Positions 1 through 59,531 of a DNA stretch of 59,531 nt are shown piece after piece. Location of the stretch: positions 1 to 59,531 of IMG/VR virus record IMGVR_UViG_3300033148_008638, one strand, 5' to 3'. Each line of letters opens with the position of its first letter. Position 1 is the stretch's first letter. A program made the position numbers and the translations under genes. The notes beneath the pieces were generated by a model, which searched no databases, was not told the origin of the DNA, and worked only from the letters and a program-made list of their open reading frames with translations. The stretch is from a virus.

Positions 1-190
1 GTTCAAGTGAGTCCGCCAGCCTTTTTTTAATTTCTTTGGTGATTGTAATTAACTCTAACGTATCTGATTCTGTTTCTTTCTTTTGAGGACAAAACCAATA
101 TTCAAGGTCTGGGATCTCTTCCTGCATCTGCTTAAAAATTCTTTTTATTTCTTTAACATTCTCTTGTGTTAGGTTTCTTTGTTCTGCCAT
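1..190 (-). CDS. Hypothetical protein, 3' end outside window
   Basis: Reading leftward from an ATG at 190, an open frame runs off the window edge and gives about 63 residues starting MAEQRNLTQENVKEIKRIF. The visible part is charged and helical (KEIKRIFKQMQEEI), with a short LEYWFCP segment. AAGGAAC lies just upstream as a ribosome binding site. It is the last visible gene of the leftward block. No family is recognised and the C-terminus is not seen. Confidence 0.6.
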   Translation of the reverse strand, partial: MAEQRNLTQENVKEIKRIFKQMQEEIPDLEYWFCPQKKETESDTLELITITKEIKKRLADSLE

Positions 191-201
191 TTCAGTTCCT
201 T

Positions 202-573
202 TCATGCTTTCTCAACATACCTTTCCCTTACAACAATGACATTGACTTTTGCCGAAAAAGTAGGGGGAAGACACTGCCTTCCTTTGGCTACGATATTCCT
301 GAATTGCACTTTTCTAACCATGTTGCCATTTGCATAGCACAAGGCATCTTTCTTTTTAATAAACAGATGAAAACCAGTCTTATAGAGCTTTCCACTGTAG
401 TATGTTAGGAGATAGTAGTCATTCGGGTCTGTCTGCCAAACTTCTTCTAAGACGGGTACTAGCGGGCCACGACCATGGTAGCATAGCTGAGCAAGATGTC
501 CATATTTTGTCAAAAATACTCCCCAGCCATAACTTTTGGTAACTCTAAAGTCTGCTAATTCGTCCAAGCACAT
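202..573 (-). CDS. Hypothetical phage protein, paralogue of the next gene
   Basis: A 123-residue protein of unknown function. The open frame extends upstream to 672, but the start chosen is the ATG at 573 because GGAGGAG lies just before it and the resulting N-terminus MCLDELADFRV matches MCLKRLIDFKV of the neighbouring gene at 545-976. The two proteins share a pattern of YGW near the N-terminus, WQTDPN-x-Y in the middle, YKTGFH followed by a hydrophobic/acidic stretch and DAL, then VRKV-x-F. They are therefore an ancient tandem duplication. The gene overlaps its upstream neighbour by 29 bases, so translation is probably coupled. Confidence 0.75.
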   Translation of the reverse strand: MCLDELADFRVTKSYGWGVFLTKYGHLAQLCYHGRGPLVPVLEEVWQTDPNDYYLLTYYSGKLYKTGFHLFIKKKDALCYANGNMVRKVQFRNIVAKGRQCLPPTFSAKVNVIVVRERYVEKA

Positions 574-976
574 CTTTCTCCTCCTCTGTATTCTCTGGTT
601 CTGCGAACCTTTTCTTTGCAACAACCACTTTTGCGGAACGTACTGGGTCAATAAAGAGAATATCTTCTTCACCTGTCGCTACTACGTCCTTAAACCACAC
701 TTTTCGGATGACCTCTTCGTTAGACTCTATCAGATAATCTAATGCATCTTCAAACTCCAGAAGGATATGAAAGCCTGTTTTATACTTACTGAATCCACAG
801 GCTGGACGGATACAATAATTGTTTGGGTCTGTTTGCCAAGCTCCTTCCATGACGATCGTTGGATGTCTCTGGAAGTGGTGGCGGTGAAGCTGAACAAGAC
901 CGGTCCTTCTTCTTTCAAATATTTGCCAACCGTAATTTTTATTTACTTTGAAATCTATTAATCGTTTTAAGCACAT
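545..976 (-). CDS. Hypothetical phage protein, paralogue of 202-573
   Basis: A 143-residue protein starting MCLKRLIDF behind an AAGGGGAAG ribosome binding site. It shares YGW, WQTDPNNY, YKTGFHILLEFEDAL and VRKVWFKDVVATG with the next gene downstream, and has an extra acidic C-terminal tail (PENTEEEKD). The common domain has no recognised catalytic motif. It is the first gene after the promoter at 1145-1172, with a leader of about 160 bases that contains a stable hairpin. Confidence 0.75.
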   Translation of the reverse strand: MCLKRLIDFKVNKNYGWQIFERRRTGLVQLHRHHFQRHPTIVMEGAWQTDPNNYCIRPACGFSKYKTGFHILLEFEDALDYLIESNEEVIRKVWFKDVVATGEEDILFIDPVRSAKVVVAKKRFAEPENTEEEKDVLGRISRL

Positions 977-1024
977 TACTCTTCCCCTTAATATTACATA
1001 GATTCTCAGAGACCATGCTCAGTC

Positions 1025-1051
1025 CCCTATGCCCACCGTGTGGACATAGGG
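1025..1051. other. Hairpin in the leader of the 545-976 gene
   Basis: CCCTATG at 1025-1031 pairs with CATAGGG at 1045-1051, and an inner CCAC/GTGG stem closes a 3-base loop with one mismatch between the stems. It lies between promoter and first gene on the minus strand, and no U-run follows. It is more likely an mRNA-stabilising or regulatory structure than an intrinsic terminator. Confidence 0.5.
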
Positions 1052-1144
1052 TTCTGTTCTTTAAACGCTTGCTTTTTCTGGGTTTCTTAAATAAACTGGC
1101 TCGCTTAATGCTTATGGGTTTCTTATTTTTCATGGCTCATATTT

Positions 1145-1172
1145 ACTATAATCACTAATTTTCATTTGTCAA
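1145..1172 (-). promoter_or_regulatory. Promoter, copy A of a four-copy phage promoter motif
   Basis: On the minus strand TTGACA (1172-1167), a 16-base spacer and TATAGT (1150-1145). The spacer contains AAATTAGTGAT, almost identical in the copies at 5805-5832, 14234-14261 and 27994-28021. It overlaps the 3' end of the polymerase gene and would drive the two paralogous genes at the left end. Confidence 0.75.
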
Positions 1173-3547
1173 GGGGTGAAACCAATTTTTTCCACATCTG
1201 CTAAATTTTTTCCCACAGTTACATCTGCTTTTAATAATACATCCCTCAACCCCTCAAACTGCTGATTCACATTTTCTAAAATGTACTTTAGAAGCTTGGC
1301 CACTTCATCTACTTCTTTGTCTGGTGTTTCAACAACGAGGGAATCATAGACCTGAAGAAGTAGCTTTGCTTCCAATCCCCTCTTTTCTATCTCCATATCT
1401 AATTCAATCATTGCCAACTGTAACAAATTCCATGCCAAGGACTGCACTAAGTGGTTTACCCCCTCACGGAGGGAAGCCCCATCCTCTTCGGAGTGACTTT
1501 TCCACCGTCTTCTAAAGCCAAAGAAATTATCAAGATAACCTTGTTCTACTAAAAGTTTCTTGGTTTTATCTATATTTCTTCTCAGAGCAGGAAAATTTTT
1601 GTAGTATCTATCAATAAAAGCTTGGGCCTCATCTTCAGATATATTTAGAATATAGGCTAACCCCTGGGCCTGCTGTTGGTAAATAACCGCAAATTGGATA
1701 CTTTTTCCTTTTACTCTGAGTTCAGTTATTTCCGTATCCTCAGCTTTATACCCATCATATATCTCTTGATAGTCTCTGTTAAAAGCTTGGGATGTAATAG
1801 CACAATGTATATCCTTACTAAAATCATTACTTATTTCAATCAACTTCGGTTCCCTATAGACTACCCCAGCTATCCTAACTTCTAGGTTTGCTTCATCTGC
1901 ACACACAAACTTACATCCCTCTCTTGCTATAAGACAGCGTTTTATATCTTTCTCTCTCGGTATATTTAATAAGTTTGGGTCTTTTGAGTTTGGCCTACCC
2001 GAATTAGTAGCGTGTAATGAATATGATGTATGAGCGACACCATCCTGCAATTTTGGTACAACACCAGACAGAAAATTGTCTCTTATGTTCTGAAAAGAAC
2101 GGTACTGCTCCATAATCTCACAGTAAGGATTTTTATATTCTTTAGCATATCTCTCCATCTCAACCTTACCAACACTGGGATTGCCCTTCTTGGTTTTTTT
2201 AATAATAGGCAATTTATAGTATTCTAGCAGCAGCCACTTTACCTGTGAATAAGATCTCGGATTAAATGCTAGTTTAAAATGTTGCTCTGTTTCTTTAATT
2301 CCAGGTAGACTTAATGCTTTTACCAAAGCTCTCTTAGCCTTCTTTGCATATATCTTATCCACTCCCATTAACTCATCTAAGTCATACTTGACGCCACGTA
2401 AAGACATTTTAGTGAGGACTTTGTTAGAAGGCATAAGTATATTATCAAAGAACCACGCTCTACCCTCTTTAACTAGTTGTCTATATTGTTTCCTCTTTAT
2501 CTTGAAGAGTACACCTATATCATCAGCTGCATATTGCAATAACTCATCCCAATCTTTTACCTTATGGGCTCCTCCCGCTTTATTAATTTTGTCGCTGTAC
2601 CCAAAGCTCTCTGGTACATATTTACTGGTGAGAAAATCTAAGTCATTATCTTTCATTCCAGTTAATAAATATTCAGCTAGACAAGTATCATGATGCCAAT
2701 GCTTTGGAAATATGTCCAATTTTACTGACAGAAACTTAGCATCAAAAGTAAAATCCTGACCTATTATTTTATTGGTGTTGAAAAGTAGAGCTAGTTTATC
2801 TTTTATTTTGTATAAGAGTCTACCGTCTATGATATATATTCTCTCACCATTTCCTATTTGCAATAATGTAATATCTTCTTTATATGGATTTAATCCTGTA
2901 GTCTCTACATCAAAATATGAATCTTTATTAACTAAATCATCAAATATTTCATCAAATTTGTCTTCAGTAGCGATATAAGTATATGGATAGTGTTTTATTT
3001 TAGTTGGTTTTTCGTCTAGTAAAGATGGTATCTTTTTGAAGTCATCAACAAGAATACCCCATTTAGTAGGATCATACATACAAGATGCTGGGTGATATAC
3101 AACATAAACCTTAGCTTGTACTTTATCAGACCATAATAGTTTTCCTCTATGTATATCAACCCCCTCTTTTCCAGTAAGCTGGTATAGAGCAGATGCCCCC
3201 ATTGCAACTATAAGCTTAGGTTTTATTTGTTGTATTTCACGCCAAGTGAAAACAAAACAACTGTCCATTTCTTTTTTGGTAGGTGTAGAGTTCCCTGCCT
3301 TATAGCACCTTAGAGCATTAGCAACAGCTATATTTGCTCTCTCTATCTTTGGGGCTTTTAATAACTCATTAAATTTATAGCCTGCTTTTCCAATAAAATG
3401 AGAAGGCTTTTTCTTAGAAGCCTCCGCTTCTTCTTTACCAGCCATCTCTCCTAAGAAATATATCTCTGCATTAGGGTTCCCAGAGAAAGGGACACAGTTT
3501 ATATTATATTCATTCTTATATGCATTACATCTAGTACATTTTGTCAT
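1169..3547 (-). CDS. DNA polymerase I with N-terminal uracil-DNA glycosylase domain
   Basis: A 792-residue replicative polymerase fusion. Residues about 1-180 look like a family 4 uracil-DNA glycosylase: four cysteines (C4, C7, C81, C97) positioned as iron-sulphur ligands, GEMAGKEEAEA, FIGKAG and a YHPA segment near 151. Residues about 205-350 are a 3'-5' exonuclease with DVE at 213-215, DFTFD at 265-269 and YAADD at 339-343. Residues about 365-792 are the family A polymerase: motif A with D551 (DEANLEVRIAG), motif B R611-x3-K615-x3-F619 and Y623, and motif C QVYDS with D735. Motif C reads YDS rather than the usual HDE, so the glutamate is missing. Similar UDG-PolA fusions are known in some phages. 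There is no 5' nuclease domain. The gene lies at the downstream end of the replication operon. Confidence 0.92.
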   Translation of the reverse strand: MTKCTRCNAYKNEYNINCVPFSGNPNAEIYFLGEMAGKEEAEASKKKPSHFIGKAGYKFNELLKAPKIERANIAVANALRCYKAGNSTPTKKEMDSCFVFTWREIQQIKPKLIVAMGASALYQLTGKEGVDIHRGKLLWSDKVQAKVYVVYHPASCMYDPTKWGILVDDFKKIPSLLDEKPTKIKHYPYTYIATEDKFDEIFDDLVNKDSYFDVETTGLNPYKEDITLLQIGNGERIYIIDGRLLYKIKDKLALLFNTNKIIGQDFTFDAKFLSVKLDIFPKHWHHDTCLAEYLLTGMKDNDLDFLTSKYVPESFGYSDKINKAGGAHKVKDWDELLQYAADDIGVLFKIKRKQYRQLVKEGRAWFFDNILMPSNKVLTKMSLRGVKYDLDELMGVDKIYAKKAKRALVKALSLPGIKETEQHFKLAFNPRSYSQVKWLLLEYYKLPIIKKTKKGNPSVGKVEMERYAKEYKNPYCEIMEQYRSFQNIRDNFLSGVVPKLQDGVAHTSYSLHATNSGRPNSKDPNLLNIPREKDIKRCLIAREGCKFVCADEANLEVRIAGVVYREPKLIEISNDFSKDIHCAITSQAFNRDYQEIYDGYKAEDTEITELRVKGKSIQFAVIYQQQAQGLAYILNISEDEAQAFIDRYYKNFPALRRNIDKTKKLLVEQGYLDNFFGFRRRWKSHSEEDGASLREGVNHLVQSLAWNLLQLAMIELDMEIEKRGLEAKLLLQVYDSLVVETPDKEVDEVAKLLKYILENVNQQFEGLRDVLLKADVTVGKNLADVEKIGFTP

Positions 3548-3570
3548 TTGTTACCTTTGCTGAAACCCCC

Positions 3571-3798
3571 TTATTTTCTCTTCTTTGTTTTCTTGCTAAA
3601 AAGGGAACGTAAATAGAGTTTTGTTATCTCAAAATCCTCTTTCTCAGACTTGTGGAACTCCTTATCTGCTTTTATTAGATGGTTCATTCTTTTCTCCATA
3701 AAAGTCCTACAATGAGCACAGACAGAATGTTGATAATAATTCTGTGAGTTACTACTTTCCCCTTCTGGAATTTCTTCACCACATCTTAAACATTTCAT
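3571..3798 (-). CDS. Small zinc-ribbon protein
   Basis: A 75-residue protein with two CxxC pairs (CLRCG at the N-terminus, CAHC near residue 28) that could hold one zinc, followed by a charged helix and a strongly basic C-terminus ending KKTKKRK. The layout suggests nucleic-acid binding. It sits between the methyltransferase and polymerase genes in the replication operon. No specific family is recognised. Confidence 0.7.
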   Translation of the reverse strand: MKCLRCGEEIPEGESSNSQNYYQHSVCAHCRTFMEKRMNHLIKADKEFHKSEKEDFEITKLYLRSLFSKKTKKRK

Positions 3799-3814
3799 AT
3801 ATCAGCTCCTTTCT

Positions 3815-4600
3815 TTAATTTGTTAGTCCTTTTATTCTTTTTACTGCTATTCTACAATACTTCTTACTAATCTCGCTGCCTATATAATTTCTATTATTTA
3901 ATATTGCCATTTTAGCTACTGTGCCACTCCCCATGAATGGATCATATATTAAATCCCCCCCATTGCTCCACGAAACAATATGATCACCAGCAAGCTTTTC
4001 TGGAAATATTGCTGGATGTTGATATGCTATTTTATCCCTAGTTGTAAAACCCATGCCAGTATTATATTTCCAAATATTATTTCTTACCCCATACTCTTTT
4101 ACTTTAGTTCTATCTCTAGCTATAAGATTACCCTGTTTATCTCTATTCGATGATTTACCCCATGAAGATTGTCCTGCATATTTATTTTTTTTATCCTTTA
4201 TTAAGTTTACTGTTTTTAATTTCCCTTTACTAAGAACAAACATGTATTCAAAAATTTGATGATACCTATTTACAGATGGATAAGAAAAACTATTTTTTTC
4301 ATAAATCATTGTATCATGTAAATTAAATCCAATTTCTTTAAAATATAATGCTTGTTTAAAACTCGTTCCTGTTTCACTTCCTTTTATTGTAGCATCACCA
4401 ACTACCCAGACAATTACACCCCCCTCTTTAGTTGTCCTATATAACTCTTCTGCAATACTCTCAAAATCAAACGAATATCCTCTATAACTTCTCAAATTAT
4501 CATATGGTGGAGAAGTTATAACTAAATCAACAAAACTATCAGGCATTCTTGCCATTGTATCTAAACAATTTTCATTATAAATTTTGTTAATTTCAATCAC
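3815..4600 (-). CDS. Site-specific DNA methyltransferase (N4-cytosine/N6-adenine type)
   Basis: A 261-residue amino-methyltransferase of the class in which the catalytic motif precedes the AdoMet-binding motif. TSPPYDN near residue 30 is the catalytic motif IV (S/D-PP-Y). DPFMGSGT near residue 218 is the AdoMet-binding motif I, followed by GSEISKKYC. SPPY favours N4-cytosine methylation, but the base cannot be assigned from sequence alone. There is no restriction endonuclease next to it, so it is an orphan enzyme, probably for protection from host restriction or regulation. It overlaps nothing and sits between the clamp-like gene and a zinc-ribbon gene. Confidence 0.9.
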   Translation of the reverse strand: MIEINKIYNENCLDTMARMPDSFVDLVITSPPYDNLRSYRGYSFDFESIAEELYRTTKEGGVIVWVVGDATIKGSETGTSFKQALYFKEIGFNLHDTMIYEKNSFSYPSVNRYHQIFEYMFVLSKGKLKTVNLIKDKKNKYAGQSSWGKSSNRDKQGNLIARDRTKVKEYGVRNNIWKYNTGMGFTTRDKIAYQHPAIFPEKLAGDHIVSWSNGGDLIYDPFMGSGTVAKMAILNNRNYIGSEISKKYCRIAVKRIKGLTN

Positions 4601-4617
4601 ACCTAAAATCTCCTCTC

Positions 4618-5580
4618 CTACTTACGTAAGCCCATTAAAAATATTGTCGAGACGGTATCCTTTAATACTAACATATCCTTTTTATTACCAGTAAAGATAT
4701 CAAACCTATCAGGAATACCCTTAAACAACAATGAGTCCATAGAAATTTCATAGTCTTCATCCAAATCTGTTTCTATTTCAATCTCTGCTTTCCCATTAAT
4801 CAAAGACTCTGCAACTATAAGTGCTTTCTTTTTCCTATTAGTTATAGTTATACCAGCTATTTGTTCCCCAAAGAATATAGGAGATAATCTTTGACAAGAT
4901 GATTGTATCTGCTGAACGCTACAAAGCTTTCTTAGATTTTTTGTACTATCACTAATAAGTGAATCTATATTTTCGGTTGGATATCTAGACATATTATCCA
5001 TAGTAAATATAGCATACCCTCCCTCAAACTCTACTACCACTTTATTATTGAATATACCCAAAGAATCTCCTACTTTCAAAAAGGAAAGTACCTTCCTATC
5101 TAGTCCTATGATCTCTTTTAGAGTTAAGGAAGAGTTTGTAGTATAAAATAGTCTTATACCATCAGTTGAATATATATTTGCACCTTCAATACATAAAGAC
5201 GAGTAGAGACCACCAACAAATTTACTAGCTAGTATTAAAATGTCATATATTTCTTTTGTGATAGGGACCATTCTTATATCAGGTTTGGGTATAATATTTA
5301 TATCATACTGCAGTATAGGTAAAGAAGTTCTCCATCTATCATCAGATAATAATAATGTATTATTCTTCTGTTTCATATTTATACTGTCAGAAGTTTTCAA
5401 AAAGTTCTCTAACACAAAGAAGTTTACAGAACCAGTAAACCCAACAGGTTTATCTACCGATATATAAACTTCGTCATTGCAAGCAATAAGCTTGTCGTCA
5501 ATAGAGTTTATATACTGAGCATATACTGGAAAAGAACTGTTAGAAATCCCAAATTTCAATCTGCTTAAATATTTTTTCAT
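4618..5580 (-). CDS. Probable DNA polymerase sliding clamp (beta-clamp-like)
   Basis: A 320-residue protein rich in alternating beta strands, with features reminiscent of bacterial beta clamps: a central LCIEGANIYSTDGIRLFYT segment (compare ATDGHRL), YPTENIDSLI (compare FPDY/YPxVxxLI), and a C-terminus ending VSTIFLMGLRK (compare the IMPMRL ending). It is shorter than the usual 365 residues or so. Its place in an operon with DNA polymerase I and a primase-helicase supports a processivity role. The assignment is by eye and by context; another beta-rich replication protein is possible. The ATG overlaps the stop of the upstream gene. Confidence 0.55.
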   Translation of the reverse strand: MKKYLSRLKFGISNSSFPVYAQYINSIDDKLIACNDEVYISVDKPVGFTGSVNFFVLENFLKTSDSINMKQKNNTLLLSDDRWRTSLPILQYDINIIPKPDIRMVPITKEIYDILILASKFVGGLYSSLCIEGANIYSTDGIRLFYTTNSSLTLKEIIGLDRKVLSFLKVGDSLGIFNNKVVVEFEGGYAIFTMDNMSRYPTENIDSLISDSTKNLRKLCSVQQIQSSCQRLSPIFFGEQIAGITITNRKKKALIVAESLINGKAEIEIETDLDEDYEISMDSLLFKGIPDRFDIFTGNKKDMLVLKDTVSTIFLMGLRK

Positions 5581-5804
5581 TGTTTACCTCCTTCAATAGA
5601 AATTAGATCCTCCGGTGAAAATGTGAAAATTCTGAGAGGAACATGCATATCCCCTACATTTACCCATCCTTCTTCTGAGAAGGATAATATATAAGAAATG
5701 CCTAAAGGATGTTTTCTCAGGAAATCCTCCATAGAAAACACGTCTGGATAGGATTTCTTGGTAGCTAATACTAACATACCTACTTTACAATCTTCTAGAT
5801 TCAT
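5577..5804 (-). CDS. Small protein of a three-member phage family (LEDCKVGMLVLATKKS)
   Basis: A 75-residue protein beginning MNLEDCKVGMLVLATKKSY and ending with FSPEDLISIEGG. Close relatives lie at 18030-18254 (almost identical N-terminus, FLPEDLISLEE) and 17825-18043 (KGQLVVTKQKS, FKPWDLIPV). The pattern of short strands with VGM/KGQ turns resembles small SH3-like barrels, but no function can be assigned. Its ATG directly abuts the -10 hexamer of promoter copy B, which is unusual. Confidence 0.7.
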   Translation of the reverse strand: MNLEDCKVGMLVLATKKSYPDVFSMEDFLRKHPLGISYILSFSEEGWVNVGDMHVPLRIFTFSPEDLISIEGGKQ

Positions 5805-5832
5805 AACATAATCACTAATCTTTATTTGTCAA
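5805..5832 (-). promoter_or_regulatory. Promoter, copy B of the four-copy phage promoter motif
   Basis: TTGACA (5832-5827), 16-base spacer containing GATTAGTGAT, and TATGTT (5810-5805) on the minus strand. The hexamer ends directly at the ATG of the 5577-5804 gene, so the expected transcript start falls inside that gene. Either the transcript mainly serves the clamp, methyltransferase and polymerase genes downstream, or initiation uses a shifted -10. Confidence 0.65.
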
Positions 5833-6350
5833 GTTTTTTCTTGCTTTTTAGCTTTTTTTGACACACCGTCCTTAACTTTATTCCCCTTATAATCTAATTC
5901 ATTTCCATTTTTATCCCTTATAATAAAGTCAAACTCCAATGTAATAAATCGTAATAAAGCTTCACTCATATTATCAGCACTAACCCTTTTCTTTTTCTTA
6001 AACCTCTTATCCACCTCCTTTCTAATTAGGTCTTTAAGTTCCTCTATTGAAAGCCCTTCAGAATCAAGACCTAGTTCTTCACAAATTTGTATCAGTTCTG
6101 CACGTGCTGCCATAATAGCTCTCCTCTCCTTTCTCTGTTGTTTTAATTTTCTTATCTTCTCTTTCTTTTTTTGCTTATGAAAATCTATAAACTCCTGACA
6201 TTGGTGTTGGCAATACCAATAACAAATTGCAGTATCTACACACACCATATTACCTAAGTCTTTGCACACTACCTTTGTCTCTTGGCAATGGTCCGGTGCT
6301 TTCATATAAGCAGGGGGTAGCTTCTTATCTATTCTATTCTTTTCTATCAA
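5829..6350 (-). CDS. Hypothetical cysteine-containing replication-operon protein
   Basis: A 173-residue protein. Residues about 20-55 hold a cysteine cluster (C22, C29, C37, C43, C47, C51) that could bind zinc. It is followed by a long basic coiled-coil-like helix (KQKKKEKIRKLKQQRKERR), a short SAP-like helical segment (LGLDSEGLSIEELKDLIRKEV) and a lysine-rich tail. DNA or RNA binding is a reasonable guess. It overlaps the primase-helicase gene by 4 bases and lies downstream of it in the same operon. Confidence 0.7.
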   Translation of the reverse strand: MIEKNRIDKKLPPAYMKAPDHCQETKVVCKDLGNMVCVDTAICYWYCQHQCQEFIDFHKQKKKEKIRKLKQQRKERRAIMAARAELIQICEELGLDSEGLSIEELKDLIRKEVDKRFKKKKRVSADNMSEALLRFITLEFDFIIRDKNGNELDYKGNKVKDGVSKKAKKQEKT

Positions 6351-8062
6351 CTGTTGCTAAGCTCCTTATACTCTATGAATTTTGATTTTGCTCCTTCCAT
6401 ATATAAATTACAACGTCCACCAGGAGCAAATCTAGATGCATCAACAATAATTTTAGTAACTGGATCAAAAGATCCCCTCTCATCAATTTTGGTTAGTCTC
6501 TTTCTCTGCATAAGAATGACCTCATCGCTATCAGCTGGGATAGCACTACTTCCTTTTAAATCATAGTATGTCATATCGTCTCCTCCTAGCTTACGTGGCT
6601 GAGATATGAGAATAAACATTATATTAAGCTCCATAGCTAAATCTTTAAACATCTTACTAGCATTTCCTATATCTGCTTCTTCCCCTGTTCTGACCATGAT
6701 CTGTAAATTATCAAACACCCCCAACTCTACCCCATACCTATTTCTTACTTCTTTCATTGTATTATAAAATACATCTGGTTTAATTTTAGGTTGATAACCA
6801 AAGTAGATAGGTAAATCACCTATCTCTGAAGCATATATCTGTGCATTTTCTGCTTTAACCTCTTCAATTCTGAGGTCTCTATCTAATTGTATTATCTTAG
6901 TAGCTAAAGATGTCTCAGGCATCTCAAGACAGAAAAATAAGGAAGGTATCTTATATTCTTTAGCAAAATGATAGCAAATTTGCATAGCAAAGCTTGTCTT
7001 TCCAGTTTTTGGGGGAGCCCCTAAAACAGTAAGTCTCTTCTTTGTTAGTCCACCACCAAGAAGTCTATTTACAGACTCCCAAGGTAAAGGATAAGTATCT
7101 AATGCATCTTTGTCTTTTGACTTTCTATAAAGTTCGTATAATGCTTCCGATAAAGAAGATATACCTTCTACTTTAAACCTCTGTGCTTCCTTCACAGCAT
7201 TATCAAATTTATCCTTTGTATATTTCTTAAAGAATGAATTTATATCTTCTTTTTCTGGAAGAGAAACATTCCAACATTTATTAATACCTAATCTCGTAGC
7301 CCATACATCTCGTGCTGCATTCTGCCCCGCAGAATCAGAGTCAAGAATTAGAAATAACTTCTCTTTTAATATAAGTTTATCATACCAGGTTGGTAGTAAA
7401 GTTCCTGCTCCTCCTGTAATACCAACAACATTTTCATACCCTTGTTGAATTAATGTAATAGCATCAATTTCACCCTCTGTAATATAAATTTCATCATAAT
7501 CTTTTATGATGTCTCCATTAAATAATATGGATTTACTACCTTCTTCTCGTATATACTTCTCAAGTTCTTTATTCTCATCTGGTGGTAATTTTCTAAACTT
7601 AAGTAGTTTAGGAATTTTATCTTCAAATGAAGGCAGTACCAGCCAATCTTGACCGTACCTGCGAGTAAATCCTAACTCAAATCTATTTATAGACTCCTCT
7701 GATATTCCTCTCTTTAATAGATATTTTATTGCTTTTTTATTCTTTAATAAATCATAATGATACCTCTCTAACTTACTAGAGAAATTAACTTCTTTTTGGT
7801 TCTTATTAGGTCTTGCTATACTAGTAGAAATAGGAGATATAGGTATTATATCCCCCCATACCTCTTTTAATCGAGAAATATGCCCCCCAGCTGTTACGGC
7901 AGAGGGGTTGTTGGCTTCACAATAAAAACAGTGGTATAGCCCAGACTCTAAATTGATATACAATTTTTCTTTGTTACAAGTTGGACATCGTATTACAATC
8001 TCTGAACCTTCCTGTTTAAAATTTATCCCTTTGGATCGAATATAACTAACTATATCATTCAT
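6347..8062 (-). CDS. Bifunctional DNA primase-helicase
   Basis: A 571-residue protein of the T7 gp4 type that primes and unwinds DNA at the fork. A zinc-binding domain uses C26, C29, C45 and C48. A TOPRIM primase core follows, with TEGEID at about 196-200 and the acidic DSDS at 241-244. The DnaB/RecA-like helicase has Walker A GAPPKTGKTS at 348-357, a downstream LGVFDNLQIM Walker B segment, and SQPRK. The length fits a complete enzyme. It overlaps the initiator-like gene upstream by 8 bases and the cysteine-rich gene downstream by 4 bases, indicating coupled translation. Confidence 0.95.
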   Translation of the reverse strand: MNDIVSYIRSKGINFKQEGSEIVIRCPTCNKEKLYINLESGLYHCFYCEANNPSAVTAGGHISRLKEVWGDIIPISPISTSIARPNKNQKEVNFSSKLERYHYDLLKNKKAIKYLLKRGISEESINRFELGFTRRYGQDWLVLPSFEDKIPKLLKFRKLPPDENKELEKYIREEGSKSILFNGDIIKDYDEIYITEGEIDAITLIQQGYENVVGITGGAGTLLPTWYDKLILKEKLFLILDSDSAGQNAARDVWATRLGINKCWNVSLPEKEDINSFFKKYTKDKFDNAVKEAQRFKVEGISSLSEALYELYRKSKDKDALDTYPLPWESVNRLLGGGLTKKRLTVLGAPPKTGKTSFAMQICYHFAKEYKIPSLFFCLEMPETSLATKIIQLDRDLRIEEVKAENAQIYASEIGDLPIYFGYQPKIKPDVFYNTMKEVRNRYGVELGVFDNLQIMVRTGEEADIGNASKMFKDLAMELNIMFILISQPRKLGGDDMTYYDLKGSSAIPADSDEVILMQRKRLTKIDERGSFDPVTKIIVDASRFAPGGRCNLYMEGAKSKFIEYKELSNS

Positions 8063-9251
8063 TATTTATTTCCTTTATAAATTCTTGTACCTCTGGTTTT
8101 TTCCTCTCACTATCCCAAAGAGATAAATATTTACCTGCATCAATACCTTTAGGTAAATTATTCCTTTGATATTTCAGTGTAGCTAATAATTCCTCAAGCC
8201 ATACAAAATGTGATGATACTTTTAGTTCTGGATACTTAAAGTAACTATCATCAACATGTTCTTTAATACTATATATATCTTGTTTCACAAGCTCAAATGG
8301 AAAACCAAAATAGAGACCATCTCTATTTAGTAAATTATCCTTTGTTAGAGGTTTCCAATTATTAAGTGTTAATGTGTTGTTATACCCATTAGCAAACCTC
8401 ACAAAGGGTTGGGCTTCTGGGAGAAACTGCCAGAAACCTTTCTTTTCATCTATTCCCCGTTTACTAAGTCCTCTCTCTAAGAACTGTGTAAGGGTCCATT
8501 TATAGCTAAAATAATGAGCATTACTTTTTAATACCTGAGAGTAATTATGAATAGCTTTTATTAATTGTCTTACAGAAATAAAAGTCAAGGTCTTTTTTAT
8601 TTTATTTTCGATACTAGTATTTAATTTTTGATGTACTATTATTTCTTGTTTATTCCAGTAATTAAAAATTTCGACTACAATGTTTCTAGAAGTGTTTTTA
8701 ATATTGTCTTTAATATTGTCTTTAATATTGTCTTTAATATTGTCTTTAGGACTTGGCTGAGCTATACCAGTTGTAGTTTTCAGAGGATTTGAGTTATCAT
8801 TTTTTACTTTTGAGTTATCATTTTTTACTTTTGAGTTATCATTTTTTACTTTTGAGTTATCATTTTTTACTTTTGAGTTATCATTTTTGTTGAAATTTGA
8901 GTTATCATTTTTTACTTTTGAGTTATCATTTTTTATAGGGGATTTTATCAATTTCTCATACTCTTTCTGTATTTTGAAAAGTAGATTACCTTCACTATTT
9001 TTTTGAATAGTAATCATATTTCTATTGGATAATTTTTTTATATCTCTTGAAATATTTGATAATTTTTTTTCAGTTAACTCTTGTATCTCTTTTAAAGATA
9101 CTACTTTTTCTGTTTTATTCCAGCCATATGTTTTTCTAAGGATTGCCCACCAAATCTGCCCCATAGTTTTCGGTAACCCTTCTCTGCAGAAAGCTTCTAA
9201 TAATTCATCAGCTATTTTTGTGTAGCCATCTTCAACTTGTGGTGACGCCAT
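8055..9251 (-). CDS. Replication initiator-like protein (lambda O type), gene carries iteron repeats
   Basis: A 398-residue protein. The N-terminus (DGYTKIADELLEAFC, AILRKTYGWNKTEK, LSNISRDIKKLSNRNMI) matches the winged-helix N-terminal domain of phage replication protein O. The middle consists of KNDNSKV repeats (about residues 104-155) encoded by 21-bp DNA repeats, then a KDNI repeat tract. The C-terminal 200 residues probably interact with the helicase. As in lambda, origin iterons may lie inside the initiator gene. It sits just upstream of the primase-helicase, as expected for an initiator. Confidence 0.8.
   Translation of the reverse strand: MASPQVEDGYTKIADELLEAFCREGLPKTMGQIWWAILRKTYGWNKTEKVVSLKEIQELTEKKLSNISRDIKKLSNRNMITIQKNSEGNLLFKIQKEYEKLIKSPIKNDNSKVKNDNSNFNKNDNSKVKNDNSKVKNDNSKVKNDNSKVKNDNSNPLKTTTGIAQPSPKDNIKDNIKDNIKDNIKNTSRNIVVEIFNYWNKQEIIVHQKLNTSIENKIKKTLTFISVRQLIKAIHNYSQVLKSNAHYFSYKWTLTQFLERGLSKRGIDEKKGFWQFLPEAQPFVRFANGYNNTLTLNNWKPLTKDNLLNRDGLYFGFPFELVKQDIYSIKEHVDDSYFKYPELKVSSHFVWLEELLATLKYQRNNLPKGIDAGKYLSLWDSERKKPEVQEFIKEINNE
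8698..8750. repeat. Tandem 12-bp AT-rich repeat inside the initiator gene
   Basis: About four copies of TTAATATTGTCT in tandem, encoding KDNI repeats on the minus strand. The tract is very AT-rich and lies about 40 bases from the 21-bp iteron array. It is a candidate DNA-unwinding element of the origin. Confidence 0.8.
8791..8940. repeat. Seven 21-bp iterons inside the initiator gene, probable replication origin
   Basis: Copies of GAGTTATCATTTTTT begin at 8791, 8812, 8833, 8854, 8875, 8899 and 8920. The unit is 21 bp, with one 24-bp interval. They encode the KNDNSKV repeats. An 18-base exact match (GAGTTATCATTTTTTACT) lies in intergenic DNA at 25929-25946, which argues that the DNA sequence itself is selected. 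Initiator genes with internal iterons are known from lambdoid phages; origin function here is inferred. Confidence 0.8.
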
Positions 9252-9267
9252 TGTCTCCTCTCCTAAC

Positions 9268-9486
9268 CTATTTTCGTTTCAGTTGATAGCCTTTGCTAAC
9301 CATGCATTGGTTTGTCAGGTCTATAGCCATAAAAGGGTTCATGGAGCAGTGAGCATTTGCCCACATTTTGCATTCCATTAGGTCTCTATTGAATTGTTCT
9401 TGAGTAAGCCCCTCTTTATACAGGTGGGTTGCACATCCTGTAAGCATGCCTAACAGCACAATAGTAATAAGTAGTAATTTTTTCAT
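9268..9486 (-). CDS. Small lipoprotein
   Basis: A 72-residue protein from ATG 9486 (AAAGGAGGG upstream). It has a lipoprotein signal MKKLLLITIVLLGMLTGC with the lipobox LTGC, then a short domain with three more cysteines (C37, C47, C61). An in-frame upstream ATG at 9504 adds MERREI but has no better ribosome site. Expected location is the periplasmic face of a membrane. A role in lysis (Rz1-like) or superinfection exclusion is possible, but neither is shown by sequence. Confidence 0.75.
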   Translation of the reverse strand: MKKLLLITIVLLGMLTGCATHLYKEGLTQEQFNRDLMECKMWANAHCSMNPFMAIDLTNQCMVSKGYQLKRK

Positions 9487-9504
9487 AATTTCCCTCCTTT
9501 CCAT

Positions 9505-9603
9505 ATTTATGCATAATCTATCTAGATCTAATTCTAGATCTTCTAATCTCTCTAGGTCTTCTTTTACTTTCTCTTTATATCCATCACTATAGCCCTCCGA
9601 TCT
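9505..9603 (-). pseudogene. Duplicated 3' fragment of the 9805-10101 gene
   Basis: Without a start codon of its own, this stretch reads EGYSDGYKEKVKEDLERLEDLELDLDRL, nearly the same as the C-terminus of the protein at 9805-10101. The frame is open into the lipoprotein gene. It looks like debris of a partial duplication that placed a copy of the tail upstream of the lipoprotein. Confidence 0.6.
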
Positions 9604-9605
9604 CC

Positions 9606-9785
9606 CTATTTCTTTTCAAACCAGCGACAATCATTATTTCTATTTAAAAGTTCAGGGGATACTCTCCTGCCCCTTTTTTTCTTCCATGTATCTACGAGGC
9701 TTTTTGGATGTGTACATTTTGCTGGTCGTCCAGAGTAAAGATCCTCATCTTTAAACCATTTGCAGTTTATACAAAAAACTTTCAT
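9606..9785 (-). CDS. Small cysteine-rich protein
   Basis: A 59-residue protein starting MKVFCINCKWFKDEDL, with CxxC at residues 5-8, a third cysteine near 23 (AKCTHP) and a fourth near 53 (NDCRWFEKK). This C4 pattern would bind one zinc. GGGAGAAGAA precedes the ATG. The fold resembles small phage zinc ribbons; function unknown. Confidence 0.7.
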   Translation of the reverse strand: MKVFCINCKWFKDEDLYSGRPAKCTHPKSLVDTWKKKRGRRVSPELLNRNNDCRWFEKK

Positions 9786-9804
9786 TTCTTCTCCCTATCC
9801 TTTT

Positions 9805-10101
9805 TTATAACCTTATACCTAATCTATCTAGAGCTAATTCTAATTCTTCTAATCTCTCTAGGTCTTCTTTTACTTCATCTTCTTTTTCCTTATATCCATC
9901 ACTATAAGCTTCGCTGTATCCATCGTCAAGTCCTTTTTTATATCCTTCATCATATCCTTCCTGATATGCCTCCTCCTCTTTATTTTCTATACAGTTTTCA
10001 CAGACTTCTACAAAATAGGTTTTTTTATCGTCCTCTTCATCTTCTGTATAATATAATTCTCTGTCACAGTCTGCACATTTTATAGTAAATTCTTCTGTCA
10101 T
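9805..10101 (-). CDS. Zinc-ribbon protein with GY repeats
   Basis: A 98-residue protein. The N-terminus has CADCDRELYY and CENC, a CxxC...CxxC zinc ribbon. The middle is a low-complexity series of acidic EGYDEGYKKG-type units. The C-terminus ends DLERLEELELALDRLGIRL, a helical tail shared with the adjacent 10098-10280 gene and with the fragment at 9505-9603. Function unknown; the shared tail suggests a common partner. Confidence 0.7.
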   Translation of the reverse strand: MTEEFTIKCADCDRELYYTEDEEDDKKTYFVEVCENCIENKEEEAYQEGYDEGYKKGLDDGYSEAYSDGYKEKEDEVKEDLERLEELELALDRLGIRL

Positions 10102-10280
10102 AGTTTTATCCCCAGTCTGTTTAAAGCTGTTTCTAATTCCTTTAATCTATTAAGTAGTTTTATTACTGTTTTCTGTACTTGTATGTCAGATACTATCCGG
10201 TAAGATAATTCATTTGGGAAATTATCTAATAGATAATTTATCATATTATATATATGAAGTGGTTCTCTATCCTTTTTCAT
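10098..10280 (-). CDS. Small helical protein sharing a C-terminal tail with its neighbour
   Basis: A 60-residue all-helical protein ending LLNRLKELETALNRLGIKL, which resembles the tail of the 98-residue protein downstream. It overlaps the ligase gene upstream by 14 bases and its downstream neighbour by 4 bases. No family recognised. Confidence 0.65.
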   Translation of the reverse strand: MKKDREPLHIYNMINYLLDNFPNELSYRIVSDIQVQKTVIKLLNRLKELETALNRLGIKL

Positions 10281-11370
10281 ATGCCTCTATTATGTTGTAA
10301 ACATATCTCATATCTTTCTTCTCGAAATTCTTGCTCATTTTCCGCATTAACTCATTTCGATTTTTTGTTAAAGTCAATCCAAGTTTATTATAAATTTGTA
10401 TTATAAAATGTCGTTTCTTTATTTCTTCTTTTACTTCTCTCAATATAGTTTTGATTCTGTTTTCATTAGCTAAGATTTCGTTCATCTCAAATTCTTCATT
10501 TAATAGTTCACATACATATTCATATGTTAAATTGTCCAACTCTACATTCTCTAATGTATTGTAACAGGTTATTCTTATATCGTTTTTATTTATCCCAGGT
10601 TTAGTGTGTACTTTAAATATAGTTTCCGGTTTAAGTTTCCATTGTTTCCACTGCCCCTCTTCCTTAATATAGATTACTCTACCCTCGGATCCCTTAACTT
10701 CTTCTAAGTTAGAGTAGTCATTTGTTGCCTCTATCTCACCTCTCATTTTTTTATAAAAGTCTGGAAAGAAATAGTTTGGTTGTATTTCACAGTCTTTTTC
10801 TACTACTGGTAGTAAATCTTTAAACTCATCTGGTAATATAATCATTCCTGTGGATTTGTCAAGTCCAAAAAGTAACTTTGTGTCCAATCTTACTGGGTAG
10901 AGTATCAGATGCTTGTTTATGACTCCATATAGTTCATATGAAAAATTTATATCATATTCTTTACTTGCTTTAATAATGTTGGGATATTTTTTTAATATTT
11001 CGCACCACATAGAATAGAAGTTACCATATTTTCCTTCTGCTAATATTGGACTCAGTCTAGTTTTGTAGGTGAAATATGTTTTTCCTCTATAGATATATTT
11101 ATAGCTTATTATATTTGTGCCATCATATTTCTCATATACTGGTGCAGGTTTGTCTAGAAATTTGAAATAGAAATTTCCTAATTTGGAAAAAGGATAGTAC
11201 ATCTTTGGTGTTGAGTAGATAATTTGTTCTTTACATTTCATTCCATTTATATGAGTTAATAATAGTTGCCCATAACCATCTCCTTGGCTTATTGTTATAT
11301 AGCCTGTGAGATAGTTGTTTGGGTTGAATGGGTCTTTTATGTTCTCAAATTTTCTTGTAACTTCAGTCAT
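10267..11370 (-). CDS. RNA (or DNA) ligase of the nucleotidyltransferase superfamily
   Basis: A 367-residue ATP-dependent ligase. Motif I EKYDGTN places the adenylated lysine at K81. Motif III is represented by FSYELYG, motif IV by EGRVIYIK and motif V by WKLKPE. The C-terminal 120 residues are helical and lack an obvious OB fold, which favours the RNA-ligase branch (T4 Rnl1/Rnl2-like). Likely roles are repair of cleaved host or phage tRNA or other RNA ends. It overlaps its neighbours on both sides, so it is within an operon. Confidence 0.85.
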   Translation of the reverse strand: MTEVTRKFENIKDPFNPNNYLTGYITISQGDGYGQLLLTHINGMKCKEQIIYSTPKMYYPFSKLGNFYFKFLDKPAPVYEKYDGTNIISYKYIYRGKTYFTYKTRLSPILAEGKYGNFYSMWCEILKKYPNIIKASKEYDINFSYELYGVINKHLILYPVRLDTKLLFGLDKSTGMIILPDEFKDLLPVVEKDCEIQPNYFFPDFYKKMRGEIEATNDYSNLEEVKGSEGRVIYIKEEGQWKQWKLKPETIFKVHTKPGINKNDIRITCYNTLENVELDNLTYEYVCELLNEEFEMNEILANENRIKTILREVKEEIKKRHFIIQIYNKLGLTLTKNRNELMRKMSKNFEKKDMRYVYNIIEAYEKG

Positions 11371-11800
11371 AAGTTCTTAAATCCTCTGGTAGAAAGAAAT
11401 CCTCTTCTATTTCTATTAATATTGGAGGTTTCTTAGGTAGTCTTAACTTATTATTGAATAGTGGGTATTCTCCATGATAATTTGGTTCATGTATCCTGTC
11501 TATAAAACCAAATCCTTTTGCTGCCGCTAGAGATTTTTTTAGTTCACAACCAATAGACTTTGATATAATCTTTACTTTTTCTTTCCTACGTATAATTTTT
11601 ACTATTAAATCCCCCTCACCTTTTATGTTTTTAATGTTAAACAAACACCGTTCACTTCCTAAGAGGAAGGATGCTATTTTTTTGTTTAATCTAGCGCTAC
11701 TAATATATTTTCCTTCTTCAATAAGAAGAGGTTCATGTGATGCAGACAGAAGAGTTTTAAGCCACTTCTCTTTACTGTGAGTTGGTATTGTTATTTTCAT
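11363..11800 (-). CDS. Hypothetical protein upstream of the ligase
   Basis: A 145-residue beta-rich protein (MKITIPTHSKEKWLKTLL...) with no recognisable motif. It overlaps the ligase gene by 8 bases and the upstream gene by 29 bases. Its position suggests co-regulation with the ligase; function unknown. Confidence 0.65.
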   Translation of the reverse strand: MKITIPTHSKEKWLKTLLSASHEPLLIEEGKYISSARLNKKIASFLLGSERCLFNIKNIKGEGDLIVKIIRRKEKVKIISKSIGCELKKSLAAAKGFGFIDRIHEPNYHGEYPLFNNKLRLPKKPPILIEIEEDFFLPEDLRTYD

Positions 11801-12287
11801 TTATATATTGCCTTAATTTTTCCTTAAAGTATTTATTGTTATCATGGTGGATTGATTTTGAAGAGGTTGTAATTATGTCTATGTGATCTGTTAAAAGAAA
11901 TTTCTTGAAATAGTCTATTTTTTTCAGTGTGTTTTTACTGAGTTTCTTATATTGATCATTAAAGTAACTGCTACAGTTGTTCTTCCTAACCATAGGTATT
12001 ATTATTCTGTTGAACCATCTTCTGTTTAAGGTATATTTTATCCACTCAACTCCTTGCCATAAGGCTCTTGAATCTGTATGGTGTGCTCCACAATCAATTA
12101 TGTTGCATGTAGCTCCAGTTGCTAAGTATAGTAATAGGTTATAGTCTAAGTCTTGTAGTATAAAATCCCAACGTTTTTGTTCACATGCTGTACTTTGTAT
12201 ACGTATGAAAGCTACATCTGTACTATTAATAGGTTTATCTAATTTTTCTAATCCCGATGTCAAATTTATGAATGTTTTAATCGTCAT
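11772..12287 (-). CDS. Hypothetical protein
   Basis: A 171-residue protein. Features include LLYLATGATCNIIDCGAHH in the middle, WQGVEWIKYTL, and a hydrophilic asparagine-rich C-terminus. AAAAAAGGAATAG serves as ribosome site. The central stretch is hydrophobic but too short and polar to be a clear membrane span. It overlaps the small gene upstream by 11 bases. No family recognised. Confidence 0.65.
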   Translation of the reverse strand: MTIKTFINLTSGLEKLDKPINSTDVAFIRIQSTACEQKRWDFILQDLDYNLLLYLATGATCNIIDCGAHHTDSRALWQGVEWIKYTLNRRWFNRIIIPMVRKNNCSSYFNDQYKKLSKNTLKKIDYFKKFLLTDHIDIITTSSKSIHHDNNKYFKEKLRQYINENNNTNSQ

Positions 12288-12447
12288 CTATTCCTTTTTT
12301 GTTCTTATTTCTATGGAGTATACGATATACTTGTTTTGTAAACAATTTTTGGTTTTTCCAAAATGTTTCATCCTTTACGCTCTTCAAACGTAGGGCATTT
12401 AGGCTCTCTGTAGTTTTACATTGATCTATCTTTGTTGGAAGATCCAT
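12277..12447 (-). CDS. Small hypothetical protein
   Basis: A 56-residue basic protein (MDLPTKIDQCKTTESLNALR...) with a strong ribosome site GAGGAGTCTT before the ATG at 12447. It ends inside the start of the next gene. Residues about 25-50 (KDETFWKNQKLFTKQVYRIL) look helical. It explains the apparent gap between 12287 and 12491. Confidence 0.6.
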   Translation of the reverse strand: MDLPTKIDQCKTTESLNALRLKSVKDETFWKNQKLFTKQVYRILHRNKNKKGIDDD

Positions 12448-12490
12448 AAGACTCCTCGACTCTTATTGTAATTTGCTATAAAGTATATTT

Positions 12491-12694
12491 TTAGGTATGA
12501 GGGGTATAGCTTTTTGTGTCTACCTCCATGCATTGGTTAACTGCTTTGAGCAATACCTCTATATCTTGCTCAATATCTCTCAACACAATCACGACTGCTA
12601 CCCATCCACAAACAATCCTTAAAGACTTACTATCGAACTCAAACTTCCATCCACTATATTTCCCAATGCAAAAATAAAACGTAAATCCATCCAT
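12491..12694 (-). CDS. Small hypothetical protein
   Basis: A 67-residue protein (MDGFTFYFCIGKYSGWKFEFD...) preceded by AAAGGATAGAAA. The N-terminal half looks like beta strands, the C-terminal half like an amphipathic helix (DIEQDIEVLLKAVNQCMEV). No motif recognised. It follows the helicase gene in the same direction. Confidence 0.5.
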   Translation of the reverse strand: MDGFTFYFCIGKYSGWKFEFDSKSLRIVCGWVAVVIVLRDIEQDIEVLLKAVNQCMEVDTKSYTPHT

Positions 12695-12758
12695 TTTCTA
12701 TCCTTTCAGTTGGCTAACTATCTATTAGGGTTGTTTATTGGAACTTCTTTACAATCTT

Positions 12759-14207
12759 TTAGTTTCGTTTTAAGAAATTTCTAGCTCCTTTTTCTATAAT
12801 TAAATCAGCTATTTCTTTTTTTTCATTCTTGCTATTTATGATACGCTCATCTATAGTGTTTGCTATATACATGTTTGTATATCTACATACGCTTTTCTGT
12901 CCTATTCTGTGTATTCTACCAGAAGCTTGATCGTAAGCATCTGGGCTCCATGTTAACTCATAGAATATCATATGTTGTTGTTTTGCTTTACTGCCAATTT
13001 TAAATAACTCTATTCCAAAACCTCCGGATTCTATTTGTCCTACAAATACGTTAATGTTTTTGCTTTTTTGAAAACCATTCCACTTCTCATATTTCTTTTT
13101 TCCAGTATCTGCTCCATACATAGTGATATATTTTATTCCTATGTTTTCTAAAGCTGATTTAATTAGCTGTATAGTGTACCTGAATCTGCACCATACTATT
13201 ACACTTTCTTCAGCATCTAGAATTATCTCTATTTGTTCAATCAAAGCGTCTAGCTTTGGTGTTGCTTTTAGTGTTATCTCTTTTCCATCACTATCTTTTA
13301 TAAACCCCGCAGTTAATTGTTGTAGTTTTAATAGTTTGGTCAGTATGTTGTTTATTTTTAATCTACTTGTTCCTTTAGTTGTTTCTATTTCAATTGCTTC
13401 TATTTCTTTTATAACTTTTCTTTCTACTGCTCTATATGTTTCCTCTAAGTTTCCTATTGGGACTTTTATGTCTTGGTATATTCTTTCTGGTAAATCTAAG
13501 GCATCTTCTTTTTTTATTCTTATACAACTGCTATATATTATAGACTGGAATTGTGGGATTTTATCTTTTCTTAGTATCCACTTATTCCAGGCTCCGAGTT
13601 TTATCTTTTTGAAGAATGTACTTCTAAATCTAAAATAGTTTGTTGAAAAAGACCTACCACCATCTAGTACTCTGAATTGAGACCATACATCTAAGGGTCT
13701 GTTAGCAATAGGGGTAGCTGTTAATATAAGTTTATATCTTGCCCTATCGGCTAGTATAATAGCTGCTTTTGTTCTGTTAGCTTCACCATTTTTTATATAT
13801 CTAGCAGATTCATCAAAAATTATTGCGTCAAACTCTAAGTCTATTAGTTCCCTTATAAAAAGATGTAATGCTTCATAATTAATAATGTAGAATGTATATT
13901 CTCTATGTTTTAGTTTTTCAAGTCTTTCTTTTCTGTTAGCGTATAAGACTATAGAAGAGAGTTCTGAAAACTTTGCTATTTCCTTTTCCCAGTTGTACAG
14001 AATAGAGGTTGGTCCGACAATCAATACTCTTTTTACGTTGTTGTGTTGTATCCTGTAGCGGATTATATCTATACTTATTCTACTTTTTCCTAAACCTAGG
14101 TCAAGGAGTAGTCCTCTATTATCTTCTTCTATTCCAAATAGAAAAGATTTTATTTGGTGTTCGTATGGTTTTTCTCCTATAAAAGTAAATCCTTTTGGTA
14201 GTTTTAT
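12759..14207 (-). CDS. SNF2-type helicase/ATPase, apparent non-AUG start
   Basis: A superfamily 2 helicase. The conventional frame starts at TTG 14024, but that omits the Walker A motif: upstream in the same frame the sequence reads DLGLGKS (about 14095-14115), preceded by a Q-motif-like PYEHQIKSFLFG. No ATG, GTG or TTG occurs between the stop at 14214-14216 and 14024. The best-placed candidate is ATA at 14207, eight bases after AAAGGGGG, giving 482 residues. Downstream motifs are FDAIIFDES (II), LILTATPIANRP (III), VIVWCRF, and SGRIHRIGQ (VI). Likely roles are recombination, fork remodelling or displacement of proteins from phage DNA. Promoter copy C lies just upstream. Confidence 0.85.
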   Translation of the reverse strand: MKLPKGFTFIGEKPYEHQIKSFLFGIEEDNRGLLLDLGLGKSRISIDIIRYRIQHNNVKRVLIVGPTSILYNWEKEIAKFSELSSIVLYANRKERLEKLKHREYTFYIINYEALHLFIRELIDLEFDAIIFDESARYIKNGEANRTKAAIILADRARYKLILTATPIANRPLDVWSQFRVLDGGRSFSTNYFRFRSTFFKKIKLGAWNKWILRKDKIPQFQSIIYSSCIRIKKEDALDLPERIYQDIKVPIGNLEETYRAVERKVIKEIEAIEIETTKGTSRLKINNILTKLLKLQQLTAGFIKDSDGKEITLKATPKLDALIEQIEIILDAEESVIVWCRFRYTIQLIKSALENIGIKYITMYGADTGKKKYEKWNGFQKSKNINVFVGQIESGGFGIELFKIGSKAKQQHMIFYELTWSPDAYDQASGRIHRIGQKSVCRYTNMYIANTIDERIINSKNEKKEIADLIIEKGARNFLKRN

Positions 14208-14233
14208 TTTTCGTTACCCCCTTTCAACTAATG

Positions 14234-14261
14234 AAGATAATCATTAATTTTTGTTTGTCAA
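14234..14261 (-). promoter_or_regulatory. Promoter, copy C of the four-copy phage promoter motif
   Basis: TTGACA (14261-14256), 16-base spacer containing AAATTAATGAT, and TATCTT (14239-14234) on the minus strand. It lies between the hairpin at 14300-14326 and the helicase gene, so it would restart transcription for the ligase/helicase block. Confidence 0.65.
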
Positions 14262-14299
14262 GGGGGTAATTTTAATTAGTTGTTCCAAACTATTCAAAT

Positions 14300-14326
14300 G
14301 GAACACTACTGTTTTTGCAGTGTTCC
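14300..14326 (-). terminator. Terminator-like hairpin after the SprT-like gene
   Basis: GGAACACT at 14300-14307 pairs perfectly with AGTGTTCC at 14319-14326 around an 11-base loop. It lies directly after the stop of the 14334-14696 gene and before promoter copy C. There is no clear U-run, so it may act as an mRNA 3' end rather than a classic terminator. Further GGAACA/TGTTCC copies flank it. Confidence 0.45.
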
Positions 14327-14333
14327 ATAGCCC

Positions 14334-14696
14334 TTATTTCCTTGTTCCAATCGGTTGTTGTATGTTTTTATAGATTAAAGATATTATTTTCCTTTGATTT
14401 TCTTTAAAGTGTTTGTTGTGCGTATACTCATCATGGTGGGATAGTTCATGTATCAGTGTTCCTATATTTTCACCTTTTTTATTCAATACTATTCTACGTG
14501 CATCATGATTAAAGAAGCCCCATGTTCTTTTTGTTTCTCTATTTGAGAACACTACCTCTACTTTATCCCATTTTAAATTGGAACAGATAAAATCTGCTAG
14601 TTCCTGTGCCCATCTTTTGGATATGAGCGGCATATTATATCCTTCTGTTTCTTTTATATCACCTACTAGCCTAAATAAGGATGTGCTTTTATGCAT
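14334..14696 (-). CDS. SprT-like zinc metallopeptidase
   Basis: A 120-residue protein. HELSHHDEYTHNKHF near residues 87-101 is an HExxH zinc motif with a downstream histidine, as in SprT-like/phage zincins. TLIHELSHH and GFFNHDARRIVLN resemble the beta-strand and helix around the motif in this family. It is shorter than Spartan-type proteases. Possible role is cleavage of protein crosslinks or virion or host protein processing. GAGGAG precedes the ATG. Confidence 0.75.
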   Translation of the reverse strand: MHKSTSLFRLVGDIKETEGYNMPLISKRWAQELADFICSNLKWDKVEVVFSNRETKRTWGFFNHDARRIVLNKKGENIGTLIHELSHHDEYTHNKHFKENQRKIISLIYKNIQQPIGTRK

Positions 14697-14710
14697 TAGT
14701 GCTCCTCTTA

Positions 14711-15337
14711 TTAGTGTGGATCTGCTATAGAAAGTACTATTTTACCTTTTACTATCTTACACCCCACTATTCTCATACGTATAACTTTTTTCCAACCATA
14801 ATATTTTGTGCTAGTTAGGGGGTCCCCCCACATTACCCCATTTATTTTTTTCTTTCCAAACTTTGGAGACCCTCTTCTCACCCATATTTTGTTGGCAATC
14901 TCATTATATTTGTCCTTTTGTAGAGGGTATAGTCTCCCTTTCAATTCAGCTAGAGTTTTATTCATTCTTTTTCTATTTATCCTTTTTTTAAGAATTGTTT
15001 TTCTAAAACTAGCTAGGGAGTCCCACTCTTTTTGTAAAAAACCTTTCTTTATAGTCGGGTCTACTCTCTTATATATATAGGAGGCCCTACGTAGGAGGTC
15101 AGATATGTTAGGTCGTAATACCCTATCACTTCTCTTTTTTAGAAGGTACAGTTCTCTATGGAGGTCTTTATCTCCCAGTAGCCTTAGTGAAGCCAATACA
15201 ACGTCTAGTAACTTATACAACTTTGTATCCCGCTCTGAGGCTACTTGTGGTCTTATTTCTTCTAGATAAGTCTCTCTTAATAAGAGAGAATCATAACGGT
15301 TGTCTGTTTCTGTTTCTTCAGAATACTCACAATACAT
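14711..15337 (-). CDS. Member 1 of a three-paralogue family in the MoxR/VWA module
   Basis: A 208-residue protein. Residues about 40-110 (LYKLLDVVLASLRLLGD...LLKKRSD...LLRRASYIYKRVDPTIKK) match segments of the proteins at 16406-16951 and 20388-20852, sharing LYK-L--VL, LLK-R, and Y-YK-VDP-. The C-terminal half is basic with WGDPLTSTKYYGWKKV. The three related genes alternate with the VWA protein, the 290-residue protein and the MoxR ATPase. No known family recognised. Confidence 0.7.
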   Translation of the reverse strand: MYCEYSEETETDNRYDSLLLRETYLEEIRPQVASERDTKLYKLLDVVLASLRLLGDKDLHRELYLLKKRSDRVLRPNISDLLRRASYIYKRVDPTIKKGFLQKEWDSLASFRKTILKKRINRKRMNKTLAELKGRLYPLQKDKYNEIANKIWVRRGSPKFGKKKINGVMWGDPLTSTKYYGWKKVIRMRIVGCKIVKGKIVLSIADPH

Positions 15338-15339
15338 CT

Positions 15340-16428
15340 CTAAACCTCCATATCTATAACTTTACCAAATGGTGGAGAGTGGTATCTCTCACTACCATAG
15401 TTTACCCATACAGTATCATATCTAGGCTTAAAACTTGGAAAATCAGAACAGTAGAGATCTGTGAAGTATATTAGTCCTACAACACCCTTAGCATTTTTTT
15501 GTACCCAATTAAACACAGGGGAGAATCGTGTTCCTCCTCCACCGTTTACAGAGGAGAAGTCGAGGGTTTGATACTTTGAAAATCTTTTGACACTTTTTAT
15601 ATCACTATCACAAGATATAAGGATACATTCAAATTTATACTTTTCCCTCAACCCATTTATCTCGGAGCAGAATCTATTATAAAGCTCGTCATTTATACTT
15701 CCAGATGTATCTATTGCTACTACTATAGTGCCTAGATCCTCACTATATAGTGCTGGAAAATAGTAATTTTTTATTCTAAGGTTTTTTTTCATCCAAGTGT
15801 AGTTATCTCTAGCTTTTGTGTCTACCCAGTTGGCTAGTAGCCTCTCCCATGATATCTTTGGCTTTAAATATTCAGTCATTTTTCTTTCTATATGTGATGG
15901 GAGCTTACCTGCTGCTTTTGCATATTGTGTTGCTCTGACTATATTTTCTTTTATTCTTATTTCCTCTTCTATAGGGTTGACCCCTTCAAGGGGGGCTGTT
16001 ACCTCTCCTATAGAGAGCCCACCCCCACCTTCATCTTTTAGCTCATTGTATATTATCTCAGCTGCTTTGTCCTTATACTTTATGTCATATAACATCCCAT
16101 CTACCCTGGCAAAATCTTCTAAGAGGATTCCATTTATACTATAATCACATGCCCTATTCCATTTTCCATGTTCTCGTTTTTCTTCTCTTAAGTGATGACA
16201 GTATGCAATATGCAGGATCTCATGTGCTATTACTGTTTTTATCTGTTCTATTGAGAGTGATTTTATAAAATCCTCATGGAACCATAGATTTCTACCATCT
16301 GTACAGGCAGTTGGTGGAAATATTGTATTATCTTTTACTAGTTTTAGTTCTAATGCTAGTGTTGCATAGAACGGACTATCTAATAAAAGATGTATTCTAG
16401 CTTTTTTAACTCTTTCTAGTTGGCTCAT
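15340..16428 (-). CDS. Metallopeptidase-VWA domain protein (partner of MoxR ATPase)
   Basis: A 362-residue protein. The N-terminal domain has HEILHIAYCHH at 69-79, an HExxH putative metallopeptidase motif of the DUF2201 type. The C-terminal VWA-like domain has the MIDAS motif DTSGS at 240-244, followed by GGGGTRFSP and YFTD. Proteins of this layout work with MoxR-family AAA ATPases as ATPase/VWA pairs, and a MoxR gene lies upstream at 18756-19760. Such pairs are thought to remodel or mature metal-containing or complexed proteins. The gene overlaps its upstream neighbour by 23 bases. Confidence 0.88.
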   Translation of the reverse strand: MSQLERVKKARIHLLLDSPFYATLALELKLVKDNTIFPPTACTDGRNLWFHEDFIKSLSIEQIKTVIAHEILHIAYCHHLREEKREHGKWNRACDYSINGILLEDFARVDGMLYDIKYKDKAAEIIYNELKDEGGGGLSIGEVTAPLEGVNPIEEEIRIKENIVRATQYAKAAGKLPSHIERKMTEYLKPKISWERLLANWVDTKARDNYTWMKKNLRIKNYYFPALYSEDLGTIVVAIDTSGSINDELYNRFCSEINGLREKYKFECILISCDSDIKSVKRFSKYQTLDFSSVNGGGGTRFSPVFNWVQKNAKGVVGLIYFTDLYCSDFPSFKPRYDTVWVNYGSERYHSPPFGKVIDMEV

Positions 16429-16951
16429 TTTTCCTCCCTAATTTTTTGGCAAATTTTATATATTCTTTACGTGAGAGCGGACATATCCTTTCATCATTTT
16501 GAAAGTAACCTGCGAGTAGTGTCTTCCAGAATATCCAGCGGAGGTTTACTGCTGTAACATTGTTGTTTCTGTTTTTATTGGAGTTATAACACCAGAGTTT
16601 ATATCTTCTACTCTCCATACGCATAAGTATCCAAGAGTTGGCCCATCCATGTTCCTTCCTCTCTTTTTTCATCCTATTTTCTCCTGCTTGGATTAGGTAT
16701 GGCAAAGCTTTATAATATTCTTCTTTTATTCTCTTACGGGTAAAAGACTTATCTATGGCTTTATAGTAGGGATATAAAGCTCTTGTTACCCTAGTAACAC
16801 TTAAATCCCACACTTCCCTTCTTTTAAGGAAGTTAGCTACTTGCCATGCTTCATCATCACTTCCTTTTCCGGATAGCTTGAGTGTCGGTAGAATAATATG
16901 TAGGTGTTTATATAGACCTGTATCTTTTTCGCTTGGTTTTCTTTTCTTCAT
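16406..16951 (-). CDS. Member 2 of a three-paralogue family in the MoxR/VWA module
   Basis: A 181-residue basic protein. Residues about 13-75 (LYKHLHIILPTLKLSGKGSD...FLKRREV...LYPYYKAIDKSFTRKRIKEEY) align with the proteins at 14711-15337 and 20388-20852. The rest holds WANSWILMRMESRRYKLWCYN and looks helical. It abuts the 290-residue protein and overlaps the VWA gene. Function unknown. Confidence 0.7.
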   Translation of the reverse strand: MKKRKPSEKDTGLYKHLHIILPTLKLSGKGSDDEAWQVANFLKRREVWDLSVTRVTRALYPYYKAIDKSFTRKRIKEEYYKALPYLIQAGENRMKKERKEHGWANSWILMRMESRRYKLWCYNSNKNRNNNVTAVNLRWIFWKTLLAGYFQNDERICPLSRKEYIKFAKKLGRKNEPTRKS

Positions 16952-17823
16952 TAGATTATTCCTTTTATGTTATCGATAATTGCCTCTGCTTTATTGGCTA
17001 CTTCTTTTCTCATGTCCCCATCTTCTCTGAGGGTCTCCATAGATAATTCTGCAAATTCTTTCTCCATTTTTCTTCTTACATCCTCTAATTTAGGATCGTT
17101 GTCTATATTTAAGTAAGGTAGGAGCTCTACTAATTCTCTTATATCACCTAATATAGAATCAAATAATCTTGGTTTTATTTCTTCTCCTTTGCTATTTATT
17201 GTGATTTCAGCGCTCATTCTTTCCTTTAATCTCTCTAATGCTTGGAAGACTCTATCCCATGTGTGTTTCATAGCACTTTTCAAAGATTTCTCAGAGTTCT
17301 CCTCTACACTCTTTTTTATCTCTTCTATTTGTTCTTTAGAAGCCTCTATTCTTATATCATCCTTAGTCGGTATTGGATTGAAGAACACGTCTATACCAAA
17401 TTTAGACCTTACTTCATCTGTTGATGGGTACTCTGAAGGATTAAATAGGGAGCCTAATCTATTCTTTGCTGCTTCTTTAGACATCTCATAGTTACTACAG
17501 AAGTTGTCTAAAGCTATTTCTATTTCTTGGTTTATATCTCTAAGTCCTTTTTCAACTCTTTCATATAGCTCTACAGGTAGAAGTCTCCAACCACCATCTA
17601 ACCAAGGTGATGTATATGTATTTACAAAAGGTGTAACTCTATTTATGGTTTTCCTTAGATGTTCTAGCTTCTCTTTTGGTATAATGTTTTTTATATACTT
17701 ACCCATTGTTATATCTGAATTATGATGTTCAGCTGTTTCTCTCGTTGCTTGTTTGTCTGTGACACTAAATGTCACAGTATGCTTCGATACTTTGATTAAA
17801 AGTGCTCTGTTTTCTAAGCTCAT
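16951..17823 (-). CDS. MoxR/VWA-module protein, possibly DUF3150-like
   Basis: A 290-residue protein. The N-terminus (ALLIKVSKHTVTFSVTD, KYIKNIIPKEKLEHLRKTINRVTPFVNTYTSPW, GWRLLPVELYERVEKGL) and the helical remainder with PRLFDSILGDIRELVELLPYLN resemble DUF3150-type proteins that accompany MoxR and VWA genes in some phages. No catalytic motif is seen. The location between the ATPase and VWA genes supports membership of the same complex. Confidence 0.6.
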   Translation of the reverse strand: MSLENRALLIKVSKHTVTFSVTDKQATRETAEHHNSDITMGKYIKNIIPKEKLEHLRKTINRVTPFVNTYTSPWLDGGWRLLPVELYERVEKGLRDINQEIEIALDNFCSNYEMSKEAAKNRLGSLFNPSEYPSTDEVRSKFGIDVFFNPIPTKDDIRIEASKEQIEEIKKSVEENSEKSLKSAMKHTWDRVFQALERLKERMSAEITINSKGEEIKPRLFDSILGDIRELVELLPYLNIDNDPKLEDVRRKMEKEFAELSMETLREDGDMRKEVANKAEAIIDNIKGII

Positions 17824-17824
17824 T

Positions 17825-18043
17825 TTATACCTCCTTGTTTTTAGGTTTACCTCTTACTGGAATTAGATCCCAGGGTTTAAATGCATAACGGTCTACTACG
17901 ACAATTTCCTCCTCAAAATCTACTCTGTCTACAACTCCAGTATGTAGTGGGTGTCTACAACAGAACTCTTTAAAAGAAAGACTATATATAGATTTTTGTT
18001 TGGTAACTACAAGCTGCCCTTTTCTAAAGTCATTTATTTTCAT
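17825..18043 (-). CDS. Small protein, divergent member of the LEDCKVGM family
   Basis: A 72-residue protein starting MKINDFRKGQLVVTKQKS. It corresponds position by position to the 74-residue protein upstream: K-G-LV, F--F---HPL, and a C-terminal WDLIPV replacing EDLIS. It overlaps that gene by 14 bases. Tandem duplication is likely; function unknown. Confidence 0.65.
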   Translation of the reverse strand: MKINDFRKGQLVVTKQKSIYSLSFKEFCCRHPLHTGVVDRVDFEEEIVVVDRYAFKPWDLIPVRGKPKNKEV

Positions 18044-18254
18044 TTGTCTCCTCCAATGAAATTAAATCTTCTGGTAGAAATGTAAAAAGGTGATCTCCTC
18101 TATAAGGGCGTATATCTATAAGATTATGTACTATTTTTACTATAGGGGCAACACGTAGAGGACACTCTTCCAAAAAAGCTTTCATAGAGATGGGCATATA
18201 GGATTTTTTAGTAGCTAATACTAACATACCCACTTTACAGTCTTCTAGCTTCAT
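18030..18254 (-). CDS. Small protein, LEDCKVGM family
   Basis: A 74-residue protein whose first 18 residues MKLEDCKVGMLVLATKKS differ from the protein at 5577-5804 by one residue, while the middle diverges and FLPEDLISLEE is again conserved. Such conservation over two locations 12 kb apart suggests recent copying or selection on the N-terminus. ATGA overlap with the upstream gene. Confidence 0.7.
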   Translation of the reverse strand: MKLEDCKVGMLVLATKKSYMPISMKAFLEECPLRVAPIVKIVHNLIDIRPYRGDHLFTFLPEDLISLEETNENK

Positions 18255-18733
18255 TCATCCGTCTCCACTATTTTAGAGTAAAGGCCGTTTGCCATAATTA
18301 ATTTTACTAATCTAGACCAATCCTTATCCTTAGATAACTCACCTAATTCACACTTGTATTCTTTGTTTCTTATCCTGTCAATTAATTCTGATATACTTAT
18401 ATAGTCTCTTGACATCTTATTCAGGTAGTCTAAGACTTCCTCTTCTCTCTTGATACCCATATACTTTTCTCCATCCTTATTCTTCAGAGATTCCCATACT
18501 AGATCTCTAGTAGGAATAAATGGTGATCTTTCAATTTTCTCCACAGGTCTTACTGTCCCAAACGGTGCTCCTATATCCCAATGATATTCTTCAAAAAGGA
18601 AATTATCTCCAAATTTATGTCTGGATATCACAAAAGATTTATGTTTACCAAACCAAATACCTATTTTCGCATTTCTGGCGTGGATATAGTATGTATATCC
18701 TTCTTCCATTTCATTTATTTTTAGGTAGTCCAT
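18251..18733 (-). CDS. Hypothetical phage protein
   Basis: A 160-residue protein. The N-terminal part (GYTYYIHARNAKIGIWFGKHKSFVISRHKFGDNFLFEEYHWD) is beta-rich, the rest helical and charged. It lies between the MoxR ATPase and small LEDCKVGM proteins in one transcription unit. No family assigned. Confidence 0.65.
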   Translation of the reverse strand: MDYLKINEMEEGYTYYIHARNAKIGIWFGKHKSFVISRHKFGDNFLFEEYHWDIGAPFGTVRPVEKIERSPFIPTRDLVWESLKNKDGEKYMGIKREEEVLDYLNKMSRDYISISELIDRIRNKEYKCELGELSKDKDWSRLVKLIMANGLYSKIVETDE

Positions 18734-18755
18734 TATCTTCCTCCTTTACAATCTT

Positions 18756-19760
18756 TTATTTTAAGTACTCCTCATTCTTATTTATCCAGTCAATATATAA
18801 TCCATTGGACAACAGCTCTGGGTGTATTTGAATTGCAGACCTGAAAAAATAGAATTGATATTCAGTTGTAATCCTGTTAATATATTTTATTATGTTGTCC
18901 GCTGTTTTCTTATTAAGTTTTTGGATGAGAGAGGTGACTACTGCATATAATAAGGAGTTCTCTTTTGGTATAATTCCATGTATTGGATCTGCAATTATAG
19001 CATCAATGGATGGAATTTTAGTTATTAGCTTTAGAAATGTCATAAATTCCATCCCCGGTCCTTGTCCTATAGTCCCCTTAACTAGCTCCCCAAATATAAA
19101 GCTATGGTGATCTTCTGTTGATTTTAATAACTTGGACACATACTCCCACGTTCTTGGGGTTGCTTGGTGATGATATATAAAATCTGGTCTGAAATTTAAG
19201 AAGGCTATTGTATAGGAGTGTAACTTAGATAATGCCCAACTAGTCCAGTCTTCTATGTCAACTTGAGCTGTCTTAGGTGTTTGCTCAGTAAAGTCAGGTG
19301 TTTCACAACATACACCTATATGAATAAACCTTGTTATTAGTGGTGCAGGCATGTCCGATGAGAATCCCCCATCTTGTGGTCTATTTCCTGAGCCTATTCT
19401 ATACCAAGAGTCTCCTATTTTGTGTCCTGCTACCTCCCCCTTTAATATTAAATGGTATAGAGCTTTCATTAGCATTTGTGTAGCATCTGGTAACTCATCG
19501 ACATGAAATATACCTTTTCCTGTCTCTGGAAGTATTGATGGTCTTCTCCACACCATATACTTCCCCTCTTCTGCAGGATATCCAACAATGTCTATTGGGT
19601 CTCTTGTGGGCGCTTCTATACACCTGTATTGTATTCCTAGTTCTTCTGCTAACTGTTCTATCCCTTCAGACTTCCCTACTCCACCAGGCCCCCATATCAT
19701 TAGAGGTGCTCCTGCTTTCATACATATCTTTATACTGTCCTTCATTTGTTTTATATTCAC
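18756..19760 (-). CDS. MoxR-family AAA+ ATPase
   Basis: A 334-residue ATPase. Walker A is WGPGGVGKS at about 23-31, Walker B GIFHVDELPDA near 84-94, a sensor-like GSGNRP near 128, and an arginine-finger-like LITRF near 146. APTRDPIDIVGYP is typical of MoxR ATPases acting with VWA partners. It probably works with the VWA-metallopeptidase protein at 15340-16428. The module is a recurrent but poorly understood phage arrangement. Confidence 0.9.
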   Translation of the reverse strand: MNIKQMKDSIKICMKAGAPLMIWGPGGVGKSEGIEQLAEELGIQYRCIEAPTRDPIDIVGYPAEEGKYMVWRRPSILPETGKGIFHVDELPDATQMLMKALYHLILKGEVAGHKIGDSWYRIGSGNRPQDGGFSSDMPAPLITRFIHIGVCCETPDFTEQTPKTAQVDIEDWTSWALSKLHSYTIAFLNFRPDFIYHHQATPRTWEYVSKLLKSTEDHHSFIFGELVKGTIGQGPGMEFMTFLKLITKIPSIDAIIADPIHGIIPKENSLLYAVVTSLIQKLNKKTADNIIKYINRITTEYQFYFFRSAIQIHPELLSNGLYIDWINKNEEYLK

Positions 19761-19776
19761 ACGTTCCTCCTTTCCT

Positions 19777-20400
19777 TTATGTTAAACGTTTTTTGAGATA
19801 CCTCCTCAATGAATTAACAATGGGTGTGATAGCTCTTACTTCATATATCCTCTCTGTATATTTTGCTTCTTTTAACGCCTTTATAATTACATCAGTGTTT
19901 ACTAGTTGGTTCTCTACCATATATAGTAGATCTTTATTATTATCTACTGTGGAAATAGTAGGCATTTCTTTAAAGTTCCACCTCATACGTCTACAGTAGC
20001 GATTTATCAAATTGGTTATCACAGTTTTTTTATCTTCCTTTAGTGGATTTACTATCTTCCCATTTTTTATTTGTACTCCATCATAAAATATAGATCTCTC
20101 TTTTATTTCATTAGTATTGTGTTTAGGTATTATATAATACATACCTTTTTCTGTATATATACGTACTTTATCTTGATACCCATTTATTCTGTGTCTGGTG
20201 GTAGGAGAATCCCACCAACCATTTGTGTTTAATGTTACGGTCTCCTTGTCTGGGGAAAATGATACTATATCTGTATAGCAGTACCTTATTATTTCTCTGC
20301 CATCTGATGTTGTATATTTAACTGTATTGTAACAGAGTTTTCTACTGTGTACTACGTCATATACTCCCCATAGCATCTCTTTTTTGGTTAATCTGCCCAT
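19777..20400 (-). CDS. Hypothetical phage protein with repeated TVTLNTNGW-type strands
   Basis: A 207-residue protein starting at ATG 20400, chosen over TTG 20406 because AGGAG lies six bases before it. The pattern ETVTLNTNGWWDSPTTRHRIN is a beta-hairpin signature often seen in phage proteins of unknown function. The C-terminal half is helical with a basic end. It overlaps member 3 of the paralogue family. Confidence 0.65.
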   Translation of the reverse strand: MGRLTKKEMLWGVYDVVHSRKLCYNTVKYTTSDGREIIRYCYTDIVSFSPDKETVTLNTNGWWDSPTTRHRINGYQDKVRIYTEKGMYYIIPKHNTNEIKERSIFYDGVQIKNGKIVNPLKEDKKTVITNLINRYCRRMRWNFKEMPTISTVDNNKDLLYMVENQLVNTDVIIKALKEAKYTERIYEVRAITPIVNSLRRYLKKRLT

Positions 20401-20852
20401 AGCCAACTCCTATATTTTTTTGTTGGTAAAGGAAAGAGTCTACCTTTCTTTGGTTTAAGTCTACTACTAGAGTATAGCTCATACCTTATGAGGAATTCTC
20501 TTGTTTCTTGTGGAAGTCTGCTCCTACGTTTTCTACAAACTACGTTGTTTATTATAGCCTCTGTTATATAAAGTTCTTCTCTCATCTCTGATTTTGAGAA
20601 AGAAGGGTCTACTGCTTTATATAAGTAATGTATTCGTTTTATCAAAGATGAGATAGAGTAATTTTCTCTTCTCTCTTTTAGAAGAGAGAGCATTTCGTAT
20701 GCGGTTTCATCGTTGCCCATTCTTGCCATAGCTAGCACAGTATTTAACAACTTGTATAGCTTCAGTTTATTTAGATATTTCTCATCTACCATTATTTCTT
20801 TCTCCCCTGGTTTTGCTATAATCTGTGTTGTATCTGTATTATCTTTTCTCAT
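20388..20852 (-). CDS. Member 3 of a three-paralogue family in the MoxR/VWA module
   Basis: A 154-residue protein. LYKLLNTVLAMARMGNDETAYEMLSLLKERRENY and LIKRIHYLYKAVDPSFSKSEMREE align with members at 14711-15337 and 16406-16951. The C-terminus is basic. It is the first gene of the module after a 100-base gap at 20853-20952 that contains only a short TATCC/GGATA hairpin. Confidence 0.7.
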   Translation of the reverse strand: MRKDNTDTTQIIAKPGEKEIMVDEKYLNKLKLYKLLNTVLAMARMGNDETAYEMLSLLKERRENYSISSLIKRIHYLYKAVDPSFSKSEMREELYITEAIINNVVCRKRRSRLPQETREFLIRYELYSSSRLKPKKGRLFPLPTKKYRSWLWAD

Positions 20853-20952
20853 CTATCTTTGTGTCTCCTTATCCTTAAGGATACTTGCTCTTCTAAGAGT
20901 CTATATTACTTATTCGTCTTCTCTCTAGTACCAAATATGAGCCGGTGTGTCT

Positions 20953-21144
20953 TTATATTCCCTGCTCAATGTGCTTGTTAGCCTTAAATAACTTATCTTG
21001 AGCTCGGCTCAACCGTTTTGTAATCTCAGTCAATTCAGCATCGGTTATACCATAACCCTCGCCTACCAATATATCTCTTAATATTGTAAGTGCCATAGAT
21101 ACTTTTACTCTATTTGTTGCTCTTATATATTCTGTTTCAGTCAT
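20953..21144 (-). CDS. Small helical protein
   Basis: A 63-residue protein starting MTETEYIRATNRVKVSM at ATG 21144, preceded by TTTAGGAGGTTGTTA. An upstream in-frame start at 21168 has no ribosome site. Entirely helical by inspection (LTILRDILVGEGYGITDAELTEI). Function unknown. Confidence 0.65.
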   Translation of the reverse strand: MTETEYIRATNRVKVSMALTILRDILVGEGYGITDAELTEITKRLSRAQDKLFKANKHIEQGI

Positions 21145-21234
21145 TAACAACCTCCTAAAGGTTAACACCTATCCTTAATACAAGACTCATTTATAAAATG
21201 ACTTTATGTTTGTTCGTTATTATACCATCCACTG

Positions 21235-21477
21235 CTACAATAGCCCACTATCTTCTAATAGAAATTCTACATCTTCCATCCACTGCTTTTTATTTTGTTT
21301 TCCTATATCATGTTCAGTATCATTAGAGCATTTGAACTCTATAACAGGACTATCTCCTATTATATTATTATCGTCACGTACGAACTCACCCTCCTCATCA
21401 ATCCTAAAAACTTTTTTAGGTGTGATGTAGTGTATACTAATTTCTGCACCACACTCATCACAATATCTTTTTTCCAT
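21235..21477 (-). CDS. Small zinc-ribbon protein
   Basis: An 80-residue protein with CDECGAEI at the N-terminus and a later single C (FKCSNDTEHD), a possible partial zinc ribbon. Acidic C-terminus. Located among small early-type genes; function unknown. Confidence 0.65.
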   Translation of the reverse strand: MEKRYCDECGAEISIHYITPKKVFRIDEEGEFVRDDNNIIGDSPVIEFKCSNDTEHDIGKQNKKQWMEDVEFLLEDSGLL

Positions 21478-21491
21478 CTTGTACTCTCCTA

Positions 21492-21689
21492 TTAAAATTG
21501 TTTCTCCTTAGTTACCAAATATCTATCTCCACCGATAATATAATTTCTTATACTACTACGTATCTTATCGACCTCTTTTTCAAAAGCTATTATAGCTAAT
21601 TTAAGAGCATGTTCTTCACTTGTAGCATATCTGTAGAAGGTGTGGGTCTCTCCATACCAGTTTAAGTCTACACGATAGAGATTTTTCAT
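21492..21689 (-). CDS. Small hypothetical protein
   Basis: A 65-residue protein (MKNLYRVDLNWYGETHTFYRYATSEEHALKLAI...). The YRV-L-W-G-T---Y-Y--SEEHAL-LA pattern is seen in many short phage proteins and suggests a two-strand plus helix fold. Function unknown. Confidence 0.65.
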   Translation of the reverse strand: MKNLYRVDLNWYGETHTFYRYATSEEHALKLAIIAFEKEVDKIRSSIRNYIIGGDRYLVTKEKQF

Positions 21690-21709
21690 TATATCCTCTC
21701 ATTAAGACT

Positions 21710-21868
21710 TCAATTAAGTATTTTGTGTCTATTATTCTTATAATAAACTAATAGTTCTTTAATCTCAAATATTATTACAGGTACATATAAACCATTTTTA
21801 ATATAATCAATATGTTTCAACAGCTTCATTAAAGGTAATATATGATACCTGAATATGAATTTTATCAT
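21710..21868 (-). CDS. Small hydrophobic protein
   Basis: A 52-residue protein (MIKFIFRYHILPLMKLLKHI...) preceded by GGTAAGAGATA. The C-terminal YVPVIIFEIKELLVYY is hydrophobic. It fills part of the apparent gap between 21689 and 22046. Weak ribosome site, so moderate confidence. Confidence 0.4.
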   Translation of the reverse strand: MIKFIFRYHILPLMKLLKHIDYIKNGLYVPVIIFEIKELLVYYKNNRHKILN

Positions 21869-21885
21869 TATCTCTTACCTTTGGT

Positions 21886-22032
21886 CTACCTGTTCTTAAC
21901 CCTGCTGGCTTTAGCCATTTTGTTCCTTATCCTGTTTCTTCTTTTGATATTGTTGCTGTGACGTCTCCTCTGCCTGTCTTTTGATACATAGCCTGATATA
22001 TGTATCATCTCATTAAACCATCTCCAAAACAT
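21886..22032 (-). CDS. Small arginine-rich protein
   Basis: A 48-residue protein with a hydrophobic N-terminus (MFWRWFNEMIHISGYV) and a very basic remainder (DRQRRRRHS, IKRRNRIRNK). AAAGGAGGCGTTATT precedes the ATG at 22032, a strong ribosome site. Nucleic-acid or membrane binding is possible. Confidence 0.6.
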   Translation of the reverse strand: MFWRWFNEMIHISGYVSKDRQRRRHSNNIKRRNRIRNKMAKASRVKNR

Positions 22033-22045
22033 AATAACGCCTCCT

Positions 22046-22606
22046 TTATTTTATAATTTTCCTCTTTTTTATAACTATGTACTCCTCTTCTTCAACTGTT
22101 GCATTTTTAGCTAAATTTTCAGCTGTCTTTACAATATTAAGAGCAAGTTGTCTGAAAGATCTTAATACTTCACCAGGTACTTCATTATCTTCAATATTCT
22201 TCCCAGGTTGTGTATATACCGAAGTTATTATTTCTCTGTCAACCAGGTTCAATTCTTTGGCCTCCTCATAAGTTTTCCAGCCAATTCCATCCCTGATATA
22301 TGCCATGCTATTATTATTAAAATCTTTTTTTGTATAGTAGGCAGTTCTTTTTCCACCACGATATAAAACAAGGTAACCTCCACTTCTACCATTAAATCCA
22401 GCTTGCCAATTATAATCATGCTCAATATCAAAATTATGTATAAGCATATTGATGGAGTCCCAAAACTCATCGGTATCCATTAATTCAAATACCTTGCTTT
22501 GAAGGCTGTTATCAACTACATTATATACCTTCAAGTTGTATGCTGGAGCTTGTGATAGATTCCAGCTGTTCATTGTGTCATACCTAATTCTTTTAAGCGG
22601 TTTCAT
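22046..22606 (-). CDS. Hypothetical phage protein
   Basis: A 186-residue protein beginning MKPLKRIRYDTMNSWNLSQAPAYNLKVYNV, with NWQAGFNGRSGGYLVLYRGG in the middle and helices at the C-terminus. MNSWN-S-A-Y---KVYNVV and FNGRSGGYLVL occur in a widespread family of uncharacterised phage proteins. No function can be assigned. Confidence 0.7.
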   Translation of the reverse strand: MKPLKRIRYDTMNSWNLSQAPAYNLKVYNVVDNSLQSKVFELMDTDEFWDSINMLIHNFDIEHDYNWQAGFNGRSGGYLVLYRGGKRTAYYTKKDFNNNSMAYIRDGIGWKTYEEAKELNLVDREIITSVYTQPGKNIEDNEVPGEVLRSFRQLALNIVKTAENLAKNATVEEEEYIVIKKRKIIK

Positions 22607-22651
22607 AGTATATACCTCCTTTGTGTTAGTGGTTATTGATTTCCCTATGTT

Positions 22652-22834
22652 TTAGTTATAGAGTTTGCCTTTATACCCGTCATCAAAGTTACCTTTTAGA
22701 CAGGCATTTTTTGCCTTGCTATACCGAAAGTATATAGCAAGGGCTTTATTATCTTTGTCATACACAATCCAGTGCTTTACGAGGATATGACCCCCGCAGG
22801 TTTCAATTCTATATCCGTTTATTTCTCTTGTCAT
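22652..22834 (-). CDS. Small hypothetical protein
   Basis: A 60-residue beta-rich protein (INGYRIETCGGHILVKHWIVYDKDNKALAIYFRYSKAKNAC). Its ATG overlaps the stop of the small gene upstream (ATGA). Function unknown. Confidence 0.6.
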   Translation of the reverse strand: MTREINGYRIETCGGHILVKHWIVYDKDNKALAIYFRYSKAKNACLKGNFDDGYKGKLYN

Positions 22835-22977
22835 CGGTTATCCTCAAATCGGAAAATATAATCTACGAATATTGCTGGTTCGCCCCAAGGATATAATATC
22901 CAGTAAATATCCCAGGTGGTCTCATTAAGTTCATTTTCACCAGTATGAAATAGATCTGTAAAATATAGTTGATACAT
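22831..22977 (-). CDS. Small aromatic-rich protein
   Basis: A 48-residue acidic protein (MYQLYFTDLFHTGENELNET...) rich in W, Y and F. It ends with an ATGA overlap with the next gene, which supports it despite its size. Function unknown. Confidence 0.5.
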   Translation of the reverse strand: MYQLYFTDLFHTGENELNETTWDIYWILYPWGEPAIFVDYIFRFEDNR

Positions 22978-23004
22978 TTTTTTATCCTTCCTATTTGGCT
23001 ATTA

Positions 23005-23310
23005 TTACCTCTGCACCAGTTCATCAAATAGACGTTGGTTGAATATCTTACAGCAAATCCTATTCTCCTGCCAGTATTTTACCATTGTCTTTCGACGTGG
23101 GTCATTAGTTAGGCCAGTGTATCTGACGGGTTGTCCCTCCTTATAAATTACAAGGTAAAAAAATGTTTTATGTTTATAATCAGTTTGATAACCTCTCGAT
23201 TCTTTAGTAGCGTATATCCTGGCAGTATTTGTACTTGTCGGATTATTTAGGATAGCTACTATCTCACCTTGTAAAATTGTGTTTAGCTTTTTCTCATGGT
23301 ATGTGCTCAT
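23005..23310 (-). CDS. Hypothetical protein
   Basis: A 101-residue protein (MSTYHEKKLNTILQGEIVAIL...) with TFFYLVIYKEGQPVRYTGLTNDPRRKTMVKYW; the beta strand plus YTGLTNDP turn is suggestive of GIY-YIG-like folds, but the catalytic signature is not clear. Overlaps the upstream gene by 4 bases. Confidence 0.6.
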   Translation of the reverse strand: MSTYHEKKLNTILQGEIVAILNNPTSTNTARIYATKESRGYQTDYKHKTFFYLVIYKEGQPVRYTGLTNDPRRKTMVKYWQENRICCKIFNQRLFDELVQR

Positions 23311-23531
23311 TTCAACCTTCCCATTAAGCGGTAATCATTTAAAGATAAATCATATTTATAAAGTAATTTAGCTAAATATTTATCGAAATATTCACCTTTT
23401 CTGAAACGATGGTTATTATACTCGTTACGGAACAATTCAATCCGTTTTTCCTTTGGTAGAAGCCAGAGATTGTCATCAAACGTAAGAGTATAGTATTCAT
23501 CAAACCATCTTCTTCTAACTGTTTTTTTCAT
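23307..23531 (-). CDS. Small hypothetical protein
   Basis: A 74-residue basic protein starting MKKTVRRRWFDEYYTLTFDD at 23531, behind the purine-rich GAGGATAGAGGAG. An earlier in-frame ATG at 23561 is poorer. YDLSLNDYRLMGRLK at the C-terminus. Function unknown. Confidence 0.55.
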   Translation of the reverse strand: MKKTVRRRWFDEYYTLTFDDNLWLLPKEKRIELFRNEYNNHRFRKGEYFDKYLAKLLYKYDLSLNDYRLMGRLK

Positions 23532-23685
23532 CTCCTCTATCCTCTCCTTCCTCCCTTTCATAACAGGCGATTAAGTATAAATAACTTTCTACCTCCCATT
23601 GTCTATGGGTAGGAACTCTTCCTACCTCCGATTTTAGTCTTTTCTTCATATCTTCCCTTACCTTCTTATTTCTTAAATTTAGCAT
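23515..23685 (-). CDS. Small hypothetical protein
   Basis: A 56-residue protein (MLNLRNKKVREDMKKRLKSEVGR...) with a basic N-terminal half and an acidic C-terminus. Its ATG overlaps the stop of the gene upstream and it overlaps the start of the next gene. Plausible by position; function unknown. Confidence 0.45.
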   Translation of the reverse strand: MLNLRNKKVREDMKKRLKSEVGRVPTHRQWEVESYLYLIACYEREEGEDRGDEKNS

Positions 23686-23837
23686 TCCTCTCTTTTTCCT
23701 TCATAAGTAGTTTTTATATCCTCTTCATATGTTTCGTCCTCAAAGAGGATTTCCTTGATCCTATCTTCTTCTTCTTTTTTCATGAGTCTCTCTGCGAGCC
23801 CATTAAAAGGATAGGTTTTAATAAATACCTCTCTCAT
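23679..23837 (-). CDS. Small acidic protein
   Basis: A 52-residue charged, helical protein (MREVFIKTYPFNGLAERLMK...). AACAGGAAGAAAAAA precedes the ATG. Function unknown. Confidence 0.5.
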   Translation of the reverse strand: MREVFIKTYPFNGLAERLMKKEEEDRIKEILFEDETYEEDIKTTYEGKREEC

Positions 23838-23852
23838 TTTTTTCTTCCTGTT

Positions 23853-24011
23853 TTAATAGTAAACATCCCAGTGTAACCCTTTAAAGCTTTCAAAGGTATC
23901 AGGCCTGACAGTGCTCCGTCTATCAATAGTTTTATATTGCCCCGGGCCAAGCCTGACTACTTTTTCAGCTATAAGTTTTAGTTTTTGCCCTGTATATTTT
24001 GCAGTTGTCAT
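23853..24011 (-). CDS. Small hypothetical protein
   Basis: A 52-residue protein (MTTAKYTGQKLKLIAEKVVR...) with GPGQYKTIDRRSTVRPDTF. AGAGAGGCAAA precedes the ATG. Overlaps the end of the upstream gene. Function unknown. Confidence 0.5.
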   Translation of the reverse strand: MTTAKYTGQKLKLIAEKVVRLGPGQYKTIDRRSTVRPDTFESFKGLHWDVYY

Positions 24012-24168
24012 TTTGCCTCTCTATTTTTTCTATAATCTTTATAACTTTTTCAATCTCTTTTAATTTTCCTACGTTTGCATAGGGGTCAGCTTTCAGTTCA
24101 TAATCTTGCTCAATATCTCTGATAATCTGCTCTTCCCTTTTTGTTAGATATCTTTTTAGTTCATACAT
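23965..24168 (-). CDS. Small coiled-coil protein
   Basis: A 67-residue, mostly helical protein (LTKREEQIIRDIEQDYEL... VGKLKEIEKVIKIIEKIERQ) with heptad-like leucine/isoleucine spacing. Probably oligomeric. Function unknown. Confidence 0.6.
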   Translation of the reverse strand: MYELKRYLTKREEQIIRDIEQDYELKADPYANVGKLKEIEKVIKIIEKIERQNDNCKIYRAKTKTYS

Positions 24169-24172
24169 AGTT

Positions 24173-24385
24173 TTACTCCCTCTCTATATAGGAATATCCT
24201 TTTTTTGATAGAGCCTTTTTACATTCCTCGATTGTAACAGGATAATCGAAGCCTCCTTTTTTAGATTTATGAAATGTCATTAGAAGATAAAACTCATTTT
24301 TATTCTCACTGTTTATATTTGAGAATAGTAACCGCTGTGTACTATTCCCTGGTACTGGAAGGTTTAATTTCATGCTGTCCCTCAT
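24173..24385 (-). CDS. Small hypothetical protein
   Basis: A 70-residue protein with an ATGA overlap to the gene upstream; an internal ATG at 24373 preceded by AGGGACAGC is an alternative start. VTIEECKKALSKKGYSYIERE at the C-terminus is helical. Function unknown. Confidence 0.55.
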   Translation of the reverse strand: MRDSMKLNLPVPGNSTQRLLFSNINSENKNEFYLLMTFHKSKKGGFDYPVTIEECKKALSKKGYSYIERE

Positions 24386-24570
24386 TTTACTATATATCTT
24401 TGTCTAGCAACAATAACTTTGGTGTTTATAACCCTATCCCTGTCTCTATCTATTGAGCCCTTTGCATATCCATCAAAATATTTCTGTCTACCAAAGATGC
24501 CTGAGTTTGGCAGTTCACTATTATAGCCATCTCTGTATCCTCTGAGGTATTCACTATTCATTAATCTCAT
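24382..24570 (-). CDS. Small protein with GY motif
   Basis: A 62-residue protein from ATG 24570 (GAGGAGGAGAAA just upstream): MRLMNSEYLRGYRDGYNSE. The RGYRDGYN unit resembles the GY units of the protein at 9805-10101. The open frame continues upstream to 24663 but lacks a ribosome site there. Function unknown. Confidence 0.6.
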   Translation of the reverse strand: MRLMNSEYLRGYRDGYNSELPNSGIFGRQKYFDGYAKGSIDRDRDRVINTKVIVARQRYIVK

Positions 24571-24601
24571 TTTCTCCTCCTCTTTTTGGATGTCTGTAAG
24601 C

Positions 24602-24943
24602 TTATTTATCAGAGGTTTGTCTCTCACACGCTTCCCAGCCTGCATAAAAGTCTGTCCTCGCACTGAGTATCCTTCTCCACTCCCTTATATATAAAGCATG
24701 GCTTTTAAAAATTATTAAGCCAACTTGACCTTTGTCTATCCGCCACCATGGATTGGAATTGTCTATCTGTCTTTTGTTTACTAATTCTGTGTATTCTTTA
24801 TGGTTAATAAGCTTTGCCCCAGCACCCCCAAACAATAGAAATGTATCTCTAAGATATTTTACTACTGCCTGTAGCTTTGGTTTGTCCTGCTCTCCACACC
24901 ATATTAGTTCGTATCTGAAATCAGTCTTGTTAGAATTTGCCAT
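24602..24943 (-). CDS. Hypothetical protein
   Basis: A 113-residue protein (MANSNKTDFRYELIWCGEQDKPKLQAV...) with IDNSNPWWRIDKGQVGLIIFKSHALYIREW. GAAGGAGGTGAAATC precedes the ATG, a very strong ribosome site. It is the first gene after the repeat-containing noncoding stretch at 24944-25137. Function unknown. Confidence 0.65.
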   Translation of the reverse strand: MANSNKTDFRYELIWCGEQDKPKLQAVVKYLRDTFLLFGGAGAKLINHKEYTELVNKRQIDNSNPWWRIDKGQVGLIIFKSHALYIREWRRILSARTDFYAGWEACERQTSDK

Positions 24944-25001
24944 GATTTCACCTCCTTCTTATATTTATTATTATCTAAGAGTGATTCTTATGTAGTAATC
25001 G

Positions 25002-25059
25002 TTCTTATATAAGAGTCATTATTACCTAAGAATCATTCTTATATAAGAGTCATTATTAC
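25002..25059. repeat. 24-bp direct repeat with internal palindromes in a noncoding stretch
   Basis: TTCTTATATAAGAGTCATTA plus TTAC occurs at 25002-25025 and again at 25036-25059, spacing 34. Each copy contains the palindrome CTTATATAAG. Related ATTCTTAT/ATAAGAAT words occur around it and at 25650-25740. The layout upstream of 24602-24943 looks like a set of operators or a regulated promoter on the minus strand. Apart from this, 24944-25137 shows no gene. Confidence 0.6.
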
Positions 25060-25137
25060 ATAGTAATTATTACTATTGACAGTATTTTGTCTTGGTAACT
25101 GTGTATCAGGAACATAGTTATAGGATATGAGCAGGTC

Positions 25138-25311
25138 TTAGAAAGACCAGACCCTCCCGCCATCGGCGTCTAATCTATAGTTATCCAAGATGCTTGTCTT
25201 CTTTTCTACTGTACGTAGAAGTTTAGGCTCCTGCCTTATCTTAAAATTATGGTATACCCTCCCATAACTTCTATTATAGACTTTTTTCCTTGCAGCCGAG
25301 TTTTTTCTCAT
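25138..25311 (-). CDS. Small basic protein
   Basis: A 57-residue protein (MRKNSAARKKVYNRSYGRVY...) with a basic N-terminus. AGGAGG lies nine bases before the ATG, which overlaps the end of the upstream gene. Function unknown. Confidence 0.6.
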   Translation of the reverse strand: MRKNSAARKKVYNRSYGRVYHNFKIRQEPKLLRTVEKKTSILDNYRLDADGGRVWSF

Positions 25312-25493
25312 CTTCTTCTGCCTCCTAAAGGTACACTATACCCTTTACTGTTTTTGCCTGTCTTCCTTACCTCTTTACCACCACAATCCGGGGTGTCCCT
25401 ATACTCACAGGTTTTACAGTAAGATAGGCCCCAGATCTGTACAAGCCAACACTCCTCTGTCATTTGACTTTGTGTTACAGTTTTAGCTTTCAT
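25308..25493 (-). CDS. Small cysteine-containing protein
   Basis: A 61-residue protein with CW at 15-16, CKTC (26-29) and C37, a possible zinc site, and a basic end GGRRR. AAAGGAGGATAT precedes the ATG. Function unknown. Confidence 0.6.
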   Translation of the reverse strand: MKAKTVTQSQMTEECWLVQIWGLSYCKTCEYRDTPDCGGKEVRKTGKNSKGYSVPLGGRRR

Positions 25494-25503
25494 ATATCCT
25501 CCT

Positions 25504-25629
25504 TTATAATTGCATTATATATGATATAAGAGCCGTAGCAGCGAGCCAGCCCAGTACAGAGTGAATATTTTCATCATAGATTGCAAAAAGCATATTAACG
25601 AGGCTAAGAATTAACATAGCTGTTTCCAT
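25504..25629 (-). CDS. Small membrane peptide
   Basis: A 41-residue protein (METAMLILSLVNMLFAIYDE...) with two short hydrophobic stretches (AMLILSLVNMLFAIY and VLGWLAATALISYIM), likely a hairpin in the membrane. TAGGAGGGTAGAAA precedes the ATG. Function unknown. Confidence 0.6.
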   Translation of the reverse strand: METAMLILSLVNMLFAIYDENIHSVLGWLAATALISYIMQL

Positions 25630-25760
25630 TTTCTACCCTCCTATTATGTAATTCTTATATTTTTTGTGCAGTTTTGATAAGAATTTCCAGGTCCCACAAC
25701 GAGCGTTTTTGAAAATTCTTGTTAAAATTACGTTTTGAATATAAGAATTAGTCATTATTA

Positions 25761-25904
25761 TTATTTTACCCTTATATTATTAAATATGCTCCTCATCCTC
25801 TCTTTATTCTTCCTGGCCTGCCTCCTTTCGTACTTAGCTTGTCTTTTTCTTCTTTTCTCTTCTAACACACTATTAGAATAGCTTTGTCTCAATATGTTTT
25901 TCAT
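25761..25904 (-). CDS. Small highly basic protein
   Basis: A 47-residue protein dominated by a basic helix (EEKRRKRQAKYERRQARKN). AAGGAGGGGTGCATA precedes the ATG at 25904. Nucleic-acid binding is plausible. The 130 bases downstream (25630-25760) hold three ATTCTTAT-type words but no gene. Confidence 0.6.
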   Translation of the reverse strand: MKNILRQSYSNSVLEEKRRKRQAKYERRQARKNKERMRSIFNNIRVK

Positions 25905-25928
25905 TATGCACCCCTCCTTGTCTTATAA

Positions 25929-25946
25929 GAGTTATCATTTTTTACT
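25929..25946 (+). repeat. Solitary extra iteron
   Basis: GAGTTATCATTTTTTACT, an 18-base exact match to the 21-bp repeats at 8791-8940, in the noncoding gap between two small genes. Confidence 0.65.
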
Positions 25947-25954
25947 GTAATGGT

Positions 25955-26191
25955 TTACCATATATTAATATCAGTTTTATCTAACACCTTATGCAGAATG
26001 CTTCCTGTGCCGAATATTCTGCATATGAAATAATGTATTAATTCATGTATTATAACAGCAAGTTTATGAAGCGGTGGAAGGTTTTTCTCAATTTGGATCC
26101 GCCTATAAAAGGCCTTCTCTGTATGAATATACAATCCTTCCACCTTGGCCTTTTTATAGGATAAATTTTTATGGAATTCTATTTTTATCAT
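25955..26191 (-). CDS. Small HExxH (zincin-like) protein
   Basis: A 78-residue protein from ATG 26191. LAVIIHELIHYFICRIFGTG carries an HExxH motif, and H71 could be a further ligand. It resembles a minimal phage zincin; catalysis is unproven. A longer open frame extends to 26311, but the ATG at 26191 forms a TAATG overlap with the preceding small gene and gives a compact domain. Confidence 0.55.
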   Translation of the reverse strand: MIKIEFHKNLSYKKAKVEGLYIHTEKAFYRRIQIEKNLPPLHKLAVIIHELIHYFICRIFGTGSILHKVLDKTDINIW

Positions 26192-26268
26192 TATAGAAAT
26201 GATATTAAGATACAGACAAGTAAAAAGCTCCCTATCATTACTCCTTTGATTATGTTTTTTATACTCAT
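26191..26268 (-). CDS. Possible 25-residue membrane peptide
   Basis: MSIKNIIKGVMIGSFLLVC followed by ILISFL: a short basic start and one membrane span. AGAGGTGTCATA precedes the ATG, and its stop overlaps the start of the HExxH gene. Support is limited to these two signals. Confidence 0.35.
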   Translation of the reverse strand: MSIKNIIKGVMIGSFLLVCILISFL

Positions 26269-26297
26269 TATGACACCTCTCTATTATAGGTTTATAT

Positions 26298-26321
26298 AAG
26301 CATCGGTGCATACCGATACTT
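26298..26321. other. Hairpin between small early genes
   Basis: ATCGGT at 26302-26307 pairs with ACCGAT at 26312-26317 around GCAT, extended by AAG/CTT after one mismatch. Part of a series of strong hairpins separating the rightmost early genes. Confidence 0.5.
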
Positions 26322-26358
26322 GTATAATGCTATACGTTTTTCGTAGTGTAAAGACAAG

Positions 26359-26390
26359 TATACCTCCCGGGGAGTTCCCCGGGAGGTATA
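26359..26390 (-). terminator. Very stable 15-bp hairpin after the ClpX-type zinc-finger gene
   Basis: TATACCTCCCGGGGA pairs perfectly with TCCCCGGGAGGTATA around two bases. It follows the stop of the 26410-26574 gene on the minus strand. No U-run follows, so it may be an mRNA 3'-end stabiliser, processing site or factor-dependent terminator. Confidence 0.6.
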
Positions 26391-26409
26391 TGTTAAATGG
26401 TTATCAGGT

Positions 26410-26574
26410 TTACAGGTGCTCCGCTTTTTCTTCTTCCTTCCAGTCTTTTAATATCATATTGCATGCATCTACACAGTCTTCACAGATAAAGACACCGGGC
26501 CCGCATATGATCTTTAGACCCTCCCCTGATGTCTTCCCACAAAACGAGCATGTTAATGTCTTTTTATCTTCCAT
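26410..26574 (-). CDS. Stand-alone ClpX-type C4 zinc finger protein
   Basis: A 54-residue protein with CSFCGK, then IICGPGVFICEDCVDACN. This is the signature of the N-terminal zinc-binding domain of the ClpX unfoldase (CSFCGK...GP-V-IC-ECV-LC), but no ATPase follows. In ClpX this domain dimerises and binds adaptors and substrates. A free copy could interfere with ClpXP or act as an adaptor. GGAGGCAAAACA precedes the ATG. Strong hairpins lie on each side of the gene group. The motif is seen directly; the anti-Clp or adaptor role is inference. Confidence 0.85.
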   Translation of the reverse strand: MEDKKTLTCSFCGKTSGEGLKIICGPGVFICEDCVDACNMILKDWKEEEKAEHL

Positions 26575-26885
26575 TGTTTTGCCTCCATTTTAATAGGTAT
26601 AACAGGCTCCGGAATATTACGAGGCTGTTGCCTCCGCTTTGGATGTTTTAATAGGTATAATTCATGTCCAATATCCCATAGCCTCTGCGCCATCTTGTCT
26701 TCTTTATCACTCCACCCAAGATGTCTTAAGTCTTCATCGGTCATCTGGATCATGTCTTCTTCATCACCAAATTTCTCACCAAATTTCTCACCAAATTTCT
26801 CACCAAATTTCTCACCAAATTTCTCACCAAAGTACTTGCTAATACTCCGGGCCTCACGTTTAAGCTGTCTTACTCTATCTTCCAT
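26553..26885 (-). CDS. Hypothetical protein with EKFG repeats
   Basis: A 110-residue protein. Residues 20-40 are tandem GEKF units (five, encoded by exact 12-bp repeats at about 26768-26829), then an acidic stretch and a helical C-terminal half (MAQRLWDIGHELYLLKHPKRRQQPRN). Exact DNA repeats suggest recent slippage expansion, and copy number may vary. Its end overlaps the zinc-finger gene start by 22 bases. Function unknown. Confidence 0.65.
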   Translation of the reverse strand: MEDRVRQLKREARSISKYFGEKFGEKFGEKFGEKFGEKFGDEEDMIQMTDEDLRHLGWSDKEDKMAQRLWDIGHELYLLKHPKRRQQPRNIPEPVIPIKMEAKQWKIKRH

Positions 26886-26907
26886 TGTACTGCCTTCAGT
26901 TATAGGT

Positions 26908-26957
26908 TATATCCTTCACTATGAGCCGAGGTTTATCGGCGCATGGTGAAAGATATA
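26908..26957 (-). other. Long hairpin in the leader of the EKFG gene
   Basis: Three nested stems: TATATC/GATATA, TTCAC/GTGAA and GCCGA/TCGGC, with a five-by-five internal loop and a six-base apical loop. It ends about 20 bases before the EKFG gene start and abuts the hairpin at 26957-26985. Likely an mRNA control or processing element. Confidence 0.55.
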
Positions 26958-26985
26958 ACCCTATGGGATGAACTCCCATAGGGTT
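26957..26985 (-). terminator. 12-bp hairpin after the 26992-27417 gene
   Basis: AACCCTATGGGA pairs perfectly with TCCCATAGGGTT around TGAAC, immediately after the stop codon on the minus strand. No U-run follows. Confidence 0.55.
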
Positions 26986-26991
26986 TAATGG

Positions 26992-27417
26992 TTATTTGGT
27001 GACTGGTACTGTTTCTATCTTCTTCACCTTCTTCACTACGATTTGAAGGTTAAACAAGATGTCATGAACTCCGTCACCATAAGGGATCCTGATACCGTTT
27101 TTGGCAAGCGCCATTGTTTTGGACTCATTTTTTTGAAGTAAGTTAAACCAATCCACCACCATGCGCTTACGCTCTGGTGTCAGGGATTTAACTACCTCAG
27201 CCCACCATGCTAATCTTTGCTTGTTTACTTGCTCCATATGGAGCTTTTTAACTGCATCGATAGTGGCCTGAAGGTCATTGAGTTCCCTAAATGACATATC
27301 CTTAATGTGTTTAGGTACAGCCTCTTCTTTTTCTATCTTAGCCTCTTCTTTTTCTATCTTAGCCTCTTCAGCCGCCTTTAGTTGGGCCACCGTGCCCATG
27401 CTTTTACGTGTTGTCAT
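26992..27417 (-). CDS. Hypothetical early protein
   Basis: A 141-residue protein and the first gene of the leftward block. The N-terminus is basic (MTTRKSMG), then two AKIEKEE repeats form a charged helix, then helices with LHMEQVNKQRLAWWAEVVKSLTPERKRMVVDWFNLL, and a basic beta-rich end (VVKKVKKIETVPVTK). No family recognised. Being promoter-proximal it is probably expressed first in this unit. Confidence 0.7.
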   Translation of the reverse strand: MTTRKSMGTVAQLKAAEEAKIEKEEAKIEKEEAVPKHIKDMSFRELNDLQATIDAVKKLHMEQVNKQRLAWWAEVVKSLTPERKRMVVDWFNLLQKNESKTMALAKNGIRIPYGDGVHDILFNLQIVVKKVKKIETVPVTK

Positions 27418-27531
27418 GATATATACTCCTTCCTTATATGTTTAGTGTTAATATGTGATGAGTACGTGCCTCCTATCACGTACGTGGCGGGATTGCCTTT
27501 GTCTAACATACTATATTCTATTGTATTTACG

Positions 27532-27560
27532 AAAATACTCCCTTTTTTTACTTTAGTCAA
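27532..27560 (-). promoter_or_regulatory. Leftward promoter for the early block
   Basis: TTGACT (27560-27555), 17-base spacer, TATTTT (27537-27532) on the minus strand, about 115 bases upstream of the first leftward gene. It differs from the four-copy motif. Confidence 0.45.
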
Positions 27561-27794
27561 CCTCGGTTACAGCCGATGGCGGGTGGTTACAGGCGATTTT
27601 TGGCTTTTTTGAAAAGAATTTGACAAAGCTCCGTAAGCTATTGAAATAACTGCAATCTTTTTTCAATCTCTTTAATCTTTTTTTGAAGATGTAAAGCAAT
27701 TGCTCAAACAATCGACATAGGTTGAGGATGTGAGAGATCAGAGGCAGATACAAGCGGCACGAGGATTGCTATAGCAAAAAGCGTGCCAGTTGCA

Positions 27795-27829
27795 CCGCCT
27801 GCAAGCAGGCGGACTGCCTTTCAGGCAGT
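27795..27829. other. Tandem GC-rich hairpins in the divergent region
   Basis: CCGCCTGC/GCAGGCGG with a two-base spacer is followed at once by ACTGCCT/AGGCAGT with a three-base loop. The GC content contrasts with the AT-rich genome. They could be back-to-back terminators, protein-binding sites or a structured RNA. Confidence 0.6.
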
Positions 27830-27993
27830 GTCTGACAATATAAGATATTTCAAACACTTTATTTCCGTAGGGGGGCTTCTTTATTTTGGTATAAAATTTT
27901 TTCATATTTTTGGAAGCTTTCCCCCACACAAAAAAAGACTGTAACAATATCAATAGGTTACTCGTTGTATGCAAAAAAAGTACCAATAGGGGG

Positions 27994-28021
27994 TTGACAA
28001 ATTGAAATTAATGATTATAGT
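27994..28021 (+). promoter_or_regulatory. Rightward promoter, copy D of the four-copy motif
   Basis: TTGACA (27994-27999), a 16-base spacer with AAATTAATGAT, and TATAGT (28016-28021). It is the only copy on the plus strand and is placed to drive the tRNA, heptose and structural genes. Confidence 0.75.
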
Positions 28022-28277
28022 ATAAACAAAGATATGCTTCCGTTGTTTAAAAGAGAAACCAATAAGCGAGTTCTACAGTACTTTTGCCCCACAAGCTTTT
28101 GTGCAAAGACTATTGCACTGATGTAGTTGGAGAAATGAATTCGTCTGTAGTTTTTGTAGGAAAAAAGTTACTTTCTATCAACTATGAGAGAACAATATGA
28201 AGAAAGAAATTTACAAGACTTTTAACAAGATGGTTGAATTTTCTATCTATTAAGGCTGTTAATTTTTGGAGGTTAAA

Positions 28278-28403
28278 ATGATTACGATAATAAATTTTGG
28301 TTTTGCTGCCATACAAATTCCATTTATTATTCAAGATCCAACCAGATGGTGGAACTGGGCAGCTTTGATTTTCTGTTTTGGAGTAGGAATAATCGTTAAA
28401 TAG
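28278..28403 (+). CDS. Small membrane protein
   Basis: A 41-residue protein (MITIINFGFAAIQIPFIIQD...) with two hydrophobic segments separated by DPTRWWNW. TTTTTGGAGGTTAAA precedes the ATG, a strong ribosome site. It is the first gene of the rightward transcript. Function unknown. Confidence 0.65.
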   Translation: MITIINFGFAAIQIPFIIQDPTRWWNWAALIFCFGVGIIVK

Positions 28404-28417
28404 AAACAAGAGGAAAA

Positions 28418-28481
28418 TAAGGTGAGAGGGAAACTTAGGTGGTGACCCTAACTAAACGGCAGTTCAATTCTGCCCGCCTTG
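28418..28481 (+). tRNA. tRNA-like remnant lacking a D-arm
   Basis: TAAGGTG at 28418-28424 can pair with CGCCTTG at 28475-28481 as an acceptor stem. GGCAG-TTCAATT-CTGCC is a canonical T-arm, and TTAGG-TGGTGAC-CCTAA an anticodon-arm-like hairpin. Only ten bases sit where the D-arm should be and U33 is absent. Probably a decayed tRNA; decoding function is doubtful. Confidence 0.35.
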
Positions 28482-28575
28482 GAAGATATCGTCCAGAATC
28501 TTGTTTCCATTTAATAAGGCTTATCGGGCCAACTCTAAGGGTGGTGGCTCATAGTGGTAACAGATATTTAATAAT

Positions 28576-28651
28576 GCGGAGATAGCTCAACTGGTAGAGC
28601 GTTTGGTTTCCAACCAGAACGACTGTGGTTCAAACCCACATCTCCGCTCCA
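28576..28651 (+). tRNA. tRNA-Gly (anticodon UCC)
   Basis: A 76-base cloverleaf: acceptor GCGGAGA/TCTCCGC, D-arm GCTC-AACTGGTA-GAGC, anticodon arm TTTGG-TTTCCAA-CCAGA giving UCC, T-arm TGTGG-TTCAAAC-CCACA, U73 discriminator and an encoded CCA end. It reads GGA/GGG glycine codons, frequent in this AT-rich phage. Confidence 0.92.
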
Positions 28652-28667
28652 AAAAGAGGAGGAGAAG

Positions 28668-29039
28668 ATGGAGGAAGAATTATACAGAAAAGTAGGTAGG
28701 AGATATGTTAGAGTAAATGACCCTTGGGCATATGCTGGCTTAATGGAGGGACACCATCATGTATGGGTTAGACCAAACTCAGTAACAATTAGGGAGTTTG
28801 TGTTACCCAACAATCATAGTGTGTCTGCTGCTATTGAAGAAGTAAGAGATGCAATGGTTAAGGCATTGCAAGAGGCCAATAAGTTTAGACCTAAGATACC
28901 TTTGTCTGAGAAAGAAGCTAAGGCTATTAAGGCTTACCAAAAAGTTATGGAGGAGGATGCCACAATAATATTTGATGGCATTAGTATGCAAGACTTAGTA
29001 GATGCAGGTATCAAAGTTTTAACGGATCATTATGCGTAG
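28668..29039 (+). CDS. Hypothetical protein
   Basis: A 123-residue protein (MEEELYRKVGRRYVRVNDPW...), with GLMEGHHHVWVRPNSVTIREFVLP near the N-terminus and helices afterwards. AAAGAGGAGGAGAAG precedes the ATG. RKVGRRYVRV-DP and HHVWVRPN occur in small uncharacterised phage proteins. Its stop overlaps a tRNA-half remnant. Confidence 0.7.
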   Translation: MEEELYRKVGRRYVRVNDPWAYAGLMEGHHHVWVRPNSVTIREFVLPNNHSVSAAIEEVRDAMVKALQEANKFRPKIPLSEKEAKAIKAYQKVMEEDATIIFDGISMQDLVDAGIKVLTDHYA

Positions 29040-29074
29040 CTTAGTTGAAAGAGCTTCTCTCTTACAAGGAGGAA
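29030..29074 (+). other. 5'-half tRNA-like remnant
   Basis: A D-arm-like GCTTAGTTGAAAGAGC (29039-29054) is followed by an anticodon-arm-like TCTCT-CTTACAA-GGAGG (anticodon UAC, valine). No T-arm or acceptor follows. The GGAGG strand now serves as ribosome site of the next gene. Confidence 0.35.
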
Positions 29075-29078
29075 TGTA

Positions 29079-29426
29079 ATGAAAAATTTTGAAAGATGGG
29101 GGAAAATGAATATAGAACTTGATAAGACGGGTACTGCTTATATGTATTCCAATAATACAACGATATCTATAGAAAGTCCAGTTCCTCCTAGCAAAATAAC
29201 TTTCTCTTCTGGTAATGACAAAGAAATAGGAAAACTAAGTTTTAGAGATGGAACAATGGTTTTTGAAGGTAATGCTGAAGAATCAGCATTAGTATTCTTT
29301 GAATATTTGACAGGTATGGTTAATAATTATATGAGTGATATGGAGTTAAAGATTAAAAGGATGAGAAAACAAGAGAAATTTCTAAGTAGGTTAGGGATAG
29401 ATATGAGTTTTTTAGATGAGGGGTAA
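29079..29426 (+). CDS. Hypothetical protein
   Basis: A 115-residue protein. The first 80 residues look beta-rich (TAYMYSNNTTISIESPVPPSKITF), the last 35 are a basic helix (MELKIKRMRKQEKFLSRLGI). AAGGAGGAATGTA precedes the ATG. Function unknown. Confidence 0.65.
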   Translation: MKNFERWGKMNIELDKTGTAYMYSNNTTISIESPVPPSKITFSSGNDKEIGKLSFRDGTMVFEGNAEESALVFFEYLTGMVNNYMSDMELKIKRMRKQEKFLSRLGIDMSFLDEG

Positions 29427-29455
29427 AATGTTATCTTTAATAAGGAGAAAAAACG

Positions 29456-30433
29456 ATGACAGTAGCAACTAAGAGCCCATTACGTATATCTTTAGGAGGA
29501 GGAGGTACTGATCTCCCATCCTATTATACTAAAAAAGAAGGATTTTGTATATCTGCTGCTATTGATAAATATGTATATATTATCCTGCATGAAGCATTCA
29601 TCCCCAAATGGATACTTAAATACTCACAGGTGGAGATGGTAGAAAATATAAAAGATATAGAGCATCCTATCATACGTGAGTCTCTAAAACTTGTAGGAAG
29701 TAGACCTTATTTAGAAATAGCAAGTATGAGTGATGTTCCTGCAGGTACTGGTCTCGGCTCCTCTGGGAGTTTTACAACTGCGTTACTGTATGCTCTTTAC
29801 TTAAAGCGAGGACATACAGTAACAGAAGAAGAGTTAGCCAAGAGAGCATGCTATATTGAGATTGATAGACTAAAAGACCCAGTTGGTAAACAAGATCAAT
29901 ATATATCTGCCTTTGGTGGTATTAAATGTTTCTCGTTTTTAAAAGATGGTCATGTTATTGTGCAACCGTTGGATATATCACAGGATACATTAGAGAAATT
30001 AAATAATAACCTACTTCTATTTTTTACTGGGCGCAGGGGCTTAGCATCACTTATATTAAAAGACCAGGTTGAAAAGAGTGAATCAAACAATAAAGAAATG
30101 ATAAATAATCTTGATCATATTAAACTTTTGGGAAAATTAATTAAAGAAGCTTTAGAAAATGGAAACCTGAAGACATTTGCAAGTTTGATGGATGAACACT
30201 GGCAACTAAAAAGGAGAAGGTCTAAGGGTATATCAGATACACTAATTGATAATTGGTATGATATAGCTATGAATAATGGTGCTCTCGGAGGAAAGCTCAA
30301 TGGTGCAGGAGGCCGTGGGTTCCTGCTTTTCTATACAGAAGAACATGATAAATTAAGAAAAGCTATGACAGAAGCAGGGCTACAGGAACTGAAGTTCAAA
30401 CTTTCACAGAGGGGTGCAGAGGCTTTGATATGA
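29456..30433 (+). CDS. Heptose-phosphate kinase, GHMP family (HddA-like)
   Basis: A 325-residue GHMP kinase. PLRISLGGGGTDLPSYY at the N-terminus is the signature of D-glycero-D-manno-heptose 7-phosphate kinases. VPAGTGLGSSGSFTTALL is the GHMP ATP-binding motif, KQDQYISAFGG and GGKLNGAGGRGFLL complete motif 3. It would phosphorylate heptose 7-phosphate at C1. It heads a five-enzyme operon whose members together make nucleotide-activated heptose, and it overlaps the nucleotidyltransferase by 4 bases. Confidence 0.9.
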   Translation: MTVATKSPLRISLGGGGTDLPSYYTKKEGFCISAAIDKYVYIILHEAFIPKWILKYSQVEMVENIKDIEHPIIRESLKLVGSRPYLEIASMSDVPAGTGLGSSGSFTTALLYALYLKRGHTVTEEELAKRACYIEIDRLKDPVGKQDQYISAFGGIKCFSFLKDGHVIVQPLDISQDTLEKLNNNLLLFFTGRRGLASLILKDQVEKSESNNKEMINNLDHIKLLGKLIKEALENGNLKTFASLMDEHWQLKRRRSKGISDTLIDNWYDIAMNNGALGGKLNGAGGRGFLLFYTEEHDKLRKAMTEAGLQELKFKLSQRGAEALI

Positions 30434-31110
30434 AGGCAGGATCAATAAAGATAGCTATATTAGCTGGTGGAAAAGGCACAAGACTAGGGAACCTGACAAG
30501 AGATACCCCAAAGTCTATGGTGGAAGTAGCAGGTAAACCCTTTATCACTCATCAGCTAGAGCTTTTAAGAGAAAAGGGCATTACTGATGTAGTACTTTGT
30601 GTCGGTCATTTAGGTAAACAAATTGAAGAGTTTGTAGGTGATGGCAGCAGATTTGATTTGAATGTGGAATATTCCTATGATAGTAGAGATATAGAATATG
30701 CTTCTGATAAGAGTACTGCTCTAGGTACAGGAGGAGCTTTATATAATGCTCTACCTCTTCTTGGAAATACCTTCTGGGTTATTTATGGAGATTCGTATTT
30801 AGATATAGACTTCTCACCTATCTTGGAGTATTTTAATTATAACCATAATCTTTATGGATATGGTGGGTTGATAACAAAGACTAGTGATAATATTGATTAT
30901 GGTCTGTATGTATATACAAAAGAGATATTTAATATATATTCTGTAATTAGACATCACAAAAAGGAATTTAGTTTGTCTAACCTTAATGCTGTTTGCAGTA
31001 ATACAATATTAAAGTATGAGATTAAAAAAAGATTTTATGAAATTGGATCACTCCAAGGGTTAAAGGAGACTGAAGAATTTATTAGGAGCAAGAAAAATGA
31101 ACAAAATTGA
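30430..31110 (+). CDS. Sugar-phosphate nucleotidyltransferase (heptose 1-phosphate, HddC-like)
   Basis: A 226-residue nucleotidyltransferase. LAGGKGTRLG at about 11-20 is the nucleotide-binding loop, TPKSMVEVAGKPFITHQLELL follows, and YGDSYLD near 119 supplies the metal-binding aspartate. The domain is single and lacks an acyltransferase repeat. By operon context it activates heptose 1-phosphate; GDP or ADP cannot be decided from sequence. The start overlaps the kinase, and its end overlaps gmhA by 14 bases. Confidence 0.85.
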   Translation: MKAGSIKIAILAGGKGTRLGNLTRDTPKSMVEVAGKPFITHQLELLREKGITDVVLCVGHLGKQIEEFVGDGSRFDLNVEYSYDSRDIEYASDKSTALGTGGALYNALPLLGNTFWVIYGDSYLDIDFSPILEYFNYNHNLYGYGGLITKTSDNIDYGLYVYTKEIFNIYSVIRHHKKEFSLSNLNAVCSNTILKYEIKKRFYEIGSLQGLKETEEFIRSKKNEQN

Positions 31111-31738
31111 AGATGGGGGCAACCATATGAAGCACTCTAATGAATACCTTACAGAAGCAATGAGTATTTTGACTGAGCTTAAAGCATCTGATATTGAAAA
31201 AATGGTAGATGAAATATCTAATATAAAAAGGGGCAATGGAAGATTATTTTGCTTAGGTGTTGGTGGAAATGCCAGCACTGCATCTCATGCTGTGAATGAT
31301 TTCAGAAAGATTTGTAATATAGAGTCCTACTGCCCTACAGATAATGTAACAGAACTTACTGCAATTACTAATGACCGTGGATGGAAATACTCTTTTAGAG
31401 ATTGGCTCATTGGGAGTAAACTCTCTTCAAAAGATGGTGTCTTTGTATTTTCTGTTGGGGGTGGGGACGCACTAAAAGGTATCAGTTCAAATATAGTTTT
31501 TGCATTACGATATACGCTGAGTGTTGGTGCTAAAATACTAGGTATAGTCGGAAGGGACGGGGGATATACAGCTAAAGTAGCAGATGCATGTATAATCATT
31601 CCAGTTGATAACAAAGAGGGAATAACTCCCCATACTGAATCATTCCAGGTGTTGCTGCTACATCTTATAGTTTCCCATCCTAGACTAAAAGAAATACAAA
31701 TGACATGGGAGTATGTAGATGGAGTAAAAGATGAATGA
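31097..31738 (+). CDS. gmhA: Sedoheptulose 7-phosphate isomerase (GmhA-like SIS protein)
   Basis: A 213-residue SIS-domain protein. GRLFCLGVGGNASTASHAVNDFRK matches the GmhA phosphate-binding pattern (GNG-S-A-H---D), GVFVFSVGGGD the second loop, and IPVDNKEGITPHTESFQVLLLHLI the C-terminal helix with catalytic histidine. It converts sedoheptulose 7-phosphate to heptose 7-phosphate. AGGAGCAAGAAA supports the start at 31097; an internal ATG at 31127 is an alternative. An endonuclease gene is wedged directly after it. Confidence 0.88.
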   Translation: MNKIEDGGNHMKHSNEYLTEAMSILTELKASDIEKMVDEISNIKRGNGRLFCLGVGGNASTASHAVNDFRKICNIESYCPTDNVTELTAITNDRGWKYSFRDWLIGSKLSSKDGVFVFSVGGGDALKGISSNIVFALRYTLSVGAKILGIVGRDGGYTAKVADACIIIPVDNKEGITPHTESFQVLLLHLIVSHPRLKEIQMTWEYVDGVKDE

Positions 31739-32552
31739 AGAAACTGAACAAATATTAATAGGTAGTCTCTTGGGAGACGGGTATTTATTTTTTGCAGATA
31801 GAAGTAAGAATGCATCTTTTAGAGAAGATCATAGTCTTAAGCAAAAAGATTATCTTTTATGGAAAAGAAACTTTTTAGAAGATTTTGATCCAATAATGAA
31901 GACTCGTGAAAGATTTGATAGTAGAACAAATAGACATTATTATCAGGTAGGCTTACGAACTAAAGTGCATCCTTTATTAACTGAGTATTATAGATTGTTC
32001 TACCCAAATGGTAAGAAAGTCTTGACTAATAAAATAATAATGGATAAAATTAAACCATTAGCTCTTGCTGTGTGGTATTGTGATGATGGTTGTTTTAATT
32101 ATACATATTGGGACGGAACAATTGCTACTTGTATATCTTATGATGATAATGCTTTTTTATCAGAGGAGCTAGAGAAGAAGTTTGGTATTAAATGTGCAAT
32201 ACATAGAAGTGGGAAAAACTATCAGTTATACCTTGGTGTAAAAGAAATTGATAAATTTTTGGGTTTAATTAAAGACTATGTACCTAAATGTATGTCATAT
32301 AAATTGGGGCTGCTTGTCGAAGAAAATATTGAAAAGTTAGAAGAAAGAAGGGCAATAAAAAGAGAAAAAGACAGAATTAGCTATAAAAAAAGAATGAGCG
32401 ATCCAGAAAAACGTAAATTATTTTATATCCAACATAAAAAAGCTTTGCAGAAAAGATTACAGAATCCAGAATATAAGAAAAGATATAATGAATATCAGAA
32501 ATTACAAAAAAGGAAGCAGCATGAAAGAAAAAAACAGAGCAATCTTTCTTGA
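31731..32552 (+). CDS. Free-standing LAGLIDADG homing endonuclease
   Basis: A 273-residue protein with two LAGLIDADG helices, LIGSLLGDGYL (residues 8-18) and LALAVWYCDDGCF near 103-115, the acidic residue of each giving the metal sites. Its C-terminal 70 residues form basic repeats (YKKRMSDPEKRKLFY, LQKRLQNPEYKKRYNEY), probable DNA-contact modules. No intron core surrounds it: it overlaps gmhA by 8 bases and the phosphatase gene by 32, so it is a free-standing mobile gene inserted in the heptose operon. Sequence relation to the intron-3 endonuclease is only at the motif level. Confidence 0.88.
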   Translation: MNEETEQILIGSLLGDGYLFFADRSKNASFREDHSLKQKDYLLWKRNFLEDFDPIMKTRERFDSRTNRHYYQVGLRTKVHPLLTEYYRLFYPNGKKVLTNKIIMDKIKPLALAVWYCDDGCFNYTYWDGTIATCISYDDNAFLSEELEKKFGIKCAIHRSGKNYQLYLGVKEIDKFLGLIKDYVPKCMSYKLGLLVEENIEKLEERRAIKREKDRISYKKRMSDPEKRKLFYIQHKKALQKRLQNPEYKKRYNEYQKLQKRKQHERKKQSNLS

Positions 32553-33060
32553 TCGAGATGGCACACTCAATGAGATAATTTATAGAAATGGTAAACCAGA
32601 ATCTCCAAGATATTTTAGTGAATTCAAATTTATTGATGGAATATATAATGTAATATTTACTTTTAAATCTATTGGATACTATATTATTATAGCTACAAAT
32701 CAACCTGATATTGCAAGGAATAAGCTTACAATGTTAGAACTAGGTCGAATGCATTCTTATATTAATGAGAAGTTACCTATAGATGATATATTGGTGTGTC
32801 CACATGATGATAAAGATAATTGTAGTTGTAGGAAACCAAAGCCTGGAATGCTGCTAGACGCTGCTAAGAAGTATAATCTTGATCTTAGCAGATCTTTTAT
32901 GATAGGTGATAGCTTAAAAGATATGGGAGCAGCTAAAAATGCAGGGTGCAAAGGAATATTAATAGATGCTCCTTATAATAAGGATGTTCCTTGTTGGAAG
33001 AGGGTTATGGACATAAAGGAAGCGATTGACACAATTATAGATGAAAGGAGTGTAGCGTGA
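32521..33060 (+). CDS. gmhB: Heptose bisphosphate phosphatase (GmhB-like HAD protein)
   Basis: A 179-residue HAD phosphatase from ATG 32521 (the frame extends further upstream inside the endonuclease gene). FLDRDGTLNE holds the nucleophile DxD, ATNQPDIAR motif II, CPHDDKDNCSCRKPKPGML the GmhB zinc loop (C/H ligands) with lysine, and MIGDSLKDMGAAKNAG motif IV. It would remove the C7 phosphate from heptose 1,7-bisphosphate. AAAGGAAGCAGC precedes the ATG. Confidence 0.9.
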   Translation: MKEKNRAIFLDRDGTLNEIIYRNGKPESPRYFSEFKFIDGIYNVIFTFKSIGYYIIIATNQPDIARNKLTMLELGRMHSYINEKLPIDDILVCPHDDKDNCSCRKPKPGMLLDAAKKYNLDLSRSFMIGDSLKDMGAAKNAGCKGILIDAPYNKDVPCWKRVMDIKEAIDTIIDERSVA

Positions 33061-33719
33061 TGATTTTCTTAGACAGTGGGAATATTGATGATGTACTCAA
33101 GTATATGGATATGGGAATTATTAGAGGTGTAACATCTAACCCTACAATTTTAAAGAGAGATGGTGTTAGTAGCAGTAAGATTAAGGATAGAATGATAAGT
33201 ATAGCAGATTTAATTGCTCCTTATCCCTTATCTGTTGAGGTTACTTCTAATGAAGAATCAGTTATGCTAGCGCAGGCTAGAGATATAGCTAGTTGGGCAA
33301 ATAATATAAATATAAAAATACCAATACATGGTCCTAAGGGTGAAAGTAATTTAGGTGTTGTAAAACAATTGAGTTCTGAAGGTATAGATATAAATGTAAC
33401 AGCTATGATGAATGCCCAACAGTGTTTGTTAGCAGCTATGGTGGGGGCTAAGTATGTATCATTGTTTGGCGGACGTGTTAATGATATAGGGTACAATTGT
33501 ATAAAAGAAATAAGAAAGATAAGATGTCTTATTGATAAGTTTAATCTAGAAAGTAAAATCATTATGGGTTCTGTACGAGAGCCTCTTAATGTTGTAGAGT
33601 GGTTGGTTTCTGGAGCTGATATTGTAACAGCCCCTCCTAATATACTAGGTAAAATGATTGTGCATCCATATACAGCATCAACTGTAAAGCAATTTTTGAC
33701 AGACAGCGGGGGGAAGTGA
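33057..33719 (+). CDS. Transaldolase / fructose-6-phosphate aldolase-like enzyme
   Basis: A 220-residue class I aldolase. MIFLDSGNIDDVLKYMDMGIIRGVTSNPTIL is the conserved TalB/Fsa N-terminus, INIKIPIHG contains the Schiff-base lysine, and INVTAMMNAQQCLLAAMVGAKYVSLFGGRVND follows. It is the short TalC type. As transaldolase it could supply sedoheptulose 7-phosphate, the substrate of the GmhA-like enzyme in the same operon. It overlaps the phosphatase gene by 4 bases. Confidence 0.9.
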   Translation: MMIFLDSGNIDDVLKYMDMGIIRGVTSNPTILKRDGVSSSKIKDRMISIADLIAPYPLSVEVTSNEESVMLAQARDIASWANNINIKIPIHGPKGESNLGVVKQLSSEGIDINVTAMMNAQQCLLAAMVGAKYVSLFGGRVNDIGYNCIKEIRKIRCLIDKFNLESKIIMGSVREPLNVVEWLVSGADIVTAPPNILGKMIVHPYTASTVKQFLTDSGGK

Positions 33720-33720
33720 G

Positions 33721-34359
33721 ATGAAGAAATTAGTTAATTTTCCGTCTAAGGTTAAAATAGGTGGGCATTTATATGAGGTAGTTTATCCATATACTTTTAA
33801 AGAAGAGAGTGATGCAGTAGCTCAGTGTAATTATCATCAATGTAAAATTAGGGTACAAGATACTGAAGGAGAGAGGAAACGTGATGCATCAAAATTGGTG
33901 TCTTCATTTTTACATGAATTGCTACATATTATTGATCATGTATACAACCACGATAAAATAAATGATTTAGAGGATGGGGAGGATATTATAATAAGATTAA
34001 CTTCTGGATGGTTTCAAGTACTAACGGATAATGATTTGTTTTTAGATAAACCAAACAAAATGCCTAAAGCTATTAAGATTGGTGGATTTAAATATAAAGT
34101 AATATATCCATTTGATTTTGAAGAAGGAGAGGATGCTTCCGCTTTAATTATACATGGTCCTTTAGAGTTTTTTATTGGATCATCATATAAAGAGAGCGAT
34201 TCATCTATTAAATGTAAGCTTATAGGTTTAATATTAAGGATTATAGATATTCAATATAGAATAAATAAAGAGGATGAGGATATATTACAAAACATGGTAG
34301 AGGGAATATATCAGGTATTTAAGGATAACAATATACCAAAGATTGTGAGGAGAAGATAA
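33721..34359 (+). CDS. Tandem-duplicated zincin-like protein, second copy without zinc motif
   Basis: A 212-residue protein made of two related halves. Half 1: VKIGGHLYEVVYPYTF... then SSFLHELLHIIDHVYN with HExxH, and SGWFQVLTDNDLF. Half 2: IKIGGFKYKVIYPFDF... then GLILRIIDIQYRIN where HExxH is gone, and EGIYQVFKDNNI. The first half may be a metallopeptidase; the second is probably structural or regulatory. It directly follows the transaldolase gene. Confidence 0.75.
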   Translation: MKKLVNFPSKVKIGGHLYEVVYPYTFKEESDAVAQCNYHQCKIRVQDTEGERKRDASKLVSSFLHELLHIIDHVYNHDKINDLEDGEDIIIRLTSGWFQVLTDNDLFLDKPNKMPKAIKIGGFKYKVIYPFDFEEGEDASALIIHGPLEFFIGSSYKESDSSIKCKLIGLILRIIDIQYRINKEDEDILQNMVEGIYQVFKDNNIPKIVRRR

Positions 34360-34545
34360 ATGGAGGAAGAATACAATGGGAATACAATATCAGAACTTGG
34401 AGAGAGCCTTTCCAATAGGACAGAATATGAGCTGTATATAGACCAAAAGTTTGCAAATATACTAACTAGGTTAAAAGTATTAGAGGACAAGGTTGAGAAT
34501 GTAGAAAAGGAGTTGGGGATGAATGGTGAAAAAGAATTGGGATGA
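34360..34545 (+). CDS. Small coiled-coil protein
   Basis: A 61-residue acidic protein whose C-terminal half (FANILTRLKVLEDKVENVEK) is a heptad coiled coil. It begins right after the previous stop and overlaps the next gene by 23 bases. Confidence 0.65.
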   Translation: MEEEYNGNTISELGESLSNRTEYELYIDQKFANILTRLKVLEDKVENVEKELGMNGEKELG

Positions 34546-34837
34546 TATGACAGAAAAAGAGAGGGAAGATTACGTTAGTCAGGATGAAGTACCACGAAAA
34601 AGACAAGAAATATTATCTAAGGATATAGATAAATATAATGATGAAGATTTTAGCCCTTGGCCTGATCTAGTTATAATAGATACTCCATCCCGCAGGAAAA
34701 GTGTTATTATAGGATTGTGGAAAGATGGAAAATCAAAAAGTGAAATATCCCGACAAGTAGGTTGTAGTAGGCGATATGTTAGAGATGTAATCAAAAAATA
34801 TGAGGGGATGGCGTTAAATAACACAAAAAATACTTAA
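34523..34837 (+). CDS. Helix-turn-helix protein
   Basis: A 104-residue protein with an acidic N-terminus and a C-terminal helix-turn-helix: VIIGLWKDGKSKSEISRQVGCSRRYVRDVIKKY. This is the Hin/resolvase-type recognition helix seen in terminase small subunits and regulators. It lies just before the terminase small subunit gene, so it may be a packaging or late-gene regulator. Confidence 0.65.
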   Translation: MVKKNWDDMTEKEREDYVSQDEVPRKRQEILSKDIDKYNDEDFSPWPDLVIIDTPSRRKSVIIGLWKDGKSKSEISRQVGCSRRYVRDVIKKYEGMALNNTKNT

Positions 34838-34951
34838 TTATCAATAAGTTAAGTAACTCAAAAGTTATATATAAAAGAAGAACTATGCTCTAATAAAATA
34901 AGTATCTCTTTTTACCCACCTCAATAGTTATATCTAGGAGTACTCTTATAA

Positions 34952-35428
34952 ATGCCTGCAGGAAATATATCAGCTGTCGAACGAATCCATCGTATATCAA
35001 AAGTAAAAGAACTTCATGATGAGGGGAAAAGTATACAGCAAATTGCTGATGCTACTGGCATGTCTCTTACTACTGTAAAGAGAAATCTTAGATATGCAAA
35101 GGAGATAGGTGTTGGAGACATAGAGCCAGCAGATATAAATAAAAAAAGGGCTGAGATGGAGGTAGAGATACTCTCTGCTATTGATGAAGCTCATTCTATG
35201 TTTGATAAATATAGAAAGGACGATAAGAAGTGGACAGCAGCCAAAGCTTGGCATCTACGATGGACAGAAAGCCTGCATTTGTGGATGAAGCTTTTTGGGC
35301 TCGATAGTGTTAAGGTTGAATCTTTTAATCTTATTAATAACCAACACAATAATTACATTGAACCTGAGCATGGTTTGAGTCAGGAGGTAATATCAAAGAT
35401 TGCTGATGCCATAGAATCAGAAGCGTAA
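34952..35428 (+). CDS. Terminase small subunit (probable)
   Basis: A 158-residue protein with an N-terminal helix-turn-helix (RISKVKELHDEGKSIQQIADATGMSLTTVKRNLRYAKE), then helical oligomerisation segments and a C-terminal tail. Position directly upstream of the large terminase supports the call: it would recognise the packaging site. TAGGAGTACTCTTATAA precedes the ATG. Confidence 0.75.
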   Translation: MPAGNISAVERIHRISKVKELHDEGKSIQQIADATGMSLTTVKRNLRYAKEIGVGDIEPADINKKRAEMEVEILSAIDEAHSMFDKYRKDDKKWTAAKAWHLRWTESLHLWMKLFGLDSVKVESFNLINNQHNNYIEPEHGLSQEVISKIADAIESEA

Positions 35429-35472
35429 TAACCAACAGTGAGTTTAAATTAGAATAAGGAACTATAGGGTCC

Positions 35473-37320
35473 GTGGCTCTTGGAGATATGAAAGACATAA
35501 AAAAAGAAAGGGAGAAAGCAACAGAAAAATTTAAGGGTAAACTTCCACAATATCTCATAGATTTTTTTGATGAGAAAGAACTAGAACAAATAAGAAAAGA
35601 AAAAGAAAAGCTAGAAGAAAGTGCTATAACCGAACAAGAAGATGAAGACTTTTGGAAAAATAATAAGACAGAGATTATAAAAAAACAAAGAACAAATCCA
35701 AAGAAATTTGCACCAAGATATGAAGAACCCCCAAGAGCCAAGGAACGAATTGAGGAAGAAAAGAAAAATCCAATAGACCCAAAATATGTTATTGCTGCAG
35801 GTAAAACCAGATTACTTGCTTTCGCTAAATATTACTTTCCACATTATCTAAAGAAAAAATCTAGTGAATTCCATAAATTCCTATATAAAATTCTATCAGA
35901 AGATATTAACACTGGAGCAAGGTGGGCTATAGCAGCTCCCCGGGGCAACGCAAAAAGCGCACTAGTATCCGCAATTTTTCCTTTATGGTGTATTTGTTAT
36001 AATAAAAAAAAGTTTATAATATTACTTTCTGATACTGCTGGACAGGCTGAGGACTTTCTAACTGATATTAAAAGAGAGCTTGAATATAATGAACTTCTCC
36101 GAAGAGACTTTCCTCATGCATGCGGAAAAGGTGATACCTGGCGATCAGACGAAATAATCACTAACAACAATATAAAGATAAAAGCATTAGGCTCTGGGAA
36201 TAAGATCAGAGGTAGGAGATTTGGTATACATAGACCAGATCTCATAGTTTGTGATGATACAGAAGATGCAGAGATGGTACGTAGTGATGTACAACGTACC
36301 TTTATACGTGATGAGTGGTTTAATAAAGATGTTCTTTATGTTGGTGGAGAAGAAGGAGCATCAACCGACTTCTTTTTTGTAGGAACTATTCTTGGGAAAC
36401 ATGCTCTCCTGAATGCGCTTCTTAATCCTTCAGAGTACCCAGATTGGAAAAGTAAAAAGTTTAAAGCTGTAATTAAATTTTCTGATTCCCCACTTTGGGA
36501 TGAGTGGGAGCGACTGTATAAAAACCACTTTGATTTAAATAGAGAAAAGACAGCTAGGAAGTTCTTTGAGGATCATAAAGAAGAAATGTTAGAGGGTACA
36601 GAAGTTCTTTGGCCCGAAGGTGATCCTTATTATAATTTGATGGTGGACAAACTAAGAGACCCTAGAGGTTTTGTAAGTGAAAAACAGAATGAAGCTGTAG
36701 ACCTAACAAGGGTATATGTAGAAAAGAGAGATTTGCACTGGGAGGATTTTAATAATCCACAGATTAAGGCAGCTCTGAATCGGGCTTCTAGTTATTATTA
36801 CGGTGCTCTTGATCCATCTCTTGGTAAGAAACGAAAAAGAGGGGATGACAGTGCTATTGTAGTATTGGCTAGAGACCCTAAGACTGGATTAATATTCGTG
36901 ATAGAGATGGATGCTATGTTACGATCTGTTGATAAACAAATTGATGATATATTAGATCGACATGAAAAGTATCATTTTAAGAAGTTTGGAGTAGAAACTG
37001 TAGCATTCCAAGTTATGGTTGCAGATGCCTTAAGAAAAAAGTCTAGAGAGTCTGGGGTTTATGTTCCAATACAGGAACTTCCTACCAATAAGGATAAGAA
37101 ACTGAGATTTGAAGCTGTAGTTCCATTTCTTATTGATGGGACATTTATCTTTGATAAAAAGAAATATGAAACAGATCAGCTATATCGTAAGGGTGTAACA
37201 CAAATCTGTGAATTCACAGGTGAGGATGATATTCGGGATGATATTGTCGATGCTCTTGGATATGCTTTTCTGTTGGCTAAAAAACCACGCTTTAAAATGT
37301 TAACTAGTCAAAATAGGTAA
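35473..37320 (+). CDS. terL: Terminase large subunit
   Basis: A 615-residue packaging motor and nuclease. Walker A APRGNAKSA at about 155-163, Walker B DLIVCDDTED at about 256-265. The nuclease domain begins near YYGALDPSLG (first catalytic aspartate) with GDDSAIVVLA, and DDIRDDIVDALGYAF near the end carries the last acidic residues. About 100 extra charged residues precede the ATPase. The start is taken at GTG 35473; ATG 35488 is possible. Confidence 0.93.
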   Translation: MALGDMKDIKKEREKATEKFKGKLPQYLIDFFDEKELEQIRKEKEKLEESAITEQEDEDFWKNNKTEIIKKQRTNPKKFAPRYEEPPRAKERIEEEKKNPIDPKYVIAAGKTRLLAFAKYYFPHYLKKKSSEFHKFLYKILSEDINTGARWAIAAPRGNAKSALVSAIFPLWCICYNKKKFIILLSDTAGQAEDFLTDIKRELEYNELLRRDFPHACGKGDTWRSDEIITNNNIKIKALGSGNKIRGRRFGIHRPDLIVCDDTEDAEMVRSDVQRTFIRDEWFNKDVLYVGGEEGASTDFFFVGTILGKHALLNALLNPSEYPDWKSKKFKAVIKFSDSPLWDEWERLYKNHFDLNREKTARKFFEDHKEEMLEGTEVLWPEGDPYYNLMVDKLRDPRGFVSEKQNEAVDLTRVYVEKRDLHWEDFNNPQIKAALNRASSYYYGALDPSLGKKRKRGDDSAIVVLARDPKTGLIFVIEMDAMLRSVDKQIDDILDRHEKYHFKKFGVETVAFQVMVADALRKKSRESGVYVPIQELPTNKDKKLRFEAVVPFLIDGTFIFDKKKYETDQLYRKGVTQICEFTGEDDIRDDIVDALGYAFLLAKKPRFKMLTSQNR

Positions 37321-37338
37321 TTGAAGGAGTCAGTTCTT

Positions 37339-38880
37339 GTGGCGAAAGAAAAAATAATATTGGCAGATCGTGTTCACCCGCTCTATAGAGAAAATGCAGA
37401 TTTGTGGCAGTTGTATCTAAATGCTGTTAAGGGTGGCGCAAATTTTGCTAACAGCGATAATTTATTCTCTCACAGATTAGAGTCTAGCGATGACTATACT
37501 GAGAGAGAAGATAGAGTTTATTATTTGAATTATTGTGAAACTGTACCAACATTGTATAACACATATATCTTTAAGGAAAATGTTGGACGGGCTCCAGACC
37601 CAAATCTCGATTTCTTTAGAAGGAATACAGATGGGAGGGGTACACCAATATCTGATTTTGTAGCTAAAGCTGGATTCTTTTCGAGTGTATTTGGTACAAT
37701 GCACGCTTTAGTAGATATGCCTCCTACAAATATAAAAAGAGGAAAAGCAACTAAAAGAGATGTAACAAGAGCAGGACTACAACCATACTGTACTCTTATA
37801 TATCCCAGTCAATTAAAAGACTGGTCTTTTGACAGATGGGGCAATTTGCTGTGGGTCGTCATAGAAAGTATTTATTATAGAGATCAAGATCCATCAGTAG
37901 AACGTGAAGAAGAAACACACTACAAACTCATTACAAGAGATGAGTGGAGAATAGAAGATGAGGATGGATTACCTGTTAAATTTGAGGATGGTTCTTCAAA
38001 TAAAGGTCCAAACCCATTAGGTATAATCCCACTTGCAACTATATATCACAAAGATATAGAAGATGACAAAGTTGGTGAGTCATTACTCAAAGATATTGTA
38101 TATATTAATAGAGCTATCCTAAATTGGTGCTCTTGCATGGATGAACAAATTGAAAGACAAACATTCTCTCAACTGGTTGTCCCAGATAACGGTTCATTAG
38201 CTGAAGAAAGCGAGAGCGGTGATGATCCTCTTCATAGAATAGGAACTTCTTCTGTGTGGACATTCCCCGCTGATGCTGGACAACCTCCACAATTTATCTC
38301 ACCTAATGTTGAAAATATTAATGCAATTTGGAAATTGGTCACAGATCATATAAAAGAGATTTATAGATTAGCAGGACTTATAGGATCATCTGATGATATG
38401 TATGCATCAAGGTCTGGTCGTGCTGCTCAAATGGGCTTCCTTGGTGTTAATGCCGCTCTTGCCGATAAAGCCAAAAAGTATCAGAAGTTTGAGAATGATA
38501 TTAGTAAACTTGCCTATATGCAGCTTGGTAAGTCAATTGACGAGTATCAGGAAGTTAGATATGCTGATTCTTTTGATGTTTCATCTCTTGGAGAAGAAAT
38601 TGATGCTACATTTAAACTCATGGGTGAAAACTTCTCTTCTACTTTAAATAAAACAATAATGAAGAATCTTGCTAGACGGGCAATCCCCTTAGCTTCTACA
38701 GAAGTAAGAAAGACAGTAGAAAATGAGATAGACTCTGGAGATGGTTTAGTTAAAAATACAACAGAGAATAAGCAGCCTTCCAAAGAAGATGGTAATCCTA
38801 ACTCTAATTTAGGTAAGACTTTTAAAACAAAAGAAGAGCTTGAGGAAGAAGAAATAGATAAAAAGAAAAAGGAGAAGTAA
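37339..38880 (+). CDS. Portal protein
   Basis: A 513-residue protein following the large terminase. The start is GTG 37339 because GAAGGAG lies nine bases before it; a TTG frame start at 37321 is unlikely. SHRLESSDDYTEREDRVYYLNYCETVPTLYNTYIFKENV, PLGIIPLATIYHKD and IKEIYRLAGL are consistent with dodecameric phage portals, and the lysine/glutamate-rich tail is typical. It forms the vertex through which DNA enters the head. Confidence 0.85.
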   Translation: MAKEKIILADRVHPLYRENADLWQLYLNAVKGGANFANSDNLFSHRLESSDDYTEREDRVYYLNYCETVPTLYNTYIFKENVGRAPDPNLDFFRRNTDGRGTPISDFVAKAGFFSSVFGTMHALVDMPPTNIKRGKATKRDVTRAGLQPYCTLIYPSQLKDWSFDRWGNLLWVVIESIYYRDQDPSVEREEETHYKLITRDEWRIEDEDGLPVKFEDGSSNKGPNPLGIIPLATIYHKDIEDDKVGESLLKDIVYINRAILNWCSCMDEQIERQTFSQLVVPDNGSLAEESESGDDPLHRIGTSSVWTFPADAGQPPQFISPNVENINAIWKLVTDHIKEIYRLAGLIGSSDDMYASRSGRAAQMGFLGVNAALADKAKKYQKFENDISKLAYMQLGKSIDEYQEVRYADSFDVSSLGEEIDATFKLMGENFSSTLNKTIMKNLARRAIPLASTEVRKTVENEIDSGDGLVKNTTENKQPSKEDGNPNSNLGKTFKTKEELEEEEIDKKKKEK

Positions 38881-38881
38881 G

Positions 38882-40870
38882 ATGAAAAAGCATAAAAGCA
38901 AAATATTTATAGCATTGACGATGTGTCTTATCTTCCTTTTATTCTCTGCACCTATATTTATGTGTGAATTTTCTACAGGACAGACTAAAGAAGATATTAA
39001 GTTAGCTGCCCGGAGAGCATCTGTCCAACCTGTTTTTTATATCCCTGTTATAAAAGCTACTTTTACTAATCCTATAGACGTAGACGAAAAGCTAACAAAA
39101 GAAGATATAGAAAATCTGCTTGAAGAAAAGATCAAAATTGCTATTGAAAAAGAAAAAGAAAAAGAAACTAGGAACAAATATAATGAATATCTTACCAATA
39201 TTGACGTGTGGGGTTATGAAGCTGTCTCTCAAACTCATATTCCACTTGGTGCTCTTGCCCCTAAATGGGCTAAATTTCCAGAAAGAGTTCTAGTGGTATA
39301 TAAAACAGAGAAAAAAGAAATAACTGCATGGGAAAAAGAATACGAAAAAGATATTCTGGCTGTTTCTGAAACAGCAAATGTTTCTCCCAGCCAAGCAAAG
39401 GAAATAATTAATAGATTGCATGCAGAGGGGTATTCTATATCAAAGGAAAAATTGAAAGAAGCTGAAAGTGTCGAGTTGTTATGGTTTGAAGATGGTTGGA
39501 ATACTAAATACCCCCAGACCTTAAAATGGTCTGTGGAAACACTAGGAACTAAAAATAATATTATCATTGGGTATGATTCAAGGGGTATACTTGAAATTCA
39601 GCCAGTTGCAGATGATGCTAGACTTCACGTTGTTGCTGGATATTTTGATCTCAAAGATGAATATAAGCCAAAATCTGACGAGGTTAAAAAATTAGAAAGC
39701 CAGATTGAAATGCTACAAGAGGACGTAAAAGACAAGCAAATCATAATAGATGCTGAGACAAAGAAAAAAGAAACTAAGCGGGATATTAGTAATGCAACTT
39801 ATAATGATGTTCGATATGGAACTGTTAAGCTAGAAGAGTTTTGGATGATGTCGGCTGCTTCTGGAGTATTTCTAGGAAATATGAAAGTTACCGATAAATT
39901 TTGGGGGTTTCAATCTAGTTGGGGTTCATATAAACAAGTTATTGGCAACGAAGAGAAAGGAGTTATTTTAACTAATGCTCATGTAGCTAATATGGCATTA
40001 AGTTTTAAGGTCTATGTCTCTGAAGATAAAGAAGAAATGTGGGTAGTTCTCCCTGGAGTTCCATATATAAGATATACTCAAGATACAGATCTTTTAGGAT
40101 CCCCTGCTCAAGTATTGTGGATTGAGGGAGCACCAGTTAGTAGTCTAGATTTTGATTGTGCTCTTATGGTTACTACTAAAGTTCCTGAGTATGATAAATA
40201 TAAGGTAGCTTTTGGTAATAGTGATAATGTAAAAGAGGGTGAAAAAGTTATCATGGTTGGGAATCCAACATACATGCAGAAGTTCTTAACTGAAGGAGTG
40301 ATTACTAATAAATCCTACAATCTTTTCAAATCTCTTATAGGAGGATCTATTTTATGGGAAGGAAAGATTCCTCATAGAATGTACAGAACTATGATTAATA
40401 GTGATTTATGGTTTGATACCCCTATTGGAATAGGTGGCACAAGTGGTTCTGGAGTTTGGGCATTAGAAGGGAGTGAAAAAGGTAAAATGATAGCCTTACA
40501 TAATATGGGATTGAGGCAACCACTCTCTATTGCAAGTGCTATTTATGATAAGAAAGATATTAATGTTGATTCAATTTCTTTATCTGTATCTCCTAATAGT
40601 TTGCTAAAAAATATATTACGGAAACATGGTTCCAAATTCTTTGAACACTATCCTTTTAAGGAAGCAAAATTTAGGTTTAGAATGGATTCATTCATTAAAA
40701 AAGAACCTATTTTTGGTACTGCAATGAAAGATTTGGGTCTATGGGTGAATATTGCCGGTATGAATGCTGGAGTCCCAATTAATAAAGTAAAACAGTATCT
40801 ACAAGAAAGGGGAATAAGTCCAGAGGATTTTAATTGGGAAGAATTACCTAAGAAATACTGGAAGAATTAG
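38882..40870 (+). CDS. Exported trypsin-like serine protease in prohead-protease position
   Basis: A 662-residue protein. Residues about 8-27 form a signal peptide or membrane anchor (KIFIALTMCLIFLLFSAPIF). A helical region with coiled coil (260-300) follows. The C-terminal half is a trypsin-like (S1/HtrA) protease: H367 in ILTNAHVA, D423 or D425 in LDFDCALM, and S521 in GGTSGSGVW. Portal-adjacent proteases of tailed phages normally mature the capsid but are not exported. Either the phage uses a trypsin-fold protease or the gene is a host-surface function placed in the head cluster. No PDZ domain is evident. Confidence 0.85.
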   Translation: MKKHKSKIFIALTMCLIFLLFSAPIFMCEFSTGQTKEDIKLAARRASVQPVFYIPVIKATFTNPIDVDEKLTKEDIENLLEEKIKIAIEKEKEKETRNKYNEYLTNIDVWGYEAVSQTHIPLGALAPKWAKFPERVLVVYKTEKKEITAWEKEYEKDILAVSETANVSPSQAKEIINRLHAEGYSISKEKLKEAESVELLWFEDGWNTKYPQTLKWSVETLGTKNNIIIGYDSRGILEIQPVADDARLHVVAGYFDLKDEYKPKSDEVKKLESQIEMLQEDVKDKQIIIDAETKKKETKRDISNATYNDVRYGTVKLEEFWMMSAASGVFLGNMKVTDKFWGFQSSWGSYKQVIGNEEKGVILTNAHVANMALSFKVYVSEDKEEMWVVLPGVPYIRYTQDTDLLGSPAQVLWIEGAPVSSLDFDCALMVTTKVPEYDKYKVAFGNSDNVKEGEKVIMVGNPTYMQKFLTEGVITNKSYNLFKSLIGGSILWEGKIPHRMYRTMINSDLWFDTPIGIGGTSGSGVWALEGSEKGKMIALHNMGLRQPLSIASAIYDKKDINVDSISLSVSPNSLLKNILRKHGSKFFEHYPFKEAKFRFRMDSFIKKEPIFGTAMKDLGLWVNIAGMNAGVPINKVKQYLQERGISPEDFNWEELPKKYWKN

Positions 40871-40872
40871 TA

Positions 40873-41028
40873 ATGATTCCCTGGTTTGCAAGTTGGCTTA
40901 TAATAGTGTTTTTAATTCCTGTTGCTGTACTTTTAGTGTGGACTGTGCTCCCTATGGGTAGGTCCGAAGAGTTTCGAAAAAAGCAATGGGAAAAGAAATG
41001 GAAAAAGAAGTTTCCTGAATTGCATTAG
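40873..41028 (+). CDS. Small membrane protein
   Basis: A 51-residue protein with one membrane span (WLIIVFLIPVAVLLVWTVL) and a basic C-terminal tail (RKKQWEKKWKKKF). It begins two bases after the protease stop. The topology resembles small holins or membrane anchors; function unknown. Confidence 0.6.
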   Translation: MIPWFASWLIIVFLIPVAVLLVWTVLPMGRSEEFRKKQWEKKWKKKFPELH

Positions 41029-41045
41029 TAGGAAGGAGTGAAACA

Positions 41046-41270
41046 ATGTCCAAAAGAGTTATGTCTGCGGAAGAGAGGCGATGGCAGGCTGAATCTGATG
41101 TAAGAAGCCTTATGGAAGCAGAAGTCATAAAAAGAGACAAGGCAAGGCTTAAAGCTGCAGTAAATGCTGCTAAATCAATGGCGAAAAAAGAAGAAGATGA
41201 GGCAAAAGCTGTTAAAAAGATAGCTAAGATGGAACCCAAAAAAAGAGTTACTAAGAAGAGAAAGAAATGA
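41046..41270 (+). CDS. Small basic helical protein
   Basis: A 74-residue lysine/alanine-rich helical protein (MSKRVMSAEERRWQAESDVRSLMEAE...) preceded by AGGAAGGAGTGAAACA. It resembles small accessory proteins common before phage scaffold genes. Function unknown. Confidence 0.65.
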   Translation: MSKRVMSAEERRWQAESDVRSLMEAEVIKRDKARLKAAVNAAKSMAKKEEDEAKAVKKIAKMEPKKRVTKKRKK

Positions 41271-41360
41271 CTAAAGCTCTAAGAGCGAAATGGGTTATGC
41301 ATTTAGCATGATCCTCAATTAACAATAATTAGTGGTGGACACTACTAGGAGGAAAGCAAA

Positions 41361-42302
41361 ATGACTATAGAAAACAAGGAGTTGTTGGATAAAGCTAAGG
41401 AATTAGGTATTGAAGTAAAGGAAGAAACAACAGAAGAGGCTCTTAAAAAAACTATATCTGATAAAGAAGAAGAGAACAGATTAAATGAAAAAGATGCAGA
41501 TGCTTTAAGAGAGGAAGTAAGGAAATATAAAGAAGAAAGCAAAAAGGCTTTTGAAGCCAGAGATATAGCGAAGAAAGAAAGACGAGCATTACAAAACAAA
41601 ATAGCCGAGATGGAGGACAAAATAAAAAATGCCCCATCTGTTTCAGAGATTGAAGAGTATAAAAAGGAACTAAAAGAGTTAAAAGAATTTAAAGAAGAAG
41701 TAGATAAGAAGAGAGAGGAAGAGGAATTAAAAAACAAAACAGATCTTGAAAAAGCAGAAGCTCGTTTCAAAAAAGAAATGGAGAAATTTAATGCTCAATT
41801 AGAGAGTATCAAGACAGAAAGTAAGAAAGAGATTGAAAAGATTCAAGCAGAAAGAGATGCCGCATTGAGAGAAGCAGCTGCTAAGAATATGTACAGACTT
41901 GAAAATGAAATTAGGGATGCTGCTACCTCAAACAGAGCAATAAATCCGAAACAGATAGTTAAACTACTTAAGGATGACTTTGAATATAATAAGGATTTGG
42001 ACAAATTCGAGGTTATTATCAGAGATAGTAAAGGCAAAGTGTCTGGAATAGAAACTGTAGAAGAAAGAGTTAAAAAGTTTCTAGAAGATCCCGACAATGA
42101 CAACTTGGTGGAGTCTGAGGTCAATACAAATAGTATGCACACTCAACAGACAACAACTACGACAACTAATAAATATACATCTAAAGATAAAGATCTAATT
42201 AGAGAAGCTGATGAAAGAGGTTTGAGTGTGGAAAGGCTAATAGAAATAAAGAAGAATCGTGATGCAAAACTCGCTAAAATAAGGGAAAGGAAATCACAAT
42301 AG
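41361..42302 (+). CDS. Scaffolding protein (probable)
   Basis: A 313-residue protein. Residues about 40-185 are a long charged coiled coil (KEEENRLNEKDADALREEV...), residues about 195-240 (RDAATSNRAINPKQIVKLLKDDFEYNKDLDKFEV) are typical of phage scaffolds, and the tail is basic (KLAKIRERKS). Position before the decoration and capsid genes fits. TAGGAGGAAAGCAAA precedes the ATG. Confidence 0.8.
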   Translation: MTIENKELLDKAKELGIEVKEETTEEALKKTISDKEEENRLNEKDADALREEVRKYKEESKKAFEARDIAKKERRALQNKIAEMEDKIKNAPSVSEIEEYKKELKELKEFKEEVDKKREEEELKNKTDLEKAEARFKKEMEKFNAQLESIKTESKKEIEKIQAERDAALREAAAKNMYRLENEIRDAATSNRAINPKQIVKLLKDDFEYNKDLDKFEVIIRDSKGKVSGIETVEERVKKFLEDPDNDNLVESEVNTNSMHTQQTTTTTTNKYTSKDKDLIREADERGLSVERLIEIKKNRDAKLAKIRERKSQ

Positions 42303-42337
42303 CCTTCATAAAAAATGTATAGGAGGTGAATTAGAGA

Positions 42338-42877
42338 ATGGCGATTACAAAAGCTGTAGGAAAAGACCTAAAGTATGGACATGTATATGGTCCTGGCAAG
42401 GGTATAGAAGTCCCGGTAAAAGCTGATCAGTATTTCCATAGGCTTGGTGGACATTTTGTATTCCTTGATGCTAATGGGTCTGCAGTGGATATGTGTGCTA
42501 GTGTTGAAAGCTTAGGCGGAAGCCAGGTTTACGGTTGGCTTGAAACTCCAAAGGACGCCTCTGGGAAGAATAGCTGGAAGTCCAATACAAGTTCAGATGA
42601 TATTTTTCCAGACAAGTGCTTTGTTATAACTGGCATTGAAAATAGATTTAGAATGCCTGTTAATGCAACTTCTTTTAGTACATTAGCGCAGAGCCATGTT
42701 GGTAAAGGCTGTATTGCTGCTAGTGTAGATGAAGCCAATGCTACATATCTACATAAACAGAAAGCCTACTATGTAGGTAGTTCTGCAAGTGCATGTTTGA
42801 CAATTCATGAAGTGGATACTGATAATAAGACTGTTGTTGTGTCAATAAGACCGCAAGAGTTGCAAATAAATGATTGA
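42338..42877 (+). CDS. Head decoration or capsid-associated protein (probable)
   Basis: A 179-residue beta-rich protein between scaffold and major capsid genes. GKGIEVPVKADQYFHRLGGHFVFLDANGSAVDM and GWLETPKDASGKNSW have the character of head-fibre or decoration proteins. AGGAGGTGAATTAGAGA precedes the ATG. Assignment rests on context. Confidence 0.6.
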   Translation: MAITKAVGKDLKYGHVYGPGKGIEVPVKADQYFHRLGGHFVFLDANGSAVDMCASVESLGGSQVYGWLETPKDASGKNSWKSNTSSDDIFPDKCFVITGIENRFRMPVNATSFSTLAQSHVGKGCIAASVDEANATYLHKQKAYYVGSSASACLTIHEVDTDNKTVVVSIRPQELQIND

Positions 42878-42940
42878 TAACTGGACGGTGTGGGACGGAC
42901 ATCCCGATAAATAATTTATGAATGGAGGTGAAAAGATAAT

Positions 42941-45689
42941 ATGGCAGGTGTAAGGAGATCTTCGGAGGTCTCACTATGCTGAGAGGTGTAGTTAAATACG
43001 GGGTGAATTGCTGGGATCTCCCCCACAAGGGGACAATCAGCAGCCAAGCTTGGAAAGTAATTTCCTTGAAGGTTCAGAGACTAACTCTCGACTCCTACCG
43101 CATGGCGGGGAGAGTAATAGAGACACGAGTGCCCTGCATCTCTATGAGATGAAGATATAGTCCGAGCTTATAGGTAACTATAAGAAACAAAGTTTAAATG
43201 ACTTTGTGATAACAACTCTGCAGAGTTCACGGAAGCCATGAAAGCCCAGTCCTACGATCAATAACGGTCGCTCTACTTTGAGAAAAGTAGATGATAATGG
43301 GATGAATTGCTGGGATCTCCCCCACAAGGGGACAATCAGCAGCCAAGCTTGGAAAGTAATTTCCTTGAAGGTTCAGAGACTAACTCTCGACTCCTACCGC
43401 AGCATGGCGGGGAGAGTAATAGAGACACGAGCATCCCACATCCTATAAATAGGATGAAGATATAGTCCAAGCTTATAGGTAACTATAAGAAACAAAGTTT
43501 AAATGACTTTGTGATAATAAAACTGTGGTTCTGGGAGAATTATGATGAGCTTCCTCCAAGATATGAAGATATATTTGAAGTAGTAGAGTCCGATAAAGCA
43601 TAGATAAATATGTGCGTAGTTAGCTAAATTCGGTGAAGACCTCTGGAAGGTAATACCGAGCAAACCTTTGAAAGGGTGCGTAGAGATTATGAATCTAAAT
43701 AAGTTAAATAGAAATGAAATAAAAAGTGCTATAATTGGAATGGTAATTGGTGATGGTAATCTAACTAAGAGGTGTCGAAATTGTAATGCTTATTTCCAGA
43801 TGAGTCATTGTGCCAGACAGTTAGAATATATGAATTGGAAGATAAATATAATACATACGATAACTGGTGGAAGCACTCAAGAAACACAAAGAACACTAAA
43901 TGGTAAATTATTTAGAGGATACCATTTCAGTTCACAAAGACACCCAACATTTACTAAACTATATTCAAGATTTTATCACAATGGTGTAAAGGTTCTTGAT
44001 GAGTATATAGTAAAAATGATAACTCCATTAGCTTTAGCCATTATCTATATGGACGATGGTACATTTGCTAAACATCACTTAACTGGGAGTAATGGAAAAG
44101 ACAGTTTTTTTCTTTGCATGCAGAATTTTGACTATGCTAATCAAATGTTACTTAGAAAAAGTCTTAAGATAAACTTTGGTTTAGAATGGAATATAAACAA
44201 AGCAAATAAGACAAATTATGGCACATATAATTACAGGATGAGATTATCTAGTCGCTTCAATGATAAGTTTATAGATATAATTAAACCATATGTATTAGAT
44301 GTCCCCTGTATGCATTATAAATTAGGTTCACACGCTAACACATCGAGTAATTCGATGTTGATATAGTCCGACCTCTATGGCGACATAGAGAGCTTGGCAG
44401 AAATGACCAAGCCCACTTTTAATAAAGTGAGTAACAAACGTGATGAGAAATTTACCTCAGCGATCGGTCTTGGTGATCTATTGGAAAAACCAGAGGGTAC
44501 AGACCTTCAGACGGATAAGCCGATAGAGAGTTACACCGTAGTTTGTAAGAACAGAACTTGGGGTAGAAAGACACAGTTTACCTATGAGACAGTGCAGGAT
44601 GCGCAGTCAGTACAAAATCTGCTTTCTGATACTGTAGGGTCGTGGGGTAAGTCTTTACCAAGAACTAAAGATAGGTGGTATGCCAACTTTTTCAACTACG
44701 GTGCTGTTACCGCTGGAAATGCTATTTATAACAATGGCATTACTGGTGTTGTGGATGATCCATCTGGTAATTTGATTTATGATGGTCAGCCTTGGTTTGT
44801 TGCCAATGATGGGCATAAAGACAAAGCTGGTAACGGTTACAGTAACTATGCTGCAAGCCGTTCGTTGACTCATAGCAATCTTCAAACTACTTATATTACA
44901 TACACCACAACTAATGCTAAAGATGAGAAAGGTAATAATATAGAGTTAATACCTGATACATTGTTAATTCCTCCCGCTCTTAGGTTTACAGCTCAGGTAA
45001 TATTAAATACCACACTGTTACCAGGGAGTATGGATCTTAATAAGGGTTCCCTTATTCTGAAAAGAATATTGAAAAACGGGGTGAATTGCTGGAACACCTT
45101 GGCTAATAAAGCCAAGGCAATCAGCAGCCAAGCTTGGAAAGTAATAGTAATGACGACACGAGTGCCCTGCATCTCTATGAGATGAAGATATAGTCCGAGC
45201 TTATAGGTAACTATAAGAAATAGAATTTAAATGATTCTATGATAACAAAACTGAATGATACCAATGTATTAGCTGCTATTGTCAATCCAGTCCAATGGGC
45301 CAATCTAACTGATACAGATGGATGGTTCCTTGGTAAAGCCAAGAAGGGCCTTATGGCTACTGATAGGCTTGATGTGATGATCGACTTTTGGCAGGATCTT
45401 AATAAGGGTTCCCTTATTCTGAAAAGAATATTGAAAAACGGGGTGAATTGCTGGAACACCTTGGCTAATAAAGCCAAGGCAATCAGCAGCCAAGCTTGGA
45501 AAGTAATATCTCTATGAGATGAAGATATAGTCCGAGCTATATAGTAATATATAGAAATAGAATTTAAATGATTCTATGATAACAAAACTGGAAACAAATC
45601 TCGATTATTACGCAAGTATCGTCAGCCGTTTTGGCGGTGTGGTCACAAACTTCCGATATTGGTTTGCGTGTAATATTGCTAGTAGTTGA
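42941..45689 (+). CDS. Major capsid protein (Mu gpT-like), interrupted by five group I introns
   Basis: Proposed exons: 42941-42959, 43221-43258, 43526-43601, 44398-45035, 45254-45397 and 45591-45689. They total 1014 bases and encode 337 residues with no internal stop. Junctions restore codons: TCA (Ser) at exons 1/2 and 3/4, clean codon borders at the others. The product starts MAGVRRS-EFTEAMKAQSYD-WFWENYDELPPRYEDIF and contains DRWYANFFNYG, DTLLIPPALRFTA, LLPGSMD-NDTNVL, FWQD-ETNLDYYAS and ends FGGVVTNFRYWFACNIASS, a Mu gpT-like capsid pattern. Every 5' exon ends in U and pairs with an intron guide through a U.G pair. GGAGGTGAAAAG precedes the ATG. Splicing is inferred, not measured. Confidence 0.88.
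42960..43220 (+). ncRNA. Group I intron 1 in the capsid gene
   Basis: 261 bases. P1: exon GAGAT pairs with GTCTC, with U.G at the splice site. Core: AATTGCTGGGA (P), AATCAGCAGCC (Q), GTTCAGAGACTAACTC (R) and GAAGATATAGTCC (S); P7 is GACTA/TAGTC. P8 is CATCTC/GAGATG, P9 TTATAG-GTAA-CTATAA with a GNRA loop, and P9.1 ACAAAGT/ACTTTGT. The last base is G after CT. No endonuclease gene. Sequence is nearly identical to intron 2 through much of the core. Confidence 0.9.
43259..43525 (+). ncRNA. Group I intron 2 in the capsid gene
   Basis: 267 bases. P1: exon CGAT with GTCG, U.G at the splice site. P2 is CTACTTT/AAAGTAG. P3 TGGGATG/CATCCCA is fully paired, whereas intron 1 has wobble pairs here, which is covariation evidence. 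P, Q, R and S elements are as in intron 1, with identical P5 CCCC/GGGG. Separated from intron 1 by an exon of only 38 bases. No endonuclease gene. Confidence 0.9.
43602..44397 (+). ncRNA. Group I intron 3 in the capsid gene, carries a homing endonuclease gene
   Basis: 796 bases, of a different type from introns 1, 2, 4 and 5. P1: exon GCAT with GTGC, U.G at the splice site. Core: AATTCGGTGAAG (P), GGTAATACCGAGC (Q), GTGCGTAGAGATTAT (R) at 43676-43690 and GATATAGTCC (S) near 44360; P7 GATTAT/ATAGTC. The endonuclease gene fills the loop between R and S (P8). P9 is CTCTATG-GCGA-CATAGAG. The last base is the second G of CTTGG. Confidence 0.88.
43689..44366 (+). CDS. LAGLIDADG homing endonuclease within intron 3
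   Basis: A 225-residue protein from ATG 43689. Two LAGLIDADG helices: AIIGMVIGDGNL near 12-23 and ALAIIYMDDGTF near 113-124. Conserved YHFSSQRHPTFTKLYSRFYHNGVKVLD and a C-terminal YVLDVPCMHYKLG resemble PF03161-type endonucleases. The start codon overlaps the R element and the stop codon overlaps the S element, so translation and folding of the intron core must compete. It would cleave intronless capsid genes near codon 45 to spread the intron. Confidence 0.9.
   Translation: MNLNKLNRNEIKSAIIGMVIGDGNLTKRCRNCNAYFQMSHCARQLEYMNWKINIIHTITGGSTQETQRTLNGKLFRGYHFSSQRHPTFTKLYSRFYHNGVKVLDEYIVKMITPLALAIIYMDDGTFAKHHLTGSNGKDSFFLCMQNFDYANQMLLRKSLKINFGLEWNINKANKTNYGTYNYRMRLSSRFNDKFIDIIKPYVLDVPCMHYKLGSHANTSSNSMLI
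45036..45253 (+). ncRNA. Group I intron 4 in the capsid gene, lacks the P7 5' strand
   Basis: 218 bases. P1: exon GGAT with GTTCC (one bulged U). P5 is CCTTGGCT/AGCCAAGG. P, Q, P3', P8 and S elements are present as in intron 1, but the region from TTCC to GAGAGTAAT, which holds R and P7.1 in introns 1 and 2, is absent. P9.1 ATAGAAT/ATTCTAT covaries with introns 1 and 2. Removal is nevertheless required to keep the capsid frame. Confidence 0.75.
45398..45590 (+). ncRNA. Group I intron 5 in the capsid gene, lacks P7 5' strand and P3'
   Basis: 193 bases. The first 112 bases or so are identical to intron 4, then the sequence jumps directly from GTAAT to P8 (ATCTCTATGAGAT), losing R, P7.1 and P3'. 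S is present. P9 is CTATATA-GTAA-TATATAG, with base changes on both sides relative to intron 4, so this end is not a simple copy. Needs read-level confirmation. Confidence 0.7.
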
Positions 45690-45789
45690 TGGAAGTAAAA
45701 AATAAGTTCATGGACTTGACAGCTCTTATTTAGTAATTTTATTATTAAATAGGAGTTTTGACATAATTTTCTAGGTCTGATAAGGGTAA

Positions 45790-45815
45790 CTGAGGGGTGC
45801 TCACTCACCCCTCAG
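45790..45815 (+). terminator. 10-bp hairpin downstream of the capsid gene
   Basis: CTGAGGGGTG pairs perfectly with CACCCCTCAG around CTCACT, 100 bases after the capsid stop. No strong U-run follows. Likely 3' end or processing site of the abundant capsid mRNA. The surrounding 45690-45887 shows no gene. Confidence 0.55.
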
Positions 45816-45887
45816 CCTAGACTCAACTTTGCTTTAGAGTGTAGTTTAACTTATGAAGTTATATCGTTTTAAGAACTTGCTAAAACA

Positions 45888-46043
45888 ATGGAAAATCACA
45901 GGAATTTTAAATGCCCTGTATTTAAATATACAAATTGGAGTTTACAGAAATGTGGGATAGCACAAAAAAGTCCTAGTGTTAAGTGTCCAGAGAATTGTCC
46001 CTACAGAGACAAAGATATCAAACAATACTTAACAGGGGACTAA
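45888..46043 (+). CDS. Small cysteine-containing protein
   Basis: A 51-residue protein (MENHRNFKCPVFKYTNWSLQ...) with C9, C23, C36 and C40 (KCPENCPY), a possible zinc site. No clear ribosome site, so moderate support. Function unknown. Confidence 0.45.
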   Translation: MENHRNFKCPVFKYTNWSLQKCGIAQKSPSVKCPENCPYRDKDIKQYLTGD

Positions 46044-46053
46044 GGGAGAACTA

Positions 46054-46362
46054 ATGACATCAAAATACTATCTGCCAAATGAGGCTACTACAGGTAGTCT
46101 ACTTCTATATAATGCTGCTTGGGATGCGTACTTATTGAGAACAAGTGACGAGCCAACCACAACAGCCGATATGGAAGCTATGTTCAAATGGGAACATGGT
46201 GATGTACTTCATGGTACATATGTGAAAAGCCATAAGGCTATGGCAGATTACAGAAGAGATATTGACACTGATTGGGGAACAGAAGATGATTACCTAGATA
46301 TCTATATAGATACTTTCAAGGACGAACCAATAGGACCGAGGTTAGAGAAAGGGGATAGATAA
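46054..46362 (+). CDS. Hypothetical protein
   Basis: A 102-residue acidic protein (MTSKYYLPNEATTGSLLLYN...) preceded by AAGGGAGAACTA. Aromatic and helical (AMADYRRDIDTDWGTEDDYLDIYIDTF). Lies in the head gene cluster; a structural or assembly role is possible but unshown. Confidence 0.6.
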   Translation: MTSKYYLPNEATTGSLLLYNAAWDAYLLRTSDEPTTTADMEAMFKWEHGDVLHGTYVKSHKAMADYRRDIDTDWGTEDDYLDIYIDTFKDEPIGPRLEKGDR

Positions 46363-46384
46363 ACTATAAAATAGGAGAAATAAA

Positions 46385-46867
46385 ATGTCTGGACGGACAA
46401 CATGTAAAATATGTGGCAAAAGCTTTGCAAGATTTACTGTACATTTAAGAAGTAAGCACAATATGTCTCTCAAAGAGTATAATGATAAATTTGGTGAAGA
46501 AAAAGAGGAAATAGTTGGAAATGAGTTTCCAAAGGAAGAAGACAATGAGTATACCTCTTCTAACGATGATCTACTTCTTAGTGAGTTTTTAGAAGAATAT
46601 GGTATGTCTGAAGAAGGGTTAAGGAGAATTTTAGATAACCGAATGCGAAGAGGAACTCCTAGAACAGAAGCTCAGGTTATGAACCAAATAGCTAAAAATC
46701 AGGAGTACGCCTCAAGACAGGTAGCAAAACTCAAAGATAAAGATGAGGTAAAGACAACAGACCTTCTTGTAGCAGAATTACTCACAACCCATTATGGGTT
46801 CACATGTGTCGCTGTCGTTGCAGCGCAGGAGGACGGTACTCCCAAATATTGGCATCTTAAGAAATAA
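46385..46867 (+). CDS. Zinc-finger protein (MucR/Ros-like)
   Basis: A 160-residue protein. CKICGKSFARFTVHLRSKHNMSLKEYNDKFG is a C2H2-type finger with the MSL-EY---FG extension seen in MucR/Ros regulators and many phage proteins. The rest is helical and acidic, ending in a short strand-rich part (GFTCVAVVAAQEDGTPKYWHL). A DNA-binding regulator of late genes is plausible. AGGAGAAATAAA precedes the ATG. Confidence 0.7.
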   Translation: MSGRTTCKICGKSFARFTVHLRSKHNMSLKEYNDKFGEEKEEIVGNEFPKEEDNEYTSSNDDLLLSEFLEEYGMSEEGLRRILDNRMRRGTPRTEAQVMNQIAKNQEYASRQVAKLKDKDEVKTTDLLVAELLTTHYGFTCVAVVAAQEDGTPKYWHLKK

Positions 46868-46911
46868 TAAGAACAATACCGTGAAATGCTACACAACTCC
46901 GATGTAGCTAT

Positions 46912-46941
46912 CATACTACTACTTACTCATATAGTAGTATG
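46912..46941 (+). terminator. 10-bp hairpin between genes
   Basis: CATACTACTA pairs perfectly with TAGTAGTATG around a ten-base loop, followed by TATTCACG. Lies between the zinc-finger gene and the next structural gene. Terminator or processing site. Confidence 0.45.
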
Positions 46942-46971
46942 TATTCACGCAAATAAGGAGGTGTTTTAAGC

Positions 46972-47388
46972 ATGGGTAACTCCCACTTTAAAAGTAATGT
47001 TATAGCCAAGACTGGTAATGAAACCATTCGTGGTTTTGCTACTATCTCTGCAACTACGCTAACAGGCGGATCTCTTAACGGTTTTGCAACTGTTACTGCA
47101 ACTACACTGACAGGTGGAACTGTTAAAGCAACTTCTGCTATGCATGCAGAATCTCTAACAGCTACTACTGTTAATATTAGTGGAGTAACATCGATAGCAG
47201 CTGGTCAGTACATAAAGCTTGGCAGCCACCAATATATTCTGTTTGGTGATATGGATAACCAAGCATCTGTTGAAGCAGCAGCTACAGCAGTTGATGCCTC
47301 TTGTAGAGGTTCGCTGTACTTAGGTACTGATGGCCAAGCTTGGATAATGACAGCAGATGATACTGCTGCTACTATAAGTGTAACATAA
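46972..47388 (+). CDS. Virion repeat protein (probable)
   Basis: A 138-residue threonine/alanine-rich protein with repeated ATTLTGG units (ATISATTLTGGSLNGFATVTATTLTGG), then a globular end (RGSLYLGTDGQAWIMTADDTAATISVT). This resembles head-decoration or fibre proteins. AAGGAGGTGTTTTAAGC precedes the ATG, and a terminator follows directly, suggesting high and separate expression. Confidence 0.65.
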   Translation: MGNSHFKSNVIAKTGNETIRGFATISATTLTGGSLNGFATVTATTLTGGTVKATSAMHAESLTATTVNISGVTSIAAGQYIKLGSHQYILFGDMDNQASVEAAATAVDASCRGSLYLGTDGQAWIMTADDTAATISVT

Positions 47389-47394
47389 AATAAA

Positions 47395-47429
47395 CACCCC
47401 CCATCTCAAAAGGGATGGGGAGTTGTTTT
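47395..47429 (+). terminator. Intrinsic terminator
   Basis: CCCCATC (47399-47405) pairs with GATGGGG (47414-47420) and is followed by AGTTGTTTT, seven bases after the stop of the repeat protein gene. The remaining gap to 47577 holds a possible short hydrophobic frame ending at 47577 without a ribosome site. Confidence 0.75.
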
Positions 47430-47577
47430 AAGTATATAACCTTGTTGTATACCTAAAACAATTCAAATACGTCCTACCTCCCTGTTACTTCTATTCATGT
47501 TCATATTGTTCGGAACTGCTTTTACTGAAGCGCATACTATAACGACTAATAAATTAATTTTAAGGGGTGATATCTAA

Positions 47578-47976
47578 ATGGCTATTCTTAGTCACATTGG
47601 CCGCAAATTCTTTGACGGCTATAATGTTGCAAGCACAAATTTTGTTTATACAGCTAATGCATCTACTGGTGCAGATGATGGTTGGATCTCATGCAAGGCA
47701 GATTATGTCGGTGTACAAGTCTGTGCTGCTACCTTAGACTCCGATGTTGCACCTACGTTAACATACAGAGTTGAAGGAAGAGCAGAAACTATAAATAGAG
47801 CAGCCTCAATATATGTTGGGGAGTTCAGTTCTGCAGAAAATATAGATACTCTAATAACTATTACACCAAAGATGAAGGAAATAAGAGTTGGAGTGAAAGT
47901 TTCTTCTGTAGCAAGTGATACTTCTGCTTCCTACAATAGTTTCTATGCTGGTATATTCATGAGTGAAGATAGATAA
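47578..47976 (+). CDS. Virion-associated protein (probable)
   Basis: A 132-residue protein (MAILSHIGRKFFDGYNVAST...) composed mostly of beta strands with an AxVxSDTSASYNSFYAGIFMS end. AAGGGGTGATATCTAA precedes the ATG. Its place among head genes and composition suggest a minor capsid or decoration protein. Confidence 0.55.
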   Translation: MAILSHIGRKFFDGYNVASTNFVYTANASTGADDGWISCKADYVGVQVCAATLDSDVAPTLTYRVEGRAETINRAASIYVGEFSSAENIDTLITITPKMKEIRVGVKVSSVASDTSASYNSFYAGIFMSEDR

Positions 47977-47997
47977 AAGGAGATCGAGTGAGATAAA

Positions 47998-48222
47998 TTG
48001 ACAATTACTATAGATACAAAAATTGCTTTGATTGAAAAAAGTCTTAAAGATAATACAAGATTAACTAAAGAGATACATACAGCTATAACTGGAACTAATG
48101 GCAAAAAGGGTATTATTACCAGACTAAATTTGGTTGAAGCATCTAATAGAAGGGTGTGGTACTTTTTAGGTGTCTTAGTTTCTTTGGTTGGTGGAATTTT
48201 AATGAAGTTGATGGTTTTCTAA
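47998..48222 (+). CDS. XhlA-like holin-accessory protein
   Basis: A 74-residue protein starting at TTG 47998: coiled-coil N-terminal part (IDTKIALIEKSLKDNTRLTKEIHTAI) and one C-terminal membrane span (VWYFLGVLVSLVGGILMKLMVF). This layout is that of XhlA-type lysis accessory proteins. AAAGGAGATC lies 15 bases upstream, rather far. Overlaps the next gene by one base. Confidence 0.6.
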   Translation: MTITIDTKIALIEKSLKDNTRLTKEIHTAITGTNGKKGIITRLNLVEASNRRVWYFLGVLVSLVGGILMKLMVF

Positions 48223-48470
48223 TGTCTGATTGTCCTTTATGTAATGTAAAAGAAAGTGATGTAATTTGGAGAGACGGTTCCTTCTTTGGATTAATATGTA
48301 GAACCTGCCATGTTCCTCTCATAGTTTTAACTGAACATAAAGAAAAGATAACAGATGAGGAGATGAAAGAGGCAGAAGATATACGCAAGAGAAGATACCC
48401 TGACTATAAGTTTAGAGGAATTGGAACTAGGTCAATAAAATCACATTGGCATGAACATATAATAAAATAG
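48222..48470 (+). CDS. Small metal-binding protein
   Basis: An 82-residue protein from ATG 48222 with CPLC (4-7) and CRTCH (27-31), then SHWHEHI at the end; these could bind zinc. The start forms TAATG with the previous stop. Function unknown. Confidence 0.65.
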   Translation: MSDCPLCNVKESDVIWRDGSFFGLICRTCHVPLIVLTEHKEKITDEEMKEAEDIRKRRYPDYKFRGIGTRSIKSHWHEHIIK

Positions 48471-48479
48471 GAGTGGTGA

Positions 48480-50024
48480 ATGAAAAATGATGAGAAAAAT
48501 AGAGATGATTTTTGTATAGACGAACCAGTTGTAACCTCGTTTTTCATTGGGGAACTTGGATGGGGCCTTCAAAGATGGTTTTCTTTTCTTCGTTACCTTA
48601 AAAAAGAGGTTTATCCTGACCGTAAGTTTTTATTAATGGCTCCTTTGCAGTATCACAGTTTCGTCAATGACTTTGTAGCATATACAATAGACCTTCCAAA
48701 GGAATTCTATGATTTAAAACTAGACACAGATTGTTATGAAGCTGTAGTTCCTGGATCTAAACCTGGAAGTTTAACACCTCCAGATGTTTATGCTGCTCTT
48801 ATTAGATATTTCCGACACGTATATAACAAAGATAAGGCTATTGAAATCTGGACACCAAGGGGATTTGATCTTACAGTTGATAATAGACCTCAGCTATTTA
48901 AAAAATATGTTACACAGCGAGTAGGCAGTGATAAGCCTATGATAACTGTATTCCCTAGGGGTAGAGCAAGAGCCTCCCAGAGAAATGTGCCAGAATTTAT
49001 ATGGAGAGAAGTAGTTGATGAACTAAAGAAAGAATATACAGTAGTATTGGGTGGAACTCCTAATGGTTCTTTTCTATCAGACTACAAAGACAAGAATGTA
49101 ATTAATTTAATCCCATATGACTCAGAAGACAAAATTGAACATATAATTGAGTATCTCAATTCTTCTGTATGTTCTGTTTCTAGCCAAAGTGGATTAACCC
49201 ATGTATCTTTACTCTGTGATACTCCTACTTATATAATAGGACACGAAAAGGAGAGGCATTGTGTAATAGAGAATCGTTTTACCACTGCAACCTCTTTTAG
49301 ATACGTGCAAGATTATCGTGCAATAGATGCTAAAACAATACTATCTGATATATCCAGCTTCCTCGATGCACTAAATAAAGCAGGTTGGGACTATAATAGA
49401 AATAGGAATGAGTTGATAAACAGACCTTCACTAAGAACATTAGCTGATAAGAAAGATCTAGTTGGAGTAGAAATAGGAGTACAATTTGGTGAGAATGCAT
49501 TTAACATGCTTGAAAACCTTGATATAAAGAAATTATATCTGATTGATAACTACAAATTATATGGAGACTCTCAACCAGGTAGAGGTTATGATCAGCAAAA
49601 GCAACTTGATGATGCAAAAGCAATAGCTAAAAGGAATTTAGACAGATACAAAGACAAAGTAGTTTGGATAGAGAAACTCTCTGAAGAAGCTGTAGGAGAT
49701 GTTAAAGATGAATTGGATTTTGTCTATGTTGATGGAAACCACTACTATGAATACGTCCAAAAAGACATAGAATTGTACTACCCAAAATTGAAGGAAGGGG
49801 GGCTAATGGGGTTCCACGACTTTGGTGATAGTTCTCCTACCAATGGAGTGAAGAGGGCTGTGGAAGAGTTCTTCGGCAGCAGAAACATTGAAATATCTTC
49901 AGGAGTCAGTCAGGTAGGAACACATATCGTTCCAGAGGGCTGGATAATAAAGCCAATATCGTTCTCTGAAATTATTAATGACGATACTAGCATTTTAAAT
50001 TCTATCATAGGGAAAAATAAATGA
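48480..50024 (+). CDS. Glycosyltransferase (GT9-like) fused to class I methyltransferase
   Basis: A 514-residue two-domain protein. Residues about 1-290 resemble a GT9-type glycosyltransferase (FIGELGWGLQRWFSFLRYLKKEVYPDRKF; PMITVFPRGRA; SSVCSVSSQSGLTHVSLLCDTPTYIIGHE). Residues about 320-500 are an AdoMet methyltransferase: VGVEIGVQFGENAFNML (motif I), LDFVYVDGNHYYEYVQKDIELYYPKLKEGGLMGFHD. It would transfer and methylate a sugar. It opens the ten-gene glycan block. Confidence 0.8.
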   Translation: MKNDEKNRDDFCIDEPVVTSFFIGELGWGLQRWFSFLRYLKKEVYPDRKFLLMAPLQYHSFVNDFVAYTIDLPKEFYDLKLDTDCYEAVVPGSKPGSLTPPDVYAALIRYFRHVYNKDKAIEIWTPRGFDLTVDNRPQLFKKYVTQRVGSDKPMITVFPRGRARASQRNVPEFIWREVVDELKKEYTVVLGGTPNGSFLSDYKDKNVINLIPYDSEDKIEHIIEYLNSSVCSVSSQSGLTHVSLLCDTPTYIIGHEKERHCVIENRFTTATSFRYVQDYRAIDAKTILSDISSFLDALNKAGWDYNRNRNELINRPSLRTLADKKDLVGVEIGVQFGENAFNMLENLDIKKLYLIDNYKLYGDSQPGRGYDQQKQLDDAKAIAKRNLDRYKDKVVWIEKLSEEAVGDVKDELDFVYVDGNHYYEYVQKDIELYYPKLKEGGLMGFHDFGDSSPTNGVKRAVEEFFGSRNIEISSGVSQVGTHIVPEGWIIKPISFSEIINDDTSILNSIIGKNK

Positions 50025-50947
50025 CGGACAAAAATGTAGTCATTGTTGGAGTCTTAAATAATCCACTCAGTTCTAATGTTTGGATGGCTAATAGTTTTAT
50101 CAAGTGTGGGTTTAATGTAATACCTGTGAATTATCGTACAATTATTCAAAACTATGGGCACACGTTCTTTAAGAATTTGATAATTGATACAGTGAAAAAT
50201 TATAGTCCTTATCTGACTATATTCTGCAAATGTAATGGGGTTGACCCAAACATCATTTCAGAGTGTAGCAAATTCTCACCTACATGGTTGTGGATGCCCG
50301 ACTCCTTAATTATTGCCCAACAACACCCTGAGATAGTAAAAAGCGCAAAGCGAACTACTTTTAGTTCCTGCCAGTCTCAGACTACTGTAGATTATTTCAA
50401 GGGGAAAGGGGTGAAAAATTGCTACCATATTTACGAGGGTATAGATAGGGATGTCCACTATCCTGTAGAGCCTGTAGAGAAGTATAAAGCAGATGTTAGT
50501 TTTATTGGAAGTCGAACATCTGAAAGAGATAAGTATAAAAAGCTACTAGAGGACAGTGGTTATACCACCAAGTTCTACGGAGAAGGTTATTCTGGAGTTG
50601 TATCTGCTAAAGAGTGGAGAGAGATTTGCTCAAGCTCAAAATTTATGCTTTCTATAAATACATTCAACAATATTCCTGATTACTTCAGTGGTCGTGTTTT
50701 TGAGTATGCAGGGTCTGGTGCTTGTATTCTCCACTATAATCCTAGTGGTGAGTCAATTACTCCATTTGAAGAAAGTAAAGAGATAGTATATTTTAAAGAT
50801 GAAAAAGATTTGCTTAGCAAATTAAAAAATATATATACAATAACTGCAAGAAAGATTGGAATGAATGGAAGAAAAAAAGTGATGGAAAAATATACTTTGG
50901 ATCACTCCGTTAGACAAATTATAAATATAGTAGAGGGGAGTAAATGA
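50021..50947 (+). CDS. Glycosyltransferase (CgeB/GT1-like)
   Basis: A 308-residue protein. WMPDSLII, TTFSSCQSQTTVDYFKGKGVKNCYHIYEGID, DVSFIGSRTSERDKYKKLLEDSG, and PDYFSGRVFEYAGSGACILHYNPSGESITPFEESKEIVYFKDE form the GT-B donor-binding pattern of CgeB-type proteins. Overlaps the previous and next genes by 4 bases each. Confidence 0.8.
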   Translation: MTDKNVVIVGVLNNPLSSNVWMANSFIKCGFNVIPVNYRTIIQNYGHTFFKNLIIDTVKNYSPYLTIFCKCNGVDPNIISECSKFSPTWLWMPDSLIIAQQHPEIVKSAKRTTFSSCQSQTTVDYFKGKGVKNCYHIYEGIDRDVHYPVEPVEKYKADVSFIGSRTSERDKYKKLLEDSGYTTKFYGEGYSGVVSAKEWREICSSSKFMLSINTFNNIPDYFSGRVFEYAGSGACILHYNPSGESITPFEESKEIVYFKDEKDLLSKLKNIYTITARKIGMNGRKKVMEKYTLDHSVRQIINIVEGSK

Positions 50948-51810
50948 AAAAAGTTTTGTACTGCTTTCCACACGGTTTGGGGGATGCCATAATGGCAACA
51001 CCTGCTCTCCGATCCCTCAAAAAACAAGATCCAGATTTATATATTGGATTGGCTACGATGAAACGGAAGGATAGAGATTTTAAAGGGCTACTATCTAATC
51101 TACCTTTTATTGATGAAATTATTCCTTGTCTTAGTGATCCCTGGAATGATTTTACAAATTATCCAGACGGTCTCCAGGGTGTATTAAAAGAAGCTCAAGC
51201 AGTTGCTAAGGAAAGAGGTTTTGATAAAACTATCCTCATTCCAACAAAGCGGTATGGAGACGGTCTAGAGTTACATAAGATCTTTAGGATAGCCTATGAG
51301 ACAAGTGCAATATTTAATTATATAGAAGATCTTCAAACTGAGCTGGCAATAACAGAAGACGCCGAAAAGCGAGTAGAAGAGTTTGTCAAGAATTATCCAA
51401 GACCATTTCTAGTCCTTCATGCTAAATCTGGTAATCCTCCAAAGGATCTATCTTCGGAAGAAGCTGAGAATTTAATTGAGAAGTATAAAGATCATACAGT
51501 CTTTGAGTTTGGTAGAGTCTCTACCAAGAGGTCTATCTTAATCAAAGAAAATGATATGGAATTTACAAAAGCACTGGTTAAAACAGCAGATAATGTATTA
51601 GCAATAGATAGTGTCATTATGCATATAGCAGGAGTATTTAAACGACCTCTTGAGGCAGTTTTTATTACTACACCAATTATTCAAGCTATACCTTTAACGT
51701 ATGATTGTTCTGTTACCATAGTAGACAAGGTAAGAGAACAGGCTGATAATTTAATAAACTATAAGAAACAATTATCTGAGCTCTTTCCAAAACAAAGCAC
51801 AGCATCTTAA
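50944..51810 (+). CDS. Heptosyltransferase-like GT9 glycosyltransferase
   Basis: A 288-residue protein. KKVLYCFPHGLGDAIMATPALRSLKKQDPD is the GT9 N-terminal signature (G-LGD-I--TPALR-LK), PRPFLVLHAKSG the C-domain start, and ADNVLAIDSVIMHIAGVFKRPLEAVF the conserved donor-site helix. GT9 enzymes include ADP-heptose transferases, which fits with the phage heptose operon. Acceptor unknown. Confidence 0.85.
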   Translation: MKKVLYCFPHGLGDAIMATPALRSLKKQDPDLYIGLATMKRKDRDFKGLLSNLPFIDEIIPCLSDPWNDFTNYPDGLQGVLKEAQAVAKERGFDKTILIPTKRYGDGLELHKIFRIAYETSAIFNYIEDLQTELAITEDAEKRVEEFVKNYPRPFLVLHAKSGNPPKDLSSEEAENLIEKYKDHTVFEFGRVSTKRSILIKENDMEFTKALVKTADNVLAIDSVIMHIAGVFKRPLEAVFITTPIIQAIPLTYDCSVTIVDKVREQADNLINYKKQLSELFPKQSTAS

Positions 51811-51819
51811 GAGAGAAGA

Positions 51820-52665
51820 ATGAACTGCTCATCACTAACGGAAAAAACGAATTGTAGAATTTGTAAAACTGAACAAGAGTCTGGTATAGTTTTATCATAT
51901 AAAGATCTTGAGCTATCCAGATGTAAGGAGTGTGAGGCTATATTTGCAAGCAGAAGATTAAGAAAAGAATTGATAGATAGATTTTATGCAAAATATATTC
52001 CCTCAGCATTTACAGACACAGAAAAGGAAGAGTTTAAAGAAAGAGGGGAAAAGAAGTTAAAGGAAAGAGTTGAGGATGCAGAATATCAATTGACTATCTT
52101 ATACAAATATGTAGAAGATGGTAAACTCCTAGATGTAGGAGCAGCTGGCGGAACATTTCTGGATATAGCAAGAAAACACGGGTGGAGTATCAGAGGTACA
52201 GAATTAAGTGATAACTGTGTAAAGATTGCACGATTGTATTATAAGATAAATCTGTTTAAGGGAGGTATTGAAGACTTTAGAGAAAGGGGTTTTGATGCAG
52301 TAGTTTTATGGAATGTTTTGGAGCATCTGTATGAACCGTATGATGAAGTATTACATCTGAGAAAGTTATTAAACAAAGGTGGCATAATTTTAATAAAAGT
52401 TCCCAATCCTACACTAGAAATATTAAAGAAAGACCCTCAGCTACCTGGACATGTGTTTAATTTTAATTTAGAATCTTTAAAATATTTATTTGATAGAACT
52501 GGTTTTGAGATTTTAGAAGTGATAAATGGATATGATGGAGAACTGCCTACACTTATAGTAGTAGCAAGAAATATTATGGATCCCCTCTTCTCTTGGAATA
52601 TAGATAAAATAAAAACCTTAGAGGGTGGGGGATTCCGAAGCTATGAAGGTGCTTTTTCTTTTTGA
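51820..52665 (+). CDS. Zinc-finger plus AdoMet methyltransferase
   Basis: A 281-residue protein. N-terminal CRICKTEQ...RCKECEAIF zinc-binding domain (as in sugar C-methyltransferases), then KLLDVGAAGGTFLDIARKHGW (motif I), GFDAVVLWNVLEHLYEPYDEVLHLRKLLNKGGIILIKVPNP. This is the Methyltransf_13/23 layout used for sugar methylation. Its end overlaps the next gene. Confidence 0.85.
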   Translation: MNCSSLTEKTNCRICKTEQESGIVLSYKDLELSRCKECEAIFASRRLRKELIDRFYAKYIPSAFTDTEKEEFKERGEKKLKERVEDAEYQLTILYKYVEDGKLLDVGAAGGTFLDIARKHGWSIRGTELSDNCVKIARLYYKINLFKGGIEDFRERGFDAVVLWNVLEHLYEPYDEVLHLRKLLNKGGIILIKVPNPTLEILKKDPQLPGHVFNFNLESLKYLFDRTGFEILEVINGYDGELPTLIVVARNIMDPLFSWNIDKIKTLEGGGFRSYEGAFSF

Positions 52666-53620
52666 TGGATATAAGAAGTTCAACTACAGAATCTTAAAAG
52701 GTTTTGTCATCAAACTCTCTAAACTTTGTAACTTTAATATTTATGGTCCAAAAGAGTATGAGAATAACTCAGAACTTGCTCCAATAAAGTATGACCCAAA
52801 GATAACGGGTAAAGATTTAATTGGTTTATTCCATCCAGATGTATTCTTATTCCAGATTTATAATAAAAAAAACATAGAATGGTATCCGAAGGATATTTGC
52901 AAATCTGGAATTCCGTCTGCACTACTTATGGATGATCATTATACTAGAGTTCCAGAACTACAGGCAGTAGATAAAGAATGTACCGTACTTGATTGGTGTG
53001 AGACCAGTGGTCTTTCACTTATACTACGAAGACACTTCTATGAAGAAGATGCTCCTATACAGTCTGTATGGTTTCCATTTTCTGCTAATGAAGAAGAGTT
53101 TTATCCAGAAGATAGTATAGAAAGAAAGAATATAATAGGATTCGCAGGTAGTTCAGACAAAGGTAAGTATTACGTAATAAGACATAGAGCAAGAGAAATA
53201 TTAAAGCACAAACATCTCCTTGATCCTGATAGTGGGAAGTTAGGTGCAGAAAGATACCCAGAATATTTAAAAAGCCATGTAGGTATGTTATCATGTGCTG
53301 GTGGAATATTACACACACCTCTAAGTAAAACATTTGAAATACCTCTGAGTGGTACAGCTTTATTAACTAATTGGATGCATGAGTCTAAGACGCTATTTGG
53401 AGATAAGCAGTGCTTTTTCACATACAAGGATGATCTTAGCGATATTATAGATGTGGCTAAAGTTATACTAAATGATAAAGATATAGTTAAAGAGGTTACT
53501 GACAATGCTTTAAAAGTAGTACGTGAAAAACATACAGATGCAATAAGAATAAAAGAATTGTATGATATTTTGTATAGCTTAGTAGAAGGTAAGGAAATAC
53601 CAAGAGTTTGGGGGAAATAG
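52643..53620 (+). CDS. Glycosyltransferase (CgeB-like)
   Basis: A 325-residue protein starting MKVLFLFDGYKKFNYRILKGF at ATG 52643 after GGGTGGGG; a GTG at 52625 is less likely. LFHPDVFLFQIYN, IGFAGSSDKGKYYVIRHRAREIL, HVGMLSCAGGILHTPLSKTFEIPLSGTALLTNW match GT-B proteins of this type. Overlaps the methyltransferase gene by 23 bases. Confidence 0.78.
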   Translation: MKVLFLFDGYKKFNYRILKGFVIKLSKLCNFNIYGPKEYENNSELAPIKYDPKITGKDLIGLFHPDVFLFQIYNKKNIEWYPKDICKSGIPSALLMDDHYTRVPELQAVDKECTVLDWCETSGLSLILRRHFYEEDAPIQSVWFPFSANEEEFYPEDSIERKNIIGFAGSSDKGKYYVIRHRAREILKHKHLLDPDSGKLGAERYPEYLKSHVGMLSCAGGILHTPLSKTFEIPLSGTALLTNWMHESKTLFGDKQCFFTYKDDLSDIIDVAKVILNDKDIVKEVTDNALKVVREKHTDAIRIKELYDILYSLVEGKEIPRVWGK

Positions 53621-53630
53621 TAAGTTTGCT

Positions 53631-54407
53631 GTGAGGATGATTGTTAAATATTGGAGTGGGGTAGATAATTGGGGAGATAAATTAAGCCCTATACTCTTTG
53701 AATATATATCAGGAATTACTCCTACAGCTGTTAGTATGTCATTTAATAATAGTAGAAATGAAGATGTTTACTTAATAACTGGCAGTATTCTTGGACAAGC
53801 TGATGCTTATTCAATTGTATGGGGACCTGGATTTATCAAGGAAGATTGTAAGTTTAAACATAAACCAAAAGAAATCTGCGCAGTAAGAGGGCCTCTAAGT
53901 GAAAAAAAGTTGGTTGAGCAAGGATGTACATGTGGAGTTTATGGAGATCCCGCCCTACTTTATCCTAGATTTTATACTCCTAAAGTTGAAAAAAAGTATA
54001 AATTAGGAATAATACCTCATTATGTAGATAAAGGTTCTCCATTTTTAAATAAGTTTAGGAACGACTCTAGTATTTTAATTATTGATATTCAAGATGGTAT
54101 TAATAAAGTTATTGATAGTATTTGTAGTTGTGAATTAATAGCCTCCAGCTCTCTTCATGGAATTATAGCTGCTGATGCTTATGGGATACCATCTATTTGG
54201 ATAGAGTTATCTTCTAAAGTAGTAGGTGGGGGATTTAAGTTTAGAGACTACTTCTTATCTGTAAATAGAACAGACTTAGATCCACTAGTACTTAATGATA
54301 ATACAACACTTCAACAACTTTATAACAAGTTTGATGATTATAAGATCGATATTGACTTAGATAAATTGTATGATGTTTGTCCTTTTAGAAAGGAAAAGAT
54401 AATATGA
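53631..54407 (+). CDS. Polysaccharide pyruvyl transferase-like protein
   Basis: A 258-residue protein: MIVKYWSGVDNWGDKLSPILFEYISG at the start, IVWGPGFIKED, AVRGPLSEKKLVEQGC, VYGDPALLYPRFY, IASSSLHGIIAADAYGIPSIWIE. These are hallmarks of the PS_pyruv_trans family, which adds pyruvate ketals to sugars or acts as GT-B. Start could be GTG 53631 or ATG 53637. Confidence 0.85.
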   Translation: MRMIVKYWSGVDNWGDKLSPILFEYISGITPTAVSMSFNNSRNEDVYLITGSILGQADAYSIVWGPGFIKEDCKFKHKPKEICAVRGPLSEKKLVEQGCTCGVYGDPALLYPRFYTPKVEKKYKLGIIPHYVDKGSPFLNKFRNDSSILIIDIQDGINKVIDSICSCELIASSSLHGIIAADAYGIPSIWIELSSKVVGGGFKFRDYFLSVNRTDLDPLVLNDNTTLQQLYNKFDDYKIDIDLDKLYDVCPFRKEKII

Positions 54408-55339
54408 GGGGGTTAATTATAATACCCACTCGTTATAAAAATTTATTTTGTAGTAATGCACCGTTACTACTTGAAATGGTGGGAGAGAAGTTTGGATTTA
54501 ATGTTTTATATACTAATAGTAGTGTGAAGATACCATCTAATACTGATGTTGTTATATTATATGCTGTTCCTCACCACAACTACGAAAACTTATTTATGGA
54601 TTATGTAAACCTAAGTAGAGATGTAAAGCTCGTTGGTTATTTACACGACTTACATGGTAGTGAATTACTGAGTAAGAATATGCTTAAGATGTTAGATAGA
54701 TATGATGTTATACTTCGAGGTGCAGATGAAACTTTTGGAAATTTATACCCTGAACATCTAAGTAGAAGTATATTTTTTCCAAACTTTATTGCCCCTTATA
54801 CAAAATATAGTGATCTTAAGTTTAATAAGGATCCTATATATAAATGTTTACTCTCTGGTGCTCTCAGTAGACGTTATTATCCTTTGAGACAATTTATCTT
54901 TGATAAGATAGATAGGTCAAAAGTTACAATTATACCACATCCTGGATATAATAAAAGTAAAACAGAGATACTTAGTAACTCATCTTATTATATAGGTGAT
55001 AGATATATTAATAAACTGCACTCTCATTTTTGTTGTGTAACAACATCATCAAAGTTTAATTATGTTTTATCTAAGTACATAGAGATTCCAGCTACTGGAT
55101 CACTACTTATAGCAAATGAAACAAATGATTTAAGAAAGATGGGGTTTATTCCCAACAAACATTATATCTCTATAACTAAAGAAAACGTTCTTGAAACCAT
55201 ATATGAATGTTTAGATAACCCCAATAAATACACAGAAATAAGAAAAGATGGTATGGAGTTTGCTCGTAAAAATCATAGCATTAACAATAGATTTGAACAG
55301 TTCAAAACAATATTGGGGGATATAGAAAAGAATGTTTAA
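54404..55339 (+). CDS. Glycosyltransferase-like protein
   Basis: A 311-residue protein (MRGLIIIPTRYKNLFCSNAP...). YCCLLSGALSRRYYPLRQF-type and FNYVLSKYIEIPATGSLLIANETNDLRKMGFIPNKHYISI match the C-terminal part of GT1/CgeB glycosyltransferases. It overlaps its neighbours by 4 and 8 bases. Confidence 0.72.
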   Translation: MRGLIIIPTRYKNLFCSNAPLLLEMVGEKFGFNVLYTNSSVKIPSNTDVVILYAVPHHNYENLFMDYVNLSRDVKLVGYLHDLHGSELLSKNMLKMLDRYDVILRGADETFGNLYPEHLSRSIFFPNFIAPYTKYSDLKFNKDPIYKCLLSGALSRRYYPLRQFIFDKIDRSKVTIIPHPGYNKSKTEILSNSSYYIGDRYINKLHSHFCCVTTSSKFNYVLSKYIEIPATGSLLIANETNDLRKMGFIPNKHYISITKENVLETIYECLDNPNKYTEIRKDGMEFARKNHSINNRFEQFKTILGDIEKNV

Positions 55340-56006
55340 GCAAAAACACAAATTAATTATAGTAGGTATAGGTTCATTTGCAGAGATAGCATATGAATAT
55401 TTTACATACGATTCTGATTATGAGATTAAAGCTTTTAGCGTAGAAAAAGTACTTGTAAAAGATAAAAAGTTTTTGGCATTACCTTTGGTAGCTTTTGAAG
55501 ATATAGAAAAGTTTTATAATCCAGTAGATTATAGAGTTTTTATAGCGATAGGCTATGATCACATGAATAAAGATAGAACAAGGCTTTATCTACAGGCAAA
55601 GAAAAAAGGATATATAATAGCCTCTTACGTTTCTTCAAGAGCTTTTGTTTGGCGTAATGTAAAGATAGGAGAGAATTGCTTTATATTTGAGAATAATGTA
55701 GTCCAGCCATTTACTAAAATAGGAAACAACGTTATTTTATGGAGCGGTAATCATATAGGGCATCACTCTACTATAAATGATAACTGTTTCATATCATCAC
55801 ATGTAGTAATTTCTGGTTTTTGTAATATTGGTAAAAACTGCTTCTTAGGAGTAAATAGTACTATAGCTAACGGCCTTAAGATAAAAGAAAATTGTTTGAT
55901 TGGTGCAGGCACTAATATAATAAAAGATACTATAGCAAATAAAGTTTATGTAGGCAATCCTGCAAGAGAAGCGAGGAGTGTAGATGAAATGGAGAAAATT
56001 AGGTAA
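55332..56006 (+). CDS. NeuD-like sugar O/N-acetyltransferase
   Basis: A 224-residue protein. N-terminal Rossmann-like LIIVGIGSFAEIAYEYF, then left-handed beta-helix hexapeptides (VKIGENCFIFENNVVQPFTKIGNNVIL, NIGKNCFLGVNSTIANGLKIKENCLIGAG) and the end VGNPAREARS. This is the NeuD/PglD layout: acetylation of an amino or hydroxyl group on a nucleotide sugar. Confidence 0.85.
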   Translation: MFKQKHKLIIVGIGSFAEIAYEYFTYDSDYEIKAFSVEKVLVKDKKFLALPLVAFEDIEKFYNPVDYRVFIAIGYDHMNKDRTRLYLQAKKKGYIIASYVSSRAFVWRNVKIGENCFIFENNVVQPFTKIGNNVILWSGNHIGHHSTINDNCFISSHVVISGFCNIGKNCFLGVNSTIANGLKIKENCLIGAGTNIIKDTIANKVYVGNPAREARSVDEMEKIR

Positions 56007-56889
56007 AGTATATTGTGCAGACGGGCAGTATTCCTGGGCACAAACACATGCATATATTCCAACAGTAGAATTGATAGATGATTTTTTTAGAGTATATGTA
56101 GCATTCTGGAATAAAAAGGAAGTAAAGAGAATTGGATTTGTAGATATTGACGCAGAAGACCCAACTAAAGTTCTTGATGTATCTAAACTCCCAGTATTAG
56201 ACGTAGGAGAGCTAGGAACATTTGATGAGGGAGGTGTTACACCAACCTGTATACTTACCCATGACAATCTTAAATATTTGTACTATATCGGATGGCAACC
56301 ACTTACAAGATTGCGACGTTATTTATTTACAGGACTCTCAATAAGTAAAGATAAAGGAAGAACTTTCGAGAGATATATTCAGACACCAATTCTTGAACGA
56401 AATGATAGTGAGAGATTTATAAGATCTGCCCTTTTTGTCTTAAAAGAGACAAATTGGTTTAAAGGTTGGTATGTGTCTTCTAATAAGATTATAGATATTA
56501 ACCATAACAAAGTACCATCATATAATATAAAGTATACTACATCTGTGGATGGAATACATTGGAGTACTGGTGTAGAATGTATAAGTTTAGCTGGTAAAAA
56601 CGAGTTTGGTCTTGGTAGACCTTTTGTTTTAAGAGAAGACGGAATATATAAAATGTTTTACTCTATAAGAATAATTGATGAAGGGTATAAAATAGGGTAT
56701 GCAGAGTCAAAGGATGGACTTATTTGGGAAAGGAAGGATGGTGAGGTAGGAATTGGTGTGTCATCTACAGGTTGGGATTCTGAGATGATATGTTTTCCAT
56801 ATATAATGGATTATAAAAATAAAAGATATATGTTTTATAATGGTAATGACTATGGTAAAACTGGTTTTGGAGCGGCTATATTAGAATGA
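55984..56889 (+). CDS. Beta-propeller glycosidase-like protein (GH43/GH130-like)
   Basis: A 301-residue protein with repeated propeller blades: WAQTHAYIPTVELIDDFFRVYVAFWNK, TPTCILTHDNLKYLYYIGW, GLSISKDKGRTFERY, YNIKYTTSVDGIHWS, RPFVLREDGIYKMFYSIR, YAESKDGLIWERKD, YMFYNGNDYG. The five-bladed fold is used by glycosidases and glycan phosphorylases. Catalytic residues cannot be assigned. Overlaps the acetyltransferase by 23 bases. Confidence 0.72.
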   Translation: MKWRKLGKVYCADGQYSWAQTHAYIPTVELIDDFFRVYVAFWNKKEVKRIGFVDIDAEDPTKVLDVSKLPVLDVGELGTFDEGGVTPTCILTHDNLKYLYYIGWQPLTRLRRYLFTGLSISKDKGRTFERYIQTPILERNDSERFIRSALFVLKETNWFKGWYVSSNKIIDINHNKVPSYNIKYTTSVDGIHWSTGVECISLAGKNEFGLGRPFVLREDGIYKMFYSIRIIDEGYKIGYAESKDGLIWERKDGEVGIGVSSTGWDSEMICFPYIMDYKNKRYMFYNGNDYGKTGFGAAILE

Positions 56890-57830
56890 TAGAGATTAAA
56901 AAGTATTCTAGTAAAAGAAAAGAAGAATGGGATAATTTCATAAGAGGATCAAAAAATGGTGTTTTCTTTTTTCTTAGAGACTATGTTGAATATCATTCAC
57001 ATAGATTTACTGATAGCTCATTAATGTTTTACAAAGATGGAAAGTTAAGAGCAGTACTGCCTGCAAATATAAATGATGATGTGTTAATAAGTCATGGTGG
57101 TTTATCATTTGGTGGACTTATACTTGATACAAAAGCAACAATTATTTTAGTAATCTCTTTATTTGATGAATTAAGAAAGTTTGCTGCTAGTAATAGAATT
57201 AAAGAAATAATCTATAAGAGTGTCCCATATATTTATCATATCCATCCTGCTGATGAAGACTTATATGCAATGTACCTCCTAGGTGCTAAAATTATTAAGA
57301 GGAATCCCTCTACAGTTATTAGGATGAGGGATAAAATTAACTTCCAAACTTTACGTAAGAGATCCATTAAAAAAGCTATAAATAATAAATTAGTTGTAGA
57401 TATAAGTAGTGATTATAACAGTTTTTGGGATATTTTAATAGATAACTTGAGGAGTAAGTATAATATAAGCCCAGTGCATTCTATAGAAGAAATTAAGTAT
57501 CTTGTAACAAAATTTCCAGCAAATATAAAACTTTTTGTTTCCTCAAAAAATAAACAAATAATAGCAGGTGTGGTACTATATGAGAATAAATCTGTAGTTA
57601 GAGCACAATATATAGCAGCATCTCCACACGGTAAGAAAATTGGAGCTATAGATATTATCTTTGACTATTTAATTAAAAAATATTCAAGTATAGACTATTT
57701 TGATTTTGGTGTATCTACTGAAACTATTAAAGTAGACGGGAAGTATCTTTTAAATGAAGGGTTAGTTTTTCAGAAGGAAGGTTTTGGGGGCAGAACAGTT
57801 GTCTATGATACCTATAAAATTACTATATAA
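56886..57830 (+). CDS. FemAB/GNAT-like acyltransferase
   Basis: A 314-residue protein. KEEWDNFIRGSKNGVFFFLRDYVEYHSHRF at the N-terminus and IIAGVVLYENKSVVRAQYIAASPHGKKIGAIDIIFDYLIKKY near the C-terminus match GNAT-fold proteins of polysaccharide clusters (FemAB-related). It would transfer an acyl or aminoacyl group to a sugar. Confidence 0.75.
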   Translation: MIEIKKYSSKRKEEWDNFIRGSKNGVFFFLRDYVEYHSHRFTDSSLMFYKDGKLRAVLPANINDDVLISHGGLSFGGLILDTKATIILVISLFDELRKFAASNRIKEIIYKSVPYIYHIHPADEDLYAMYLLGAKIIKRNPSTVIRMRDKINFQTLRKRSIKKAINNKLVVDISSDYNSFWDILIDNLRSKYNISPVHSIEEIKYLVTKFPANIKLFVSSKNKQIIAGVVLYENKSVVRAQYIAASPHGKKIGAIDIIFDYLIKKYSSIDYFDFGVSTETIKVDGKYLLNEGLVFQKEGFGGRTVVYDTYKITI

Positions 57831-58016
57831 AAATAGGGAGTTTTATAGTAAGCTTTAATGATCTTTTTGACAACAGCTTCCAAGAGATGGAGAGACAATA
57901 CCAGAATATGTTTCCAACAAATGTTTGAATGATTGCTGGGCTCCTAGTTTCTCTAAAGTAGGTCATCATATGCCAATCACAAAAAAGAAAATGGATAGTG
58001 TAATAAAGAGGAGGAA
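57831..58016 (+). other. Short gap, possibly a decayed gene
   Basis: 186 bases with two short overlapping open stretches but no plausible start and ribosome site. One frame ends with HHMPITKKKMDSVIKRRK just before the next gene. GAGGAGGAA at the end is the ribosome site of the next gene. Decayed gene or leader. Confidence 0.3.
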
Positions 58017-58559
58017 ATGAAAAATTTAATTGTCTCTTTAGACACATACTCGTGGATACGGTACTGTTCTGCTACGATAATGAGAGATCCTAGTACATTT
58101 GAAGTTATTATTATACGTTATGATTCTGATAAACCAATTTACAACTGTCCTCAACTTTGTAGAAATGCAGTGTACGAACAAAGAAAATCTGATCTCTTCA
58201 GAATCGGTAAAGAATTAGGTATCAGAAGACTCTACAACTTAAACTATCCTGAAGACTTCGATATAGAAAAGTTAACTGTAGAATTACAACTAAGAGTTGG
58301 GTTAGGCTTCACACAAAGAATATATCATCAACATGATAAAATATTGAGTGATATATTTGATAAAATAAGACAGAAAACAAATATAGAGATATATTCTTAT
58401 GGTAAAGGATATTTTGGGCATCAAAGAGAAGTTAGAATAAGAAACGTCTTGTCAGCAGATGAGGCAGCAGCCAAGATGAATCTACGAAAGCTTATGATAG
58501 GTATATCTGATACTAAAGAATTAGAATTTCCACTAATAGTAGAAAGATTTTTCACATAA
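58017..58559 (+). CDS. Hypothetical protein, possibly PIG-L/LmbE-related
   Basis: A 180-residue protein (MKNLIVSLDTYSWIRYCSAT...). FEVIIIRYDSDKPIYN, RKSDLFRIGKELGIRRLYNLNYPED, QRIYHQHDKILSDIFDKI and KTNIEIYSYGKGYF follow the order of segments in PIG-L-type deacetylases (EA-RALGV--LYFL-Y-D, H-DH), but the metal-binding HPDD motif is absent. Treat as unassigned. Confidence 0.4.
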   Translation: MKNLIVSLDTYSWIRYCSATIMRDPSTFEVIIIRYDSDKPIYNCPQLCRNAVYEQRKSDLFRIGKELGIRRLYNLNYPEDFDIEKLTVELQLRVGLGFTQRIYHQHDKILSDIFDKIRQKTNIEIYSYGKGYFGHQREVRIRNVLSADEAAAKMNLRKLMIGISDTKELEFPLIVERFFT

Positions 58560-58585
58560 ATAATAGGTGATGGGGTGTAGGTACT

Positions 58586-59299
58586 ATGTCAATAAATAAC
58601 AAATTAGGGGATCCAAACCAAAATAGCTACGTTACAGCTACACAAGCAGATGCATACTTTGCTAACAGAAGAAATGCTGCTGAGTGGACTGCGTTATCAG
58701 TTACTGCTTCTAAAGAAGAAGTACTTATTCAGGCAGCTAATGATTTAGAAACATTTAACTATATAGGTGAAAAGTACTATGATTCTCAAGGATTACAGTT
58801 TCCTAGAGACGATCATGAAACGAAAACAGGTGATTGTGCTACTCCATTTACTATAAACTCATTTTTAAATTCTGGCTTATATAGTACTACATATGGGAAG
58901 ATACCAGCTAACTATTGGAAAGATGGTACTTGTCATATTACAGCAGGGACTCCACTATATGATATAAGACAAATAAAGTCTTCATCTGCAACAAATGGTA
59001 AAATTACAGTAGTAGAAGATTTTACTGCTACGCCAAATGCAAATACAGACTTCATAATATTTGCTCCTATAGACAAAGAGATACGAGATGCTCAATGTGA
59101 GCAGGCACTATACATTCTTAAAAATGCTAATATAGAAACTCTACAAGACTACAAGTCAATGGGGGCAGACAACGTAAAAATAGGAGATACCAGTGTAAGT
59201 TTTAGGAAGGGCAGTAGTACCAAAACAGCTATATCACCAGTGTCTAGGAAATTACTTAGTCGATTTATGAAGAGGACTTTTACAGTGCTAAGGGCATAA
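58586..59299 (+). CDS. Head-tail connector / DnaT-like head completion protein
   Basis: A 237-residue protein. NSYVTATQADAYFANRRNAAEWTAL and KEEVLIQAANDLETFNYIGEKYYDSQGLQFPRDD match the phage DnaT-like/head-completion pattern (SY---ADAYF---W...ALI-A-D-LE---W-G-----QAL-WPR). The C-terminal part includes DAQCEQALYIL and a late FRKGSS segment. It should seal the packaged head and link to the tail. Confidence 0.75.
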   Translation: MSINNKLGDPNQNSYVTATQADAYFANRRNAAEWTALSVTASKEEVLIQAANDLETFNYIGEKYYDSQGLQFPRDDHETKTGDCATPFTINSFLNSGLYSTTYGKIPANYWKDGTCHITAGTPLYDIRQIKSSSATNGKITVVEDFTATPNANTDFIIFAPIDKEIRDAQCEQALYILKNANIETLQDYKSMGADNVKIGDTSVSFRKGSSTKTAISPVSRKLLSRFMKRTFTVLRA

Positions 59300-59313
59300 G
59301 GGGTGAATTGTGG

Positions 59314-59436
59314 ATGCCTTTTAAAAGTAAGAAACAAGAAATATGGATGAAGATCAATAAACCCAAGATGTGGCGTAAGTGGGTTAAGAAATATGGTCAT
59401 TATAGATCTAAGAGACGCAGAAAGAAAAAGAAATAA
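59314..59436 (+). CDS. Small very basic protein
   Basis: A 40-residue lysine/arginine-rich protein (MPFKSKKQEIWMKINKPKMW...) ending SKRRRKKKK. GGGGTGAATTGTGG precedes the ATG. Possible nucleic-acid binding; function unknown. Confidence 0.5.
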   Translation: MPFKSKKQEIWMKINKPKMWRKWVKKYGHYRSKRRRKKKK

Positions 59437-59450
59437 GGAGATGAGAAATT

Positions 59451-59531
59451 ATGTCTAACCGAAATGGTCGGGGACGTCTCAATCAAGGCAGAAACTGTGA
59501 TGCTAAAGCTAGATCTGCAAGGATAGGCGGT
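59451..59531 (+). CDS. Hypothetical protein, 3' end outside window
   Basis: Starts MSNRNGRGRLNQGRNCDA with AAGGAGATGAGAAATT before the ATG; 27 residues are visible and it runs off the window. Basic, glycine-rich start. No family recognisable. Confidence 0.5.
   Translation, partial: MSNRNGRGRLNQGRNCDAKARSARIGG

What the first reader, a model, noticed from the sequence alone, without database searches (positions are those of the whole stretch)
42941..45689. Major capsid gene split by five group I introns
The capsid protein is only readable after removal of five introns. Proposed junctions give 337 residues without a stop. Every 5' exon ends in U, and each junction has a P1 guide with a U.G pair: GAGAT/GTCTC, CGAT/GTCG, GCAT/GTGC, GGAT/GTTCC twice. 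Every intron ends in G. P, Q and S elements are visible in all. Three introns fall within the first 46 codons and the second exon is only 38 bases. Single introns in phage genes are known; five in one essential structural gene would be exceptional.
Basis: partly seen in the sequence, partly recalled or inferred. Interest (0 to 1): 0.93.

Follow-up and report, generated by a model that had tools for sequence, protein, structure and literature searches.

The report
Phage capsid gene with five introns
In this uncultured bacterial virus the gene for the main shell protein is cut by five stretches of group I intron sequence; three look like complete self-removing introns, two lack an essential piece (lost in assembly or really deleted), and the same gene is repeatedly invaded in related viruses.

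Summary
Of 26 related major capsid protein (MCP) genes from IMG/VR, 17 are uninterrupted over their length; codon alignment with three of them confirms all five insertion points. The 3' border of intron 3 lies 45 nt further on (44442/44443), so the protein has 322 residues, not 337. Introns 1, 2 and 3 are complete group I introns; 3 carries a LAGLIDADG endonuclease gene. Introns 4 and 5 are group I sequence but lack the R element (5' strand of P7, the guanosine site); 5 also lacks the 3' strand of P3. As printed they cannot splice themselves. No assessable relative (118) lacks R. The missing stretch is a near-identical repeat and contigs of this phage break or jump at introns, so loss in assembly seems somewhat likelier than real deletion; reads would decide. 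Eight relatives also carry MCP introns (up to four): ten sites in all, six within the first 57 nt. Introns 1, 2, 4, 5 and a tail-gene intron are close copies that multiplied within this genome. Multi-intron phage genes, including a capsid gene, are already reported: this is a new, unusually rich member of a known kind.

The parts
42941..42959 (+). MCP exon 1 (19 nt, ends GGAGAT)
   Evidence: codon alignment with uninterrupted MCPs
42960..43220 (+). Intron 1, complete group I intron, no ORF; R element at 43073-43083, S at 43152-43163
   Evidence: RF00028 88.8 bits E 1.1e-22
43221..43258 (+). MCP exon 2 (38 nt)
43259..43525 (+). Intron 2, complete group I intron, no ORF, 88% identical to intron 1; R at 43372-43382, S at 43457-43468
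   Evidence: RF00028 85.3 bits
43526..43601 (+). MCP exon 3
43602..44442 (+). Intron 3 with corrected 3' border; different intron lineage, same site (CDS nt 133) as introns in L174 and L176
   Evidence: RF00028 25.9 bits E 7.6e-4; homologue L174 40.3 bits
43689..44366 (+). LAGLIDADG homing endonuclease ORF inside intron 3 (225 aa)
   Evidence: PF03161 E 1.4e-34
44443..45035 (+). MCP exon 4 (ends ATGGAT)
45036..45253 (+). Intron 4 sequence; group I intron lacking R (P7 5' strand); break at 45145/45146
   Evidence: RF00028 77 bits; no P7 complement between Q and S; 28/28 shared flanks at the break
45254..45397 (+). MCP exon 5 (144 nt, ends CAGGAT)
45398..45590 (+). Intron 5 sequence; lacks R and the 3' strand of P3; break at 45507/45508; its 5' half is identical to that of intron 4
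   Evidence: RF00028 56.1 bits
45591..45689 (+). MCP exon 6 with stop codon

Best explanation
The MCP gene of this phage is a hot spot for group I introns, and five insertions interrupt it. Introns 1 and 2 are short, complete, ORF-less ribozymes that fold in the late transcript, bind guanosine in P7, cut after the U of the U.G pair in P1 and join the exons. Intron 3 is a separate lineage that carries a LAGLIDADG endonuclease and sits at a site also occupied in two relatives, as expected of endonuclease-driven homing. Introns 1, 2, 4, 5 and a tail-gene intron are close copies of one another that spread within this genome, perhaps by reverse splicing into sites ending in GAU and by exchange between copies. 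Introns 4 and 5, as printed, lack the R segment and cannot splice in cis; it is somewhat more likely that the assembly lost the repeated core than that the phage did. Shown: insertions, borders, core elements, kinship, missing R. Inferred: splicing, way of spread, assembly cause.
For: Borders fixed by uninterrupted relatives. MCP identity: PF25209 E 8e-10, downstream of portal and scaffold. Group I core by covariance model. Eight of 26 relatives carry MCP introns; with the window 20 introns at 10 sites, all restoring a full MCP frame. R is present in all 118 assessable relatives of this core type (112 next to P6, 6 behind a P6 ORF; 2 more not assessable) and in every genuine short-core intron found; it is absent only in introns 4 and 5. 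Nearest kin of introns 1, 2 and 4 are copies in the same phage. Assembly signs: the intron 4 break has 28 shared nt on both sides with an intact copy, intron 5 has 28 and 31; contig G002 jumps from MCP intron 1 into a tail-gene intron and so lacks most of MCP; contig G003 begins inside an intron; neither break was found in another viral contig.
Against: No RNA data: splicing of none of the five is shown. The breaks in introns 4 and 5 create words that no known intact copy contains, so a simple repeat collapse does not by itself make them; the 28/28 coincidence could be chance, and intron 5 is 28/31. The identical 5' halves of introns 4 and 5 also fit duplication of an already deleted copy.
Confidence: 0.6

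Rival explanations
1. Introns 4 and 5 are really deleted in the phage DNA. They are decayed copies that cannot splice, so this genome makes no full capsid protein and represents a defective or passing variant, or a recent mutation.
For: The broken sequences are in the record with novel junctions; identical 115-nt 5' tracts suggest a deleted copy that was itself copied. Deletion derivatives of a phage group I intron are named in a cited title (Foley 2000, in the reference list of PMC11878797).
Against: Exons 5 and 6 are intact and conserved; loss of the capsid C terminus should be lethal; no other R-less intron was found.
Confidence: 0.27
2. Introns 4 and 5 are real, lack R, and are still removed because an intact intron RNA of the same phage acts on them in trans.
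For: Intact close copies exist in the same transcript and in a tail gene; trans-acting group I ribozymes that remove introns have been engineered (PMC4094466 abstract).
Against: I know of no natural case in which only R and part of P3 come in trans; the short P7 and P3 pairings would be weak; no independent copies of the R-less form.
Confidence: 0.05
3. The region is a chimeric or dead gene and the phage carries an uninterrupted MCP elsewhere.
For: G002 looks like a chimera at an intron repeat.
Against: No MCP match by BLASTN in the 57-kb partner contig G003; multi-intron MCPs recur in independent records whose introns are not near-identical repeats.
Confidence: 0.05

Closest known systems
MCP gene of crAss-like Zeta phage cMAG OLRF01000054 (PMC7886860)
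   Same: Phage MCP ORF split into five fragments; three of the four inserts carry group I intron domains
   Different: Four inserts, recognised there by protein domains; here five, four of them short and ORF-less. Kinship of the two capsid proteins was not tested
Twort orf142 (tail tube) and Bastillevirinae polymerase and terminase genes (PMC11878797)
   Same: Several group I introns in one phage gene; splicing shown, with exon skipping
   Different: Up to three introns; other genes
LittleE capsid and BAKA/Optimus tail gene introns, Cluster J mycobacteriophages (PMC3706429)
   Same: Introns in a capsid and a tail gene, sharing a 156-bp tract at 98% identity; RT-PCR proof
   Different: One intron per gene
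Faustovirus MCP gene (PMC9116030)
   Same: Capsid gene with many group I introns (13-18), some with homing endonucleases; splice junctions seen in RNA
   Different: Giant virus of amoebae with an unrelated kind of capsid protein

Membership tests
Group I intron (introns 1, 2) | Covariance model match over full length | tested here: met
   RF00028 88.8 and 85.3 bits, model 1-253
Group I intron (introns 1, 2) | P7 with R and S strands (guanosine site) | tested here: met
   GACTA at 43079 and 43378 pairs with TAGTC
Group I intron (intron 3) | Covariance model above cut-off | tested here: inconclusive
   25.9 bits, cut-off 50, E 7.6e-4; ORF-reduced homologue 40.3 bits, E 4e-9
Group I intron (intron 3) | R and S strands able to form P7 | tested here: met
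   GATTA at 43685 complements TAGTC; conserved in five homologues
Group I intron (introns 4, 5) | Covariance model above cut-off | tested here: met
   77.0 and 56.1 bits
Group I intron (introns 4, 5) | R element / 5' strand of P7 | tested here: not met
   no complement of S between Q and S; gap in the alignment
Group I intron (intron 5) | Both strands of P3 | tested here: not met
   3' strand absent
Group I intron (all five) | U at 5' exon end, G at intron end, P1 with U.G | tested here: met
   P1 of 4-5 bp, weak individually
Group I intron (all five) | Self-splicing of the RNA | not testable with these tools
   no RNA data
LAGLIDADG homing endonuclease (intron 3) | LAGLIDADG_2 domain | tested here: met
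   PF03161 E 1.4e-34
Tailed-phage major capsid protein | Capsid family match and head-gene context | tested here: met
   PF25209 E 8e-10; portal and scaffold genes upstream

The most novel reading that the evidence does not exclude
Introns 4 and 5 are real, lack their own guanosine site, and are spliced out with the help of intact sister introns in the same transcript: a non-autonomous group I intron that depends on its relatives.
Probability: 0.05. Interest if true: 0.93.

Novelty: new member of a known kind. Interest (0 to 1): 0.52.

Why it matters
It gives a natural series (0 to 5 introns in one essential gene, ten sites, 27 phages) in which intron gain, homing and spread can be traced against uninterrupted alleles. 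If the short copies spread inside one gene within one genome, this is a good place to test reverse splicing. It also warns that repeated introns break short-read assemblies and gene calls. If the R-less forms were real and spliced, it would be a new kind of dependence between introns.

Tried and rejected
No MCP relative in genome contigs, so the host is unknown; reference phages hold only about 25% identical MCPs. Relatives cannot be drawn for a virus record. A search for other short-core introns gave only R-bearing ones and chance hits. Ribosomal bypassing of introns 4 and 5 was considered and dropped: take-off and landing codons do not match and the gaps are near 200 nt (inference). Exon skipping (exon 4 to 6, in frame) would still need an R element, and none lies in that stretch. 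A single k-mer size that explains all the distances (28, 28, 28, 31, 31) was not found, so the assembly reading stays a probability.

Full report
What was checked. The window is a 59.5-kb virus record from IMG/VR. The spliced reading at the stated junctions is open for 337 codons. Rfam finds a group I intron above the cut-off at four of the five places and a weak match at the fifth, which carries a long ORF. The product matches Phage_capsid_4 (E 8e-10) and lies downstream of portal and scaffold genes.

Borders. Uninterrupted MCP genes in L006, L137 and L138 align codon by codon with the spliced window gene and confirm all five insertion points. The homologous introns of L174 and L176 end at the same place. 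The GGAT before introns 4 and 5 belongs to the exons: uninterrupted relatives have GGAT at the first place (three of three) and GGAT or GGAC at the second (two and one).

Core elements. Introns 1 and 2 have all core strands, with GACTA (R) complementary to TAGTC (S). Intron 3 has R as GATTA, touching the start of a 225-aa LAGLIDADG ORF (PF03161, E 1.4e-34); its relative at the same site in L174, which has lost most of the ORF, scores 40.3 bits. Introns 4 and 5 have P1, P4, P5, P8, P9 and S, but between GGAAAGTAAT and S they lack about 51 and about 76 nt relative to intact copies (counted by hand on the alignment). That removes R, and in intron 5 also the 3' strand of P3. No other stretch between Q and S can replace R. 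Group I catalysis depends on P7 (established knowledge), so these two cannot splice themselves as printed.

Is R ever missing? Among 120 distinct introns of this core type in IMG/VR, 112 have R beside P6, 6 have it behind an ORF in P6, and 2 could not be assessed within the fetched DNA. A search aimed at short cores returned genuine introns that all keep R, plus chance hits. The break itself occurs in no other viral contig searched; records very near the window may be left out of that search.

Real or assembly? Signs of assembly trouble: contig G002 (99.2% identical to the window over 7.6 kb) passes from MCP intron 1 straight into a tail-gene intron; contig G003, whose end is identical to the first 114 bases of the window, begins inside an intron, 31 bases before that intron diverges from the next one (counted by hand); the break in intron 4 is flanked by exactly 28 bases shared with an intact copy on each side, that in intron 5 by 28 and 31. 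Against this, both breaks create words found in no known intact copy, which a plain repeat collapse does not make. I put assembly at roughly 6 in 10.

Kinship and hot spot. Of 26 relatives, eight carry MCP introns: L174 four, L176 three, L156 and L173 two, L139, L160 and L164 one, L177 at least one (cut contig). Seventeen are uninterrupted over their length and L178 over the part held. With the window this makes 20 introns at ten sites (window CDS nt 11, 19, 25, 38, 52, 57, 133, 726, 870, 937), all restoring the frame. Six sites lie in the first 57 nt (binomial 7e-6, taking sites as independent and uniformly placed). Site 133 is shared by three phages and holds the LAGLIDADG lineage. Introns 1, 2 and 4 are closest to copies in the same phage, including one in a gene that matches major tail protein phrog_807. 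Intron 5 looks mosaic: its 5' half is identical to intron 4, its 3' half 91% identical to the site-937 intron of L156.

How it most likely works. Introns 1-3 self-splice from the late mRNA; intron 3 homes by its endonuclease; the short introns have multiplied locally. Reverse splicing is one possible route, since all four short-intron sites here and the tail-gene site end in GAU opposite the guide; this is inference, and P1 pairings alone are not significant. Introns 4 and 5 either have a full core that the record lost, or are dead.

Compared with what is known. Multi-intron phage genes and intron-split phage capsid genes are reported (PMC11878797; PMC7886860; PMC3706429), and amoebal giant viruses go much further (PMC9116030). 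Five would exceed the counts I found for a phage gene, but I could not survey the literature fully, and two of the five are in doubt as working introns.

Noticed in passing
G003 (L014:1-500): A tail gene (phrog_807) has a 262-nt group I intron after codon 6, and the contig starts inside another intron at the end of the preceding gene: more structural genes of this phage are split.
   Followed up: partly
G002 (L013:7340-7700): Contig joins MCP intron 1 to the tail-gene intron, losing the MCP; probably a chimera at the intron repeat, or a real recombinant.
   Followed up: partly
window 1-114 and G003 56900-57013: 114 identical bases: the two contigs look like neighbouring parts of one phage genome of at least about 116 kb.
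   Followed up: partly
window 31731-32552: Free-standing LAGLIDADG_2 gene (PF03161 E 1.6e-38) downstream of a SIS-like gene.
   Followed up: partly
window 38882-40870: Trypsin-like protease domain (PF13365) between portal and scaffold genes; may be the capsid maturation protease.
   Followed up: no
window 8779-8956: Tandem repeats of about 21 bp, TTTGAGTTATCATTTTTTACT.
   Followed up: no
L153:1973-2164: HEARO RNA (RF02033) about 2 kb upstream of an uninterrupted MCP relative.
   Followed up: no
L164:4974-5041, L173:5003-5072, L169:7375-7445 and 8722-8790: int-alpA RNAs (RF02996) downstream of the MCP gene in several relatives.
   Followed up: no
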